Source: Congeria kusceri (Eukaryota; Mollusca; Bivalvia; Myida; Dreissenidae). From it: DNA of 64,000 nucleotides. Both the position numbers and the translations under genes were made by a program. The notes under the pieces are model-generated. The model did no database searches, had not been told where the DNA came from, and saw nothing but the letters and a program-made list of their open reading frames with translations. The stretch spans positions 75,421,078-75,485,077 of the forward strand of contig CM051029.1 in assembly GCA_027627225.1 (NCBI GenBank), in the 5' to 3' direction. Shown here one piece after another: positions 1 to 64,000 of the stretch (the first letter of the stretch is position 1; each line of letters begins with the position of its first letter).

Positions 1-1284
1 CTGATGTTACTACTATCCACTGATAGTTATTATGATCATTGTATTGCTGATGTTACTACTTCCACTGATAGTTATTATGATCATTGTATTGCTGATGTTA
101 CTACTATCCACTGATAGTTATTATGATCATTGTATTGCTAATGTTACTACTATCCACTGATAGTTATTATGATCATTGTATTGCTGATGTTACTACTATC
201 CACTGATAGTTATTATGATCATTGTATTGCTAATGTTACTACTATCCACTGATAGTTATTATGATCATTGTATTGCTGATGTTACTACTTCCACTGATAG
301 TTATTATGATCATTGTATTGCTGATGTTACTACTATCCACTGATAGTTATTATGATCATTGTATTGCTAATGTTACTACTATCCACTGATAGTTATTATG
401 ATCATTGTATTGCTGATGTTACTACTATCCACTGATAGTTATTATGATCATTGTATTGCTAATGTTACAACTATCCACTGATAGTTATTATGATCATTGT
501 ATTGCTAATGTTACTACTATCCACTGATAGTTATTATGATCATTGTATTGCTGATGTTACTACTATCCACTGATAGTTATTATGATCATTGTATTGCTAA
601 TGTAACTACTATCCACTGATAGTTATTATGATCATTGTATTGCTAATGTTACTACTATCCACTGATAGTTATTATGATCATTGTATTGCTAATGTTACTA
701 CTATCACTGATAGTTATTATGATCATTGTATTGCTAATGTTACTACTATCCACTGATAGTTATTATGATAATTGTATTGCTAATGTTACTACTATCCACT
801 GATAGTTATTATGATCATTGTATTGCTAATGTTACTACTATCCACTGATAGTTATTATGATCATTGTATTGCTAATGTTACTACTTCCACTGATAGTTAT
901 TATTATCATTGTATTGCTAATGTTACTACTATCCACTGATAGTTATTATGATCATTGTATTGCTGATGTTACTACTTCCACTTATAGTTATTATGATCAT
1001 TGTATTGCTAATATTACTACTGTCCACTGATAGTTATTATGATCATTGTATTGCTAATGTTACTACTATCCACTGATAGTTATTATGATCATTGTATTGC
1101 TGACGTTACTACTTCCACTTATAGTTATTATGATAATTGTATTGCTAATGTTACTACTGTCCATTTATAGTTATTATGATCATTGTATTGCTAATGTTAC
1201 TACTGTCCACTGATAGTTATTATGATCATTGTATTGCTAATGTTACTACTATCCACTGATAGTTATTATGATCATTGTATTGCT
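1..1284. repeat. 46-bp tandem repeat array, about 28 copies
   Basis: Head-to-tail copies of a 45-46 bp unit run from the first base of the window to about 1284. Each unit contains GTTACTACTATCCACTGATA and then TTATGATCATTGTATTGCT. Variants are few: CTGATG versus CTAATG, and loss of one A in the CTACTATCC block giving 45-bp units. The CTGATG variant is interspersed rather than clustered, which suggests several rounds of multi-unit duplication. The array is cut by the window edge, so its true length is unknown. There is no long open frame and no gene function is visible. Confidence 0.97.
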
Positions 1285-3325
1285 CGAACATGTTTTTCTT
1301 ATCTTTGCAAAACGTATTGTTTACATAATTATGAACAGTATATTAGCTTTATAAAATTTAAAAATACATATCAGCGATACAAATGTCAATCAAACAACTA
1401 AATTATATAGAATACATATTTAATAATGCATGGTCATCTGCTTAAATAACTTCAAAGAAAACACTTAGATACCTCAATCACATCTTTTAAACTCAATTAT
1501 GAGTTACACGTGTACCAGCGGGGGTTCAGATCTGCAACTCCATCACTTACCTTAGCTGCACTACTATTACTACGAAATATTATAACATATTATTAATCAA
1601 TATTACGAACAATATCAATAAAAATGAACGACTTATATCAGTTAGCATGAGTAAATAAAACGATCAACTGTTCCTGTATCAATTCAACTGTTCCTGTATG
1701 GGATCAAAGCAATGTGATTGGTTAAAACCAGTGCCTGTATGAGATTTAGCGCTTTTGATTGATTGGTCAGTTGAACTGTTCCTCTATGACATTGGAAATA
1801 AGAAAGTTTTTAGAAACAAAATGACGCCATCTTGAAATAAATACAACAAAACACAAAAAAATTGGATTTGTAAAATGCTCAGTGTTATGTTTATCAAATA
1901 ATTGAAGTTCTTATTATCCTTCATAATAACCATAAAGAGGTTAGGAATTTTAGTCAATACTGTTATGTTGATTAATAAAATACTTTTTAAATAAGTGACT
2001 TCATAAAGGCACTGTCATTTGTCTTACGGGCTCATGCCAATTCAGCAGACCTCGGACAAATAACAGTGCCTGTATGAAATCATTTATTTAATAACATTAT
2101 AATATTTTCTAGGGCGATATGCCTACCTTTAACTTAATGCTAGAAAGGTTAAAACCACATTCACTAGTGCTGTGTTAACGAAATCGTTGATATTTCAATA
2201 ATATGAAAGAGAACGTGCTAGTAAATACAGAAGTTAATTAGTGGGCCCCTTGGCGTTCAAAGACCGCTATACTGGTTGACTAGCAAGGTCGATAATCGAT
2301 TACATGTAACACATGCGGCAATTAATGAAGTGCTACATACGACAAGAAACATTAATCCTTTCTAAACAGCAGATATTATTTAGTTTACTTGGTAATTGAC
2401 TAATAAATTGTTAATTGAGTGTGCTTTCAAGTCCGTCTAAGTCGCTTGTCAAAGAATTGGATAATCAATTTAGAGCAGCAACGATTAAGCAATGGCTCCA
2501 TTCGATTCGATTTCGATACTGACCATCATTTAGTTAAATATTTCGATTCGATATAAGTTTCCTTTTTAATTACATGTCTTATTTTACGTATTCACGAGGA
2601 ATGACATGCACTACAGTAAATATTTATATTTGTTATTATTAATGTCATTGTATTGGTTTATGTCAACGTATATTTCATATATATTAATATAATACGGGTG
2701 ATATGTTTGACAAATAAATTAATATAACAGCAAACGAACAATTAACATGATTTATCTACACAAGCACCATCATATTAATACACTGTTTATTGACAAATCA
2801 TTTATAAATAAAAAATAATCCAATCGAAATTGCCTGGTTAAGCACCGAAAATCGAATCGGGTCATTAACAATCGATTGATCGATGAATCGAAAGAAGCGT
2901 TGTAGATCAATTATTGACTTGAAGCGTACGTAAGGATGAAAACCAAAACCCAACAATGGCCAACCACACCGATGCAGTGCATTAATTCAGTTCCGTACCT
3001 CGAAGGTTCAGACCAATAAATTCCGAAAGAACACCGTACATTAAAATGTTCTATATATCTCTCTTTTTACTAAATCAGTCATTCTGACTAAAACATTCAT
3101 GTTGGACAATCCATTGTGTTTATGTAGCCTAATTCATAATTACTTGTACATTGAATTTCTTAATGTGTTCATGTATATCGAGCGTTATAACGGGTTCTTT
3201 TTGTTCACAGCCGTATTCTTATTTCAAGAGGGATGTGTTTCTTCATTAAAATTTTCACTAGTTGCAAATTTATTCAATCACTATTAGAAATGGTTCGTGA
3301 ACAACACGAAATGGACAAACAACGA
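1285..3325. other. AT-rich non-coding stretch
   Basis: No convincing coding exon is visible. Short motifs such as CTGTTCCTGTATG and CAGTGCCTGTATG recur between about 1660 and 2080 in both orientations. They may be remains of a small interspersed element, but its ends cannot be fixed. A hAT-like candidate inside this stretch is listed separately. Confidence 0.6.
2472..2905. mobile_element. Candidate short hAT-like element (434 bp)
   Basis: The left end reads AGAGCAGCAACG and the right end CGTTGTAG, imperfect inverted ends of the type GAGCTGCAACG. They are flanked by ATCAATTT (2464-2471) and ATCAATTA (2906-2913), an 8-bp near-match suited to a hAT target duplication. Inside, a CGATTCGAT-type motif near the left end is mirrored by AATCGAATCGGG near the right end. 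A related right end (GTTGCAGCTCTAG) appears alone near 49770. There is no transposase, so it would be non-autonomous. The ends are diverged, so confidence is moderate. Confidence 0.5.
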
Positions 3326-3669
3326 CACGAGTGTTTGCGATTCGAGACAGGATCATTCGCAGTCAGGAGACGAGTGTTTGCGATTCGAGACAGGATCATT
3401 CGCAGTCAGGAGACGAGTGTTTGCGATTCGAAACATGATCATTCGCAGTCAGGGGACGAGTGTTTGCGATTCGAGACAGGATCATTCGCAGTCAGGAGAC
3501 GAGTGTTTGCGATTCGAGACAGGATCATTCGCAGTCAGGAGACGAGTGTTTGCGATTCGAGACAGGATCATTCGCAGTCAGGGGACGAGTGTTTGCGATT
3601 CGAGACAGGATCATTCGCAGTCAGGAGACGAGTGTTTGCGATTCGAGACAGGATCATTCGCAGTCAGGA
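3326..3669. repeat. 43-bp tandem repeat, 8 copies
   Basis: Eight nearly identical 43-bp units contain GTTTGCGATTCGAGACAGG and then ATCATTCGCAGTCAGG. Because 43 is not a multiple of three, each copy shifts frame. All three plus-strand frames stay open and give overlapping spurious reading frames of 79-153 codons. Variation is limited to a few bases (AGGAGA versus AGGGGA, GAGACAGG versus AAACATGA), so the array is young. No promoter or splice context supports translation. Confidence 0.96.
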
Positions 3670-4052
3670 GTTCGATTCACTGCTTCTGAACTAGCATAGC
3701 TATAGTTACTGCTATATATGAGACTCCAGCAAAATAAGCGACAAACCGATTACATCATGCACGTAACAGATCGCATTAAGATTATTTGCATGTAATTAAA
3801 TATTTACTCTTTTAAAAAATTAGAAATCGAACATGATCAATTACACGTCATATATTGACTACAATCAATGTCAGGTAATGATCCATTCTCGCCACGGGAC
3901 ACAGTTCCGAACAAGAAAGTCAATTAGCCGCTACCCGTCCGGAGAAATGTCTCTTAAAAGAAGATTCGTCGCTAATGGCTCGTGTTGTGGTCCTCAGATA
4001 CCTGCGTGTTTTCTAATGTCTGATATCTTTATATGAAAGTATCCGAGCACGG
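3670..4052. other. Non-coding spacer
   Basis: A short unique stretch between the 43-bp array and the inverted-repeat element at 4053. A 67-codon frame at 3833-4036 has no recognisable domain and I do not call it a gene. Confidence 0.5.
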
Positions 4053-4321
4053 CATACACCCATAGGCACTTCCAACTAGACCTTTTTTGATTGCGGTCTT
4101 CTCAAAAATGACAAATCGCATCGGTTTCAAATTTTGCAAATTTCAAATTCAGCCCAATCATACACAATTTCCAATACAGCTATGATAAAAATTGAACGGT
4201 TCAGTGATCATGTATATTTCCTCGTGCTCCAGGGTGAAAAAGTTTGGAGAAATTCGGGCTTAAATACAAAAGTTATTGCTGATTAAGCGAAGGTCTAGTT
4301 AAAAGTGCCTATGGGCGTATG
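4053..4321. mobile_element. Short inverted-repeat (MITE-like) element
   Basis: The left end CATACACCCATAGGCACTT continues to AACTAGACCTT. It is mirrored at the right end by AAGGTCTAGTT followed by AAGTGCCTATGGGCGTATG. The terminal inverted repeats are about 32 bp with only a few mismatches, enclosing about 200 bp of non-coding sequence. No target-site duplication is obvious. The element ends about 14 bp before the 27-bp minisatellite begins. Confidence 0.75.
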
Positions 4322-4334
4322 TCATGATAAATTA

Positions 4335-7300
4335 CTGAGTATGCGTGTCAAGTCGGCCATTGGGCCTGTGTGATCGACATAAGTTAAGAAGCCTGAGTGA
4401 TTGAGGTATGTTAAGAAGCCTGAGTGATTGAGGTATGTTAAGAAGTCTGAGTGATTGAGGTATGTTAAGAAGCCTGAGTGATTGAGGTATGTTAAGAAGC
4501 CTGTGTGATGGAGGTATGTTAAGAAGCCTGAAATACTGAGGTATATAAAGAAGCCTGCGTGAGTGAGGTATGTTAAGAAGCCTGAGTGATTGAGGAATGT
4601 TAAGAAGCCTGAGTGATTGAGGCATGTTAAGAAGCCTGAAAGACTGAGGTATATAAATAAGCCTGAGTGATTGAGGTATGTTAAGAAGCCTGAAAGACTG
4701 AGGTATATAAAGAAGCCTGAGTAATTGAGGTATAACAAGAAGCCTGAGTGATTGAGGTATGTTAAGAAGCCTGAGTGATTGAGGTATGTTAAGAAGCCTA
4801 AGTTGTTGAGGTATGTTAAGAAGCCTGAGTAATTGAGGTATGTTAAGAAGCCTGAGTTGTTGAGGTATGTTAAGAAGCCTGAGTGGTTGAGGTATGTTAA
4901 GAAGCCTGAGTTGTTGAGGTATGTTAAGAAGCCTGAGTGATTGAGGTATAAAAAGAAGCCTGCGTGATTGCGGTATAACAAGAAGCCTGAGTGATTGAGG
5001 TATAACAAGAAGCCTGTGTGATTGAGATATAACAAGAAGCCTGAGTGATTGAGGTATAACAAGAATCCTGAGTGATTGAGGTATAACAAGAAGCCTGTGT
5101 GATTGAGGTATAACAATCAGCCTAAGTGATTGAGGTATGTTAAGAAGCCTGAGTGATTGAGGTATAACAAGAAGCCTGAGTTGTTGTGGTATGTTAAGAA
5201 GCCTGAGTGATTGTGGTATGTTAAGAAGCCTGAGTGATTGAGGTATATAAAGAAGCCTGAGTGATTGAGGTATATAAAGAAGCCTGAGTGATTGAGGTAT
5301 ATAAATAAGCCTGAGTGATTGAGGTATATAAAGAAGCCTGAGTGATTGAGGTATGTTAAGAAGCCTGAGTGATTGAGGTATGTTAAGAAGCCTGAGTTGT
5401 TGAGGTATGTTAAGAAGCCTGAGTGATTGAGGTATATAAAGGAGCTTGAGTGATTGAGGTATATAAAGAAGCCTGAGTGATTGAGATATGTTAAGAAGCC
5501 TGAGTGATTGATGTATGTTAAGAAGCCTGAGTTGTTGAGGTGTGTTAAGACGCCTGAGTGATTGAGGTATGTTAAGAAGCCTGAGTGATTGAGGTATGTT
5601 AAGAAGCCTGAATGATTGAGGTATAACAAGAAGCCTGTGTTAGTGAGGTATGTTAAGAAGCCTGAGTGATTGAGGTATGTTAAGAAGCCTGTGTGATTGA
5701 GGCATATCAAGAAGCCTGAGTTATTGTAGTATGTTAAGAAGCATAAGTTATTAACGTATAACAAGAAGCCTGAGTGATTGAGGTATGTTAAGAAGCCTGA
5801 AAGACTGAGGTATATAAAGAAGCCTGAGTAATTGAGGTATAACAAGAAGCCTGAGTGATTGAGGTATGTTAAGAAGCCTGAGTTGTTGAGGTATGTTAAG
5901 AAGCCTGAGTGATTGAGGTATATAAAGGAGCTTGAGTGATTGAGGTATATAAAGAAGCCTGAGTGATTGAGATATGTTAAGAAGCCTGAGTGATTGATGT
6001 ATGTTAAGAAGCCTGAGTTGTTGAGGTGTGTTAAGACGCCTGAGTGATTGAGGTATGTTAAGAAGCCTGAGTGATTGAGGTATGTTAAGAAGCCTGAATG
6101 ATTGAGGTATAACAAGAAGCCTGTGTTAGTGAGGTATGTTAAGAAGCCTGAGTGATTGAGGTATGTTAAGAAGCCTGTGTGATTGAGGCATATCAAGAAG
6201 CCTGAGTTATTGTAGTATGTTAAGAAGCATAAGTTATTAACGTATAACAAGAAGCCTGAGTGATTGAGGTATGTTAAGAAGCCTGAAAGACTGAGGTATA
6301 TAAAGAAGCCTGAGTAATTGAGGTATAACAAGAAGCCTGAGTGATTGAGGTATGTTAAGAAGCCTGAGTTGTTGAGGTATGTTAAGAAGCCTGAGTGATT
6401 GAGGTATATAAAGGAGCTTGAGTGATTGAGGTATATAAAGAAGCCTGAGTGATTGAGATATGTTAAGAAGCCTGAGTGATTGATGTATGTTAAGAAGCCT
6501 GAGTTGTTGAGGTGTGTTAAGACGCCTGAGTGATTGAGGTATGTTAAGAAGCCTGAGTGATTGAGGTATGTTAAGAAGCCTGAATGATTGAGGTATGTTA
6601 AGAAGCCTGAATGATTGAGGTATAACAAGAAGCCTGTGTTAGTGAGGTATGTTAAGAAGCCTGAGTGATTGAGGTATGTTAAGAAGCCTGTGTGATTGAG
6701 GCATATCAAGAAGCCTGAGTTATTGTAGTATGTTAAGAAGCATAAGTTATTAACGTATAACAAGAAGCCTGAGTGATTGAGGTATGTTAAGAAGCCTGAA
6801 AGACTGAGGTATATAAAGAAGCCTGAGTAATTGAGGTATAACAAGAAGCCTGAGTGATTGAGGTATGTTAAGAAGCCTGAGTTGTTGAGGTATGTTAAGA
6901 AGCCTGAGTGATTGAGGTATATAAAGGAGCTTGAGTGATTGAGGTATATAAAGAAGCCTGAGTGATTGAGATATGTTAAGAAGCCTGAGTGATTGATGTA
7001 TGTTAAGAAGCCTGAGTTGTTGAGGTGTGTTAAGACGCCTGAGTGATTGAGGTATGTTAAGAAGCCTGAGTGATTGAGGTATGTTAAGAAGCCTGAATGA
7101 TTGAGGTATAACAAGAAGCCTGTGTTAGTGAGGTATGTTAAGAAGCCTGAGTGATTGAGGTATGTTAAGAAGCCTGTGTGATTGAGGCATATCAAGAAGC
7201 CTGAGTTATTGTAGTATGTTAAGAAGCATAAGTTATTAACGTATAACAAGAAGCCTGAGTGATTGAGGTATGTTAAGAAGCCTGAAAGACTGAGGTATAT

Positions 7301-10300
7301 AAAGAAGCCTGAGTAATTGAGGTATAACAAGAAGCCTGAGTGATTGAGGTATGTTAAGAAGCCTGAGTTGTTGAGGTATGTTAAGAAGCCTGAGTGATTG
7401 AGGTATATAAAGGAGCTTGAGTGATTGAGGTATATAAAGAAGCCTGAGTGATTGAGATATGTTAAGAAGCCTGAGTGATTGATGTATGTTAAGAAGCCTG
7501 AGTTGTTGAGGTGTGTTAAGACGCCTGAGTGATTGAGGTATGTTAAGAAGCCTGAGTGATTGAGGTATGTTAAGAAGCCTGAATGATTGAGGTATAACAA
7601 GAAGCCTGTGTTAGTGAGGTATGTTAAGAAGCCTGAGTGATTGAGGTATGTTAAGAAGCCTGTGTGATTGAGGCATATCAAGAAGCCTGAGTTATTGTAG
7701 TATGTTAAGAAGCATAAGTTATTAACGTATAACAAGAAGCCTGAGTGATTGAGGTATGTTAAGAAGCCTGAAAGACTGAGGTATATAAAGAAGCCTGAGT
7801 AATTGAGGTATAACAAGAAGCCTGAGTGATTGAGGTATGTTAAGAAGCCTGAGTTGTTGAGGTATGTTAAGAAGCCTGAGTGATTGAGGTATATAAAGGA
7901 GCTTGAGTGATTGAGGTATATAAAGAAGCCTGAGTGATTGAGATATGTTAAGAAGCCTGAGTGATTGATGTATGTTAAGAAGCCTGAGTTGTTGAGGTGT
8001 GTTAAGACGCCTGAGTGATTGAGGTATGTTAAGAAGCCTGAGTGATTGAGGTATGTTAAGAAGCCTGAATGATTGAGGTATAACAAGAAGCCTGTGTTAG
8101 TGAGGTATGTTAAGAAGCCTGAGTGATTGAGGTATGTTAAGAAGCCTGTGTGATTGAGGCATATCAAGAAGCCTGAGTTATTGTAGTATGTTAAGAAGCA
8201 TAAGTTATTAACGTATAACAAGAAGCCTGAGTGATTGAGGTATGTTAAGAAGCCTGAAAGACTGAGGTATATAAAGAAGCCTGAGTAATTGAGGTATAAC
8301 AAGAAGCCTGAGTGATTGAGGTATGTTAAGAAGCCTGAGTTGTTGAGGTATGTTAAGAAGCCTGAGTGATTGAGGTATATAAAGGAGCTTGAGTGATTGA
8401 GGTATATAAAGAAGCCTGAGTGATTGAGATATGTTAAGAAGCCTGAGTGATTGATGTATGTTAAGAAGCCTGAGTTGTTGAGGTGTGTTAAGACGCCTGA
8501 GTGATTGAGGTATGTTAAGAAGCCTGAGTGATTGAGGTATGTTAAGAAGCCTGAATGATTGAGGTATAACAAGAAGCCTGTGTTAGTGAGGTATGTTAAG
8601 AAGCCTGAGTGATTGAGGTATGTTAAGAAGCCTGTGTGATTGAGGCATATCAAGAAGCCTGAGTTATTGTAGTATGTTAAGAAGCATAAGTTATTAACGT
8701 ATAACAAGAAGCCTGAGTGATTGAGGTATGTTAAGAAGCCTGAAAGACTGAGGTATATAAAGAAGCCTGAGTAATTGAGGTATAACAAGAAGCCTGAGTG
8801 ATTGAGGTATGTTAAGAAGCCTGAGTTGTTGAGGTATGTTAAGAAGCCTGAGTGATTGAGGTATATAAAGGAGCTTGAGTGATTGAGGTATATAAAGAAG
8901 CCTGAGTGATTGAGATATGTTAAGAAGCCTGAGTGATTGATGTATGTTAAGAAGCCTGAGTTGTTGAGGTGTGTTAAGACGCCTGAGTGATTGAGGTATG
9001 TTAAGAAGCCTGAGTGATTGAGGTATGTTAAGAAGCCTGAATGATTGAGGTATAACAAGAAGCCTGTGTTAGTGAGGTATGTTAAGAAGCCTGAGTGATT
9101 GAGGTATGTTAAGAAGCCTGTGTGATTGAGGCATATCAAGAAGCCTGAGTTATTGTAGTATGTTAAGAAGCATAAGTTATTAACGTATAACAAGAAGCCT
9201 GAGTGATTGAGGTATGTTAAGAAGCCTGAAAGACTGAGGTATATAAAGAAGCCTGAGTAATTGAGGTATAACAAGAAGCCTGAGTGATTGAGGTATGTTA
9301 AGAAGCCTGAGTTGTTGAGGTATGTTAAGAAGCCTGAGTGATTGAGGTATATAAAGGAGCTTGAGTGATTGAGGTATATAAAGAAGCCTGAGTGATTGAG
9401 ATATGTTAAGAAGCCTGAGTGATTGATGTATGTTAAGAAGCCTGAGTTGTTGAGGTGTGTTAAGACGCCTGAGTGATTGAGGTATGTTAAGAAGCCTGAG
9501 TGATTGAGGTATGTTAAGAAGCCTGAATGATTGAGGTATAACAAGAAGCCTGTGTTAGTGAGGTATGTTAAGAAGCCTGAGTGATTGAGGTATGTTAAGA
9601 AGCCTGTGTGATTGAGGCATATCAAGAAACCTGAGTTATTGTAGTATGTTAAGAAGCATAAGTTATTAACGTATAACAAGAAGCCTGAGTGATTGAGGTA
9701 TGTTCAGAAGCCTGAGTGATTGAAGTATGTTAAGTAGCCTGAGTGACTGAGGTATACCTAGAAGCCTTTGTGATTGAGGTATATCAAGAAGCCTGAGTGA
9801 TTAAGGTAAATCAAGCAATCGGAGTGATTGAGGTATAACAATCAACCTGAGTGATTGAGGTATAACAATCAACCTGAGTGATTGAGGTATATCAAAGTAG
9901 CATGAGTGATTGAGGTATATCAAGAAGCCTCATTGATTTAGGTATATTAAGTAGCCTTAGTGATTGAGGAATATTTAGAAGCCTGTATGATTGAGATGCA
10001 TCAAGAATCCTGAGTGATTGAGGTATATCAAGAAACCTGAGTGATTGAGGTATGCCAAGAAACATTGTGATTGAAGTATATCAATTAGCCTGTGTGAATG
10101 AGGTATATAAATTAGCCTGTGTGATTGTAATATATCAATTAGCCTGTGTGTGTGAGGCATATCAAGACGCCTGTGTGATTGGGGTTTATCAAAAAGCCCG
10201 TGTAACTGAGGCCTATCAAATAGCCTGTGTGATTGAGGTACGTTAAGGAAGCCCGGTCGTTGCGGCATATCAAAAGTCTGTGTGGTTAAGGTATATCAAT

Positions 10301-10355
10301 AAGCCTGTGTGATTGGGGTATATAAACTAACCTGAGTGGTTGAGGTATATTAGGA
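4335..10355. repeat. 27-bp minisatellite, about 220 units over 6 kb
   Basis: The consensus plus-strand unit is GCCTGAGTGATTGAGGTATG followed by TTAAGAA, 27 bp in total. The flanks (4335-5360 and 9690-10355) are diverged and the centre is highly homogenised. On the minus strand the unit reads as nine residues of the type LTYLNHSGF. No stop occurs for 1,520 codons across 5117-9679, and a second minus frame is also partly open. All plus-strand frames contain TGA. The open frame follows from the unit length being a multiple of three with no stop in the unit. There is no evidence of splice sites, signal peptide or promoter, so I do not call a protein. Confidence 0.97.
5363..9682. repeat. Higher-order repeat: 486-bp (18 x 27 bp) blocks, 8 full copies
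   Basis: A rare variant unit beginning GCATAAGTTATTAACG marks each block. It falls at 5741, 6227, 6740, 7226, 7712, 8198, 8684, 9170 and 9656. Successive spacings are 486, 513 and then six times 486 bp, so one block gained a single 27-bp unit. Other marker units (AAGGAGCTTGAG, GTGTGTTAAGACGCC, GAAAGACTGAGG) recur in the same order in every block. A partial block of about 14 units lies to the left from about 5363. The blocks look almost identical base for base. One visible difference is AAGAAACC near 9625 in place of AAGAAGCC in the other copies. Confidence 0.95.
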
Positions 10356-10829
10356 TGCATATGTGAAAGTGGATTGTGTGGCTTACATACTTATTTTCGT
10401 TTTAATAAAACAAACACATGGCAACGTCTTCTATATATTAATAATAATGCGACGGAATAATCGTTGTTTTCTTTACCGCATGCTGTTGCAGAATTGTATT
10501 GGAGAGACACTTTTACTGGTAAAATGTTTTTGGTTAGAGTGAAAGTTCACTCAACTTGCATCGCGTGTCTGCAAACAATGAATACAAGCTCCATAAATAA
10601 TCAACGCACACCTTGCGTGCATGACCCTCCTTGAGGTGTATCAACATATAGTCAGCAGGGATTTGCAAACGAACCAGCGGAAACACAAAACCAACCTACC
10701 TGACAAAAACAAACACTTCATCTTCGTATTTATTGGTGCAAAGGTGTACAATTTAAAAGTATATGAATTCCAGTATACAGACTATTGGCTAATTTCTAAT
10801 TGTTAGTTTACACGTATTTATTTTAGCTC
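10356..10829. other. Non-coding spacer
   Basis: No feature is recognised. A 61-codon frame at 10621-10806 shows no domain and no supporting splice sites. Confidence 0.5.
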
Positions 10830-10998
10830 GATAACATCGAAAGCCGAAGGCTTATTGAAACACTCTCGAGTCCTTCTTGGATACAGCCAGTACTTGGTGT
10901 CTTAGGAAATATCTTGAGAACGCTCCAAGAGTGGGGATCGAACCCGGGACCTCCCGATCGCTAGGCGGACACCATCCACAACGCCTCCGCGACCTCAT
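10830..10998 (-). mobile_element. tRNA-derived SINE or tRNA-like fragment
   Basis: Read on the minus strand, 10998-10925 begins GGTCGCGGAGGCGTTGTGG (A-box-like). It continues to a clear B box, GGTTCGATCCC, inside a T-arm (CCCGGGTTCGATCCCCAC). This is the layout of a tRNA-related RNA polymerase III promoter. The acceptor stem does not pair well, so a functional tRNA is unlikely. About 90 bp downstream of the tRNA-like part could be the SINE body. No target duplication or poly-A tail was found. Confidence 0.6.
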
Positions 10999-11502
10999 AA
11001 ATTGTTAACAGCATACACTTGTTGTGTTGGATAATGATGTCTTCTTTAAGTTATAACACTGCCTGTTTGTAATAGTAATTTAACTTAATTAATTTATAAG
11101 GTCGATCAAAGGATTCGCTGTTACAGATATCATGCAGAAGCAAAAGAAAAGGTACAACATGACTAATTTCTTATAATAAATGTATTTTTATTAACATGCT
11201 AGTATATCCTATATGAATTACGAACAGTCAAGTAAAATAATGGTTCGATAATACAAATGCGTTGCAATCATTATTATATATGATAAAAATAATGTACTAA
11301 ATATATGTTTCATTAATATTTATTATACTAAATAGCAAAATAAATTATGCAAAACTGTTTTCATTGTCATCTTTTCTGATGTAATTAAACACGTATGTTG
11401 TTTAATAAATAAATATTGTAAAAGCAATGTTATCTTATAACGATTTATGACTAAATGACTGCTTCTAGACTGGAATGCTTTTCATACCCACAGTGATGTA
11501 GA

Positions 11503-11768
11503 CATATGAGGCATGTCGTGGGAAATGCATAATGCATGTGCGTAAAGTTTCGTCCCGGATTAGCCTGTGCAGTCCGCACAGGCTAATCCGGGAGGACACT
11601 TTCCGCCTACAGTGGATTTTTGTTTAGAAGAGACTTCCTTGAAACATAAAATGTCATAAAAACGGAAAGTGTTTACCTGGATTAAAGTTTGCGGACTGCA
11701 CAGGCTAATCCGGGACGACATTTTACGCACATGCATTAAGCCCGACTTTCCCACGACACGCCTCATAT
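11503..11768. mobile_element. Inverted-repeat element with terminal repeats of about 85 bp
   Basis: The left arm reads CATATGAGGCATGTCGTGGG, then AATGCATGTGCGTAA and CCCGGATTAGCCTGTGCAG. The right arm carries the same blocks in reverse complement, ending ACGACACGCCTCATATAG. Smaller inner palindromes (CAGTCCGCACAGGCTAATCC) add hairpin potential. About 90 bp of AT-richer sequence separates the arms. A related, more eroded copy is at 47038-47206. There is no coding capacity. This type is common in freshwater mussel DNA as I remember it. Confidence 0.8.
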
Positions 11769-12327
11769 AGTACAACATGTATTGCAATCAACTTAGCAAA
11801 ACATTGTGTGTTTTTTAGCGGCTGAGTAATGCTCTCTAATACATGTAAGTTAAAAACAAGATTACGTTACATTTACACTTTACCCAAAGATATGGTTTGT
11901 CCAGTTGATTGATAGCGTCATTTGGCAATTCATCAACAAATCATTGGAAAAAAATAATCTGTACAAGTTCATCATTTGCATCGATCTCGAAAAGCGACAT
12001 CGCGGATGCTCGAGTGGTCTGTATCGCTAGGCGACATGTTAAATTGACGTCGATAGGTACTTAATATTAACCGCGATTGGAAAATTATGAAAGAAGCAAT
12101 CTCTATTGAACTTGTATTGGCATCGGACAGGACATCATAAGCTGTCGCTACTTCTTGATGACCGGCTCGATGATTAAGTCGCGCATGCAAAGCTTTGTAC
12201 TGGTATCGTGGAATGGAGCACTGAAAGGAAGTACTGATGCAAATTCTTAATACATGATATGTTGATACGGACATGGACTGAGCAGTTTGTTAACGGAGTG
12301 AGCTCATTATATACTACGAATGTTATT
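11769..12327. other. Non-coding sequence upstream of the GPCR
   Basis: No repeat or exon is recognised. A 100-codon minus frame (11972-12274) shows no domain. Confidence 0.5.
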
Positions 12328-12449
12328 GTGTGTGGTTGAAATCGTCGCAATTGACAGGACGTTATAGAGCAAGTTAGGCAGAAGTTTTGTGTATGGTTGA
12401 AATCGCCGCAATTTACAGGACATTTTAGAGCAGGTTAGGCAGAAGTTTG
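12328..12449. repeat. 61-bp tandem duplication upstream of the GPCR
   Basis: Two adjacent copies contain GGTTGAAATCG, then CGCAATT, ACAGGAC and TTAGGCAGAAG. They start near 12328 and 12389 and differ at a few positions. The pair lies about 180-290 bp upstream of the receptor start codon, in the likely promoter or 5' leader region. Any regulatory role is speculative. Confidence 0.8.
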
Positions 12450-12582
12450 GGCAGAATGTGCGAAGTGTGATGACATTTTTATAGTATTGGATGATTTTAG
12501 ATTCATAAATCGTTCAAATAAAAATTCCAAATCTGGTGAATTATTCGCATATCAATATGCTAAAAGAAACGGTCCATGCGCC

Positions 12583-12590
12583 TTTATAAA
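12583..12590 (+). promoter_or_regulatory. TATA-like box upstream of the GPCR start codon
   Basis: TTTATAAA lies 32 bp before the ATG at 12622. If used, transcription would begin almost at the start codon and leave a very short leader. It may instead be chance AT-richness within an upstream exon or leader. Confidence 0.25.
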
Positions 12591-12621
12591 TTAGAGTTCA
12601 TTCCAAACACCGGCCTGTATC

Positions 12622-12883
12622 ATGAGTGCATGGAATAATTTAACGTTGACGTCCGCGAACAATTCAGACGTGAACATTACTACCGGTGATTTGAACTGGG
12701 CCGTGCTACTACTGGGTGTCGTGGTAGTGTTCGGGATCACCGGGAATGTGATGGTCTGTATGGCCATATCGTTGGAGAAGCGTCTGCAGACGGTAACGAA
12801 CTATTTCCTGCTGTCTCTGGCCGTCACGGACCTGCTGGTGTGTCTCCTCGTCATGCCGCTCAGCATCCTCGACGAGTTCTTTG
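12622..12883 (+). CDS. Aminergic GPCR, serotonin 5-HT2-like, coding exon 1
   Basis: Encodes residues 1-87 plus the first base of codon 88 of a 503-residue receptor. The start ATG opens a short extracellular N-terminus with Asn-X-Ser/Thr sites near residues 6, 13 and 18. TM1 (about 26-50) carries the GN motif at 41-42, and TM2 (about 60-82) carries the conserved Asp70. The stretch NWAVLL, SLEKRLQ, TNYFLLSLA, LVMPLSIL matches my memory of 5-HT2 receptors far better than dopamine D2 receptors. The exon ends TTCTTTG at a GTAAGA donor, phase 1. The other exon is 24941-26190. A plasma-membrane monoamine receptor is expected; coupling to Gq is family knowledge, not shown here. No other candidate coding exon lies close upstream. 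Confidence 0.9.
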
Positions 12884-13099
12884 GTAAGACAAACACATCT
12901 ACATTTTTATACATAGTTGCCCGTAAATGACGGGATTCGCTTTCGTGTTTTATGTGCATGCCGGCAGATTGTTGTGTATAGTTTAAACCGGTGTGTGATA
13001 TGTAAAAATATACAATTAGGTGTGAGTATTTAATACCGCCACTTGATTGTGTGTTGTTGAAACATCAGTAAAATACACCCATCGCAATCATTTAGACAG

Positions 13100-13790
13100 G
13101 TGTACGTATGTATGGCTGTGTATGTATGGCTGTGTACGTATGGCTGTGTACGTATGGCTGTGTACGTTTGGCTGTGTACCTATGGGTGTGTACGTATGGC
13201 TGTGTACGTATGGCTGTGTACGTATGACTGTGTACGTATGGCTGTGTATGTATGGCTGTGTATGTATGACTGTGTACGTATGGCTGTGTACGTATGGCTG
13301 TGTACGTATGACTGTGTACGTATGGCTGTGTATGTATGGCTGTGTATGTATGGCTGTCTATGTATGGCTGTGTATGTATGACTGTGTACGTATGGCTGTG
13401 TACGTATGGCTGTGTACGTATGGCTGTGTATGTATGGCTGTGTATGTATGGCTGTGAATGTATGGCTGTCCATATAGCCAGGTGTACGTATGTATGGCTG
13501 TGTATGTATGGCTGTGTACGTATGGCTGTGTACGTATGGCTGTGTAGGTATGGCTGTGTATGTATGGCTGTGTATGTATGGCTGTGTACGTATGGCTGTC
13601 CATATAGCCAGGTGTACGTATGTATGGCTGTGTACGTATGTATGGCTGTGTACGTATGGCTGTGTACGTATGGCTGTCCATATAGCCAGGTGTACGTATG
13701 TATGGCTGTGTACGTATGTATGTGTACGTATGGCTGTGTATGTATGGCTGTCCATATAGCCAGGTGTACGTATGTATGGCTGTGTATGTT
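13100..13790. repeat. 14-bp minisatellite in the GPCR intron
   Basis: The unit is TATGGCTGTGTACG with C/T variation (TACG versus TATG). The 14-bp period cycles through all frames, so open frames with a 14-residue protein period appear on both strands; they are spurious. Three or four interruptions of GTCCATATAGCCAGGTGTAC match part of the neighbouring 45-bp unit. This suggests the 14-mers arose by slippage inside that larger repeat. Confidence 0.95.
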
Positions 13791-16113
13791 ACTACGGCAG
13801 AAACCCCACGGTGTCCATATAGACAGGTGTACGTATGTATGGCTGTGTATGTTACTAAGGCAGAAACCCCACGGTGTCCATATAGACAGGTGTACGTATG
13901 TATGGCTGTGTATGTTACTAAGGCAGCAACCCCACGGTGTCCATATAGACAGGTGTACGTATGTATGGCTGTGTATGTTACTAAGGCAGAAACCCCACGG
14001 TGTCCATATAGACAGGTGTACGTAACTAAGACAGACACCTCACGGTGTCCATGTAGACAGGTGTACGTATCTAAGACAGACACCGCACGGTGTCCATATA
14101 GACAGGTATACGTAACTAAGACAGACACCTCGCAAGGTCCATATAGACAGGCGTACGTCACTAAGACAGACATCTCACGGTGTCTATGTAGACAGGTGTA
14201 CGTAGCTAAGACAGGTACCTCACGGTGTTCTTGTAGACAGGTGTACGTAACTAAGGCAGAAACCTCACGTTGGCCATATAGACAGGTATACGTAACTAAG
14301 ACAGAAACCTCACAGTGTCCCATTCGACAGGTGTACGTAGCTACGACAGACACCTCACAGTGTCCATTTAGACAGGTGTGCGTAGCTAAGACAGAAACCC
14401 CACAGTGTCCATGTAGACAGGTATACGTAACTAAGACAGACACCTTACGGTGTCCATATAGACAGGTGTACGTATCTAAGACATTTACCTCACAGTGTAA
14501 ATATAGACAGGTGTACGTACCTAAGGCAGAAACCTCACAGTGTCCCTGTAGACAGGTGTAGGTAACTACGACAGGCATCTCACAGTGTCCATGTAGACAT
14601 GTGCACGTATCTAAGACAGGCGCCTCACACTGTATATGTAGACAGGTGTACGTATCTAAGACACATACCTCGCAAGGTCCATATAAACAGACGTACGTAA
14701 CTAAAACAGACACCTCATGGTATCTATGTAGACAGGTGTACGTAACTAAGACAGGTACCTCACGGTGTTCTTGTAGACAGGTGTAAATAACTAAGGCAGA
14801 AACCTCACGGTGGCCATATAGACAGGTGTACGTAACTAAGACAGAAACCTCACAGTGTCCATATAGACATGTGTACGTAGCTAAGAAAGACACCTCACAG
14901 TGTCAATGTAGACAGGTGTACGTAACTAAGACAGACACATCACAGTGTCCATATAGACAGGTGTAGGTAGCTAAGACAGAAACCTCACAGTGTCCATGTA
15001 GACAGGTGTACGTAACTAAGACAGCCACCTCACAGTGTCCATGTTGACAGGTGCATGTATCTAAGACAGGTACCTCACACTGTACATGTAGACAGGTTTA
15101 CGTAACTAAGTCAGACACCTCGCAAGGTCCATATAAACAGGCGTACGTAATTAAGACAGACACCTCATGGTGTCAATGTAGACAGGTGAACGTAACTAAG
15201 ACAGGTACCTCACGGTGTTCTTGTAGACAGGTGTAAGTAACTTAGGCAGAAACCTCACTGTGGCCATATAGACAGGTGTACGTAACTAAGAGAGAAACCT
15301 CACAGTGTCCATATAGGCAGGTGTACGTAGCTAAGGCAGACACCTCACAGTGTCCATGTAGACAGGTGTACGTAACTAAGACAGACACCACACCGTGTCC
15401 ATATAGACAGGTGAACTTAGCTAAGACAGAAACCTCACAGTGTCCATGTAGACAGGTGTACGTAACTAAGACCGAAATTTTCGGTGTCCATATAGACAGT
15501 TGTACGTAGCTAAGGCAGAAACCTCACAGTGTCCATATAGACAGGTGTACGTAGCTAAGACAGAAACCTCACAGTGTCCATGTAGATAGGTGTACGTAGC
15601 TAAGACACCACCACACGGTGTCCATATAGACAGGTGTACGTAACTAAGGCAGAAACCTCACATTGTCCATATAAACAGGTGTAGGTAACTAAGACAGACA
15701 CCTCACGTGTCCATATAGACAGGTGTACGTAGCTAAGGCAGAAACCTCACTGTGTCCATATAGACAGGTGTACGTAACTAAGACAGACAACTCACAGTGT
15801 CCATAAAAACAGGTGTACGTAGCTAAGGCAGAAACATCACCGTGTCCATGTAGACAGGTGTACGTAATTAAGACAGACACCTCACGGTGTCCATAAAGAC
15901 AGGTGTACGTAGCTAAGGCAGAAACCTCGTGGTATCCATATGCTAAGGCAGAAACCTTAAAGTGTCCATGTAGACAGGTGTACGTAAGTAAGACAGGCAC
16001 CTCATAGTGTCCATGTAGATAGGTGTACGTAACTAAGACAGGCGCTTCACGGTGTCCATGTAGACTGGTGTACGTGTTTAAGACAGGCACCTCACAGTGT
16101 ATATGTAGACAGG
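13791..16113. repeat. 45-bp minisatellite in the GPCR intron, about 50 units
   Basis: The unit reads GACAGGTGTACGTAACTAAG, then ACAGACACCTCACAGTGTCC and ATATA, 45 bp in total. The first four units (13797-13990) recur every 63 bp because each carries an insert of the adjacent 14-bp motif. A higher order is visible: the marker TCACGGTGTTCTTGTAGACAG-type unit returns near 14220, 14760 and 15210, spacings of 12 and 10 units. Both strands have long stop-free stretches (minus 13358-14893, 511 codons) because 45 is a multiple of three. I see no protein-coding signal. Confidence 0.95.
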
Positions 16114-16814
16114 TAACACGTAACACACCCGAACTCATTGAATATATACCCATTATCTTTTTTTGTTACTGGAACACTACGTAATATTATGTATTTTACG
16201 CTTGTTGCAGCTGGTTTAGTAAGAACAATGACTGTGTAGTACGTTCATGTATGGCCGACCAGCGATGGGGTAGCAATCGTGAAACAATCGAGTACGGTCG
16301 AGAAGAGATCGATTTTTGCTTGAGTATTGATCGAGTGCGGTTTAGAAGAGATCGGGCTAACGGAGCGTTCATGATTTGTAACCTAACTGAATTAGATCTC
16401 TAGACGGTAGTTTTCCGATCTAATCCAATATTTTCTCGATCTCCACCCGATCGATTATCTAGCGATTGGCTTCCCGATCCCTACGCAAATTGATCAGGTT
16501 GATCTGATCAGCGATGGAATAGGGGCTTACGATGAGCAGATAATTTTCATGAAGGTTTAACAAATGTTCACGAAAACTTTCGCTAAATATTTTGACGTTT
16601 TCGTGAAAAATATTATCTCGTTTATCTATCAATAAGTCTACTTCATGTCCATTACTGCATACGATAATTAAATTGTGCTCGCGAAATTGTAAGTGTAACT
16701 TATCGCGAAGAAAAAAGATGTTCATGAAAAGTTTACCTATATCTGAAAGATATTTTTTCACGACAAAGTCAATACTTTCAATAAAAAATAAAGCCTTTCG
16801 CGAAATAGTTACAG
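16114..16814. other. Intron sequence between arrays
   Basis: Unique sequence with GATCGAG/GATCGGG-rich stretches (16260-16500) and TTTTCGTGAA-type motifs in both orientations (16550-16800). No exon or element boundary can be fixed. Confidence 0.5.
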
Positions 16815-17528
16815 TGTACACTAATGTGAAATGTACTGACGTAAAATGTACTAACTTGAAATGCACTAACGTGAAATGCTCTAACGTGAAATGTACTAAG
16901 GTGAAATGCACTAACGTGAAATTCAATAACGTGGCATGTACTATCGTGAATGCACTAACGTGAAATGCACTAACGTGAAATGCACTAACGTGAAATGCAC
17001 TAACGTGAAATGCACTAACGTGAAATGTACAAACGTGAAATGTTCTAACGTGAAATGCACTAACGTGAAATGCTCTAACGTGTAATGCACTAAAGCGAAA
17101 TGTACTAACGTGAAATATACTAACGTGAAATGCACTAACGTGAAATGTACTAAATTGAAATATACTAACGTGAAATGCACTAACGTGAAATGTACTAACG
17201 TAAAATGTACTCAGGTCAAATGCACTAAAGTGAAATGCACTAACGTAAAATGTGCTAACGTGAAATGCACTAACGTGAAATGCACTAACGTGAAATGCAC
17301 TAACGTGAAATGTACTTACGTGAAATGCACTAACGTGAAATGTACTAACCTGAAATGCACTAACGTGAAATGTACAAACGTGAAATGCACTAACATGAAA
17401 TGCACTAATGTAAAATGCACTAACGTGAAATATACACACGTGAAATGCACTAATGTGAAATGTACTAACTTGAAATGCACTAACGTGAAATGCACTAACG
17501 TGAAATGCAAAAATGCACTAACGTGAAG
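16815..17528. repeat. 15-bp minisatellite in the GPCR intron, about 47 units
   Basis: The unit is TGAAATGCACTAACG, with TGTACTAACG as the main variant. Single-base changes are scattered through the array. The 15-bp unit gives stop-free frames on both strands (five-residue periods such as NVKCT on plus and HFTLV on minus), all spurious. Confidence 0.95.
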
Positions 17529-17823
17529 TATTTAATATAGTTAAAGTAGTGAAGTGGACAGAAAACGTTTTCATGAAAACTGCTTACCGGTATTTGCATG
17601 AAAATTGAACAATTTTTCTTTAAAGTTAGTCAAATATTTGAAGAAAGAGAGTGATTATCTTGTGCAGAAGTATACCACCGTAAGGCAATTGATCTAGAAT
17701 TACACGTTGGCTTGAACGCGTATATATAACTTCGTTATTTCTATTTAAATGTGTTAATAAACAATATTAATAAAAGCTGATAGCTACTTGTTGGTTTAAT
17801 GTGCTACTTTGTCGCTCAGTGGA
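17529..17823. other. Intron spacer
   Basis: About 300 bp of AT-rich unique sequence between two arrays. Nothing is recognised. Confidence 0.5.
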
Positions 17824-18598
17824 GCAGACACACCACACATATACACCACATACACACCACACATACACACCACACATATACACCACACATACACACCACA
17901 AATACGCACCACACATATACACCACACATAAAACACCGCACATATACACCACACATACACATCACACTTTTACACCACACATATACACCACACATATACA
18001 CCACACATATACACCACATATAACACACCACACATATACACCACACATATACACCACACATATACACCACACATATACACCACACATATACACCACACAT
18101 ATACACCACACATATATACCACACATATACACCACACATAAACACCACTCATATACACCACACATAGTACACCACACATATACACCACCTATATACACCA
18201 CACATATACACCAAACATACACACCACACATACGCACCACACATACACACCACACAAATAACCACACAAATACACCACACATTTACACCACACATACACA
18301 CCACACATACACACCACACATACACACCACATATACACACCACACATACACCACACATACACACATAATATAACACACCATACATTCACACCACACATTT
18401 AAACCACAGATATACACCACACATACACACCACACGTATACACCACACATATACACCACATATAACACACCACACATATACACCACACATATACACCACA
18501 CATATACACACACATATACACCACACAAATACACACATAATATAACACATCACACATAACACACCACACATAGTACACCACACATATACGGCTGTGTG
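17824..18598. repeat. 13-bp minisatellite in the GPCR intron, about 60 units
   Basis: The unit is ACACATATACACC, with ACACATACACACC as the common variant. The 13-bp period keeps several frames open on both strands, producing at least ten overlapping spurious frames. Alternating purine/pyrimidine CA and TA steps make it a plausible non-B DNA stretch. Confidence 0.95.
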
Positions 18599-19362
18599 CA
18601 TGTTCTGCTTGTTGGAAGGCGTACATGACGTGACTAAAATAAACTATAGTACGTATAGGCGGCATTCCAGTGGGACTTCGATTGGTATGGGGTGTTTGTT
18701 TGATCGATAGCAACGGCATCAGGTGACTGTTACACCACAAGATCTCGCCTTCTTTCTGCCACCCCAACTGCAGCCGCGTGTACGTAAATCGGCCCGTTGT
18801 TTACTTAACGACATTATTCCCAAGACGTTGTGTGTTGATTAAATAGTACAGTGTACATGTAGCTAACTGGACCGAGGACACAGAGACAGAATAGTTTATT
18901 AACGTCTCACTTTTGTACATATAACAAGGACATTAAGAATATAAAAACAGGACATATATGTACAAAACCAGGCATAATAGGGTTATGAGAGACGAACATT
19001 CTAAACTACATTTAAATACGACAACGTTACTAACACAGTAAAGGTATGTTAAAATGAAGATGTGTACGATCTTCAATGCAAAAATAAATAGTAATCTTAA
19101 ATCAATTAAGTAAAAACCATAGATTGAACTATGTAAAACTAATAGATCGCTATGTAAGTATAAAACGTATCTATATTGTACGAGTAGTATTAATTTTAAA
19201 ACAAATAAAATCATATATACAAATGGTTTCATACGCTTAATAAAAAATATCATGACAGGCTCTGGCTGTGGATTTACTGATACGATCATCTTACATCAAA
19301 AAGGTAATTTTTTTTGTTGGTTTTAAAAGGTTAAAACAGGGATGTATTAGCAATGCCTTTTC
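18599..19362. other. Intron sequence, nothing recognised
   Basis: AT-rich unique sequence. A 118-codon minus frame (18933-19289) is hydrophobic and low in complexity, and has no domain or splice support. Confidence 0.5.
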
Positions 19363-19633
19363 TGGGCTGGGCTGGTATTCACAAAGCTCCTAAGGGAAAT
19401 CTTAACTTAAGTTGTACTTAAGTGAAAGTTTAAGATGACATTTTATATGTGAGATCCAATTATTTTTTTGCAAAGAAGGCTGGAATCCTAAACACATAAG
19501 CGATATTAACAAGTTAACAACATTTTAGTGTTAAAAGAATTATACTTAAAACAGCCAGAGACTTAAGGAATTTTATGAATTTAAGAAATTTACTTAAGTT
19601 TTCCCTAAGGAGCTGTGTGTATACGGGCCCTTT
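19363..19633. mobile_element. Short inverted-repeat (MITE-like) element
   Basis: The left end GGGCTGGTATTCACAAAGCT continues CCTAAGGGAAA and CTTAAGT. The right end mirrors it with ACTTAAG, TTTCCCTAAGGAGCT and GTGTATACGGGCCC. The TIR is about 35 bp with mismatches and the element about 270 bp long. Ends of the GTATTCACAAAGC type are widespread in animal genomes as I recall. There is no coding sequence. Confidence 0.75.
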
Positions 19634-20502
19634 TAAAATAGCTCTAATATTAGCGTTTAGCGGACAGCACAACATCCTGGACTGAGGATGTTGTGTTTTT
19701 GTCGGCGTTGGTTTGTCTGTTTTTCTGCTAGAAACTTTAAGCAAAAACTTATAAACGGATTTGCATGAATCCGGGGCTTTCTTAGAGTCTTTTTTGAAGT
19801 GTGTATGTACGATCTTTCATATCAATTATTTAAAAATAAGCATATAAATAGGACAGTGGATTGAAAGCAAACAGAAAAACATAAACCTGTCGAAGGAAAC
19901 AATAAAGTATCGAGTAAATCAACAAAGACGAGTGTCGAATTTTGCATTGTTTATTAGTGTTGTGTAACCCAAAGCAACTGTGAAATCAATGTATATACAT
20001 GTATCGGAGTTTCCGTTTGTACAGTCGAAAAATTGGTTTTGATACTTAAAGTAAAAAATTATGCGTTTTACAGCAATGATTCTTATTAACTTTTCATCCA
20101 ATTTTAATCAAAGTATATGGTAATTATATGTATCAGGTTGTTTAATTTTATGTCATTATTTTGTTGTAAGATCGTACATACCCTCTTTAATATCGGGCAA
20201 AAGTGCTTGCTAACTGTTGTAGGATTTCCTTGTACGCTATCTCAACAATTATCATATAGAATTATATAGGACATCATCTTTGGCTCTTGTCTCCTCAAGC
20301 TTTGTTAACTAGTACATACACGATCAAATAAGTATAGATGCAGTATATTCTTGCGGGCACAACGTCCACTTCGTTATACTCGCGCAACACAAGATCTACT
20401 AGAGCGCGGGACTAATAGTTTGACATTTCCGCATTGCCGCTGGGTCTTCCAAAGACATTGGTTCTCCTGTAGTCCTAACCCCAGCTCGGATCATCTCGTA
20501 TC
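19634..20502. other. Intron sequence, nothing recognised
   Basis: The only local structure is a small hairpin near 19670-19700 (ACAACATCCT / AGGATGTTGT). Confidence 0.5.
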
Positions 20503-20626
20503 TATGACAACTTAAAGTCTTTAGGATCTAACAGTGGCTGGACAATCGTCAATACACTTGGCAGTATGACAACTTAAAGTCTTTAGGATCTAACAGTGGC
20601 TGGACAATCGTCAACACACTTGGCAG
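20503..20626. repeat. 62-bp tandem duplication
   Basis: Two adjacent copies beginning TATGACAACTTAAAGTCTTT and ending CACTTGGCAG start at 20503 and 20565. They differ by one base (TCAATACAC versus TCAACACAC), so this is a very recent duplication. Confidence 0.95.
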
Positions 20627-21251
20627 TATGACAAATGAGCTCCGCGGTTAGGCTGCAGTATTAAATTTCATATTTGCTAGTGTTCGTACAAAAATGTGTA
20701 TGAATGAGCGTCTAAAGCGTTGTGTAGAATGAATGTATGATGTAATCGTCTTAGTATTATTGTAGGTTAACGACGTATAGTTGTACTACTATGTGATTTG
20801 TTGCGTTTGGTATTGTCGGTGTGTCCGTATTATATCGTATTCTAACGCGGCACGCGGCTAGTTTTTCAAACATAAAGAAGGAAATCAACCATGGGTTGTT
20901 CTGCAACAAATTATGGGCGGAACCTAATGTTCTGAAAATAGTTCCGGAAATTCGCAGAAATTGTTCCGTAAAATGCTAGTGTTAAACTCGCGATAGCAAA
21001 ATTGTGACAAATAACACATTTCTGCATTATAATAATAAGTATGACGTCATTCGCTCAATTTTTATCAAAGAAGCTGACGTCATTTTGAATTGTTATAATT
21101 TATTGAAGTAACTGAAACGCACGGGTGAATAAACTTAGTAGAAAATTGGTGGAGTATAGATTAATATAGTTCTCGTTCATAAACTTTAAATAAACAGAGG
21201 AATTTTATACAAGATCGCGTTAGAATCGAAAAAAAAAAACCGACGGGTTAG
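20627..21251. other. Intron sequence, nothing recognised
   Basis: Unique AT-rich sequence without recognisable exons or element ends. Confidence 0.5.
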
Positions 21252-21391
21252 CGTTGGTTATTGCGGTAATAACCAACGGTTTGTCGTTCCGATGCTTGTT
21301 ATCAAACCACTCGGGCTATTGCAATCGGGGTTTAAGCTAGTCCTACGTATCGGAACTCCAAACCGTTGGTTATTTCCGCAATAACCAACGC
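21252..21391. mobile_element. Long hairpin, foldback family related to 27121, 34348 and 45203
   Basis: The left arm contains GCGTTGGTTATTGCGGTAAT, AACCAACGGTTT and TTCCGATGC. The right arm returns ATCGGAACTCCAAACCGTTG, GTTATT and CGCAATAACCAACGC. The same plan (GTTGTTTATCGGCCAATAA arm, AACTCCAAATCGTT partner) recurs at 27121-27445, 34348-34672 and 45203-45494. This copy is the most diverged. No coding capacity. Confidence 0.75.
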
Positions 21392-22155
21392 ATACCAGTC
21401 AATTATTTCTTGAATATATTATGTTCTGGTGTTCAGTTGCACAGTAGTCGTTCCTATGAATTTATGTTGTATGTTAACTTTGTCCCATATATTGCATTGC
21501 TTTACCCGCATTAAGACATGTGCTTCTTTGTGTTTTGTTGTTATCGCGGTATTAGTTTTCTTTGATGTTTTATATGAACGCTGCACCCTTGTCCATTGAT
21601 TTCTTGTGAAGAAAATATTTTCTAAACTCGTGTGATATATATGCAGTTCTGGTCTGTTTTAAAGTTTCCAATTATTTTTATATTATGTTATCAGGGGCGT
21701 CACTGGACGTACTCCTCCTATACGCACGTGCGTATAATTCGTACCGCTCATGTGAAAAAGAAATGAAAATGCAAAAAACTTGAAAAATGCATTTAAAATA
21801 TTGTCCACAAGGGGGGGGGGGGGGGGATAAGGCTAGAAGACATGACTAGCCGACTCATAAAATGTAGAGAAAATAGCACATGTAATCCTTCCATTTGTTT
21901 TACGATTTTTTATACTCCTTCTTAATATATACAGACACACACGCGTGTGCATGGATTATCTTCAATGAGCAATATAACGCAAAGATATACTAGGGAATCA
22001 TCTGAAACGGTTTGTCATGGTCACCATTAGGTCACATTATGTTATGCGCTATGTTATGTATATAGCTTCTGTTCGGATTGTTTCAATGGCAATTTAATTT
22101 CGCGGATAATAATGGAAATAATGATGACTTGTTTCCATCTTATGTTGAGTCAATG
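21392..22155. other. Intron sequence with a 16-bp G homopolymer
   Basis: The only distinctive feature is an unbroken run of 16 G at 21811-21826, a candidate quadruplex-forming or slippage-prone site. Confidence 0.7.
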
Positions 22156-22511
22156 GCGTCTTTAACCATGGTGGTAGTTTGGATGAAATGTAGAACATTT
22201 AACTGCTTACCTGCATTGCACGATGTTCACGATTTCACATGTACATTAATTGATACAGCATGGAAAGATGCGCAAAACGCAAGCAGCGTGGTAAACAGCT
22301 CATAAATGGCTTCGATATTCTGTCAGTCTCCTGACTGAGCGTCTTTAACCATGGTGGTAGTTTGGATGAAAAGTAGAACATTTAACTGCTTACCTGCATT
22401 GCACGATGTTCACGATTTCACATGTACATTAATTGATACAACATGGAAAGATGCGCAAAACGCAAGCAGCGTGGTAAACAGCTCATAAATGGCTTCGATA
22501 TTCTGTCAGTC
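22156..22511. repeat. 173-bp direct duplication (period 183)
   Basis: Copies start at 22156 and 22339 with GCGTCTTTAACCATGGTGG, and both end at GATATTCTGTCAGTC. They differ at only a few bases (for example GAAATG versus GAAAAG). A 75-codon frame spans the first copy but not the second, so it is probably not a gene. Confidence 0.95.
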
Positions 22512-22649
22512 AGGATGAGCTGTTTTGTTCCTGTTGTTTTTTGTCTTTAGAACAAGATCCTCGCAGTAAAGCTATTCGCAAGGTAACAGTCTCCGACTTT
22601 ATTTGCAACATGTCTGATTAAATTAAGCGATATATATGCATTATTTGTT

Positions 22650-23655
22650 TTAATGTGAAGAGGATGGCTGGTTCCCGGGAAGTATCTGGAACGTTCTCTG
22701 GTGGTTGTGTAGACCACTCCTCCAGCGGCACTTTGTGGCACACGCTGGGCAGGGGAACCCTTGGCCAGTGGGAATCTGGGCTGCTGTTGCTTTCCTCTGT
22801 CTGCGCTTGTCTTCATCAGCTCCTCTCCTGGCTTCCTCAAAGATCTTACTAACTTGCCTTGAGACAGTCTTCCATCTGCGTCTGTCTTTTGCCATGTTGC
22901 CCTTGCCTGGGAAGCCAGCTGCTTTGAGTTGACGCTTAAGCTGATCCTTAGCGCGCTTTCGTGGGGAGCCTTTTATCACATTTGCCCTGGCTATGGGGAG
23001 CCTTTGTCACATTTGCCCTGGCTATGGGGAGCCTTTGTCACATTTGCCCTGGCTATGGGGAGCCTTTGTCACATTTGCCCTGGCTATGGGGAGCCTTTGT
23101 CACATTTGCCCTGGCTATGGGGAGCCTCTGTCACATTTGCCCTGGCTATGGGGAGCCTTTGTCACATTTGCCCTGGCTATGTGGAGCCTCTGTCACTATG
23201 GGGAGCCTTTGTCACATTTGCCCTGGCTATGGGAAGCCTCTGTCACATTTGCCCTGGCTATGGGGAGCCTCTGTCACATTGTCACATTTGCCCTGGCTAT
23301 GGGGAGCCTTTGTCACATTTGCCCTGGCTATGGGGAGCCTCTGTCACATTTGCCCTGGCTAAGCTCTCCATAGACAAAGCTTTGGGTATTCAAGTGTCCC
23401 CATACGTGACAGGTGTCCAGTCCAGCGGAGCGTAACCTCGATGCTGGGGACGTTTGCTCGCACCAAGACTTCTATGTTTGTCATATAGTCACGCAACTTC
23501 CAGAAGCTGAACTTGTTTTCGATACATATCCCAGGCTGAGTGGTGACAACTGCAGCTCTGTACACTTGATTCTTTGTTGATAAGCGCAGGGACTGTTGAA
23601 ACATCGCCAAAATGAACCAGAAGGCGAAGTTTCTAGCTAAGCGTATGCCACACAT
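22650..23655 (-). pseudogene. Non-LTR retrotransposon ORF2 3' fragment, broken
   Basis: On the minus strand, 23655-23363 encodes sequence resembling the region after the reverse transcriptase domain in non-LTR elements (LSTKNQVYRAAV; RDYMTNIEVL; then LRWTGHLSRM). The frame then shifts just before YGELSQGKCDRGSP. After a 31-bp array, 22967-22650 continues GSPRKRAKDQLKRQLKAAGF, KDRRRWKTV and KIFEEARR. It ends in a Cys/His motif (CPACATKC, then SGLHNHQRT) typical of the C-terminal zinc knuckle of such polyproteins. The order and spacing match the family's C-terminus. The RT catalytic core and 5' parts are absent. The fragment is dead, in the GPCR intron, and antisense to it. Confidence 0.85.
22968..23360. 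repeat. 31-bp minisatellite born inside retrotransposon coding sequence
   Basis: About 12 copies of GGGGAGCCTTTGTCACATTT plus GCCCTGGCTAT, with two truncated units near 23195 and 23278. Read on the minus strand in one frame, each unit encodes SQGKCDKGSP, the same peptide as the retrotransposon segment that flanks it (YGELSQGKCDRGSPRKR). Because 31 is not a multiple of three, each copy shifts frame. Open frames of 126-168 codons on the plus strand are artefacts. Confidence 0.93.
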
Positions 23656-24021
23656 GATACTTATCCAAATATACGCCGCTGTCTAGTTGTTCTGGCTGTC
23701 ATGCCAGTATCGACAGCAACAGCAGAACGATTGTATTCGATCATGCGAAGAGTGAAAACGTACCTAGGAGTACGATGGGGACTTAAAGGTTGTTGGGCCT
23801 TGGATTGATGAAGTGTTATGTTTTATTTTGCTGTCAGGGAAATTCAAATTTACGCTTTATTTTATGTAAAGCAATACATGTAAAAAAAACATGCATTTCT
23901 CAATATTTTCTGATTATGAGAGACACAAAAATAATGACCCGTTTTTACTAACTGTGCGTAACACGGCCAGGTACGCCCCTGGTTATACTTTGTCTATCCT
24001 CGTCTTATTTTATTACATTTT
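23656..24021. other. Intron spacer
   Basis: Nothing is recognised beyond the possible eroded upstream edge of the retrotransposon fragment. Confidence 0.5.
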
Positions 24022-24512
24022 ACAGTACGGTGGTACAGAGGTGACATGCACTACTCTTTTTTTATATCTCGTCCCCACGAGATATTAACTCGAGGGAACG
24101 AGATACGAACTCGTGGGAACGAGATGCTAACTCATGGGAACGAAATAACTAAGTCGAGGGAACGACATACTATTTCGTGGGAACGAGATACTAACTCCAG
24201 CGAACGACTTAGTACCATCTAATGGTCGTTTTTGTCGGCAATGGTTATTATTGTTATTATAAAATCATATATACGGAAACATTTAACTGGTTCTCTAACA
24301 CGTGTGAACAAAATACTAACTGAGTAACTCGCTCCCTCGACTTAGTATCTCGTTCCCTTGACATAGTATCTCGTTCCCACGAGTTAGTATCTCGTTCCCA
24401 CGAGTTTGTATCTCGTTCCCACGAGTTTGTATCTCGTTCCCACGAGTTATGATATCATTGGAACGAGATACAAAAGAGTAATGCATGTCCCCTCTGCGCC
24501 ACCGTATTATAG
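24022..24512. mobile_element. Foldback element with arms made of opposing 21-bp repeats
   Basis: The outer ends TACGGTGGTACAGAGGTGAC (24025) and GTCCCCTCTGCGCCACCGTA (24488-24507) form terminal inverted repeats. Next to the left end are about six 21-bp units of the CTCGTGGGAACGAGATACTAA type. Next to the right end are about seven units in the opposite orientation (TTAGTATCTCGTTCCCACGAG). Each unit also holds its own small palindrome (CTCGTGGGAACGAG). About 90 bp of unrelated sequence lies between the arms. The plan, inverted tandem arrays as arms, is that of Drosophila FB elements. Confidence 0.88.
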
Positions 24513-24600
24513 CGAGCGGTGTTGTGCTTGGTTTCTGTGAGTGTTCTAGATATACCGTTGTGTTTTCTAGTACCGTGTTCCTGCTGTACCAATACACTTT

Positions 24601-24817
24601 AGAATATAACCTACATTTTTAGCCAATGAAATGGATGGATACACTGAATCATCAAGAGTACGACCTTAACGGATAATATTTCTGAATTTTGATTGGTTAT
24701 TTCGAACCTCGCCTTCTTAGAATATGAAGTTAACGTTACCATATATGGATATCTACTATTAACATGTTTTAATGATGTGCATGCGTACGACCAATCAAAA
24801 TGTAGGTTATATTCTAA
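24601..24817. mobile_element. Short inverted-repeat (MITE-like) element
   Basis: TTAGAATATAACCTACATTT at 24601 is mirrored by AAATGTAGGTTATATTCTAA ending at 24817, a near-perfect 20-bp TIR. CGTACGACCAATCA next to the right end also resembles the left inner sequence. It ends about 120 bp before the splice acceptor of GPCR exon 2. A further small inverted pair (TTATTGGTTTAGAAGG / CCTTTCTTAACCAATAA) fills 24831-24892. Confidence 0.78.
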
Positions 24818-24940
24818 GCAAGTTAATATCTTATTGGTTTAGAAGGGGCTAGCTTCGCTGCGCTCGCTCCGCTCCTTTCTTAACCAATAATATTTTACTG
24901 AATATGTTTTAACTATTACATATGACATTGTGTTTTGCAG

Positions 24941-26190
24941 GTTACTGGAGGTTCACTGCGGTAATGTGTAACATCTTCGTCACTACTGACGTCATGATGT
25001 GTACGTCATCAATCCTCCACCTGTGCGGCATCTCCGTCCAGCGATACCTCGCCATCCAGTTCCCGCTGCGGTCCAGAAATAAATCAAAGTCCATCGTTTT
25101 CGCGAAAATAGGTGGCATCTGGCTGTTGTCCATCTTAATATCGAGCCCCGTCACGGTGCTGGGAGCGCTTGACAAGTCCAATATATTGAACGAGCATCAC
25201 TGCACTCTCAAACATAATGGCTTCATCATTTACGGATCGATCCTGGCGTTCTTTATCCCACTTGTTATAATGATCATCACGTATTCCCTGACTGTGCGTC
25301 TTCTATACAAACAGTCCAAACGGTGCGATCACAGCAGAGGCGCGGACTCCAATGGAGGAGCGCCCATTCTCCGCCGCTGTAGGACGAGTTCAGTGCGGCG
25401 AAACGGGCTTCCCAGATCACGAGATGATCACAGTGCAGATCAGTACGAACTTATCGAACGAGAAAAACTGAATAATAATTCGAATATCGAGCATGGGTAC
25501 ACTCGGGTTCCGAGTATACTTTCCCACTCAGTGTCGTGTGAGACGATCTCTAACGGCGGGGGCGGCGAGCACAGTACGTATGCACGAAACAACGTCAAGG
25601 GACACAACTCGTTTTTTCTGGCTGTGCCGCGGGGATTCGGCATAGAATCGTCGCTGGAGTCTATAAGCGGAAGTGATCTCTCAGACGACGATGATCACAA
25701 ATCACGGCGGGGATCATTCAGAATGGATGGGGATAGTGCAAGAAGACATTCGTTTAGAGATATCATCAACAAACAATTCCTTATAAAGGCCTCCAGCATT
25801 CTGAACCTAGCCCGTGACCGCCACAAGGACCGGACCACGGTGAGGACGGAACAGAAGGCCACCAAGGTGCTCGGACTCGTTTTCGCGCTCTTCCTGCTCT
25901 GCTGGCTGCCATTCTTCGTCGTCAACGTGATTCCCGCCATGTGTGAGCGCTGCTACGTCCACGAGACGCTCGTGTCCACGTGCGCATGGCTGGGCTGGGC
26001 TAGCTCCACCATCAACCCCATCATCTACACCATGTTTAACAAAACATTCAAGAGGTGCTTCGCTAAGTTTTTGACTTGTGACTATGGGCGCAGAGACCGA
26101 CCCGTGCTATGGACCCCCAGCGTCAGCCGCAAGCTGAACATTTCCGTGCGGGAAGTATCCAGCGACAGGGAGGTGTGGTCGGACCGCTGA
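24941..26190 (+). CDS. Aminergic GPCR, serotonin 5-HT2-like, coding exon 2
   Basis: The acceptor TGTTTTGCAG joins in phase to exon 1 and completes Gly88, giving 503 residues in total. TM3 has Cys97 for the ECL2 disulphide and amine-binding Asp104. At its inner end QRY (121-123) replaces the usual DRY. Trp148 lies in TM4 and Cys175 in ECL2. TM5 reads YGSILAFFIP, with Gly186, Ser187 and Ala190 at the catechol-serine positions. This is the 5-HT2 pattern (GSxxAFFIP) rather than the dopamine pattern SSxxS. The third loop is long (about 210-395), rich in Ser, Asp and Arg. TM6 has CWLPFFVVN and TM7 has WLGWASSTINPIIY (NPxxY at 446-450). FNKTFKRCF and Cys467 follow as helix 8 and a possible palmitoylation site. 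Dopamine receptor-like is the main alternative. Confidence 0.93.
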
Positions 26191-26221
26191 CCCCTCCGTG
26201 TATACAGCGGCATCAATATCA
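26191..26221 (+). other. Start of the GPCR 3' untranslated region
   Basis: Only about 30 bp separate the stop codon from the inverted-repeat element at 26222, so that element probably lies in the 3' UTR. The first AATAAA on this strand is near 26474, inside the element. Confidence 0.4.
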
Positions 26222-26743
26222 TATGGCGTACCCTTTGGGTCAAAAGTACATATATGCACGGCAGCTAAATATAGATGTAACTGTTGTTATATAATTGTAA
26301 CCGCAGTTACATATACAGATATAACTGCAGTAACAATTTATACCTAAAGTAAAACAAATATGACAGTTGTCATAAAATTATAGCTGCAGTTACACTTTTT
26401 TCTGATTCATTTATTTATCAAATATGTATCTTTAAATTGTTTTTATAATTAAAAAAAAATCTTATTTAAATAAATAAAGGCAATTTTGACAAAAAGGCAT
26501 TCTATAAGACGTGCTTTCATTCGCCAAACAGACTTGGGGCTGGAGTTTAGCATTTGGTCAGAAAAATGTAACCGCGGTTATAATTTTATGACGATTGCCA
26601 TATTTTATTACTGTTGGTATAAATTATTACTGCAATTTGTAAATGTAACTGCCGTTACAAATGTATAACTGCAGTCTTAAAATTGTAACTTCTATATTAG
26701 CTGCCGTGCATATATGTACTTTTGACCCAAATGGTACGCCATA
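26222..26743. mobile_element. Foldback element (522 bp) in the GPCR 3' region
   Basis: The left end TATGGCGTACCCTTTGGGTC continues AAAAGTACATATATGCACGG. The right end mirrors it exactly in order (CCGTGCATATATGTACTTTT, then GACCCAAATGGTACGCCATA). Both arms then carry repeated GTAACTGCAGTTA-type motifs in alternating orientation. The terminal inverted repeats are about 60 bp and nearly identical. A second copy, split by another element, is at 34935-37454. AATAAA at about 26474 could supply the receptor's polyadenylation signal. Confidence 0.88.
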
Positions 26744-27120
26744 CTATCATGCATGTACATAGTGGTGTTATGGAACGGAACACAAACACAGATACACTAA
26801 CTGATCTTCATTATCTTAATGAACTTTCGATTTAATTAAGATGTATGTCTAAATCTTTACTAATTAAATTGCAATTACAATTCTTATTACAATATATTTG
26901 ATATTTACACTACATTCTAAAAGTTGTTTATATTTTGGAAGGAATCACTGTATTAAATACTTAATTTAAATATTACTTTAAAACTGATGTGATTTCTGTG
27001 TACGTGTATAAAGCAAACTTTACTTTTGATGATCCGAAATCAAATAGGTATGCTATTAACAATATGTATTTGCAACACATTTGCAATGTATTTATTTAAC
27101 AACCCGGGTCCAATCGGCTA
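26744..27120. other. AT-rich spacer
   Basis: No feature is recognised. Confidence 0.5.
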
Positions 27121-27445
27121 ATGATAATTCTAACATGATAATCGCTAATTTTCTATTGACAAAGAACAAACTTATCGTTGTTAATCTACCCAATAAACAA
27201 TGCCAAAAGAAGTCCCGAGTCTGAGCGGAGTGAAGTAAAAAGTAGTTCAAATGACAATTGCAAAAATACATGTCAAATCATGTTAGAATCGAAATAATTT
27301 TCGCAGTATTGTTGTTTATCGGCCAATAAAAAACTCTTTGTCTTTCTGATGCGAGGCTATTAAACAACCCTTGTGGTTTAATTTCTACGCATCAGAACTC
27401 CAAATCGTTGTTTTTTGGCTGATAAACAACGAGGAATCAAAAATG
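27121..27445. mobile_element. Foldback family copy with a central long hairpin
   Basis: 27121-27300 matches, in reverse complement, the flank of the copies at 34348 and 45203 (TCTAACATGATAATCGCTAA; GTCCCGAGTCTGAGCGGAG). 27310-27440 is the hairpin: GTTGTTTATCGGCCAATAA on the left, then CTGATGCGAGGCTATTAAAC. The return arm reads TACGCATCAGAACTCCAAAT and GGCTGATAAACAACG. No coding capacity. Confidence 0.8.
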
Positions 27446-27684
27446 ATTTCTTAAATAGTATGAAACACATGCACTGTTATCTTAATGTAGTAGATACTCC
27501 AATAATAAATCCAAATAATACAACCGGGTTATGACTTTGGCACGGGGGACGTTTGGAAGTGGTCCAGTTCAACCGTGACTCATCAGCATGTCGTATAAGT
27601 GCCATCCTAGATATCCGCTCACGATCGAATATCCGAGAGTTTGCATGACGACATATGTAAAAGAGCGTACATTCAGAATAAAAT
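27446..27684. other. Spacer
   Basis: Nothing is recognised. Confidence 0.5.
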
Positions 27685-28447
27685 TACGATATACGCATGT
27701 GTTTGTTTGACAGACAGTACAGAAGAACAGCTGTTACGATATACGCTTTTACGATATACGCAAGTGTTTGTTTGACAGACAGTACAGTAGAGCAGCTGTT
27801 ACGATATACGCATGTGTTTGTTTGACAGACAGTACAGTAGAGCAGCTGTTACGATATACGCATGTGTTTGCTTGACAGAAAGTACAGTAGAACAGCTGTT
27901 ACGATATTCGCGTGTGTTTGTTTGACAGACAGTACAGAAGAACAGCTGTTACGATATACGCATGTGTTTTTTGACAGAAAGTACAGAGAACAGCTGTTAC
28001 GATATATGCCATGTTTTATCTTTGACAGACAGTACAGTAACACAGCTGTTACGATATATGCCATGTTTTATGTTTGACAGACAGTACAGCAGAACAGAAG
28101 TTATAATCTACAGCATGTGTTTGTTTGACAGACCGTACAGTAGAACAAATGTTACTATATACGGCATGTTTGTTTTTTTGTTTGACAGACCGTACAGTAG
28201 AACTGTGGTTACGATGTACGACCTGTTTTCTGTTTGACAGACCGTACAATTGAACAGCTGTTACGATTTTCGGAATGTTTTCTGTTTGACAGACCGTACA
28301 ATAGAACAGCTGTTACGATATACGAAATGTTTTCTGTTTAACAGACCGTACAGAAGAACAGCGGTTACAATCTACGGCATGTTTTATGTTTGACAGACCG
28401 TACAGTAGAACTTTGGTTACGATATACGGCATGTTTTCTGTTTGACA
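27685..28447. repeat. 50-bp minisatellite, about 16 copies
   Basis: The unit reads CTGTTACGATATACGCATGT, GTTTGTTTGACAGACAGTAC and AGTAGAACAG, about 50 bp in total. The left copies are close to each other. From about 28100 the units carry GACAGACCGTAC instead of GACAGACAGTAC and diverge further, so a sequence gradient runs across the array. Frames of 66-91 codons here are spurious. Confidence 0.94.
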
Positions 28448-28833
28448 CACCCACAGGTACTTGACACAATTTTTTTTTCCTTATATCTATAATAAAAGAA
28501 AAGGTATCCAACGATGATGTAACAGGTGTATTAAACGAGCATGTTAAACTGCTTAAAGAACGACCAAATCACTAATATATCGTTGTGGTCGCCGACAAGA
28601 AACATCCATCTACGGGTTAACACTTTTTATTTGATGAAAATCCGTCAAATATATCCAAAATAGCTAAAAGTTTCACCAAAACGACCCCGAAATCGAAGTG
28701 TGTAAATCTCGACGTCCAATGACTTTCATAACAGAATGTGACTCTTGGTCGATTTTTCACAGTTTAACACTAGCTAATGCTATAAACTCCACGTACGTTT
28801 GTCAGTGACAAATTCTTCCTTCGAAATATGACG
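28448..28833. other. Spacer
   Basis: Unique AT-rich sequence with no recognised exon or element. Confidence 0.5.
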
Positions 28834-29105
28834 GTCTTTAGTCACAGCTGAACGTTAAACTTAGGAAATGTAGAAAAAATACGCTAAATATTATTTTTTG
28901 TAACACGAAGTCTCCATATTATTGTAGGAACGCGGTGAATCTATATCTTGTTTCTGATTGGCTGTTTTGATTTTCAACCAATGAGATGACTTCGATCCGT
29001 AACACCGCTTCCGTCTTAAAATGGTGGTCGTCATGTTGTAAAGTAGCTAAACAGCGTTTTTTCTTCTGATTTTCCGACGATTAACGTTCAGCTGTGACTA
29101 AAGAC
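28834..29105. mobile_element. Short inverted-repeat (MITE-like) element
   Basis: GTCTTTAGTCACAGCTGAAC at 28834 is mirrored by GTTCAGCTGTGACTAAAGAC ending at 29105. The inverted repeat is about 24 bp (including GTTA) and essentially perfect, around roughly 225 bp of non-coding sequence. Confidence 0.85.
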
Positions 29106-29820
29106 TGCTATCACCATGCATGAAGATACAGTTCTGGGCTGGGTTGCTCAAAACGTTAACCGCCAATTAAGCTAAAAGCTGTTAAAATTTGGATGAAGAT
29201 TTTTATGTAAACAAAACATACAATATTAAACTGTGAGTTTATTCTATATAAAGTGTTATGCTGGATTAATTTAAAAATGTTGGATAAACAAGATACTCCT
29301 AATTTTTGTCATTTACATCTACAGTTAACATGCTGTTAGCTTAATTGGTCGGTAAAGCTTTGAGCAACTGGGCCCTGGTCAGATACAGACGCTTTTATCT
29401 GATGAGGGGCGGGGGGGGGGGGGGAGGCAACACACGGCCAGTCTGCATGTCTGTCTGGCGATTAGTTAGCGGTTACATTTACCAGACGTCACGTGACGTA
29501 CGTACCCGTGTCATCATGGCCACGTCGAAATCGTGGCTTTAAGCTAAGTAATAACATTCAACAAAATGTCTAGTTTTGGTAGCATTTAAAACGAGTACAC
29601 CAGAAATGAACACAATTTAAACATATTTCGGTTGATAACAAACATAATAATCCTAAAGAGTTTCGTTGACAAAACATGTAACACACCGACGCCCTGAGAA
29701 TAGGAAAAATCACAGTTTTTTACATAAATATATGTGAAAATAGCACATTGTTCATCATCTGATATAAACATTAATTAACTAGAGTTTTTTTTTTAAACAC
29801 TTCTGAATGTGTTCTGACCG
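29106..29820. other. Spacer with a G homopolymer
   Basis: A run of about 14 G interrupts 29411-29424. A 65-codon frame across it is spurious. The AT-rich part next to 29820 is the probable 3' untranslated region of the minus-strand gene, but no clear polyadenylation signal was found. Confidence 0.5.
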
Positions 29821-31146
29821 TCACACGGTGTTTCTTATTCTATCGTTTGCTTCTTGGCCAGATATGTAAATGGCACAATGTCGCTGACTGCTAACCAGCC
29901 CTCTGTGAAGTCCGGCCACCACAGCCGGGTTGATTACAGACCGTCCTTGGAGCGGGGAGCCAGACACTCTGCTTAATATTTCGCCATGTATCCTGGCATG
30001 TCCAGAAAGTGGACTCGTCCCAACAGGTAAGTCAATATGCTGTCTGAATGCGGGAACCTCCTGTATTCCGTATGATTGCCTGATTGCGCTTTCCGCCTGT
30101 ATTCCGTATGAGCCGAAATCCCGGACCACCTGTGCGTATGGGGGCGGGCTGTCGTCACGCACTATGTCCTCGTACTTGGGTGGGAAGGCTGTGACTGTCT
30201 GATAATCCGGAGGGAGCCCGGCTGAGTACAGCAGCGGCGAGCGCTCATCGGGCGTGTCCGAAGCATTAGAACAAAACTTCTGTATTATAACACTGAGACA
30301 TATGCCAATCATTAGAACAGGCAGACCGTGCAATACGAGGTAGGCCCAGATGCGGGGAGCACACTTGGTGGTAAGAGTGGCGTGGTTGAATTCTGCCAAG
30401 TCCCCTGATTTCAGCGAGATCACAGCCACGTCATCAGGCCGCGACAACAGGACGTCACACTCTTGCTGCTGCAAACAGATGGGCGGGGAGTGATCAAGCA
30501 CGAACACAGAACGACTGATATCAAATGTTATCTCTACCCATGTCTGATCCTGGTTCGAATTGTTGTAGACAAAGAAATACTCATCATCGACAGTCACTGT
30601 GTATTTGAATGACGCGTCTCCCGGTAGTATAGTGCCCATTCTTATGTATTCACCGTCTCCGCCCTGCTGCCACTTCCGGAACTGCGACACCCCTTTGAAC
30701 AGTAAGAATGTCACGGCTATCTTCGAATGATGCCGCAAATCGATATGTGAACAGTTGAGCAGGTACATGGACAAGTGGTTGTACGACCCGGGATCAATGA
30801 ATATGGCCGTGTCTTGTGTAAAGTTTGTCACAGTCCGTCGAGACAACGCGACCGATGGAACTACGTAGGCGTCGAACGGAAGACCACGAGATATGACCAC
30901 AACTTCTTCACAGAAGAGGAAGTTGACGTTTTTGGTAATGGGGCGCATGTCGGAGGGGCTGGCGTTCGGGTAGTCTGGAGAATACACCGCGCAGGCCAGG
31001 ATAATGCACGAGGCCGCCATCGACAGAACAAGACACACCCACAATATTTTAATGCGAGTTTTTTTCGTGGACTTACAGCAGAAAGCCACCCCGCATGAGC
31101 CACATACACACGAGTAGCAGCACTGCTCGCACTGTTCAGGTCCCAT
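29821..31146 (-). CDS. Two-pass membrane protein with three PPxY motifs (441 residues)
   Basis: A complete open frame with amino-acid use like a real protein and no repeats. A Cys-rich cytosolic start (eight Cys within 6-24) precedes TM1 (about 33-53). The ectodomain (about 54-265) has N-glycosylation sites (Asn61, 108, 131, 195) and a beta-rich feel. TM2 spans about 266-288. The tail carries an acidic dileucine ERSPLL (301-306) and three PY motifs: PPDY (312), PPKY (322) and PPPY (334). PY motifs typically bind WW domains of NEDD4-type ubiquitin ligases. The ectodomain (FLLFKG, then YTVTVDDEYFFVYNNSN) resembles, from memory, the middle domain of APD-type membrane RING ligases, but no RING is present here. 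Two short YGIQ repeats follow (347-367). A likely 5' splice acceptor (CTACTTTCAG) ends at 31388. Role: possibly ubiquitin-linked sorting in endosomes; this is inference. Confidence 0.85.
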   Translation of the reverse strand: MGPEQCEQCCYSCVCGSCGVAFCCKSTKKTRIKILWVCLVLSMAASCIILACAVYSPDYPNASPSDMRPITKNVNFLFCEEVVVISRGLPFDAYVVPSVALSRRTVTNFTQDTAIFIDPGSYNHLSMYLLNCSHIDLRHHSKIAVTFLLFKGVSQFRKWQQGGDGEYIRMGTILPGDASFKYTVTVDDEYFFVYNNSNQDQTWVEITFDISRSVFVLDHSPPICLQQQECDVLLSRPDDVAVISLKSGDLAEFNHATLTTKCAPRIWAYLVLHGLPVLMIGICLSVIIQKFCSNASDTPDERSPLLYSAGLPPDYQTVTAFPPKYEDIVRDDSPPPYAQVVRDFGSYGIQAESAIRQSYGIQEVPAFRQHIDLPVGTSPLSGHARIHGEILSRVSGSPLQGRSVINPAVVAGLHRGLVSSQRHCAIYISGQEANDRIRNTV

Positions 31147-31575
31147 GTCGTACCGGAAGTACCAGTGAGCTCCTCGATATCACGACACACAACCTGTACA
31201 CTGTGGCACGCAGGCAATCCTGGGTATTGAAGTCCTTATTTCCGGATGCAGAGAACATTTGATATTAAGACACCGTCGAATGCGCAAAAAACAATCGGTG
31301 TCGCGATACTCCGTGTACGCGAGGTTAGGAAAAGAATCTTGAATGTTTTGGTATAGATGTACCGAAGTCGAGGCTTCATTACCTGAAAGTAGGTATTGGT
31401 TCAAAATAAAAAGCTTACATTTGGCTTATATGTAATTTAAATTACAAATTAAAAAAATCCACTGTTGCACTCTTATGTAGTTTTAATTCTGAAATAAACC
31501 GATAATACACTGGATCGACTATTCATATTTTCGATCAGCTGGACTTCAACATATCGTTATCAATACACTCGATTA
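31147..31575 (-). other. Upstream region of the PPxY membrane gene
   Basis: On the minus strand, CTACTTTCAG followed by GTAATGAAGC at about 31387 could be the acceptor of a 5' untranslated exon joined to the coding exon. No further exon is recognised upstream. Confidence 0.35.
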
Positions 31576-32041
31576 CTTAAAGGGACTTGTTCACAGATTT
31601 TCGTATTTTTGAAAAATGTCATTAAATGAATTTACTTACAAAACTGTCATATCTGGAATAGTTTTAAATAATTATGATAACAAGGAAAAAGATATATAAA
31701 AAAAATTTGCCTGCCCTGGGGTTCGAACCCGGGACCCCTAGAAGCAAAAGCTAACGCGCTACCACTACACCACGCAGGCTTATGAATTTGGATGGCAGTT
31801 TAAACGCTATGTCGGTAATACACGTTTTTGCTAAATTATCTATGAAAAGCGTTACAAACGCTTTATTATTTTTCCAATTTCGATTGATGATTATAAATAA
31901 ACGAACATATCTTTTTAACATTTTTCTTAGTCAGGAGTGTTATTTTGCTTGTGTGAATATAATGCATACATTCTTTTTTGAATCTATGACAATTTTTTTG
32001 AAAATTGTCATTTTGCCAAACTGTGAACAAGTCCCTTTAAG
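31576..32041. mobile_element. Inverted-repeat element carrying a tRNA-like gene
   Basis: The ends CTTAAAGGGACTTGTTCACA and TGTGAACAAGTCCCTTTAAG form a perfect 20-bp inverted pair with weaker extension (GAAAAATGTCAT / ATGACAATTTT). Internal sequence read from the right end (AGCAAAATAACACT, GCGTTTGTAACGC) matches the left arm of the 3.6 kb foldback element at 52748-56355 in the same order. Both are therefore one family. A tRNA-like sequence points outward about 130 bp from the left end. A third, tRNA-less relative is at 44669-45070. Confidence 0.87.
31709..31779 (-). tRNA. tRNA-like gene inside the inverted-repeat element
   Basis: The minus strand begins GCCTGCGTGGTGTAGTGGTA, with an A box, and has a B box (GGTTCGAACCC) in a T arm. 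It ends AGGGCAGGC, which pairs with GCCTGC in the acceptor stem (one mismatch at position 7). The anticodon arm (TTAGCTTTTGCTTCTAG) pairs poorly. A Lys-like TTT reading is possible but not secure. It may be a working RNA polymerase III promoter without being a functional tRNA. Confidence 0.55.
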
Positions 32042-32107
32042 TTCCGGACATTAATCTCGTATATCATAGAAGGTATTTCGATCTAGGTTTAGACCGCATA
32101 TCTAGCG
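32042..32107. other. Short spacer
   Basis: Sixty-six bases between the tRNA-bearing element and the next array. It ends with TCTAGCG, a piece of the 26-bp unit. Confidence 0.5.
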
Positions 32108-33905
32108 CTGTGTATGGTAGTGTAGTGTATGGTAGTGTAGTGTATGGTAGTGTAGTGTATGGTAGTGTAGTGTATGGTAGTGTAGTGTATGGTAGTGTAG
32201 TGTATGGTAGTGTAGTGTATGGTAGTGTAGTGTATGGTAGTGTAGTGTATGGTAGTGTAGTGTATGGTAGTGTAGTGTATGGTAGTGTAGTTCTAGCGGT
32301 GTGTATGGTAGTGTAGTGTATGGTAGTGTAGTGTATGGTAGTGTAGTGTATGGTAGTGTAGTTCTAGCGGTGTGTATGGTAGTGTAGTTCTAGCGGTGTG
32401 TATGGTAGTGTAGTGTATGGTAGTGTAGTTCTAGCGGTGTGTATGGTAGTGTAGTTCTAGCGGTGTGTATGGTAGTGTAGTTCTAGCGGTGTGTATGGTA
32501 GTGTAGTTCTAGCGGTGTGTATGGTAGTGTAGTTCTAGCGGTGTGTATGGTAGTGTAGTTCTAGCGGTGTGTATGGTAGTGTAGTTCTAGCGGTGTGTAT
32601 GGTAGTGTAGTGGATGGTAGTGTAGTGTATGGTAGTGTAGTTCTAGCGGTGTGTATGGTAGTGTAGTGTATGGTAGTGTAGTTCTAGCGGTGTGTATGGT
32701 AGTGTAGTTCTAGCGGTGTGTATGGTAGTGTAGTTCTAGCGGTGTGTATGGTAGTGTAGTGTATGGTAGTGTAGTTCTAGCGGTGTGTATGGTAGTGTAG
32801 TTCTAGCGGTGTGTATGGTAGTGTAGTTCTAGCGGTGTGTATGGTAGTGTAGTTCTAGCGGTGTGTATGGTAGTGTAGTTCTAGCGGTGTGTATGGTAGT
32901 GTAGTTCTAGCGGTGTGTATGGTAGTGTAGTTCTAGCGGTGTGTATGGTAGTGTAGTTCTAGCGGTGTGTATGGTAGTGTAGTTCTAGCGGTGTGTATGG
33001 TAGTGTAGTTCTAGCGGTGTGTATGGTAGTGTAGTTCTAGCGGTGTGTATGGTAGTGTAGTTCTAGCGGTGTGTATGGTAGTGTAGTTCTAGCGGTGTGT
33101 ATGGTAGTGTAGTTCTAGCGGTGTGTATGGTAGTGTAGTTCTAGCGGTGTGTATGGTAGTGTAGTTCTAGCAGTGTGTATGGTAGTGTAGTGGATGGTAG
33201 TGTAGTGTATGGTAGTGTAGTTCTAGCGGTGTGTATGGTAGTGTAGTTCTAGCGGTGTGTATGGTAGTGTAGTTCTAGCGGTGTGTATGGTAGTGTAGTT
33301 CTAGCGGTGTGTATGGTAGTGTAGTTCTAGCGGTGTGTATGGTAGTGTAGTTCTAGCGGTGTGTATGGTAGTGTAGTTCTAGCGGTGTGTATGGTAGTGT
33401 AGTTCTAGCGGTGTGTATGGTAGTGTAGTTCTAGCGCTGTGTATGGTAGTGTAGTTCTAGCGGTGTGTATGGTAGTGTAGTTCTAGCGGTGTGTATGGTA
33501 GTGTAGTTCTAGCGGTGTGTATGGTAGTGTAGTTCTAGCGGTGTGTATGGTAGTGTAGTTCTAGCGGTGTGTATGGTAGTGTAGTTCTAGCGGTGTGTAT
33601 GGTAGTGTAGTTCTAGCAGTGTGTATGGTAGTGTAGTGGATGGTAGTGTAGTGTATGGTAGTGTAGTTCTAGCAGTGTGTATGGTAGTGTAGTGGATGGT
33701 AGTGTAGTGTATGGTAGTGTAGTTCTAGCGGTGTGTATGGTAGTGTAGTTCTAGCGGTGTGTATGGTAGTGTAGTTCTAGCGGTGTGTATGGTAGTGTAG
33801 TTCTAGCGGTGTGTATGGTAGTGTAGTTCTAGCGCTGTGTATGGTAGTGTAGTTCTAGCGGTGTGTATGGTAGTGTAGTTCTAGCGGTGTGTATGGTAGT
33901 GTAGT
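32108..33905. repeat. Mixed 15-bp / 26-bp minisatellite (1.8 kb)
   Basis: The left end has about 11 tandem 15-bp units (TGTATGGTAGTGTAG). The rest is mainly a 26-bp unit formed by the same 15-mer plus TTCTAGCGGTG. The two forms alternate irregularly. A block with AGCAGTG, GTGGATGG and GTGTATGG recurs near 32600, 33170, 33615 and 33670, which suggests duplicated multi-unit segments. The 68-codon frame here (YGSVV repeats) is spurious. Confidence 0.96.
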
Positions 33906-34347
33906 TCCGGGTTTGCAAAACGGAAGAAATTGAAAAGAAAATACATGTACATAAACATTGAAATCTTCATCAGTATTTACACAACTATTTTAAAACCAGA
34001 GACTTCGAAATTTACTCATACAACTGACATTTACCGGCAAAAAGTACAAGGTTATAAATAATCAATATCATACCAATTACCATGCACAAGGTATGAACAT
34101 AAACATCCAAACGTTCAGTTCACAGTGTATGAACATAAACATCCAAACGTTCAGTTCACAGTGATACCCGATATTGTAACGGTTTGTTTACAAGAGCTTC
34201 GATAACGTATCACGGATAAAATGAACACCTTCATGTGAGTCTGACACCGAGTGGCCGGAGGTGTGTGTGTTTGTGGGGGGGGGGGGGGGGGAGAGCTAGT
34301 ATTCAGTACGAGATATTTTGGTTCATTACTAAAGAAATAATTTTCCA
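33906..34347. other. Spacer with a 36-bp direct duplication and a G run
   Basis: GTATGAACATAAACATCCAA continuing to CAGTTCACAGT occurs twice in tandem at 34091-34163. A run of about 17 G lies at 34275-34291. No exon is recognised. Confidence 0.7.
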
Positions 34348-34672
34348 TTTATCGTTGTTTATCGGTCAATAATTAACGATTTGGAGTTCTGATGCGTAGG
34401 AATTAAACCACGTTAGCCCGAGTTGTTTAATAGCCACGCATCAGAACGACAAAGAGTTGTTTATTGGCCGATAAACAACGATAATGCAAACATTATTTAG
34501 ATTCTAACATGATTTGACATAAATTTGTGCAATTGTAATTGCAACACTTCTTTTTTCTATGCTCCACTCGGAAGCGGGACTTCCTTTTGCGTTGTTTATG
34601 GGAAGTTAAACAACAATAATTTTGTTATTTGTCTATATAAAAATTGGCGAGTATCCTGTTAAAATATAATAT
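34348..34672. mobile_element. Foldback family copy with a central long hairpin
   Basis: 34348-34482 is the hairpin: TATCGTTGTTTATCGGTCAA, then TGGAGTTCTGATGCGTAGG. The return arm reads CCACGCATCAGAACGACAAA and GGCCGATAAACAACGATAA. It is followed by the family flank (GATTCTAACATGATTTGACA; GCGAGTATCCTGTTA near 34650), shared with 45203-45494 and, inverted, with 27121-27445. Confidence 0.85.
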
Positions 34673-34934
34673 CCAATTGTTAGAGGAATAAGATCTTACA
34701 ATACATGAAAAAGGAATGTTCTTATGCGCGTTTCAGAAAGGAAATTCGGCGAATAACCAATACACGTAGGTCTAGGCTACTAGCTTTCCTTATTCGTCTT
34801 TAGAAAACATGATGATGTGGTTTGTGTAAGAATATATAATCATTTTATTTTATAAGAATACTTATACGATGCTTACCTTACAATTTCGAACTCCAGAACC
34901 ACATCCACCGCCTACAGTATTTGACTGACAAAAC
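34673..34934. other. Spacer
   Basis: Nothing is recognised. Confidence 0.5.
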
Positions 34935-37454
34935 TATGGCGTACCTTGTGGGTCAAAAGTACATATACGCCTGCAAGATAAATATGGATGTAACGGTTGT
35001 TATACAATTGTAACCGCAGTTACAATTTGATGACTCCAGTTAGACATTTGCAACAGCATTTACATTTACAAATATGACAATCGTTATAAAATTATAAACG
35101 CGGTAACATTTTTCTGATCAAATGCTTAATTTAAGGTAGTACAACTGTAATCATTTCCCGCGTTTTTTCCAAGATCGGCCGATATCGGTGACTGTCGGAA
35201 AGTTTCGTTACCCAGTTCGTAATATGCCCGTTTGGTTCCGATTCCTATCGAACACATAATATTTTTAATATAAGTACATTCTTTTATATAATCACATTAT
35301 TTTATACATGTTAGTATCATATATATACTTCTGACGAAATGCAAATAGATAAATATTTTGACATAATGAAATTTTGATTGAAATTGAAGCCGAAAGTCAC
35401 ATATTTTTCGTGGTATAAACAAAAACAACTGTCCAACGAAAATTATAAATACGAGCACAAAGGGAAGAAAATCGGAGCCATATACATAACCGTCACCAGA
35501 TCGTACATAATTATGATGAACCAGCTTGAATCCTGATAATAAGGAGATGAAACACATGTAAGTAAAACAAGAAAGTGAAAGAATTGTATTTTTATTCAGA
35601 AATTTCTGAATATATTGATATTTGTCTATAAAATCAGAACGAAATTCATTAGAGGATAATGTGATGCTTTTCATTTCAATGCTTGAACTACGAAATTGTA
35701 TTGCTTAAATGTTCAATTAATATAATTAGTATAAGTAATAGTATTTGCATGTATTTGTGTTTGTCCATATACATGTAAGTAAATGAACATACAAGTCATG
35801 ATTACACGTATGATGCGTCAGTCCCTTAGTTTTGAAGCCTCAAGACACTTTAATAGTTGAGTACTTATACTTAATATGTGTGCCATTTTGCTTATGAATG
35901 TGTGCACCAGTGTTTTTTCATGATCAGCATACTAATAAGGATCCGTTCAGTAATTACAGTTTTGACATTAATTTTACCTTACACTAAAAAGTATGGCTTA
36001 CTAGGTTGGGTTGCACATATACTGGAAAGTTTTGTAAGTATATTGTTAAATATGTAGTGGAAAACAATCAGTTATTGGATTGTTTTAAAATATGTTTTGC
36101 AGCTGAAGGAAGAGAATTGCCACAAATCACTCGGAATGCTTCCCTGGGGGTCAAAACTGGTGCTCAACACAGTACACATGTTTTTTTTCTAACTGTGCCA
36201 GTTGGTGAAGATGCAGCCTAAATTACCAGCATATACAGCCTCAATTACCAGCATAAACATTGTTGACATGAAGATGATTTGAAACGAAGATAGTAAATAA
36301 GACACTTATTGTTGATGTACGGTGTATTGTCCCAGAGCTGAAAACGTTGCAGGGTGTGGGTGTGGATGGCATTTTGTGTACCTCTAGGGAACTGAATTTT
36401 GAAAAAAAAAGTTTGTTTAACTGAAACAATAACTTTTAATTATTTATATATTTAGTTTAACTGGTATAAATGGTGTATTAAACTTAAAATGCATAATTTA
36501 TGTCACAATTTATAATTATTGTTGTGGAATCGCCAAAATATAGCTGTCTATTTTTTAAAGAGTATGATAGTTTTTCTTCACTTTTTCAAAAAGTACAAAG
36601 TAAATGTGTTTCTAACTTTTTATTTTAGTCAAATATATGTCATAAATGAAAAATTAATAAAAAGATTTAAGTGAAAAAACATACCAGTCCAGGAAAACCT
36701 AAATCTGTACGACAACATATTATTTTATCTGTTCTGTCAGCTTCAAGTTTATGCTGAGCTTCCATAGAAAATTGATAAATATCAATACTTTTATCTTCTT
36801 TAACGCCTTATGATGCCTTATTTTATAATCTTCAATCATTACTTGTATAAAAGACACCAACATTTTGGATATATTTGCAACTATAATGGAGCTATGATTT
36901 TTTTCCATCCATAGGGTAAATGAATTTTGATGGAAAAATGGAAAAAGGGGTTGTCCTGAACATTTTCCAAAAAAATAATTTGGGGGCATGGAAAGCCACC
37001 CTCAAAATTTGTAATAAGATCAGTGACGTAATACAGATAATGGAAATACTATTTAAAATTAGGTTCGGAATATTGCCCATTACAGTTGTATTACCTTAAG
37101 CTCTTAATCTGTTTGGCAAATTAAAGCACGTCTTATATAATGCCTTTCTTGTCAAAATTGGTTTTATTTATTTGAAAGTGAATTTTTAAATTATAAAAAC
37201 AATTTAAACTACATATTTTATAAATAAACTAATCAGTCAAATATGTAACTGCAGTTATAATTTTATTTCAGCTATCATATTATTTTACTTTCGGTATAAA
37301 TTGTAACTGCAGTTATATCTGTAAATGTACATGCTGTTACAAATGTATGACTGCAGTAATAAATTTGTAACTGCGGTAACAATTTTATAACAACAGTTAC
37401 ATCTATATTTAGCCACTGTGCATATATGTACTTAGACCTAAATGGTTCACCATA
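34935..37454. mobile_element. Foldback element split by a nested TTAA-flanked element
   Basis: The outer ends TATGGCGTACC (34935) and GGTTCACCATA (37454) and their arms match the 522-bp element at 26222-26743, in the opposite orientation. The left fragment is 34935-35134 and the right fragment 37096-37454. The homology stops at the same internal point on both sides, where a 1.96 kb element is inserted. Removing that element and one TTAA restores a sequence of the same length as the intact relative. Confidence 0.85.
35131..37099. mobile_element. TTAA-flanked nested element (1.96 kb), no transposase
   Basis: TTAA at 35131-35134 and again at 37096-37099 bounds inverted ends GGTAGTACAACTGTAAT and ATTACAGTTGTATTACC (17 bp, one mismatch). 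TTAA target duplication is typical of piggyBac-type transposons. The ends here start with GG, so family assignment is open. The interior is AT-rich. A 125-codon hydrophobic minus frame (35297-35674) and a 71-codon plus frame (36006-36221) show no transposase motif. It is presumably non-autonomous. Confidence 0.82.
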
Positions 37455-38287
37455 CAAAACAGTGTTTAACGTACCTACATGCGAAACGAGTCCCGGCTTG
37501 ATTCGATAATACAATTTATATATAATTATCGACAGTTAAATAACACTACAATTTAAAACAGTATGATACAATTAATTTACATTAATTTATATCATTTTCT
37601 ACAAATCTATCCACCGACTTGACTTACGTTTATGTCGACTCCTTAAGACGAGGTATTCTCAAACAAGTGACATTAAACTCATATAGTGAATTATTTTATT
37701 ATCATACGCACAATGATCTACTTAAGGTTTTCAGGCCAATTCAGGAAGGAAATTCTTATTTTCGATTTCAATCAATCTCCTTTTCCGAAAATAGGCGCGC
37801 AAAACAATGATTGGAGAATATATGCAGGAAGTATATATTTAAACATCACTTAATCTTGGTAAATGAAACAGGATCATTTCGACGTAGTTTGAATACGAAC
37901 TCGTATTCACCGAAACGCGACTCCAAACACCACTTCATGAGACGAACGTGTAAGAATTTCCCATGTGGTTTTATGCCAAGAAATTCAAATAACCGAACGT
38001 GGCGTCTTCATTTCTTAACTAAACTAGTAAATTACCAATATTCGCTACCTTAGTATTACAATGGTTTATCTGCTTCTTTGTGTACATATTAGATAGGCCC
38101 TTGTTATACTGAGGTGTCGAAATAATGGATAAGTGACTACGGGTTATAAAAGCGGACGGCAAGTCACGCTCCCGCGTACAGATATCCCTTGCCGACGTTG
38201 TCAGCCCACACAGCCTTGTGGAATGAAACCTAGCCATATGATTCGTCCTTGATCTTTATGTGTTTTATGTAAATATTGTTCTTACAG
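37455..38287. other. Spacer upstream of a probable exon
   Basis: No exon is recognised. An 80-codon frame at 37811-38053 has no domain. Confidence 0.5.
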
Positions 38288-38623
38288 ATAACGAGAATTT
38301 TAAGAAGAAATGCTATCACGAGCACATTGAAAATGCGGAACATGTTAACACTTACCAGAATTACACGATCAAGCTAATGCAAGAGTTAAGAAATGCAGGG
38401 AGAAAACTGCGACGAGCTTGTCCTTTAAACAGTTCACAGTGGTCTGCCATGCTGCAGTGCATCAATCGTAACCACTCGGCATATTCCGGCAATAGCGCTT
38501 GTCGGAAGTGGCCTATCAAACTCCTCGCAGCGGTTACCTCCCATATCGGTTTATTTGATGAGAGCTATGCTCGGAACCAGTCAGATCTCTGCGCGGAGGT
38601 CTGTGGCCGATATGATCAAAGTG
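38288..38623 (+). CDS. Probable internal exon, cysteine-rich protein of unknown function
   Basis: A TTGTTCTTACAG acceptor precedes about 112 codons of non-repetitive sequence, and a GTAGGT donor follows. An alternative donor lies 4 bp later. The peptide is rich in Cys (KKKCYH, RRACPL, MLQCINRN, SACRKW, LCAEVCGRY), with two Asn-X-Ser/Thr sites and helical-looking segments. This suits a secreted or extracellular domain. I do not recognise the family. The exon begins in phase 2 and ends in phase 1 with the first donor. A phase-compatible terminal exon may lie at 58363 (GNCHEQNL, then stop). A nearer acceptor at 39088 would give a stop after three residues. No first exon or signal peptide was found in the window. 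Confidence 0.55.
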
Positions 38624-40184
38624 GTAGGTATTCTGGATTACCTGCCCCTGTCACTACGTTAATGGGTCAGGCATAAACGACAAATCGGCGGACAACAACA
38701 ACCTTTCGCGGAGATATAAGTTTATAAATAAAAGTTTATAAATCATGAGTTCATTTGACGACCAGAAAGAATTTGAGTGGATAGAGGTACAGAAACTTTA
38801 ATACACTCTTGTGTGTGTGCTTCCGACAGTTTATCTTGAGTTAACTGACACTAGAGTAAGTGAATAGCGTTTCGGATAATTCCATCCTCTGAAATTTCGG
38901 ATGAAATTTCTGACAATAATATATGTAGGTATATTAAAGTTTCATAAATAGTATTTAAGTTTTCAGATGTTTATACACAATGTTTAAATGTAAACATTTC
39001 GTTAATTATGATTTAATTGTAATTATTTTTAGTAAATTTTTTAACATGACAATAGATTATGAAAAAAACAACATGACATTTTTTCAGATGGACTATAAAC
39101 AAGATCATCTGCCTGGTTTTCAACGCATAACGAAACAGGATAGATTGGAAACTGACCAATCAGATAATGCTAATATTCTGGATTACTCGCCCCTTTCACA
39201 AAAAACAAACAAACCACTTAATGGATTAGGCGGCTGTGATAAAAGACTGTTAACTATCCATACATATAGCGTTATTTTACGGAATGTTTATTTTGAGTTC
39301 GGATATGACTGTATGTTGTTTTTTTACCTGAACAGATTTATCTGTTAGAGACCTTTCTAATGCTGAATTGTTCTGTCTTATCAGTCTGTGCAGCCAAAAA
39401 ATCTGTAATATTATGGAAGAGTTGTATACAGTTTAGGCGAAAATAGCATGATTGAAAATACAATATTCGACAATGTTGAGCATAGGCAATTATCCAAAAA
39501 TATATTTACAACACTGGAAATAGTAAGAATTATTTAAACACTTATTGTAGAGACACTATAATACAGTGTTTGTTGTACTGTATAAGAATAAGTGTAACCT
39601 TCATTTTATTAGTTTGAATACAGTTCATTCATGCGTATCTACAGAATTACAAGCATTGTACATTATGTTGTTGTAAATATATGTACCCGAGACGAATTTT
39701 AGCATATTTTAATAGTTGAACGTAACCTGTTTTACTTACTTTATTTACCGCTGATATATGATTGTTGTCATGAAACGAGTATTCTGATGAGTCGATCGAG
39801 ATGGTAAAAGAGTTTTGATTGGTCTAGTGCCAAGTTGTTTTCCCTTGAGTTTGTGTTCGCGGGGTTCTCGTTTGGTTGAACAGAAGTTTTGTGGATGACT
39901 GAAAAGAAATCGACTTGTTTAATATGTAAGCAATCTTGTATGTTAGATTGTACGTTGATTCGAAGTTATTGATCATTCACTTTAATGGTTAATATGATAA
40001 TTATGTTATTATTATGTTGTTTTATATACCAACGACTTAAAATGTATTTCTATTCGTTACACATCTTTTCGTACCTTATCTGTTCGATCCAGTAAGATAT
40101 ACGACTATCGTTACCTGTGATGCAAGATCATTTGACACTCAATATGTTTTTGTATTTGCATCATGTTAGATAGCTTTCCGTAAA
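38624..40184. other. AT-rich sequence after the probable exon
   Basis: An acceptor-like TTTTTTCAG at 39079-39087 precedes a frame that runs to 39348, but there is no domain. A possible intron, with nothing further recognised. Confidence 0.45.
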
Positions 40185-40508
40185 TTACAGATTGTAACAC
40201 ACGTGTAAATCCCGAAATCCTGATTCGTTGAGGGGTCCGAATAGATCAATTACAGATTGTAACACACTTGTAAATCCCGAAATCCTGATTCGTTGAGGGG
40301 TCCGAATAGATCAATTACAGATTGTAACACACGTGTAAATCCCTAAATCCTGATTCGTTGAGGGGTCCGAATAGATCAATTACAGATTGTAACACACTTG
40401 TAAATCCCGAAATCCTGATTCGTTGAGGGGTCCGAATAGATCAATTACAGATTGTAACACACTTGTAAATCCCGAAATCCTGATTCGTTGAGGGGTCCGA
40501 ATAGATCA
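40185..40508. repeat. 65-bp tandem repeat, 5 copies
   Basis: The unit holds ATTACAGATTGTAACACAC, AAATCCCGAAATCCTGATTC and GTTGAGGGGTCCGAATAGATC. Copies differ at one or two positions (CACGTGT versus CACTTGT; CCCTAAA in the third copy), so the array is recent. Confidence 0.96.
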
Positions 40509-40908
40509 TTCAGTAAGATAGAAAATGTTGCAATGGTTCGATTCATTTATATATATATATTATTGTAAGGATTTTGACGACAATATTTATATCACGACAT
40601 GCATTTATAGTATTATAAACATGTCTTTGAATACTGATATCATTTCGTATAAGTTAATTATGTCTTATATTCATAGTAATGGAATTGTTATATATGTTAT
40701 ATATATTATAACGGATTTGCAAATTTATGTATTGTTATTGCAGGTCCCGGATATATTTACGAACTATTCGTACATTGTCGAAATAAAACCTGGAACATCA
40801 AAATAGATTTTATTATATCTATAACCTCACCGATATGAGCACTCGGTAACATGTATTGTTGATGAATATAAATAATTATTTTCGTGTTGTATCTGTCTTT
40901 ACTGTATG
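40509..40908. other. AT-rich spacer
   Basis: A (TA)n tract lies near 40549. A 93-codon frame is low in complexity and is not called. Confidence 0.5.
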
Positions 40909-41675
40909 TAGGGCTGTCACAATATACCGGTATATTGGTTTATTGCAATATTTGATTATGCAATAAAATATTGCAGTATGAATGTCTATAAGGTATTTTT
41001 TTTTTAAACATTTGTATGTGTTTTCTTGTTCTTGTTATTATTAGATCTACCTTGATTAAAAAACTTCTGACTTAAAACTTAATTATTGTCAGGGATAAAT
41101 GATTGAAAGCCAGTATCATTTTGTAAAGTTGAAAGTTTTGTAGGGGTGAAGGTCAAAAGCCCGACCATTATAATAGACTTTTCTGGCAACCAATAATATT
41201 TCATGTTATGTTTGGTATACATGTTTTCTCTTAAATGTTTATGCTTAATAAAACATTAAACCTGACACATTGTTTCCAGTTAAAATACAGAGTGAAATAC
41301 ACACATTGTTTATGCACAAAACAAATATACATCATGAATAGAGTCACTGTACATGTAAAACCGCACTCTGTATGTAATATAATAAATACAGTGAACAACC
41401 AAGACAGGCGGTTTGATAGTGTTGCTCATAATTGTTTGCTATTTTATCTGCTGTTTATATGTTGCTATTGTTGCGCCTGTCATCAATATCGGTGAAAATC
41501 AAAATAAAAAAAACCTATCCTATACAATATTGCTCTGTTCATAGCGATTTTATCAGTTTTAAGCTTATTAAATACATAAATACAAAAGTCGCAAAATATC
41601 GCAATAAATATTGTGATACATTAAAAAATATGGCAATATATCGCAATATGGATTTCTTATATCGTGACACCCCTA
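40909..41675. mobile_element. hAT-type non-autonomous element (767 bp) with 8-bp target duplication
   Basis: ACTGTATG is present exactly on both sides (40901-40908 and 41676-41683). The ends are TAGGGCTGTCAC and GTGACACCCCTA, a 12-bp inverted repeat with one mismatch, followed by AATATACCGGTATAT-like and ATATCG motifs. Ends of the TAGGGGTGTCAC type and 8-bp duplications are hallmarks of hAT elements. The interior frames (86 and 144 codons) do not resemble a hAT transposase. Confidence 0.9.
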
Positions 41676-41962
41676 ACTGTATGTCACATTTTAATATACT
41701 TTGTATAAGATTTCAAATACAAGTGAGTTATTGCATATCTCACAATATACATTGGTTTGTCACATTCGTTAAAATGAGCTGTAGACAAAGTCATAATGGC
41801 ATGTATTCAGGACACATTTTTAATTTCATATTTGGGAATATTTTAGTAATATGCTTTAAAAAATAAAGTCAATTATCTAAATAAATATTACAAAATAAAA
41901 AACAACACATTCAGTTCAATAAAAAGTACATAGTTGTTATACAAATTATATTTATTTATTAA

Positions 41963-43193
41963 AGACGTTCGCAACAATTTCCATCATTTTTTTCCAACGA
42001 CAGATTTTCTTCAAAATTAACACAAACATGCATCAATGTATTCTAAAACTAAAACAGTCTTAAAAAATAGGGGTCACCGGCCTTTTTCCGGAAATATTGA
42101 ATTTTGAATACGGTATCTGTCGAAGACCCTTTTCTAGTGTGTGTTACTTAGAATGTTGAGTAATATAAAGCGTTCATATTCAAACAAAGATTGCGATTTT
42201 TAAATGTATCTTTTTAAAATGTTTTGTTTAGTAATATACAAGTGCAGTTTAATGATAAAACGTGCTTTATCTACAGTTATCATTTAATAAATGACTTTTA
42301 ATGGACGCTTAACGAGGTTAATTATGCATTAAATATTCCTGTAAAAACGTCAATAATTTATCAAATATGCGAATATCTTTGGTTCCAAACGACAGATTTT
42401 GTTGATACTTCCCATACACACGCATCATTGAATACTGAAACTAAAACAGTCTTAAAAAATAAGGGTCACCGGCCTTGTTCCGGAAATTTTGGGATTTGAA
42501 TACGGTACCTGTCGAAGCCCCTTTTTTCAGTTTGGATTTTTTATCAATGTTTAAAGTATATAGGAGAGCTTTTTTCAAACAAGGTTATGTTTCTTTCTAC
42601 TGATGTTTTGCAGGTCTTGTTTGGTAATACACAAGTGTATTTTGGTAATAAAAAAACGCGTTATGTACAATTACTGTTAAAATAATGAATTTGACTGGAC
42701 ATTGAAGTAGGTCAAATGGGTACTAATAATACCTTCTGAAACGTCATTTGTTATGCATCAATATATTTTGTTCCAAACGACATATTTCCTTAAATGTTCG
42801 CACATACATGCACCAATGTATACATGCCCCAAAACATTAATAACAAGAATGGGTCACCGATATTATTCGGGAAATAGTGGACTTTAAATAGGGTACCTGT
42901 GTAGCCTTTTTCATGTTTCGTGTTTACGTAAACAACGTATCAATTGCCAAAATAGAATATAGATATTTTTATGGATCTTTTTTTTAACTAATTTGTTTGG
43001 CAATACATTGTATACGTGTGTTTTTTATTATTTTAATGCTTTGTTAAATTTTAACCATTGACTGGAACCTAATGACTTTCACAGATTTATATTTATTTAT
43101 TGAAATTAGTATATTGTAACCTATATACAGTAAAGAAATAATGAAGCAAAATGAGAAATTAACCCAATTATTTTCTTTTTGTTGCGAACGTCC
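41963..43193. mobile_element. TTAA-flanked element (1.23 kb) containing three diverged internal repeats
   Basis: TTAA at 41959-41962 and 43194-43197 flanks inverted ends AGACGTTCGCAACAA and TTGTTGCGAACGTCC (15 bp, one mismatch). Inside, a block of about 390 bp occurs three times in tandem, starting near 41965, 42360 and 42755. It is marked by TTCCAAACGACAGATTT (or a close form), GGGTCACCG and GGTACCTGTCGAAG. The three copies are clearly diverged. No coding frame is present. Confidence 0.83.
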
Positions 43194-43197
43194 TTAA

Positions 43198-44668
43198 CCA
43201 AAGTTATATTAGTGTGAACTTAGTTTTGTTAAACGTGAAGCTAGATCATTATTAAATAAAACAATCTTTACAAGGTAATTAAATGTATGGTAATGAGTTT
43301 TTTTTATTGATATGCAAATCTGTTGTAATTTAATATAGATATAACTTATGGCAATTTGAGAAAATGCAAATTGATCGTTTTCTATACAAATGTCTGTCTT
43401 TTGTAGCACTAACATCTGGTGTACACATTTGTCGGCGCTGTTGCTTTTAGATTGAGTTAAATAGATACTATTAAGAACTGGGCACTTATAAGCACATGCA
43501 GGTATTAAGGATTGTCATTTCTATTTTATAACAATTAATTATTTACACTAACGTTCAGTACATTCAAGTGTATTCAAGCTACAATGCAATTATTTGGATA
43601 GTAAGTATAACATATTTCATGTTATATGACTTCATAAACAATAACAAAATAAGAATACAATGAAATAAATTTTTGATGTTACAATGAGCATATTACTTTC
43701 AGATATTTAGATAATATTGTTTTGCGATTATGGCCAATATATCTCTTTATGCAACATAGACAGTATTGAAATGAGTCATTGATCCGAAATCCCATTCTGG
43801 ACTGTTATGCCCGAAATACACTTCCCTTGTGTTTTTCTCTGTTTTAACATAAACATGTCGCGCATTGCACAGAAGCTTTATTTTCGGTAATCTAACATAA
43901 ATTTCCTTCAACAATACCTTATGAATTATATATGGACTCATTTTTATCAAAATTGCATAACTGCAGACAAACCATCATAGGCGACATTTTTTTGTTTGTG
44001 CCAGGCGTACTATCTTCGTACGGACCGGAAACCAGGCTAAATGGTAGGGTGTACACACGAATAATCACGACACTATAATCATTCTAACTACCTATGTTTT
44101 ATTTGGCATACAGGTCATAGATCAATGAGTTATTACTGATCATAATTGTATAGCAAGAAAGCAAAACAAAAACTTGCTATACGTCCGTATGCGACCCTGC
44201 TTGCAACGTATACCTACAACTTATGCCTAACGTACCACTGGCGTATACCTGCGTATATGTGATATTTCTCATACGCTGGCATACGCTGGTTCCATAAGCA
44301 ACAGTGGGACATGACCATTATATAATAAATCTTTGGTGAAAAAGCTAAATTGATTGTTACATACATTAAATTGTCAAGTGTTTTGCAACTCCACATTACT
44401 TGAAACAGCTTGTACATTGTGAGTTTTCTTTTTCTCTTTCATCGAGATTGTCGTAGCGTTGTGTGGTAGCGAGGTGTGTTCGGCTGTGACCAGACATAGT
44501 GCCTTGCTGTGTATTGAGCAAGTACCGTAATCAGCGTATTCTTTAAAGAAAACAATAAAACCCGTTCAGCTGTCTCATAAAATGATGTATGTATACATTT
44601 ATATTAACTGAATATATATCTATAGTAAACGGAATTTGTTAAAAACACGAACATGTATTTTTTTATAT
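43198..44668. other. AT-rich sequence, nothing recognised
   Basis: Three short minus frames of 67-68 codons have no domains. Confidence 0.5.
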
Positions 44669-44913
44669 CTTAAAGGGACTTGTGCACAGATTTTTGTATT
44701 TTTCAACATATGCCATATAAATTTCTAAACATGAAAAACTACAGCATCAAAGCTACAAAAGAACCTCTGGTATTATAACAGGAACAGCATCAAACAAGAA
44801 ACAAAATGTGCCACCATCGATACGACGTCCTGATCGAAAGTATGACACGCAGGCCACCAACTTTATGCAAGTGGTTCACGTGTTTGCAGCAATTGCAATG
44901 ATAACAACAGAAG

Positions 44914-44961
<48 letters not shown>

Positions 44962-45070
44962 CAGTAGTACTATGTTGCCCCTTTATTTTCAATTTTATTT
45001 CATTTTAAAAATCTGTGAAAATAATTTTGGAAATTGTCAATTAGTCAATCTGTGAACAGGTACCTTTAAT
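44669..45070. mobile_element. Inverted-repeat element of the CTTAAAGGGAC family, without tRNA
   Basis: CTTAAAGGGACTTGTGCACAG at the left and CTGTGAACAGGTACCTTTAA at the right are the family ends. They continue inward to AAATTGTCAATTAGTCAATC as in the 52748 and 31576 elements. The centre contains a (TA)n-(TG)n microsatellite (44919-44960). No tRNA-like B box is seen. Confidence 0.75.
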
Positions 45071-45202
45071 TCAAGTTCCAATGAGTAAGTTGTAGTCAAC
45101 ATAAACAGACACCACATGTAGATGATTTAAAACAACTTTTTGAACGCTGCTTGATCCACATTGCACCGTATTAGTTAAGAAATATTATTTGTTTTCGATT
45201 TG

Positions 45203-45494
45203 TCGTAATTTATCGGCCAATAAACAACGATTTGGAGTTATGATGCAAAGGAATTAAACCACGAGGGCGATTAACAGCCACGCATCAGAACGATCAACAA
45301 CGATAACTCAAAAATTATTTTGATTCTAACATGATATTTTTGCAATTATAATGAAAACTACATTTTACTATGCTCTGCTCAGAATCGGGACTACATTTTG
45401 CGTTGTTTATTGTGTACTGTAGTTTAACAATGATAATTTTGTTCTTTGTCTATAGAAAAATTAGCGAGTATCATGTTAGAATAATCAATAAAGT
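45203..45494. mobile_element. Foldback family copy with a central hairpin
   Basis: The left arm is TCGTAATTTATCGGCCAATA, AACGATTTGGAGTTATGATG. The return arm is shortened (CCACGCATCAGAACGATCAA, CAACGATAA). The flank TGATTCTAACATGATATTTT and the right edge AGCGAGTATCATGTTAGAA match the copy at 34348-34672. Confidence 0.82.
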
Positions 45495-47037
45495 GTAGCA
45501 ATTCACAGCACACTTCCACTTGATTCAAATCAACAATTTTCATGAACAGCATTTCTAAGTGGACATTAAAACATGTAAGCAGAGATCTTTTTAATACATG
45601 TTTTTAAGATTTGAATGTTAAATAATTTTAATGGTATACATTTACATCAATTATGGAGACCAAAGCACATTATAAAATGACTAGCAAATATATTCAAGAT
45701 AAATTTAATGATATCAAGTCACAAAATAAATTATCTATAAAATACTGGTCTATTAGTAACACAACACAGTCTAAAACGTGACAATACTGCACTGCGCTTC
45801 AGTGCGGTAATAAAATAACCAAAACACAAAAATACATAAAAACCGGCCGCCTGACTAGATCTACAACAAAAATGATATTCAGGGAAACAATTATGGTCAG
45901 TTGTACACATCAGAAATAAAAACTGTATCTTTCTGGGACTCAATGTATACAAGTAACCAATAAAATGCATGATAAAAACACTATATAAAGAAATAATCCT
46001 TCAAACCACTTGCACTACTGTCTTAACATTTACAGACAGTCAGAGAGATTTAGATCCAAATACAAAAAACAACCCATAGCAGAATCAAATTGGAAAAATA
46101 GTACATGTGTAATGGTATAATTAACAATTAATAATAAACCTAAAATACACAACTAGTTTCTTTAAAATGCAAGTACACAACACTAAAAGTCCTTTTTTAC
46201 ACACATACAATTTAATATGACGTAGAAACTATTGTTTCGAAGCAATTTAAAATGTAATTAGTTTGACTTGCTTCTAAGTGAGGTTAATTAAAATAAAAGA
46301 AGTTTCAGTGAATGAGAGTGTACATGTAGTAACCTAGGATGGACAATGAAAGCCCGAAAGGTTATTTTAAATGGGGTAACCTTAAGTATCGTTGTAAACA
46401 TCGAACTAATTATATATGAACCTACGATTGGACAGAAATCTTAAAATATATATCCCAACATATTCAAATAATGTATGTGATTCAGTCTTCACCCTAACTT
46501 AGAAATTCAGTAATGTATATAGTCGAGCCAGTGGAAATTTCATCTGTTTGCTATGATTGCATAATCATTTGGGCTGGTGGATTAAAACAATGTATGTGAA
46601 GACGATTAAAACCAAGTTTAGCTAAAATAAAACTATTCAAGCATGAACAAATGTAGATCATATCTTACTCAATTTGAAAACAAGATTTGTAAATGCTAAA
46701 AATCTCTTTGTTCTCATACATGTATCTGTTACATAAATATCAGAACTTTTCCACTGTACACTTGTTTTCGTTCATTGTAATATGAAATATTGATAACTTT
46801 GTGAAGTTACATTGCAATTGTTACAAAGTACAGGCATTGAAAAATAGAAAGATTGTGAATAAATGTGCAATACATTTTTCGAGACATGTATTTGATTTCA
46901 ATACAAATACAACCTATCAAAATAATAGTTCTAAGTTGTTATGATGTGCTGTTGCTTTTTCGGTTAAAGTCTTTACATTGTAAAAGCAAGGAGATTCTGC
47001 AGTTATAGATTTGAGAGGCGTCGTTGGAAAATCAGTC
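45495..47037. other. AT-rich sequence, nothing recognised
   Basis: No exon or repeat is recognised. It may be downstream flank of the zinc-finger locus. Confidence 0.5.
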
Positions 47038-47206
47038 TTAATGCATGTGCGTAAGTGTCGTTTCGGATTAGCCTGTGCTGTCCGCACATGCTAATCCGGG
47101 ACGGCACTTTCCGCTTTTATGGTATTTTCTGTTTCAAGAAAGTCTCTTTTAAATATAAATCCACCGTAGGTGGAAGGAGCCGTCCTGGATTTGCCTGTGC
47201 GGAATC
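47038..47206. mobile_element. Eroded second copy of the 11503-11768 element
   Basis: TTAATGCATGTGCGTAAG, CGGATTAGCCTGTGCTGTCC and GCTAATCCGGGACGGCACTT match the left arm of the element at 11503. The right arm is degenerate (GTCCTGGATTTGCCTGTGCG). It ends about 50 bp before the zinc-finger stop codon. Confidence 0.8.
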
Positions 47207-47254
47207 AAAATAGTTCACATGCCATGCATGAGTCTCTTGTGAGTATACATGGAA

Positions 47255-48238
47255 CTAGACTGCGCGAATCTCTGTTGACAAATGCTGCACTCGTACATCA
47301 GTGTGTGTGCGCATGTGGGAGTTCAATGATGAAGACTGGATGAACTTCTGCTTGCAGACTGTGTTCTCGTACCTACGGTCGTCACTGTGAATCCTCATGT
47401 GTATAGCCAGACCAATGCCCTTGGTGAAGGTCTTCGTGCACACGGTGCACTGGTGGGGCTTCTCGCCGGTATGGCCCCGCATGTGCACCTTGAGGTTGGA
47501 GGTGGAGATGAAGCCCCGGTCACACACGCTGCACCGGTGCGACCGCTCGCCCGTGTGACTCCTCATGTGTACGCTGAGGATGCTGGACGTGGTGAACTGC
47601 TTGCTGCACACCCGGCAGGTGTCACCTTTATCACCCGTGTGGACCTTCATGTGAACTGTCAGAGAGTCGCTCTGAACAAACCGCTTGTGACACACAGAGC
47701 ACTCGTACGGCATGTCTACCGCTTGTGACACACAGAGCACTCGTACGGCATATCTACCTCTTGTGACACACAGAGCACTCGTACGGCATGTCTACCTCTT
47801 GTGACACACAGAGCACTCGTACGGCATGTCTACCGCTTGTGACACACAGAGCACTCGTACGACATGTCTACCTCTTGTGACACACAGAGTACTCGTACGG
47901 CATGTCTACCGCTTGTGACACACAGACCACTACCTCGTGTATCCTCTTATGAACAGTCCAATGACCTTTAGTGACAAAATGCCTTCCCATATGTTGGACA
48001 CTTGAACTTCCTCTGACTTTCACGACTTAACATATAGATCTGTAACGATTTTTTCTGTTAAAGTATACTCCACACACTTCACACTCCACCCGAGGTGAGC
48101 TCTCGCCTGGAGACCCATGGCCTGCTCCCCTGTGCAGCTTCTGATGTCGCCTGAAGCCCTGCAGCTTTGAGAACTCTGCCTTGCACACAGATCACATGTA
48201 CCGGCTCACAGCTAGCTCTGAATTAACAGGCCCTGAGA
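47255..48238 (-). pseudogene. C2H2 zinc-finger gene, 3' exon, probably broken
   Basis: From 47710 down to 47255 the minus frame has four intact C2H2 fingers (YECSVCHKRF..., DTCRVCSKQF..., HRCSVCDRGF..., HQCTVCTKTF...) with TGEK/TGER linkers. A fifth finger (YENTVC) lacks its first Cys. Upstream (47930-48238), two or three more fingers can be read in pieces: RYM-stop-SVCKAEFSKLQGF then HQKLH; VECEVCGVYF; and FKCPTYGKAF, frame-shifted, then HWTVHKRIHE. The TGA at about 48203 replaces the first zinc-binding Cys. Between the two halves the first finger's coding sequence has expanded as a 38-bp array. Function in DNA binding is family knowledge. A shorter intact protein starting at 47710-47740 is possible. 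Confidence 0.8.
47679..47935. repeat. 38-bp repeat derived from a zinc-finger codon block
   Basis: About six and a half copies of CTTGTGACACACAGAGCACT followed by CGTACGGCATGTCTACC lie next to the intact finger array. The minus strand of the unit reads DMPYECSVCHKR, the start of the first finger. The 38-bp period breaks the frame in each copy. Confidence 0.93.
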
Positions 48239-48667
48239 AACATGGTCAACGGCACTGGTAATTTCATTTAGAACATCATGCACTGATGATTACACAAACT
48301 TTAAATGTCAAACAAAGAATTAAAATAATACCATTTCCAATTTTTTGTCACAGATTCCAAAGAGAAAGTACGTTATATGTATAGAACAGCATTCCTAACA
48401 TATTCACTGTATATTCCCTAATAATTAATACCCACGGGGGCTTTACATTTTCACAATGGGGACATTTTATGTTTTTGGTGTTCTGTTACATATACCAGTA
48501 TACAGAAAACATTATCATTTGTAGAGCAACTAACTTATTCTGGTCACAAAACAATGTTTAATTAAGTATTGTAAAAAATACAATTTTTGAAAGATTGTAA
48601 TTAGCATTCTTGTTAATAAACACTATTATGACAACTCATCTATAAATATAAAATATAATCCAATAAC
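48239..48667. other. Possible intron sequence of the zinc-finger locus
   Basis: A minus-strand acceptor candidate (GTTTCTCAG) lies just upstream of the finger exon at about 48234. Nothing else is recognised. Confidence 0.4.
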
Positions 48668-49731
48668 AAGAGGGCCATAAGGCCCTAGGTCGCTAACCTC
48701 AGGGGCTAAGGAACTGAACTGTTTGGGGCAAGTTTCTTAAAGATTCGGCAAAAAAATGTGGCCTCTAAAGTGTTCGAGCTTTCAACTTAGCATGGTGACC
48801 TAGTTTTTGACCACATGGGACCTGGTTCCGAACTTGTCCCAGATATCATTCGGACAAACGTTCTAAGCAAGTTTCGTGATGATTGGTCTATAAATGTGGC
48901 CTCTAGAGTGTTCACAAGCTTTTAGTTAAATATGGCCTGGTGACTTAGTTTTATACCCAACATGACCCAGTTTAAAAGTATCAAGAAGATTGGGCAAAAA
49001 ATGTGACTTGTAGAGTGTTCGCAAGCTTTTTCTTCAAGTTGCCCTCGTGACCTAGTTTTTGATCCCACATGACCCAGTTTCAAACTTGTTTGAGATATCA
49101 GTGGGACAAATGTTCTGAACAAGTTTAAAAAAGATTTGGTAAAAAATATGACTTCTATAGTGTTCACACGCTTTTTATTCAATTTGACCAAGTGACCTAG
49201 TTATTGACCCCACATGACCCATTTTCAAACTCATCTGATACATCATAAGAACAAATGTTCTGGGCAAGTTTCATGAAGATTGGGCTATAAATGTGGCCTC
49301 TGGAGTGTTCACAAGCTTTTCAACGTTTTCAATACAGGCATATGAGGAAAACTGCCCCGCCCTCTGGCGGCCATGTTATTCAATGGAGCGGAACCATTTT
49401 TGAACTCGGCCGATATATCATCAGAACAAAATCGTCAGAGCAAGTTTCATGTTGATTGGACCAAAATTGTTACTTCTAGAGTGTTAACAATCTTTTACTT
49501 CAATTGGACCTAGTTTGTGAACCCACATGACCCAGTTTGAACTCATCCGAGATATAATTGGCACAAATGTTCTTGGCAAGTTTCATAAAGTCTGGGCCAT
49601 TAATGTGGTCTATAGTGTGTTTACGAGGTAAATGTTGACGACGAACGACTAACGACAGACGACAGACAAACGGCGATCATGAAAGCTCATCATTAGCATG
49701 TTGTGTTATGGTGAGCTAAAAAAAATCAACA
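48668..49731. repeat. Interspersed repeat with internal near-tandem units of about 190 bp
   Basis: It starts AAGAGGGCCATAAGGCCCTA and ends CATTAGCATGTTGTGTTATG, GTGAGCTAAAAAA. Inside, phrases such as GTGACCTAGTTTTTGA, CACATGACCCAGTTTCAAAC and AAGTTTCATGAAGATTGGG, then GTGTTCACAAGCTTTT, recur about five times. ACGACGAACGACTAACGACAG precedes the tail. I remember this composition as an abundant bivalve repeat. There is no coding frame. Confidence 0.8.
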
Positions 49732-50420
49732 ATTGAATCGGGTCGTTTACAAAAGAAACGTTGCAGCTCTAGTTTGTTATTTTTTAAAACGTGTGTATTA
49801 CTTATGTAGCGTTTACCAAATGCACTTTAATAAACATTAGTCTGTCTGGTCAAGCAGCAGAGTAACAGACTTTAATTCTGAAGTCGTAGATTCGAGCCTT
49901 TTCAATTTTCTTGATTGTTAGAATTGTTTGCTTGGCTGGTCTTGATGCTTTAGTGTTAGCAGTTATAACATATCATGACATTTTAAAAAATCTTCAAAAT
50001 ATGTGAATAATATGTCAATTTAATGTTACTGAGATTGTGATTCATGATACATGTTAAAAAGCAAAAAAAAATATTATTGTGTCATTGTTGGTATCTATTT
50101 ATAGACGTTATAATTTTGTTTTCTAATTAAATAATTCATTTAAAATTCGCTTATTAAATTTTTATTTTCTTTCATACCATACACATATTACTAGTATATA
50201 ACTTCTAAACACATGTTATTAAAGTGCGATGTAGGCTCCTGAAACATCTCCGGACAACAGTTTTAACTGTTCCCAAAATGCCTATGAAATATGTGTATAC
50301 TACTGGTAGTAATCATGTATAACCCCACAGTAACAGTGCATTATGTACAGCATCAACTAAGACAATGGTGTCTTACTAAAGTAAAGATGTTATAACAATA
50401 AGGCCAGGTTAACTGCTTAC
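49732..50420. other. Spacer with a solo hAT-like end
   Basis: TTGAATCGGGTCGTTTACAA then GAAACGTTGCAGCTCTAG (49734-49772) matches the right end of the candidate at 2472-2905. The rest is AT-rich and unremarkable. Confidence 0.5.
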
Positions 50421-50650
50421 ATGTGAGATGTGAGAAGCCTAGCCCACCCAGCACAGTGTTCTCTACTTCTGGCTTCACTGAAGTAATCACAGGGTCCGGG
50501 CCACATGCATGTCCACTGTGGATTGCATGGATTTCCTGAATGTCCAGTGTGGTGGCAATGGTGTCCAGGATGTGCTCGGCCACGTGATGCCTGAGGCTGG
50601 TCAGGTCCAGCTGGCCACGGCCGCACGTGTCACACCAGAAGTGCCTCTCA
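50421..50650 (-). CDS. Possible zinc-finger exon upstream of the 47255 locus
   Basis: On the minus strand, a non-repetitive peptide follows the 39-bp array: GERHFWCDTCGRGQLDLTSL, then RHHVAEHILDTIATTLDIQE and HAIHSGHACGPDPVI. It ends at an ACAT/GTAAGC donor near 50420. The Cys-X2-Cys...His-X4-His pattern resembles a C2H2 finger. The donor leaves phase 1. This fits the acceptor near 48234, after which the frame runs into the finger with the nonsense codon. The acceptor would be a CAG near 50640 at the edge of the array. It is probably part of the same locus. Confidence 0.45.
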
Positions 50651-52318
50651 CCTGGCCCACAGGAGCTGGCACGTGATTTCAACTTTGCTTGGTCATCACA
50701 GGAGCTGGAATGTGATGTCAACATTGCTGTGTCACCACAGGAGCTGGTACCTGATGTCAACATTCCTTGGTCACCACAGGAGCTGGCACGTGATATCAAC
50801 ATTGCTTGGTCACCACAGGAGCTGGCACGTGATGTCAATACTGCTTGGTCACCACAGGAGCTGGTTCGTGATGTCAACATTGTTTGGTCATCACAGAGCT
50901 GGCACGTGATGTCAACATTGCTGTGTCACCACAGGAGCTCGTACGTGATGTCAACTTTGTTTTGTCACCACAGGAGCTGGTACCTGATTTCAACATTGTT
51001 GTGTAACCACAGGAGCTGGTACCTGATGTCAACATTGTTGTGTCACCACATGAGCTGGTACCTGATGTCACCATTGCTGTGCCACCACATGAGCTGGTAC
51101 TTGATGTCAACATTGCTTGGTCACCACAGGAGCTGGTACGTGATGTCAACATTGCTTGGTCACCACAGGAGCTGGTACTTGATGTCAACATTGTTGTGTC
51201 ACCACAGGAGCTGGTACCTGATGTCAACATTACTTGGTCACCACTGGAGCTGACACGTGATGTCAACATTTCTGTGTCACAACAGGAGCTGGTACGTGAT
51301 GTCAACATTGCTTGGTCACCACAGGAGCTGGTACGTGATGTCAACATTGCTTGGTCACCACAGGAGTAGGTATGTGATGTCAACATTGTTTGGTCACCAC
51401 AGGAGCTGGTACGTGATGTCAACATCGCTTGGTCACCACAGCAGCTGACACGTGATATCAACATTGATGTGTCACCACAGGAGCTGGTACGTGATGTCAA
51501 CATTGATGTGTCACCACAGGAGCTGGTACCTGATGTCAACATTGATGTGTCACCACAGGAGCTGGTACCTGATGTCAACATTGTTTGGACACCACAGGAG
51601 TTGGTACGTGATATCAACATTGTTGTGTCACCACAGGAGCTGGTACCTGATGTCAACATTGCTTGGTCACCACAGGAGCTGGTACCTGATGTCAACATTG
51701 TTTGGACACCACAGGAGTTGGTACCTGATGTCAACATTGTTGTGTCACCACAGGAGCTGGTACATGATGTCAACATTGCTTGGTCACCACAGGAGTTGGT
51801 ACGTGATATCAACATTGTTGTGTCACCACAGGAGCTGGTACCTGATGTCAACATTGTTGTGTAACCACAGGAGCTGGTACCTGATGTCAACATCGTTGTG
51901 TCACCACAGGAGCTGGTACCTGATGTCAACATTGTTGTGTAACCACAGGAGCTGGTACCTGATGCCAACATTGTTGTGTCCCCACAGGACCTGTACCTGA
52001 TGTCAACACTGTTGTGTCACCACAGGACCTGGTACCTGATGTCAACATGGTTGTGTAACCACAGGAGCTGGTACATGATGTCAACATTGTTGCGTCACCA
52101 CAGGAGCTGGTACTTGATGTCAACATTGTTGTGTAACCACAGGAGCTGGTACGTGATGTTAACATTGCTTGGTCACCACAGGAGCTGCTACACCACAGGA
52201 GCTGACACGTCATGTGAACATTGCTGTGTCACCACAGGAGCTGGTACCTGATGTCAACATTGCTGTGTCACCACAGGAGCTGGTACCTGATGTCAACATT
52301 GCTGTGTCACCACAGGGA
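50630..52318. repeat. 39-bp minisatellite, about 43 copies
   Basis: The unit reads GGAGCTGGTACCTGATGTCA, ACATTGTTGT and GTCACCACA, 39 bp in total. Variants are ACGTGATGTC versus ACCTGATGTC and TTGCTTGGTC versus TTGTTGTGTC. They mix along the array. The 39-bp period with stop-free minus-strand units (LTSGTSSCGDTTM) gives a 365-codon frame at 50874-51971 and others on both strands; these are spurious. The array abuts the possible zinc-finger exon at about 50640 and probably lies in its upstream intron. Confidence 0.95.
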
Positions 52319-52747
52319 CAATGATCATGTTAAGAACAGTTGAATCATTGAAGGTGGTCGTTATTGGATTTAGGAAACATGCCTGTAAAAAGACTTGTAA
52401 AAGTGATGTATCAAGAGGATTACAAGTTAAAATTGACAAATTCAAAACAAAATTGCACATGTACCACATGCTTACCTGATTAGTGTAACTGTTCTTATTC
52501 TTACTAAAAATGACGTCACACATGACGACACTCTCATCAAATGTTATTTTAAAGTTTTGTTAGATTGTGATATGGTATTGTTTTCTGCCGCTATTTGGCT
52601 TTTGTGAATTTAAATGGAATGTTGAAAACCAAAAACAGAAGACCAATACTAATAAAAGTAAATCAGTGCAGTAAGGTTATAGCTTGCATTCATATTTTGT
52701 TTATAATTTATATTTATAATAAATATAAATTATTGAATTAGCAAAGT
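52319..52747. other. Spacer between the 39-bp array and the large foldback element
   Basis: Nothing is recognised. It could be intron of the zinc-finger locus. Confidence 0.5.
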
Positions 52748-53027
52748 CTTAAAGGGACCTGTTGTCAGATTGAAGAATTGACAATTTTTCAACTTTCTGT
52801 CTCCGATTAAAAGAACAGTGTATACAAGATAGCAAAATAACACTACGGACCTAGAAAGATACTGTAAAAACCGTTTCGTTCATAAGTTATCATCAGTTGA
52901 AATTGATAAAATTATAAAGCGTTTGTAACGCTAAACTATGGAACGACTAGACTGTCTTATGTTGATTGTTGACATGCTGGATGGTTCATTTAAATGATGA
53001 TTGATTTTATTATAACAGATATGAGGT

Positions 53028-54035
53028 TATCGTGGTATGCTGTGTGTTTATGATAGTATGCTGTGTGTTTATGATAGTATGCTGTGTGTTTATGATAGTA
53101 TGCTGTGTGTCAATGATGGTATGCTGTGTGTTTATAATGGTATCCTGTGTGTTTCAGATGGTATGTTGTGTGGTTATAATGATATGCTGTGTCTTTATGA
53201 TGGTATGCTCGAGGTTATCATGGTATGCTGTGTGTTTATGACGGTATGATGTGTGTTTATGATGGTATGTTGTGGGTTTATGATGGTATGCTGTGTGGTT
53301 ATCATGGTATTCTGAGTGTTCATAACGGTATGTTGTGTGTTTATGATGGTATGCTGTGCGTTTATGATGGTATGCTGTGTGTTGATGATGGTATGCTGAG
53401 TGCTTATAATGGTATGCTGTGTGTTTATGATGGTAAGCTGCGTGTTTATACTGGTATGCTGTGTGTCTATGATGGTCTGTTGTGTGTTTATAATGGTATG
53501 TTGTGTGTTGATGATGGTATGCTACGTGTTTATAATGGTATACTGTGTGTTTATGATGGTATGCTGTGTGTTTATAATGGTATGTTGTGTGTTTATAATG
53601 GTACGTTGTGTGTTGATGATGGTATGCTACGTGTTTATAATGGTGTGCTGTGTGTTTATGATGGTATGCTGTGTGTTTATGATGGTAAGCTGCGTGTTTA
53701 TACTGGTATGCTGTGTGTTTATGATGGTCTGTTGTGTGTTTATAATGTTATGTTGTGTGTTGATGATGGTATGCTACGTGTTTATAATGGTATAGTGTGT
53801 TTATGATGGTATGCTGTGTGTTTATAATGGTATGTTGTGTGTTTATAATGGTATGTTGTGTGTTGATGATGGTATGCTGTGTGTTTATGATGATATGCTG
53901 TGTGTTTATGATGGTATGCTGTGTGTTTATGATGGTATGCTGTGTGTATATGAAGGTATGCTGTGTGTATATGAAGGTATGCTGTGTGTTTATGAAGGTA
54001 TGCTGTGCGGTTATCACGGTATGCTGTTCTTTTCA
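53028..54035. repeat. Left-arm 21-bp array of the foldback element, about 48 units
   Basis: Units read TATGCTGTGTGTTTATGATGG, with TATAATGG and TGATGATGG variants. A block with CTACGTGTTTATAATGG and AAGCTGCGTGTTTATACTGG recurs near 53420, 53520 and 53690, showing duplicated multi-unit segments. Stop-free frames (MLCVYDG repeats) are spurious. Confidence 0.95.
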
Positions 54036-54604
54036 CTCGATATCATTTTATTTGATATTATTTTCATTCGGAGCACTAGTTCTTTGACGTTGTCGCTTGA
54101 TAAATGTCACATGAATGGTGTGTAATCCGTATGACATCACTGTTTAATTGTGATGTATGATATTTTCACCCAGGCTTTATTTCTGTCCAGCCTAGCAAAA
54201 TAGCTCAATGTAAACTTGATCTGTTGTTGTATGGCTTATCGGCTAAGGTCGGACTACTTAGGTGTAGCGAGCAATTGGCTGTTAAACAAAATCAAAGCAG
54301 GGGGAGAATTAAAGATAATTAGGGAATGTGTGACACCAGGAATTTGCTAGAAAATTGTTAGTTTAGAAGAGAGCAACCACAATAAGATCATGGGAGTAGA
54401 GAAGTTGAAAAGCGCACTCCTTGCAATTGGGCATATTGCTTTATTGGATCTATTCCTTAATGAACGTATTGACCAGGGTTCGACCTTAACGCGTGTCCGT
54501 CGGTTCGTGACCTGTGACTTTTCGCTCGGACCGGTTGTCTTTGAAGGACAAACCCTGATCCAACATCAGATTTTTATAATAGCACAGCATATGATGTAAA
54601 CCAA
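54036..54604. other. Spacer between foldback arms
   Basis: Non-repetitive sequence of about 570 bp. A 69-codon plus frame (54390-54599) has no domain. I see no transposase fragment. Confidence 0.55.
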
Positions 54605-55945
54605 CATCACATCATGATAACCACACAGCATAACACTTTAACCACACAACAAACCATTATAACCACACATCATACCACAAAAACCTCATATAATATCGTT
54701 ATAACAACACAACGTACTATCATAAACACACAGCATACCATCCTAAACACACAGCATACCATGATAACCGCACAACATACCATTATTACAACACATCATA
54801 CTATCATAAACGCACAGCATACTATCATAAACAAACAACATACTATCATAAACACAACATACTATCATAAACACACAACATACTATCATAAACACAACAT
54901 ACTATCATAAACACACAACATACTATCATAAACACACAACATACTATCATAAACACACAGCATACTATCATAAACACACAGCATACGATCATAAACACAC
55001 AGCATACCATGATAATCTCACAGCATACCATCATAACAACTCAGCATACCATCATAAGCACACACCATAACATCAGAAACGCACAGCATACCATCATAAA
55101 CACACAGCATACCATTAGAACCACACAGCATACCATTATAAACACACAGCATACCATCATAAACACACAGCATACCATCATAAACACACAGCATACCATC
55201 ATAAACACACAGCATACCATCATAAACACACAGCATACCATTAGAACCACACAGCATACCATCATAAACACACAGCATACTATCATAAACACACAGCATA
55301 CCATCATAAGCACACAGCATACTATGATAGCCACACAGCATACCATCATAAACACACAGCATACCATTAGAACCACACAGCATACCATCATAAACACACA
55401 GCATACCATCATAACCACACAGCATACTATCATAAACACACAGCATACTATCATAAACACACAGCATACTATCATAACCACACAGCATACCATAATAAAC
55501 ATACAACATACCATTCTAACCACACAGCATACTATCATAACCACACAGGATACCATCATAACCACACATGATACCATCATAAACACACAGCATACCATCA
55601 TAAACACACAGCATACCATCATAAACACACAGCATACCATAATAAACATACAACATACCATTCTAACCACACAGCATACTATCATAACCACACAGGATAC
55701 CATCATAACCACACATCATACCATCATAAACACACAGCATACCATCATAAACACACAGCATACCATCATAAACACACAGCATACCATCATAAACACACAG
55801 CATACCATTATAACCACACATCATACTATCATGACCACACAGGATACCATTATAAACACACAGCATTCCATTATAACCACACAGCATACAGTCGTAAACA
55901 CACAGCATACTATCATAAACACACAGCATACCATGAAAACCTCAT
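54605..55945. repeat. Right-arm 21-bp array of the foldback element, about 62 units
   Basis: Units read CCATCATAAACACACAGCATA, the reverse complement of the left array. Variants include CTATCATAAAC and CCATTAGAACC. A segment with AATAAACATACAACATACCA, TTCTAACCACACAGC and ACACAGGATACC occurs twice (near 55493 and 55630), so the array also has internal block duplication. Frames of 163-316 codons are spurious. Confidence 0.95.
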
Positions 55946-56143
55946 ATCATAGTATATAATCCATCATCATTTCAATGAACCATCCAGCATGTCAATAGTC
56001 AACATCAGACGGTCTAGGCGTTCCATACTAAACGATGGAATAATTTGGAGTGTTTCTGTTGTTTTCGTTGAAATTGTTGACAACGCGTGGAACACTTACA
56101 GAAAGTACATAAAGTAAATAATGCAGGATTCTAGTCAGAAGTC

Positions 56144-56213
56144 AGAATAGCCGAGTGGATAAGGCAATGGCTTTTCAATCTGGTGGTCCAGGGGTTCAAA
56201 CCCCAGTAGGATA
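56144..56213 (+). tRNA. tRNA-like sequence in the right arm of the foldback element
   Basis: An A box (TAGCCGAGTGG) fits the eukaryotic consensus and a B box (GGTTCAAACCC) is near consensus, at normal spacing. The region GGCTTTTCAATCTGGTGGTC to TTCAAACCCCAG resembles the matching part of the tRNA-like sequence at 31709-31779. The acceptor ends do not pair, so it is not a working tRNA. It points outward about 140 bp from the element end, as in the 31576 element. Confidence 0.55.
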
Positions 56214-56355
56214 ATTGTTCTTTTCTTTTTTTTAATAAATACTTGTCTTGTTACTCTACTTAAGCTTTTTAGTTCAGATGCTTAAATCTCTCAAGGTGAG
56301 ACATTTAATGGCATACTTACAAAAATGCGAAAATCTGTTAATCAAGTCCCTTTAA

Positions 56356-57470
56356 TATATACACATGTTAATCCTCTACGTTCAGCTATTCTTTAAGTCA
56401 AACTTTCGTAGAATTCGGACACGTGGTGTAGGAGAAAATGATGTCAATTTGTAAGATGAACATGTAGTATACAAACTTACAGGATAAGGTGCGACATTAT
56501 TTTTTAGTACACCTATTTAATATAATATTGAACTTTAATTGCATTTAAGGAATGTCGTTTTGACACACCTTTTATATTATTGTTAACTAAATAAATAGAG
56601 GATATTTGTTGATTTCAGTAGAATATTGATTTTAATTCACGAGTGATCAAACAAATATATATTTTTCTATGATCTATGATCACGAGTGAATCAAAAATCG
56701 ATATTCTACCAAAACCAACAAATTTTGTTTTTACTTGATGCCTATATACGCCGTTTTGCTAAATTTAAAAATACTGAACTCCAGATGGGCTTAGAAATGT
56801 GCGTGTTCTTGTAGTTATGCCTTAACAGTAAAAACATGTGTAAAACCATCACCATTTGTGCAGAATTCAATGAAATACTGTCATAAACTGTACATTTCAT
56901 TGAAAAAGAGAAGTTGAGTTAGCTAGCACTTTCCTTGAGCACAGTATTCCAGATTTAAAAATACCGCAGCTTTTTCTAATACACGCACCTGATTCAAGTG
57001 TGCACATGAGCGACTCGACTAAACTTAACTGTCACATGATTGTCCTAAATATAAACGGCGCTATTTTTTAATTACTCTATGGGTTATAGCCTCTGGCCTC
57101 TGCAGACGCTATATATTTTAAAACGATAAAAAGGACAAAAACTATATAAAATCATTGTTTTTCAGGTAAATAAAAACATATTTGTCTATTGTACTGTGTT
57201 ATATAGGATTACATTGACCATTTGACATTTCCATAAGGGGAAATCACTCTGCGTAGAAGATTGAGGTCTTGGGGTTGACTACCGATTAGGCTACGTCTGC
57301 ATGTACTGATAATCGTTGTTGATGCGAGCATTTTTGCTCATTTAACTATATGACCGGAAAAGAAAACTGTTACTTGTTGTGGAGAAATATATGTAAGTCA
57401 TCTTATATACATATTTATGCTTAATATTCACTTTGTTATGTTTTAAAGGGAATATATACGATTACAGCAG
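56356..57470. other. Spacer
   Basis: Apart from the hairpin at 56604-56725, nothing is recognised. Confidence 0.5.
56604..56725. repeat. Long imperfect hairpin
   Basis: ATTTGTTG, TAGAATATTGATTTT and ATTCACGAGTGATCA on the left are mirrored by TGATCACGAGTGAAT, AAAATCGATATTCTA and CAACAAAT on the right. The arms are about 48 bp and the loop about 25 bp. It is likely a small foldback element. Confidence 0.8.
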
Positions 57471-57553
57471 CAACATTTCACTATCTCATATTACACTATC
57501 TCATATTACACTATCACATATTACACTATCTCATATTACACTATCTCATATAC
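57471..57553. repeat. 15-bp tandem repeat, 5 copies
   Basis: CACTATCTCATATTA is repeated with one CACTATCACATATTA variant. Simple local slippage. Confidence 0.92.
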
Positions 57554-58362
57554 AACACAAATGGGAGGACGAATATAATTGAGCAAAGTTAAAAATAAAC
57601 AGTTATATGTACAATATTTCATATGTTGTTCAAATAAGCTTTTTTTATAGTGACAAATATATTCCATTCTGTTACCCTGATAACGACACGTTTAATCGTA
57701 TTTGTGGGTGAAACAAAAAACGTGTATATTTAAAACATCGGCACAGTCAACACGCAACAAATAGTGGGGATTTCCCACTAGTGTACATGTCTAATGTACA
57801 TGAATGAGCTTTCGACTAGAAGACAAAAAATATTGTAACCGTGTTAAGCTCTAATTTCGGGGATTTTCCAATATCTGTTCTTCTGAACTTTTATTGTTAT
57901 TCATCATCGTTTTATCGGTTTTATTTTACTTTTATTTTTTCGTATGAAAATTTGATGAGATCATACATACCCTCTTTAAACAGGTTAAAATTTAACATTC
58001 CAAACGTGGGTGGGGTATGGAAAGATAATAAAACTAAGGCAAGAGATCTTATTTTTGGCATTGGATTTAATACCTTTATTTCAAATAGGTTATGAAATAA
58101 GAAAGAGAATGCCAGTACATTTATTTTTTATGCACGTTATTTTTATCCATAAAAGTTCTTAAATGTGTCATCAGTGTTTGTCAATGGAAAATGTATGCTA
58201 GAGTAGGCAATATTTAGAAGTTTTAAAGTATATAAAATAGGAATCGCATTGGGTAGCCAGTTCAGTATGTTTGTACATAATATTTGTGTGTGTTTATATT
58301 ACAGTATACCTTTGCAATAATACATTAATAATAATATATTAATTGAACTTTACTTGTTTCAG
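57554..58362. other. AT-rich spacer
   Basis: An 84-codon frame (57841-58095) shows no domain. Nothing else is recognised. Confidence 0.5.
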
Positions 58363-59232
58363 GTAACTGTCACGAACAGAATCTGGGACGTCCCACCCTG
58401 AAAGATTAATTTCCAGGGGATGATTCACCTGATTGCAGTATTCCTTCTTGAATTAGAATATTGTGACACACAACACCACTACTGTAGTTACATTCATAAA
58501 CAAATATATAAATATTATGTAATGTGTGTTCAAGTAAAATAATCTTATTAATTGTCCAAATGGAAAAGAATATATTTAAAATAATAATTTTAATGAATTG
58601 TAACATCCTAACAGATGGTTGATGAAGGATTGTCATAAGTATTTAGTAATCACACATCTAAGCGCTTACAAAGTTCCACGTCGAACATCCTCGGGCAAAA
58701 CATCGATTGGAGTGAAACATTCCGGAACCCACAGACAGCGGCAAAGCGACCCATTGGTGACATGAACAATTGTCTTCGTCGATACAGTCTGCTGGGTTTA
58801 TGCTGACCTTTGACCGCTTCGTGATTTGTGTGACAAACCACCGCGGGAAGTAGCTATGTTTATGCTATAGAAAAAGTGTTCATTGTGACATTGGAACCAG
58901 CACTAACTGTGACTGTCCAATTTGCTGTTCAAAATGGCTCGATTGGAAGTGTCTGAAGTATCAACACAACTCAATAGTTTGTGATGAACCTGATTGGTTT
59001 TGACAAAACTGTACTAGAACTTGTGAAAAAAGTGACTTAGTACTGGTTCAACACAGGAATATAAAGATTTCCATGCTTTGTGCATTACTTATGTATTTTG
59101 TGATACTTGTTTCAGTATAAACAATTGAATATGTTATGTTATTTTGTTTAATTGTGTGCTGTGGATGTGATTTTGAAATGCTTTACATTTATTAGCTTGC
59201 TTACAATTAAAAGAGAATAAATGGACATTTTT
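58363..59232 (+). other. Candidate terminal exon and 3' untranslated region
   Basis: A TTACTTGTTTCAG acceptor is followed by sequence that, entered in phase 1, reads NCHEQNLGRPTLKD and then stops at 58406-58408. An 800-bp tail follows, with AATAAA at about 59215 and a T/GT-rich stretch just after (TTTTTCTTTTTGTGTT), the layout of a strong polyadenylation site. The phase fits the donor at 38624, which would add a Gly and one more Cys to that cysteine-rich exon. The implied intron of about 20 kb contains the foldback element and the antisense zinc-finger locus. Without transcript data this link is tentative. Confidence 0.35.
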
Positions 59233-59647
59233 TCTTTTTGTGTTATTTATTAAGTGAAGATAATTAAGCTGCATATATTCCTTAAGATGGTACTAGTAGG
59301 ACACAGGTCTATTATTTGGAACTGCAGGACACAGGTCTATTATTTGGAACTGCATGACTCATCCTGTATGAACTGCAGCCAGATCTACTACAATAACAAA
59401 CATTGATGTAAGTTTGTTTGTTGCTTTTTGGATTTTTCGCCGTATTCAACTGAACAGTATTTCATTCATAAAACGGCGGTCAGCTAACCTACTGACTTTT
59501 CCTGGGCAAGCTTAACCGATCTACGCGGTAATACATGGACCATAGTACACATACTTTAACGCCAGTAACGTCTGCCCTACTTGAATCAGAGATATGGAGA
59601 GAATGGCCATATAGATTATTTTACGACCAATCCCACACAAGTAACGT
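59233..59647. other. Spacer
   Basis: A direct duplication of GACACAGGTCTATTATTTGG with AACTGCA occurs at about 59309-59360. No exon is recognised. Confidence 0.55.
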
Positions 59648-59717
59648 GGCCGGGCTGGGGCTCGAACTCGCGAACACCAGGATTGACAGTCCAGCTCTCT
59701 ACCAACTGAGAGCCTGG
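59648..59717 (-). tRNA. tRNA-Asp-like sequence, degenerate
   Basis: Minus strand: CTCTCAGTTGGTAGAGAGCT (D arm, A box), then TGGACTGTCAATCCTGG (anticodon arm with GTC) and GCGAGTTCGAGCCCC (T arm, B box). The 3' acceptor GCCCGGCC has no good 5' partner and the D arm has an extra base. It is better read as a tRNA-derived SINE head or pseudogene than as a functional tRNA-Asp. Confidence 0.6.
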
Positions 59718-60346
59718 TTTGTACTCAGGTTGCAATTGTCAACAGAACAAAATCATATAAAAATCATACAGACATTAAATTAAAATATCTGTGGGGAACC
59801 CCACTCACCGAATCAAATAAAACTAATTTTCTGGGTCTATGAAAATGTACTCAATGTTGTAGGCTATTTTTTTTTTACACATTTAGTACTAAGTAAATAA
59901 TTTAATGTGTACAAAAATAGACCACTTAAACGTTTTACAAATTGGTGGGTGGGGTTTTTCAAAGTGGCATGCCAAAAGAGTTTGTATGGTTTACTTCTAA
60001 CCATAGGTATGGTGTGGTGTTTCTTTTTCATTTTTGCCTATTTTAACACACTACACGTGTGACCATTAATATTGTTATCCAGCCAGGTCTTAATTCTATG
60101 TGTGAACGTTAAAATATAAATTACCATATAAAGCAATACATCTTCATATAACGTTAATTGTTTTATTTGAGTTTTAATAGCAGTTTGCGTGAAACTGCAT
60201 TAGCAGCTGATCGATTTTACTTTAGAGCGAGAACACGGATCCCCCTGACCTCAAAATCTTGCGTTATCTCGCCAGTCTTGTTACGCGTGATTTAACAATG
60301 TCAACATAGTGAATAAGAAAATCACGTGTTTGTGACAATTTTCTTT
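59718..60346. other. AT-rich spacer
   Basis: Nothing is recognised. Confidence 0.5.
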
Positions 60347-60455
60347 TGTTTTTACGGTTGGACCATCTGGAGTTCAGTCCCTTGTTTTTACGGTTGGACC
60401 ATCTGGAGTTCAGTCCCTTGTTTTTACGGTTGGACCATCTGGAGTTCAGTCCCTT
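60347..60455. repeat. 36-bp tandem repeat, 3 copies
   Basis: TTGTTTTTACGGTTGGACCA followed by TCTGGAGTTCAGTCCC is repeated three times with no visible differences between full units, so it is very recent. Confidence 0.95.
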
Positions 60456-60668
60456 CATGTGCAATCCAAATGCTTTTAATTTGAAAATGTTGCGGGAATT
60501 GTAACTTCATGATGTGAAAATAATAACGTCATTTCATAATGTTGAGTCATGCATCGTTGACAGTCCATTTTATTTACTGTATTAAATCGGGAACCAGTGT
60601 GATAATTTTCATTGTTTTAAACAGTGAATTACCTATTTTATTTCACTGATATATCTCTATACTGGTCA

Positions 60669-61901
60669 AGGACCAATAACCGAAGAGGTACAATAACCAA
60701 AGAACCGGTATATTTGATTAAAATCCTTTCACTCGTGTTAATCAATCGTACATTTTGTTGCATTCGAAAGTTTACGTTATTGCTGCAAATGTTGAGTTGT
60801 TTCTGGTAAGTACCAATAAAAATGCAGCGGTTAATAACTTTTGTTTACATGTGTTCTGTCAAACTTGGCTCGGAATTTCCGTTAACGAGTGCGCATGCTC
60901 ACGCAGTCAACATGTGGGAGGCCCCGCATGGGGCCCAGTATTTCTTTGTAACAAATGAAACTGCTAACGGCAAGTTATCCGCATAATTTTCAAGTTTACC
61001 AATTCCATATGTTGCATAGCATATCCGCTATTTCAGTCTGTTATATACGCATATTAATTATATGCAAAAGCGTTCAATTGCGATGAAAACTATTTATTTG
61101 TATATGCTCATTGTTCTGATACAAGGGGAATAGTTATATTTGTCAAAAATAAACTTAAACTGCAATTCATAACAAACAACATATTAATCAGGGTTCAAAT
61201 TTAGGCTCGCATACTCGCAAAATGCGAAATTGCGAGTAGATTTTTCCCAAGCTCGCAAAATTTTGCCAGTACCGTAAAAGACCGTACACCCATATTTTTG
61301 TAATTTGAGGGAAAAATATGAGAACAATTGCAATGTTTTGTCCATGTCCGTTGATTTTCATAATATAAACACAAAGTAAATTTCAAATACGGACAAATAA
61401 TTACCTTTCGTGCGAAACACATAACACTCCTCATCGAGTGTATATAATCGTGTTAATATGCAATAAATTGTCTGTCCTAACACACTGGATCCATTTTAAT
61501 TCCAAGACATGTTTATTTTGTCACCAGCATTTATATCTCTAATTTATCCAATCCACTAAAAGAACAGTCTAATTTGTTGACACCCTTGACATTTACCCTA
61601 GAACGTTAATTAATTAAAGCTCTATCGACGATGCTTGCATTGTTCGTGTACAGTTATTTTAATTGATCCTTTTTGACACTGAACATGTTCTAAGTGTGTT
61701 ACATGCTTACTGCTACAAACTGCTAGACAATGGCCCCAGTTCGGCAGCCACATCAAAGACCTTGGTGAACAACAGAAGAGGCCTACTGTAGTGCCATATG
61801 GACCCAGCAATAAATAAATGAGTTATAATGTGTGATGTTTAATGAATATCAACAATAAATATATTTTGCGAGTTAATTTCTCTTTGGTTATTGGTCCTCC
61901 A
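60669..61901. mobile_element. Possible inverted-repeat element with GGACCAATAACC ends
   Basis: GGACCAATAACCGAAG at 60669 is mirrored by CTTTGGTTATTGGTCC at about 61883-61900. Another copy of the right end (CTTCGGTTATTGGTCC) is at about 62071-62088, so the true boundary is uncertain. The interior is non-coding. No target duplication was identified. Confidence 0.4.
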
Positions 61902-62136
61902 TTTTGGCAATATTTGCTTAACTTAGTGCCCCCCAATCGGGCCTCACTTAATGTCGAGTCAAAATCATAACAACCGGTATGTACATGAAATCGAAAGAAC
62001 AAACACTAACCTTGATTTTTATTTAATAAAATGCGTATTAACATCACCAGATATATTTATGTGGTATTTCCTTCGGTTATTGGTCCTCAATCTGTCAACC
62101 AGTAAATCACTGGAAAGCATAAAATAAATTATATAA

Positions 62137-62240
62137 CAGTAATTAGTAGTGAAGTAAATAACATGATGATACGCTCAAAACCCAATTATTGGGTTTTGAG
62201 CGTATCATCGTGTTATTTACTACACTACTAATTACTGTAA
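62137..62240. repeat. Near-perfect 50-bp-arm hairpin
   Basis: The left arm ACAGTAATTAGTAGTGAAGT, AAATAACATGATGATACGCT, CAAAACCCAA is answered by TTGGGTTTTGAGCG, TATCATCGTGTTATTTACTA, CACTACTAATTACTGT. Only two mismatches occur over about 50 bp, with a loop of four or fewer bases. It could be the whole of a tiny foldback element or the product of a template-switch event. Confidence 0.92.
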
Positions 62241-64000
62241 TATTGAATATAAAACAGCGTGCAACGGATCGGTCAAAAGCAATAAAGGGCGAATGGTCTT
62301 ACGGACTGATGAATGGTACGAGCTTGTTTTAGTGGCACGAAATTGCAGAGGTACGAACCGACATAACAATAAAACTACAATAACATGCGTATGAAACAGT
62401 GAATATATTCAACATGCAGCTAACAACCGTAAGTTGTTGCATTCATAATTCTTCTTGTAACCTACCTAGAACTGCAGTCTAGAAATTTGGAACTTCCGGT
62501 TTGGGTTACAAAACATTAAATATGTTGGGGTATCGTAAGCTGTCAGTCCCTACAACATACTTTTATCAGTTTGTCACTAATTAGTATATCATAAAATGGC
62601 ATCATAAAGGGTCACCGTTTCGGGCAGTACAATCATTAGATAAGAGGTCACGAGGCGCTAATTGGCTTTGAAACGGGTAGGGTCGATGCTGAATAATGGG
62701 CATGACTCGGCGCCACTAAGAGAAGAAGAAAACTATACGATAATATCGAGAAATGTATTAACACAGAACCAACAACTATGTTTTACTATTATATACTGTT
62801 TGTTACAAATATTATATCCAAAGAAAAGCAACAAAATTTAACAAGAAAATATTATATATCTATTTTGTTTTAGTATAACAGCTACTAAGAACGATGTATG
62901 ATTTTCTTTAATATATAAACATTCAATATATACTCTAACATAACAGCTTGCAAAAGGTGATGCGTGCTGGCCAATGATCCGATACCCATTACAGGTAATT
63001 AAAGACAACACTGTCAATAATTATATAAAATAATTACCAGTGTAAACCAAATTAAGTCCTTTTATATACCGATTATATAGATCTCACATTACTTCTAACA
63101 GATATAAAATTGTTCTTTAAATGTTTATACTTTGTCTAAAGACTTCGAGCAAAAGAAAATATCAAGTAGCACTTCTACAAATTTATAATATATCTTTTTG
63201 GGTGATAATCGGAAGAAAACCCAAAATGATTGTACTGTGTAGTGCATTTTATTAAATATTGGTTTTTATCGTTACTGTCTTGAGCAAGATCAAAATGGCA
63301 AGCACGTTATAAAAGGAGCAAAGTAACATCATATATGAAAAATTTGATATTTGACAGAAACGACTGCATCAGTCTAACACATTCAGTTCAAGTTCAAGTT
63401 CAAATTTTTATTTGGTACATATAGGCCTCCGGCCAATAATACATGGCATACAATAAGAAAGCATACATAAATAGAGTTGTGTAACAAACCATATAACATT
63501 TCGTACTGTTATAAATTGAAAAATACTAACATAAACACATATTTATTGAGTACATTATGATAAGAAAGTAATAGCAATCGATTTATACTATTCATGTCAG
63601 CACATTAATTTTCGTTGTTAATAGCATTCAACAGGTGAAAAACGTATACAGCTATTCTTATTATAATAGTGTCGTTGTTTGAGCGCATTAACTGATAAAA
63701 ATTATTTGCTGTTGTACCAGAAGAGTACCAAGAAAACAAATAATAATTTAGTATATCTTGAAATTTGGAGAATTAGAAAAATGCGTGGAGTTCACAATCT
63801 AAGATCGGAGGTTCCTCTGTTGAACACGAGAGACAAATGGTTTGTGATCTAGGGTTCTTCAAATAGCGACCTTATTCAATCCGAATTTTATGATTGTTAT
63901 TGTATTTCCGTGTTATATCTAACGGAAAATATCGTTCTGGATTAAGCAAAGTTTTGTAATCCTTGTAATGTGAGCATCGATTTGAATTCAATGTATCACT
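62241..64000. other. AT-rich sequence to the window end
   Basis: No exon is recognised. At 63384-63404 a short (TTCAAG)n tract precedes TTTTTATTTGGTACATATAG and GCCTCCGGCC. I associate this composition with an interspersed bivalve element, but I cannot delimit it. Confidence 0.45.

Follow-up and report, generated by a model that had tools for sequence, protein, structure and literature searches.

The region between positions 52748 and 56355 of the window (the whole stretch of 64,000 nucleotides of Congeria kusceri contig CM051029.1 analysed here) carries 21-bp minisatellites in opposite orientation, and raises the question of whether it is a foldback element, as is Drosophila FB, where such an element ends and how its arms were formed. 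The original prediction extended the element over the complete 3.6 kb. The opposed 21-bp arrays were confirmed by TRF (53033-54027, 47.5 copies; reverse complement at 54617-55933, 62.9 copies, or 54610-55941 in the 63-bp row), but the element itself occupies only 52937-56027 (3,091 bp) and has TATGG..CCATA ends. The head-to-head alignment of the arms (52937-54027 against 56027-54936) contained 934 identical columns out of 1094 (85.4%), with a longest perfect run of 40 bp. The inverted homology is limited exactly by 52937 and 56027, and an exact 6/6 CTAAAC duplication lies at both edges, whereas the outer segments (about 185 and 320 bp) correspond to one another in inverted orientation only in a short terminal repeat belonging to a miniature element (MITE). 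With arms of 1.09 kb, 21-bp arrays and a centre of about 0.6 kb, the element is a foldback transposon whose two minisatellite arms face each other, as predicted. Two details of the prediction were only partly correct: the right array is an exact reverse complement in its consensus unit and not in the remainder, and of the 280-bp left framing block only the inner 95 bp, approximately, belong to the foldback. Derivation of the 21-bp unit from the terminal block was considered and rejected, with alignment scores within the shuffle range (p 0.15-0.90).

Table 1. Position, strand and supporting evidence of the features described in the window.
Feature	Position	Strand	Evidence
Host MITE, left half (TTAA 52749-52752, terminal repeat AGGGACCTG..., first copy of 6-bp duplication)	52749..52936	+	Matches E2, E3 and 7 genome copies
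Target-site duplication CTAAAC, left	52931..52936	+	Exact 6/6
Foldback left terminal block (TATGGAACG...)	52937..53032	+	Genome matches; inverted copy 55935-56027
Left arm, 21-bp minisatellite, ~47 units	53033..54027	+	TRF
Centre, first part: just inside array at one end of ~20-kb element	54028..54473	+	91-94% to L028, L034, L019, L025, L038, L017
Main deletion junction, 4-bp overlap	54470..54473	.	Both flanking matches contain these bases
Centre, second part: ~3.2 kb inside other (transposase) end of ~20-kb element	54474..54524	+	92.7% to L046, 90.9% to L045
Right arm, reverse-complement 21-bp minisatellite, ~63 units	54610..55934	-	TRF, unit decomposition
Foldback right terminal block (...CGTTCCATA)	55935..56027	-	Inverted 52937-53032; block also in genome family
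Target-site duplication CTAAAC, right	56028..56033	+	Exact 6/6
Host MITE, right half, ends GTCCCT-TTAA, tRNA-like stretch 56141-56213	56034..56355	+	Alignment to MITE copies
Second, unrelated foldback (TACGG..CCGTA, flanks TTACAG/TTATAG, opposed 21-bp arrays)	24026..24506	.	Terminus scan, genome pair
Short palindromic element, same terminal rule (TATGG..CCATA, flanks ATATCA/CTATCA)	26222..26743	.	Terminus scan
Relative of 26222-26743, exact flanks CAAAAC; TTAA-flanked element 35135-37095 nested inside	34935..37454	.	Terminus scan

The foldback termini are not unique to the window, since they recur across the C. kusceri genome, within other flanking sequence, on elements of 20-28 kb (19.8-28.3 kb). 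At least 41 genome match rows for the inner terminal block (92-100% identity, window copy included) were obtained from 40 scored of 108 candidates, and in the 30 of these 41 ends that were fetched, again including the window, the 21-bp array was always present inside the terminal block, starting 76-83 bp from the end. Outside contig C459, exact 6-bp duplications (CAATCT, TATATT, GGAACG, AATGTA, GTTTTC, CAAATC and AGTGTC) were found in seven of the eight full-size pairs, the flanks of the remaining one (C7:39089597) being unmatched; flanks were also unmatched in both C459 pairings, each of which joins two same-side ends. The TATGG..CCATA termini were found in the window copy and in the paired genome copies. 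An integrase core (PF24764) was detected in two large copies (E 1.8e-66 and 1.7e-66), and an exon with a HECT domain (PF00632) in two large copies (E ~1e-7). Seven same-side ends are identical over about 1.59 kb but have unrelated outer flanks, which suggests recent activity and makes the system amenable to testing. A 'perfect-arm subfamily' was discarded, because the ends concerned all correspond to one side of the element.

The centre of the window copy aligns with the inner region of each side of the 20-kb copies and joins two distant parts of them (Table 1), the first of which contains the start of a SAM-like exon at a sub-threshold score (E 0.031). These two parts account for 54028-54524, and the stretch 54525-54609 lies between them and the right arm. 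The deletion junction is crossed at 11 genome loci (the window and 10 others), and 29 rows stop at the junction or at most 2 bases from it. An assembly join at the inverted repeat is unlikely because of the exact target duplication and the recurrence of the internal junction at these 10 other loci. The ORFs of the window centre and of 34935-37454 gave no Pfam match above cut-off. In the two other short copies read at both ends, the flanks were imperfect on C1 (5/6) and showed no clear duplication at C7:41901153 (best 4/6, with an alternative left end). The window foldback is, with high confidence, a non-autonomous internal-deletion derivative of a DNA transposon of about 20 kb, probably IS3EU/GingerRoot, from which its arms were inherited. 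Each end of the large element consists of a terminal block of about 90 bp followed by an inward-pointing 21-bp minisatellite; with the arms already in the parent, the inverted-repeat plan was inherited and not made by exchange between arms. The 4-bp overlap suggests that the main deletion occurred by microhomology-mediated repair, after which the arrays of the two arms may have expanded and contracted independently, through slippage or unequal exchange. The integrase of the large relatives, acting in trans, would have inserted the short copy, with a 6-bp stagger, into a TTAA-flanked MITE of about 510 bp that was already present.

The assignment of the parent to IS3EU/GingerRoot is probable, as judged from its termini, the length of its duplication and its integrase, which is of the general type expected. 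An IS3/IS481-like DDE transposase with no HHCC zinc domain upstream of the core is expected in this superfamily. Among the 120 homologues listed, a few other N-terminal Pfam domains were present, several proteins carrying PF13384, PF13936 or PF02796 (helix-turn-helix domains); one is annotated as 'transposase InsO family protein', InsO being an IS3-type name. The N-terminus of the transposase is probably located in another exon. In the available sections of the published descriptions, IS3EU elements generally have TA..TA ends and usually 6-bp duplications, and those of rust fungi TAYGG..CCRTA ends with 6-bp duplications (PMC10045372, PMC12730594). The foldback family follows both rules and shares with this superfamily the integrase-type transposase. 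A different or unnamed integrase-like (rva_4) lineage with equal duplication length appears improbable: although the comparison included no named IS3EU protein and the Pfam label reads only 'Integrase core domain', TAYGG..CCRTA with 6 bp is exactly the rule published for rust fungi, TA..TA with usually 6 bp is the general one, and both the InsO-named homologue and the several homologues with PF13384, PF13936 or PF02796 argue for IS3EU/GingerRoot. Fungal members carry passenger genes, a TET/JBP gene and an alpha-kinase, and the same sections describe neither tandem-repeat arms nor foldback forms (PMC10045372, PMC12730594), whereas the elements described here are about 20 kb long, have arms made of minisatellite, carry an exon with a HECT domain and are accompanied by a foldback deletion derivative.

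The original prediction also proposed that each arm had undergone its own block duplications and that the arms kept the same unit by exchange. Block duplication was supported in the left arm (12-unit period, 12 shared variants against a shuffled maximum of 10), but in the right arm (7-unit period) the 11 shared variants only equal the shuffled maximum, despite 99% identity over 105 bp at a 147-bp spacing. Exchange of sequence by hairpin-mediated conversion could account for the identical consensus unit of both arms, for the 23 single-base variants present in both (34 in the left arm, 37 in the right) and for the terminal 93 bp, 100% identical between both ends in 4/4 full-size copies. The window right arm is also as similar to the opposite side of the large copies (90.3%) as to its own (89.9%), so that side-wise descent is invisible in the window copy itself. 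In four large copies, however, arrays of the same side in different copies were more similar (mean 96.1%, n=12, 91.5-99.2) than the left and right arrays of one copy (mean 92.6%, n=4, 92.3-92.9), the value for opposite sides of different copies being also 92.6% (n=12, 90.8-94.0), and exchange between arms is therefore not supported. In a fifth large copy (C174), excluded from these means, the arms were 85.1% alike with many gaps. Within the window the in-register similarity of the arms (85.9%) does not stand out from the mean over lags (84.1%, sd 1.6), the two arms have only 3 of 64 distinct unit types in common, these types group according to arm (permutation p 0.0005) and no variant blocks common to both arms were found above chance. 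Exchange is thus considered quite unlikely, and inheritance of both arms from the large parent is preferred.

Polinton/Maverick elements are virus-like, 15-25 kb long, with 6-bp duplications, an rve-type integrase, DNA polymerase and capsid genes, and usually begin with AG. The size of the large relatives (19.8-28.3 kb), their 6-bp duplications and their integrase core would suit such an origin, with the foldback as a Polinton derivative. Eight pieces from six copies, covering most of the interior by offset arithmetic, were scanned in six frames with Pfam; the scans detected the integrase core, HECT and, below threshold, a glutaredoxin, but neither DNA polymerase, capsid, packaging ATPase nor protease at E <= 0.1. 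The longest ORF in the five pieces with ORFs listed has 303 codons, and the TA..TA termini fit IS3EU, all of which makes a Polinton very improbable and leaves IS3EU/GingerRoot as the preferred assignment.

The foldback is nested in the older MITE, which supplies the CTTAAAGGGAC ends. Two relatives of this MITE are present in the window, E2 (31577-32040) and E3 (44670-45069); the outer ends TTAAAGGGAC / GTCCCTTTAA are found again unchanged at 31577/32031, and at 44670/45060 with a single mismatch confined to one side. The count of the bare 10-mer end in the window is at chance (7 with <=1 mismatch against 3.55 expected, 8/100 shuffles reaching 7), so the MITE kinship rests on alignment of the adjoining sequence. 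When the foldback flanks are joined, they align with E2 over the junction (score 70; the highest of 500 shuffles was 46) and end to end with 7/7 other fetched MITE copies (79-84%), all of which start with TTAAAGGGAC, with right ends that vary in some. In these seven copies the insertion site is unoccupied and single (CTAAAC in six, TTAAAC in L005); L002, L003 and L008 have common flanks, which leaves about five independent copies. That a single 3.6-kb foldback family has the CTTAAAGGGAC ends, the tRNA-bearing short elements being its internally deleted members, is hardly credible: the outer ends do recur on short elements and TTAA flanks would suit a transposon, but the inverted homology stops short of the outer ends, the inner ends are also found elsewhere, between different flanks, and an identical precise deletion would be required in each of the short copies that read through the single site. 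The predicted link to tRNA-bearing short elements is present and accidental, the tRNA-bearing MITE being the host site of the foldback derivative and its ends not those of the foldback; the tRNA-like stretch scored 18.6 bits with the tRNA model, under the 29-bit cut-off. Kolobok elements have TTAA flanks and 5'-RR..YY-3' termini and have been reported from molluscs, in the available part of the source (PMC9587614). The host MITE resembles them in its TTAA flanks and in the AGGGAC..GTCCCT termini found at E1 and E2, with one terminal mismatch at E3, and differs in being short and carrying a tRNA-like stretch. A literature search by title on TTAAAGGGAC or on MITE, tRNA gene and TTAA in molluscs found nothing relevant.

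A second foldback family and two further elements were found in the window (Table 1). The family at 24026-24506 has a 6-bp duplication in the one pair checked, and a relationship between the units of the two foldback families was rejected (alignment p 0.67-0.98). The element at 34935-37454 was considered as a large parent copy and rejected, as it is a short relative in which another element is nested. Window scans for these termini with 3-5 and 7-9-bp duplications gave none, exact-pattern scans of viral contigs and genome contigs gave 0 matches, and a protein search with the array reading frame (5,676 candidates) gave none at E <= 1e-5.

Long inverted repeats made partly of tandem repeats, non-autonomy and variable arm length are shared with Drosophila FB, Tetris and Galileo; in the available sections most foldbacks, Tetris with its 8-10-bp duplications among them, are assigned to Mutator, with exceptions (PMC4079207). 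The present family differs in its 6-bp duplication, outside the 8-10-bp range of the Mutator type, in its integrase-type transposase and in having, within the same genome, a full-size parent that already possesses the arms. Tandem repeats tied to IS3EU are also known in a bivalve, the oyster satellites CgiSat35 and CgiSat47, whose units measure 690 and 129 bp and which are annotated as DNA/IS3EU in a source whose available part describes no foldback or inverted arms (PMC8268682). Bivalve Helentron/HINE elements (pearl, CvA) are likewise mobile elements carrying tandem repeats, described in the available part as having tandem-repeat cores and subterminal inverted repeats (PMC11136912); they are of Helitron/Helentron type with a central array, in contrast to the opposed arms and 6-bp duplication found here. 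An IS3EU foldback was not found in print, the one co-mention, in a partly available source, being IS3EU in a satellite table and foldback in a reference title.

The element described here is a foldback of a superfamily other than Mutator whose parent is present. Tentatively, the 21-bp arrays may serve a function in the transposon end, as a putative repeated protein-binding platform (21 bp corresponding to two helical turns) for the transposase or one of its partners. Such a platform would lie internal to the terminal block, at an almost constant distance, and two or more families of the superfamily in one genome would have acquired it independently; foldbacks could then arise by deletion of the centre from any superfamily needing such platforms. 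Derivatives with one common deletion junction coexist in a single genome with full-size parents that are already armed, so the order can be read directly: arms first, deletion later. The family thereby shows one route by which hairpin elements arise.

Self-comparison of the window revealed an inverted alignment that starts exactly at 52937 and 56027 and extends inward for 1,094 columns, of which 934 are identical between the foldback arms (perfect runs up to 40 bp). Beyond these limits, inverted homology was confined to the far ends, which have a short terminal repeat. As originally predicted, the arms carry opposed 21-bp arrays, the second being the reverse complement of the first; the foldback termini are TATGG..CCATA. 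The far ends, TTAAAGGGAC..GTCCCTTTAA, are those of E1, the host-MITE copy split by the foldback, and belong to a short element found twice more in the window (E2 and E3). The left E1 flank (52748-52932) aligns with the left half of E2 and the right flank with the right halves of both E2 and E3, and the inner inverted blocks of the foldback match neither. This relatedness is carried by significant alignments and not by the count of the bare terminal 10-mer, which is not significant (7 matches with at most one mismatch vs 3.55 expected). When joined with a single CTAAAC, the E1 flanks align through the junction to E2 with a score of 70, versus a maximum of 46 in 500 shuffles.

The genome of the window (G000, 1.549 Gb) was searched with 52748-53030, scoring 40 of 2,851 first-look candidates. 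Seven other MITE copies were returned as loci, about five of them independent because flanks are common to three. Each of the seven matches the joined flanks over the full length (79-84%) and contains a single, unoccupied insertion site, which reads CTAAAC in six copies and TTAAAC in the seventh. Since CTAAAC is found on both sides of the foldback and the MITE copies have a single site, the foldback is a nested insertion in the MITE with a 6-bp target duplication, and the one element predicted at 52748..56355 resolves into two. The proposed link to tRNA-bearing short elements holds for the far ends, common to the tRNA-bearing E2, but these belong to the host MITE and not to the foldback. A tRNA-like stretch is located in the right half of the MITE family; that of E2 scores as tRNA-Gln (34.4 bits), that of E1 reaches only 18.6 bits and ARAGORN found no tRNA in the host-MITE loci L001-L008, so this part decays or differs among copies. 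By its TTAA and 5'-RR the host MITE would fit the Kolobok elements, to which the cited section attributes TTAA and 5'-RR termini (PMC9587614).

Coordinates and flanking duplications of the features described (C numbers are contigs of G000)
Feature	Location	Strand	Details
21-bp minisatellite, left arm	53033-54027	+	tandem-repeat finding
21-bp minisatellite as reverse complement, right arm	54617-55933	-	tandem-repeat finding
CTAAAC copies	52931-52936 and 56028-56033		both sides of foldback
E2	31577-32040		short element with tRNA, 34.4 bits
E3	44670-45069		short element, alignment to E1 flank
Full-size pair	C191		duplication CAATCT
Full-size pair	C174		duplication TATATT
Full-size pair	C12		duplication GGAACG
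Full-size pair	C9		duplication AATGTA
Full-size pair	C5		duplication GTTTTC
Full-size pair	C2		duplication CAAATC
Second full-size pair	C2		duplication AGTGTC
Junction-crossing copy	C1:23998271-24003888		5,618 bp; flanks CAATAC/AAATAC (5/6); arrays ~41 and ~143 units
Junction-crossing copy	C7:41901153		about 3.9 kb; arrays ~25 and ~78 units; no clear duplication
Strict-scan sites	24026-24506; 26222-26743; 52937-56027		
Serotonin/dopamine-type receptor exons	12595-12930; 24913-26190		first by eye

A search with the terminal block 52937-53032 (40 of 108 candidates scored) gave at least 41 match rows in the genome, with 92-94% identity apart from itself, many of them forming +/- pairs ~20 kb apart. 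Exact 6-bp duplications were found in seven of the eight full-size pairs checked outside contig C459, the C7 pair having no matching flanks (CCATAA/AAATAT). Full-size copies are 19.8-28.3 kb long. In C459, two apparent pairs link same-side ends and matching flanks are absent; two loci there have 1.5 kb of outer flank in common at 100%, an inverted duplication inside the contig. Two large-family terminal blocks also lie end to end, 2 bp apart, at G000:C459:3096-3283. The C174 copy (G000:C174:129910-158231), with its duplication intact, measures 28.3 kb against the usual ~20 kb and probably contains a further insertion. The 21-bp array was present in all 30 ends fetched from the 41 rows, the window's own included, beginning 76-83 bp inside. 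Very recent transposition of the large family is suggested by seven same-side ends: they agree at every position for about 1.59 kb, and comparison of their outer flanks revealed no similarity.

To judge from its centre, the window copy derives from this large element by deletion. Centre blocks 54020-54119 and 54180-54473 match sequence directly inside one large-copy end (91-94%), the second in 6 of the fetched loci, and 54470-54524 matches sequence about 3.2 kb (computed from fetch coordinates) inside the opposite end (91-93%); the two matches overlap by 4 bp. A junction search with 54380-54530 (40 of 412 candidates scored, 41 rows) revealed that the junction is crossed at 11 or more loci, the window included; 29 rows end at it or at most 2 bases away, and the remaining one is a partial second match within the C13 copy. 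The C13 and C5:41155977 copies showed a single end in the stretches fetched, both-end data coming from the C1, C7 and window copies. The C1 deletion junction is that of the window copy. Given this common junction and the differing unit counts, the short copies make up one family, whose arms differ greatly in length among the copies read.

The arms had also been predicted to exchange sequence. They were compared in four large copies with both ends (C191, C12, C9 and C5); C174, with arms 85.1% alike, was excluded because of gaps. Left and right arms within one copy showed a mean identity of 92.6% (n=4, 92.3-92.9), versus 96.1% (n=12, 91.5-99.2) for same-side arms and 92.6% (n=12, 90.8-94.0) for opposite-side arms of different copies, and on balance large-copy arms follow their own side. 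In the window copy, which alone would not decide, arm identity is 86.3% across 1 kb, and that of the terminal blocks is 90% with gaps left out (85% by blastn). Both window arms have 3 unit types (among 32 and 35) and 23 single-base variants in common, and no variant blocks above chance. The left arm is slightly nearer to large-copy arms of its own side (89.3% vs 88.2%) and the right arm is not (89.9% own vs 90.3% other). On balance, exchange between the arrays is not supported. The terminal 93 bp at the two ends are 100% identical in all four large copies, which would be compatible with selection or conversion acting at the extreme termini.

The interior was read in eight unassembled pieces (4.0-4.5 kb each) from six copies, small interior parts lying outside these. 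Among the six pieces compared, identity in the overlaps was 95-99% for the most part and dropped to about 89-90% in two stretches. By six-frame Pfam scanning, two copies encode an integrase core within a 303-codon ORF (PF24764 at E 1.8e-66 and 1.7e-66, with PF00665 staying below cut-off), and two copies have an exon for a HECT domain (PF00632) that passes the curated cut-off at E about 1e-7. Glutaredoxin and SAM matches both fell short of the cut-off, no Pfam hit came from two of the eight pieces, and DNA polymerase, capsid or other virus-type domains were absent at E <= 0.1 from the eight pieces. Because reading frames are short, the genes are presumably split by introns. By eye, the integrase core contains D (HIDTN), D (RIDMGMEN) and E (RIERLW), the last two 32 residues apart. 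The ORF has 1,839 homologues at E <= 1e-3; the 120 listed include Mytilus, Mercenaria, Ruditapes, Dreissena polymorpha and Hydractinia proteins, and one is named transposase InsO family protein. In the sections cited, IS3EU elements have TA..TA ends, TAYGG..CCRTA in rust fungi, and usually 6-bp duplications (PMC10045372; PMC12730594). Such ends and duplications are both present here, with a transposase of the right general type; the name IS3EU is probable and not proven.

A strict scan of the window (TAYGG..CCRTA, alike 25-bp ends, at least 5/6 flank bases matching; a rule set after the sites were noticed) gave three sites, compared with an expectation of 0.005 from 200 random sequences; other duplication lengths gave no sites. 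Relaxing the rule (0.24 expected) added 34935-37454, with exact CAAAAC flanks, a relative of 26222-26743. Here the nesting is reversed, a 1,961-bp TTAA-flanked element (35135-37095, ~17-bp inverted repeat) lying within a 6-bp-duplication MITE. The 24026 family gave at least 40 match rows (40 of 552 candidates scored) and has its own 21-bp array (60-204 bp) in 20/20 fetched loci, the window's included, with a unit unrelated to that of the foldback family. The only pair checked, 11.5 kb long and located in C15, is flanked by an exact CTTTAC duplication. Ends of this type also form same-strand series with a ~6.3-kb period at G000:C4:87201534-87220616 and G000:C366:4474-23540.

The window also includes receptor exons, one of which shares 85% identity with a D. 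polymorpha protein and places the species, a bivalve, near Dreissena. Around the exons lie a 6-kb array at 4364-10352 (27-bp unit, 486-bp higher-order period) and many further minisatellites. Three related repeats (27119-27457, 34327-34665 and 45181-45490) are also present, one with a palindrome at 34335-34498.

The arrays, which may help transposition, occur in every end fetched from the two families and lie at an almost constant distance from the terminus (76-83 bp in one, 38-42 bp in the other), their units bearing no resemblance to the terminal blocks. The integrase of the large copies would act in trans on the short copies, whose deletion may have formed via microhomology repair and whose array length would change separately in each arm.
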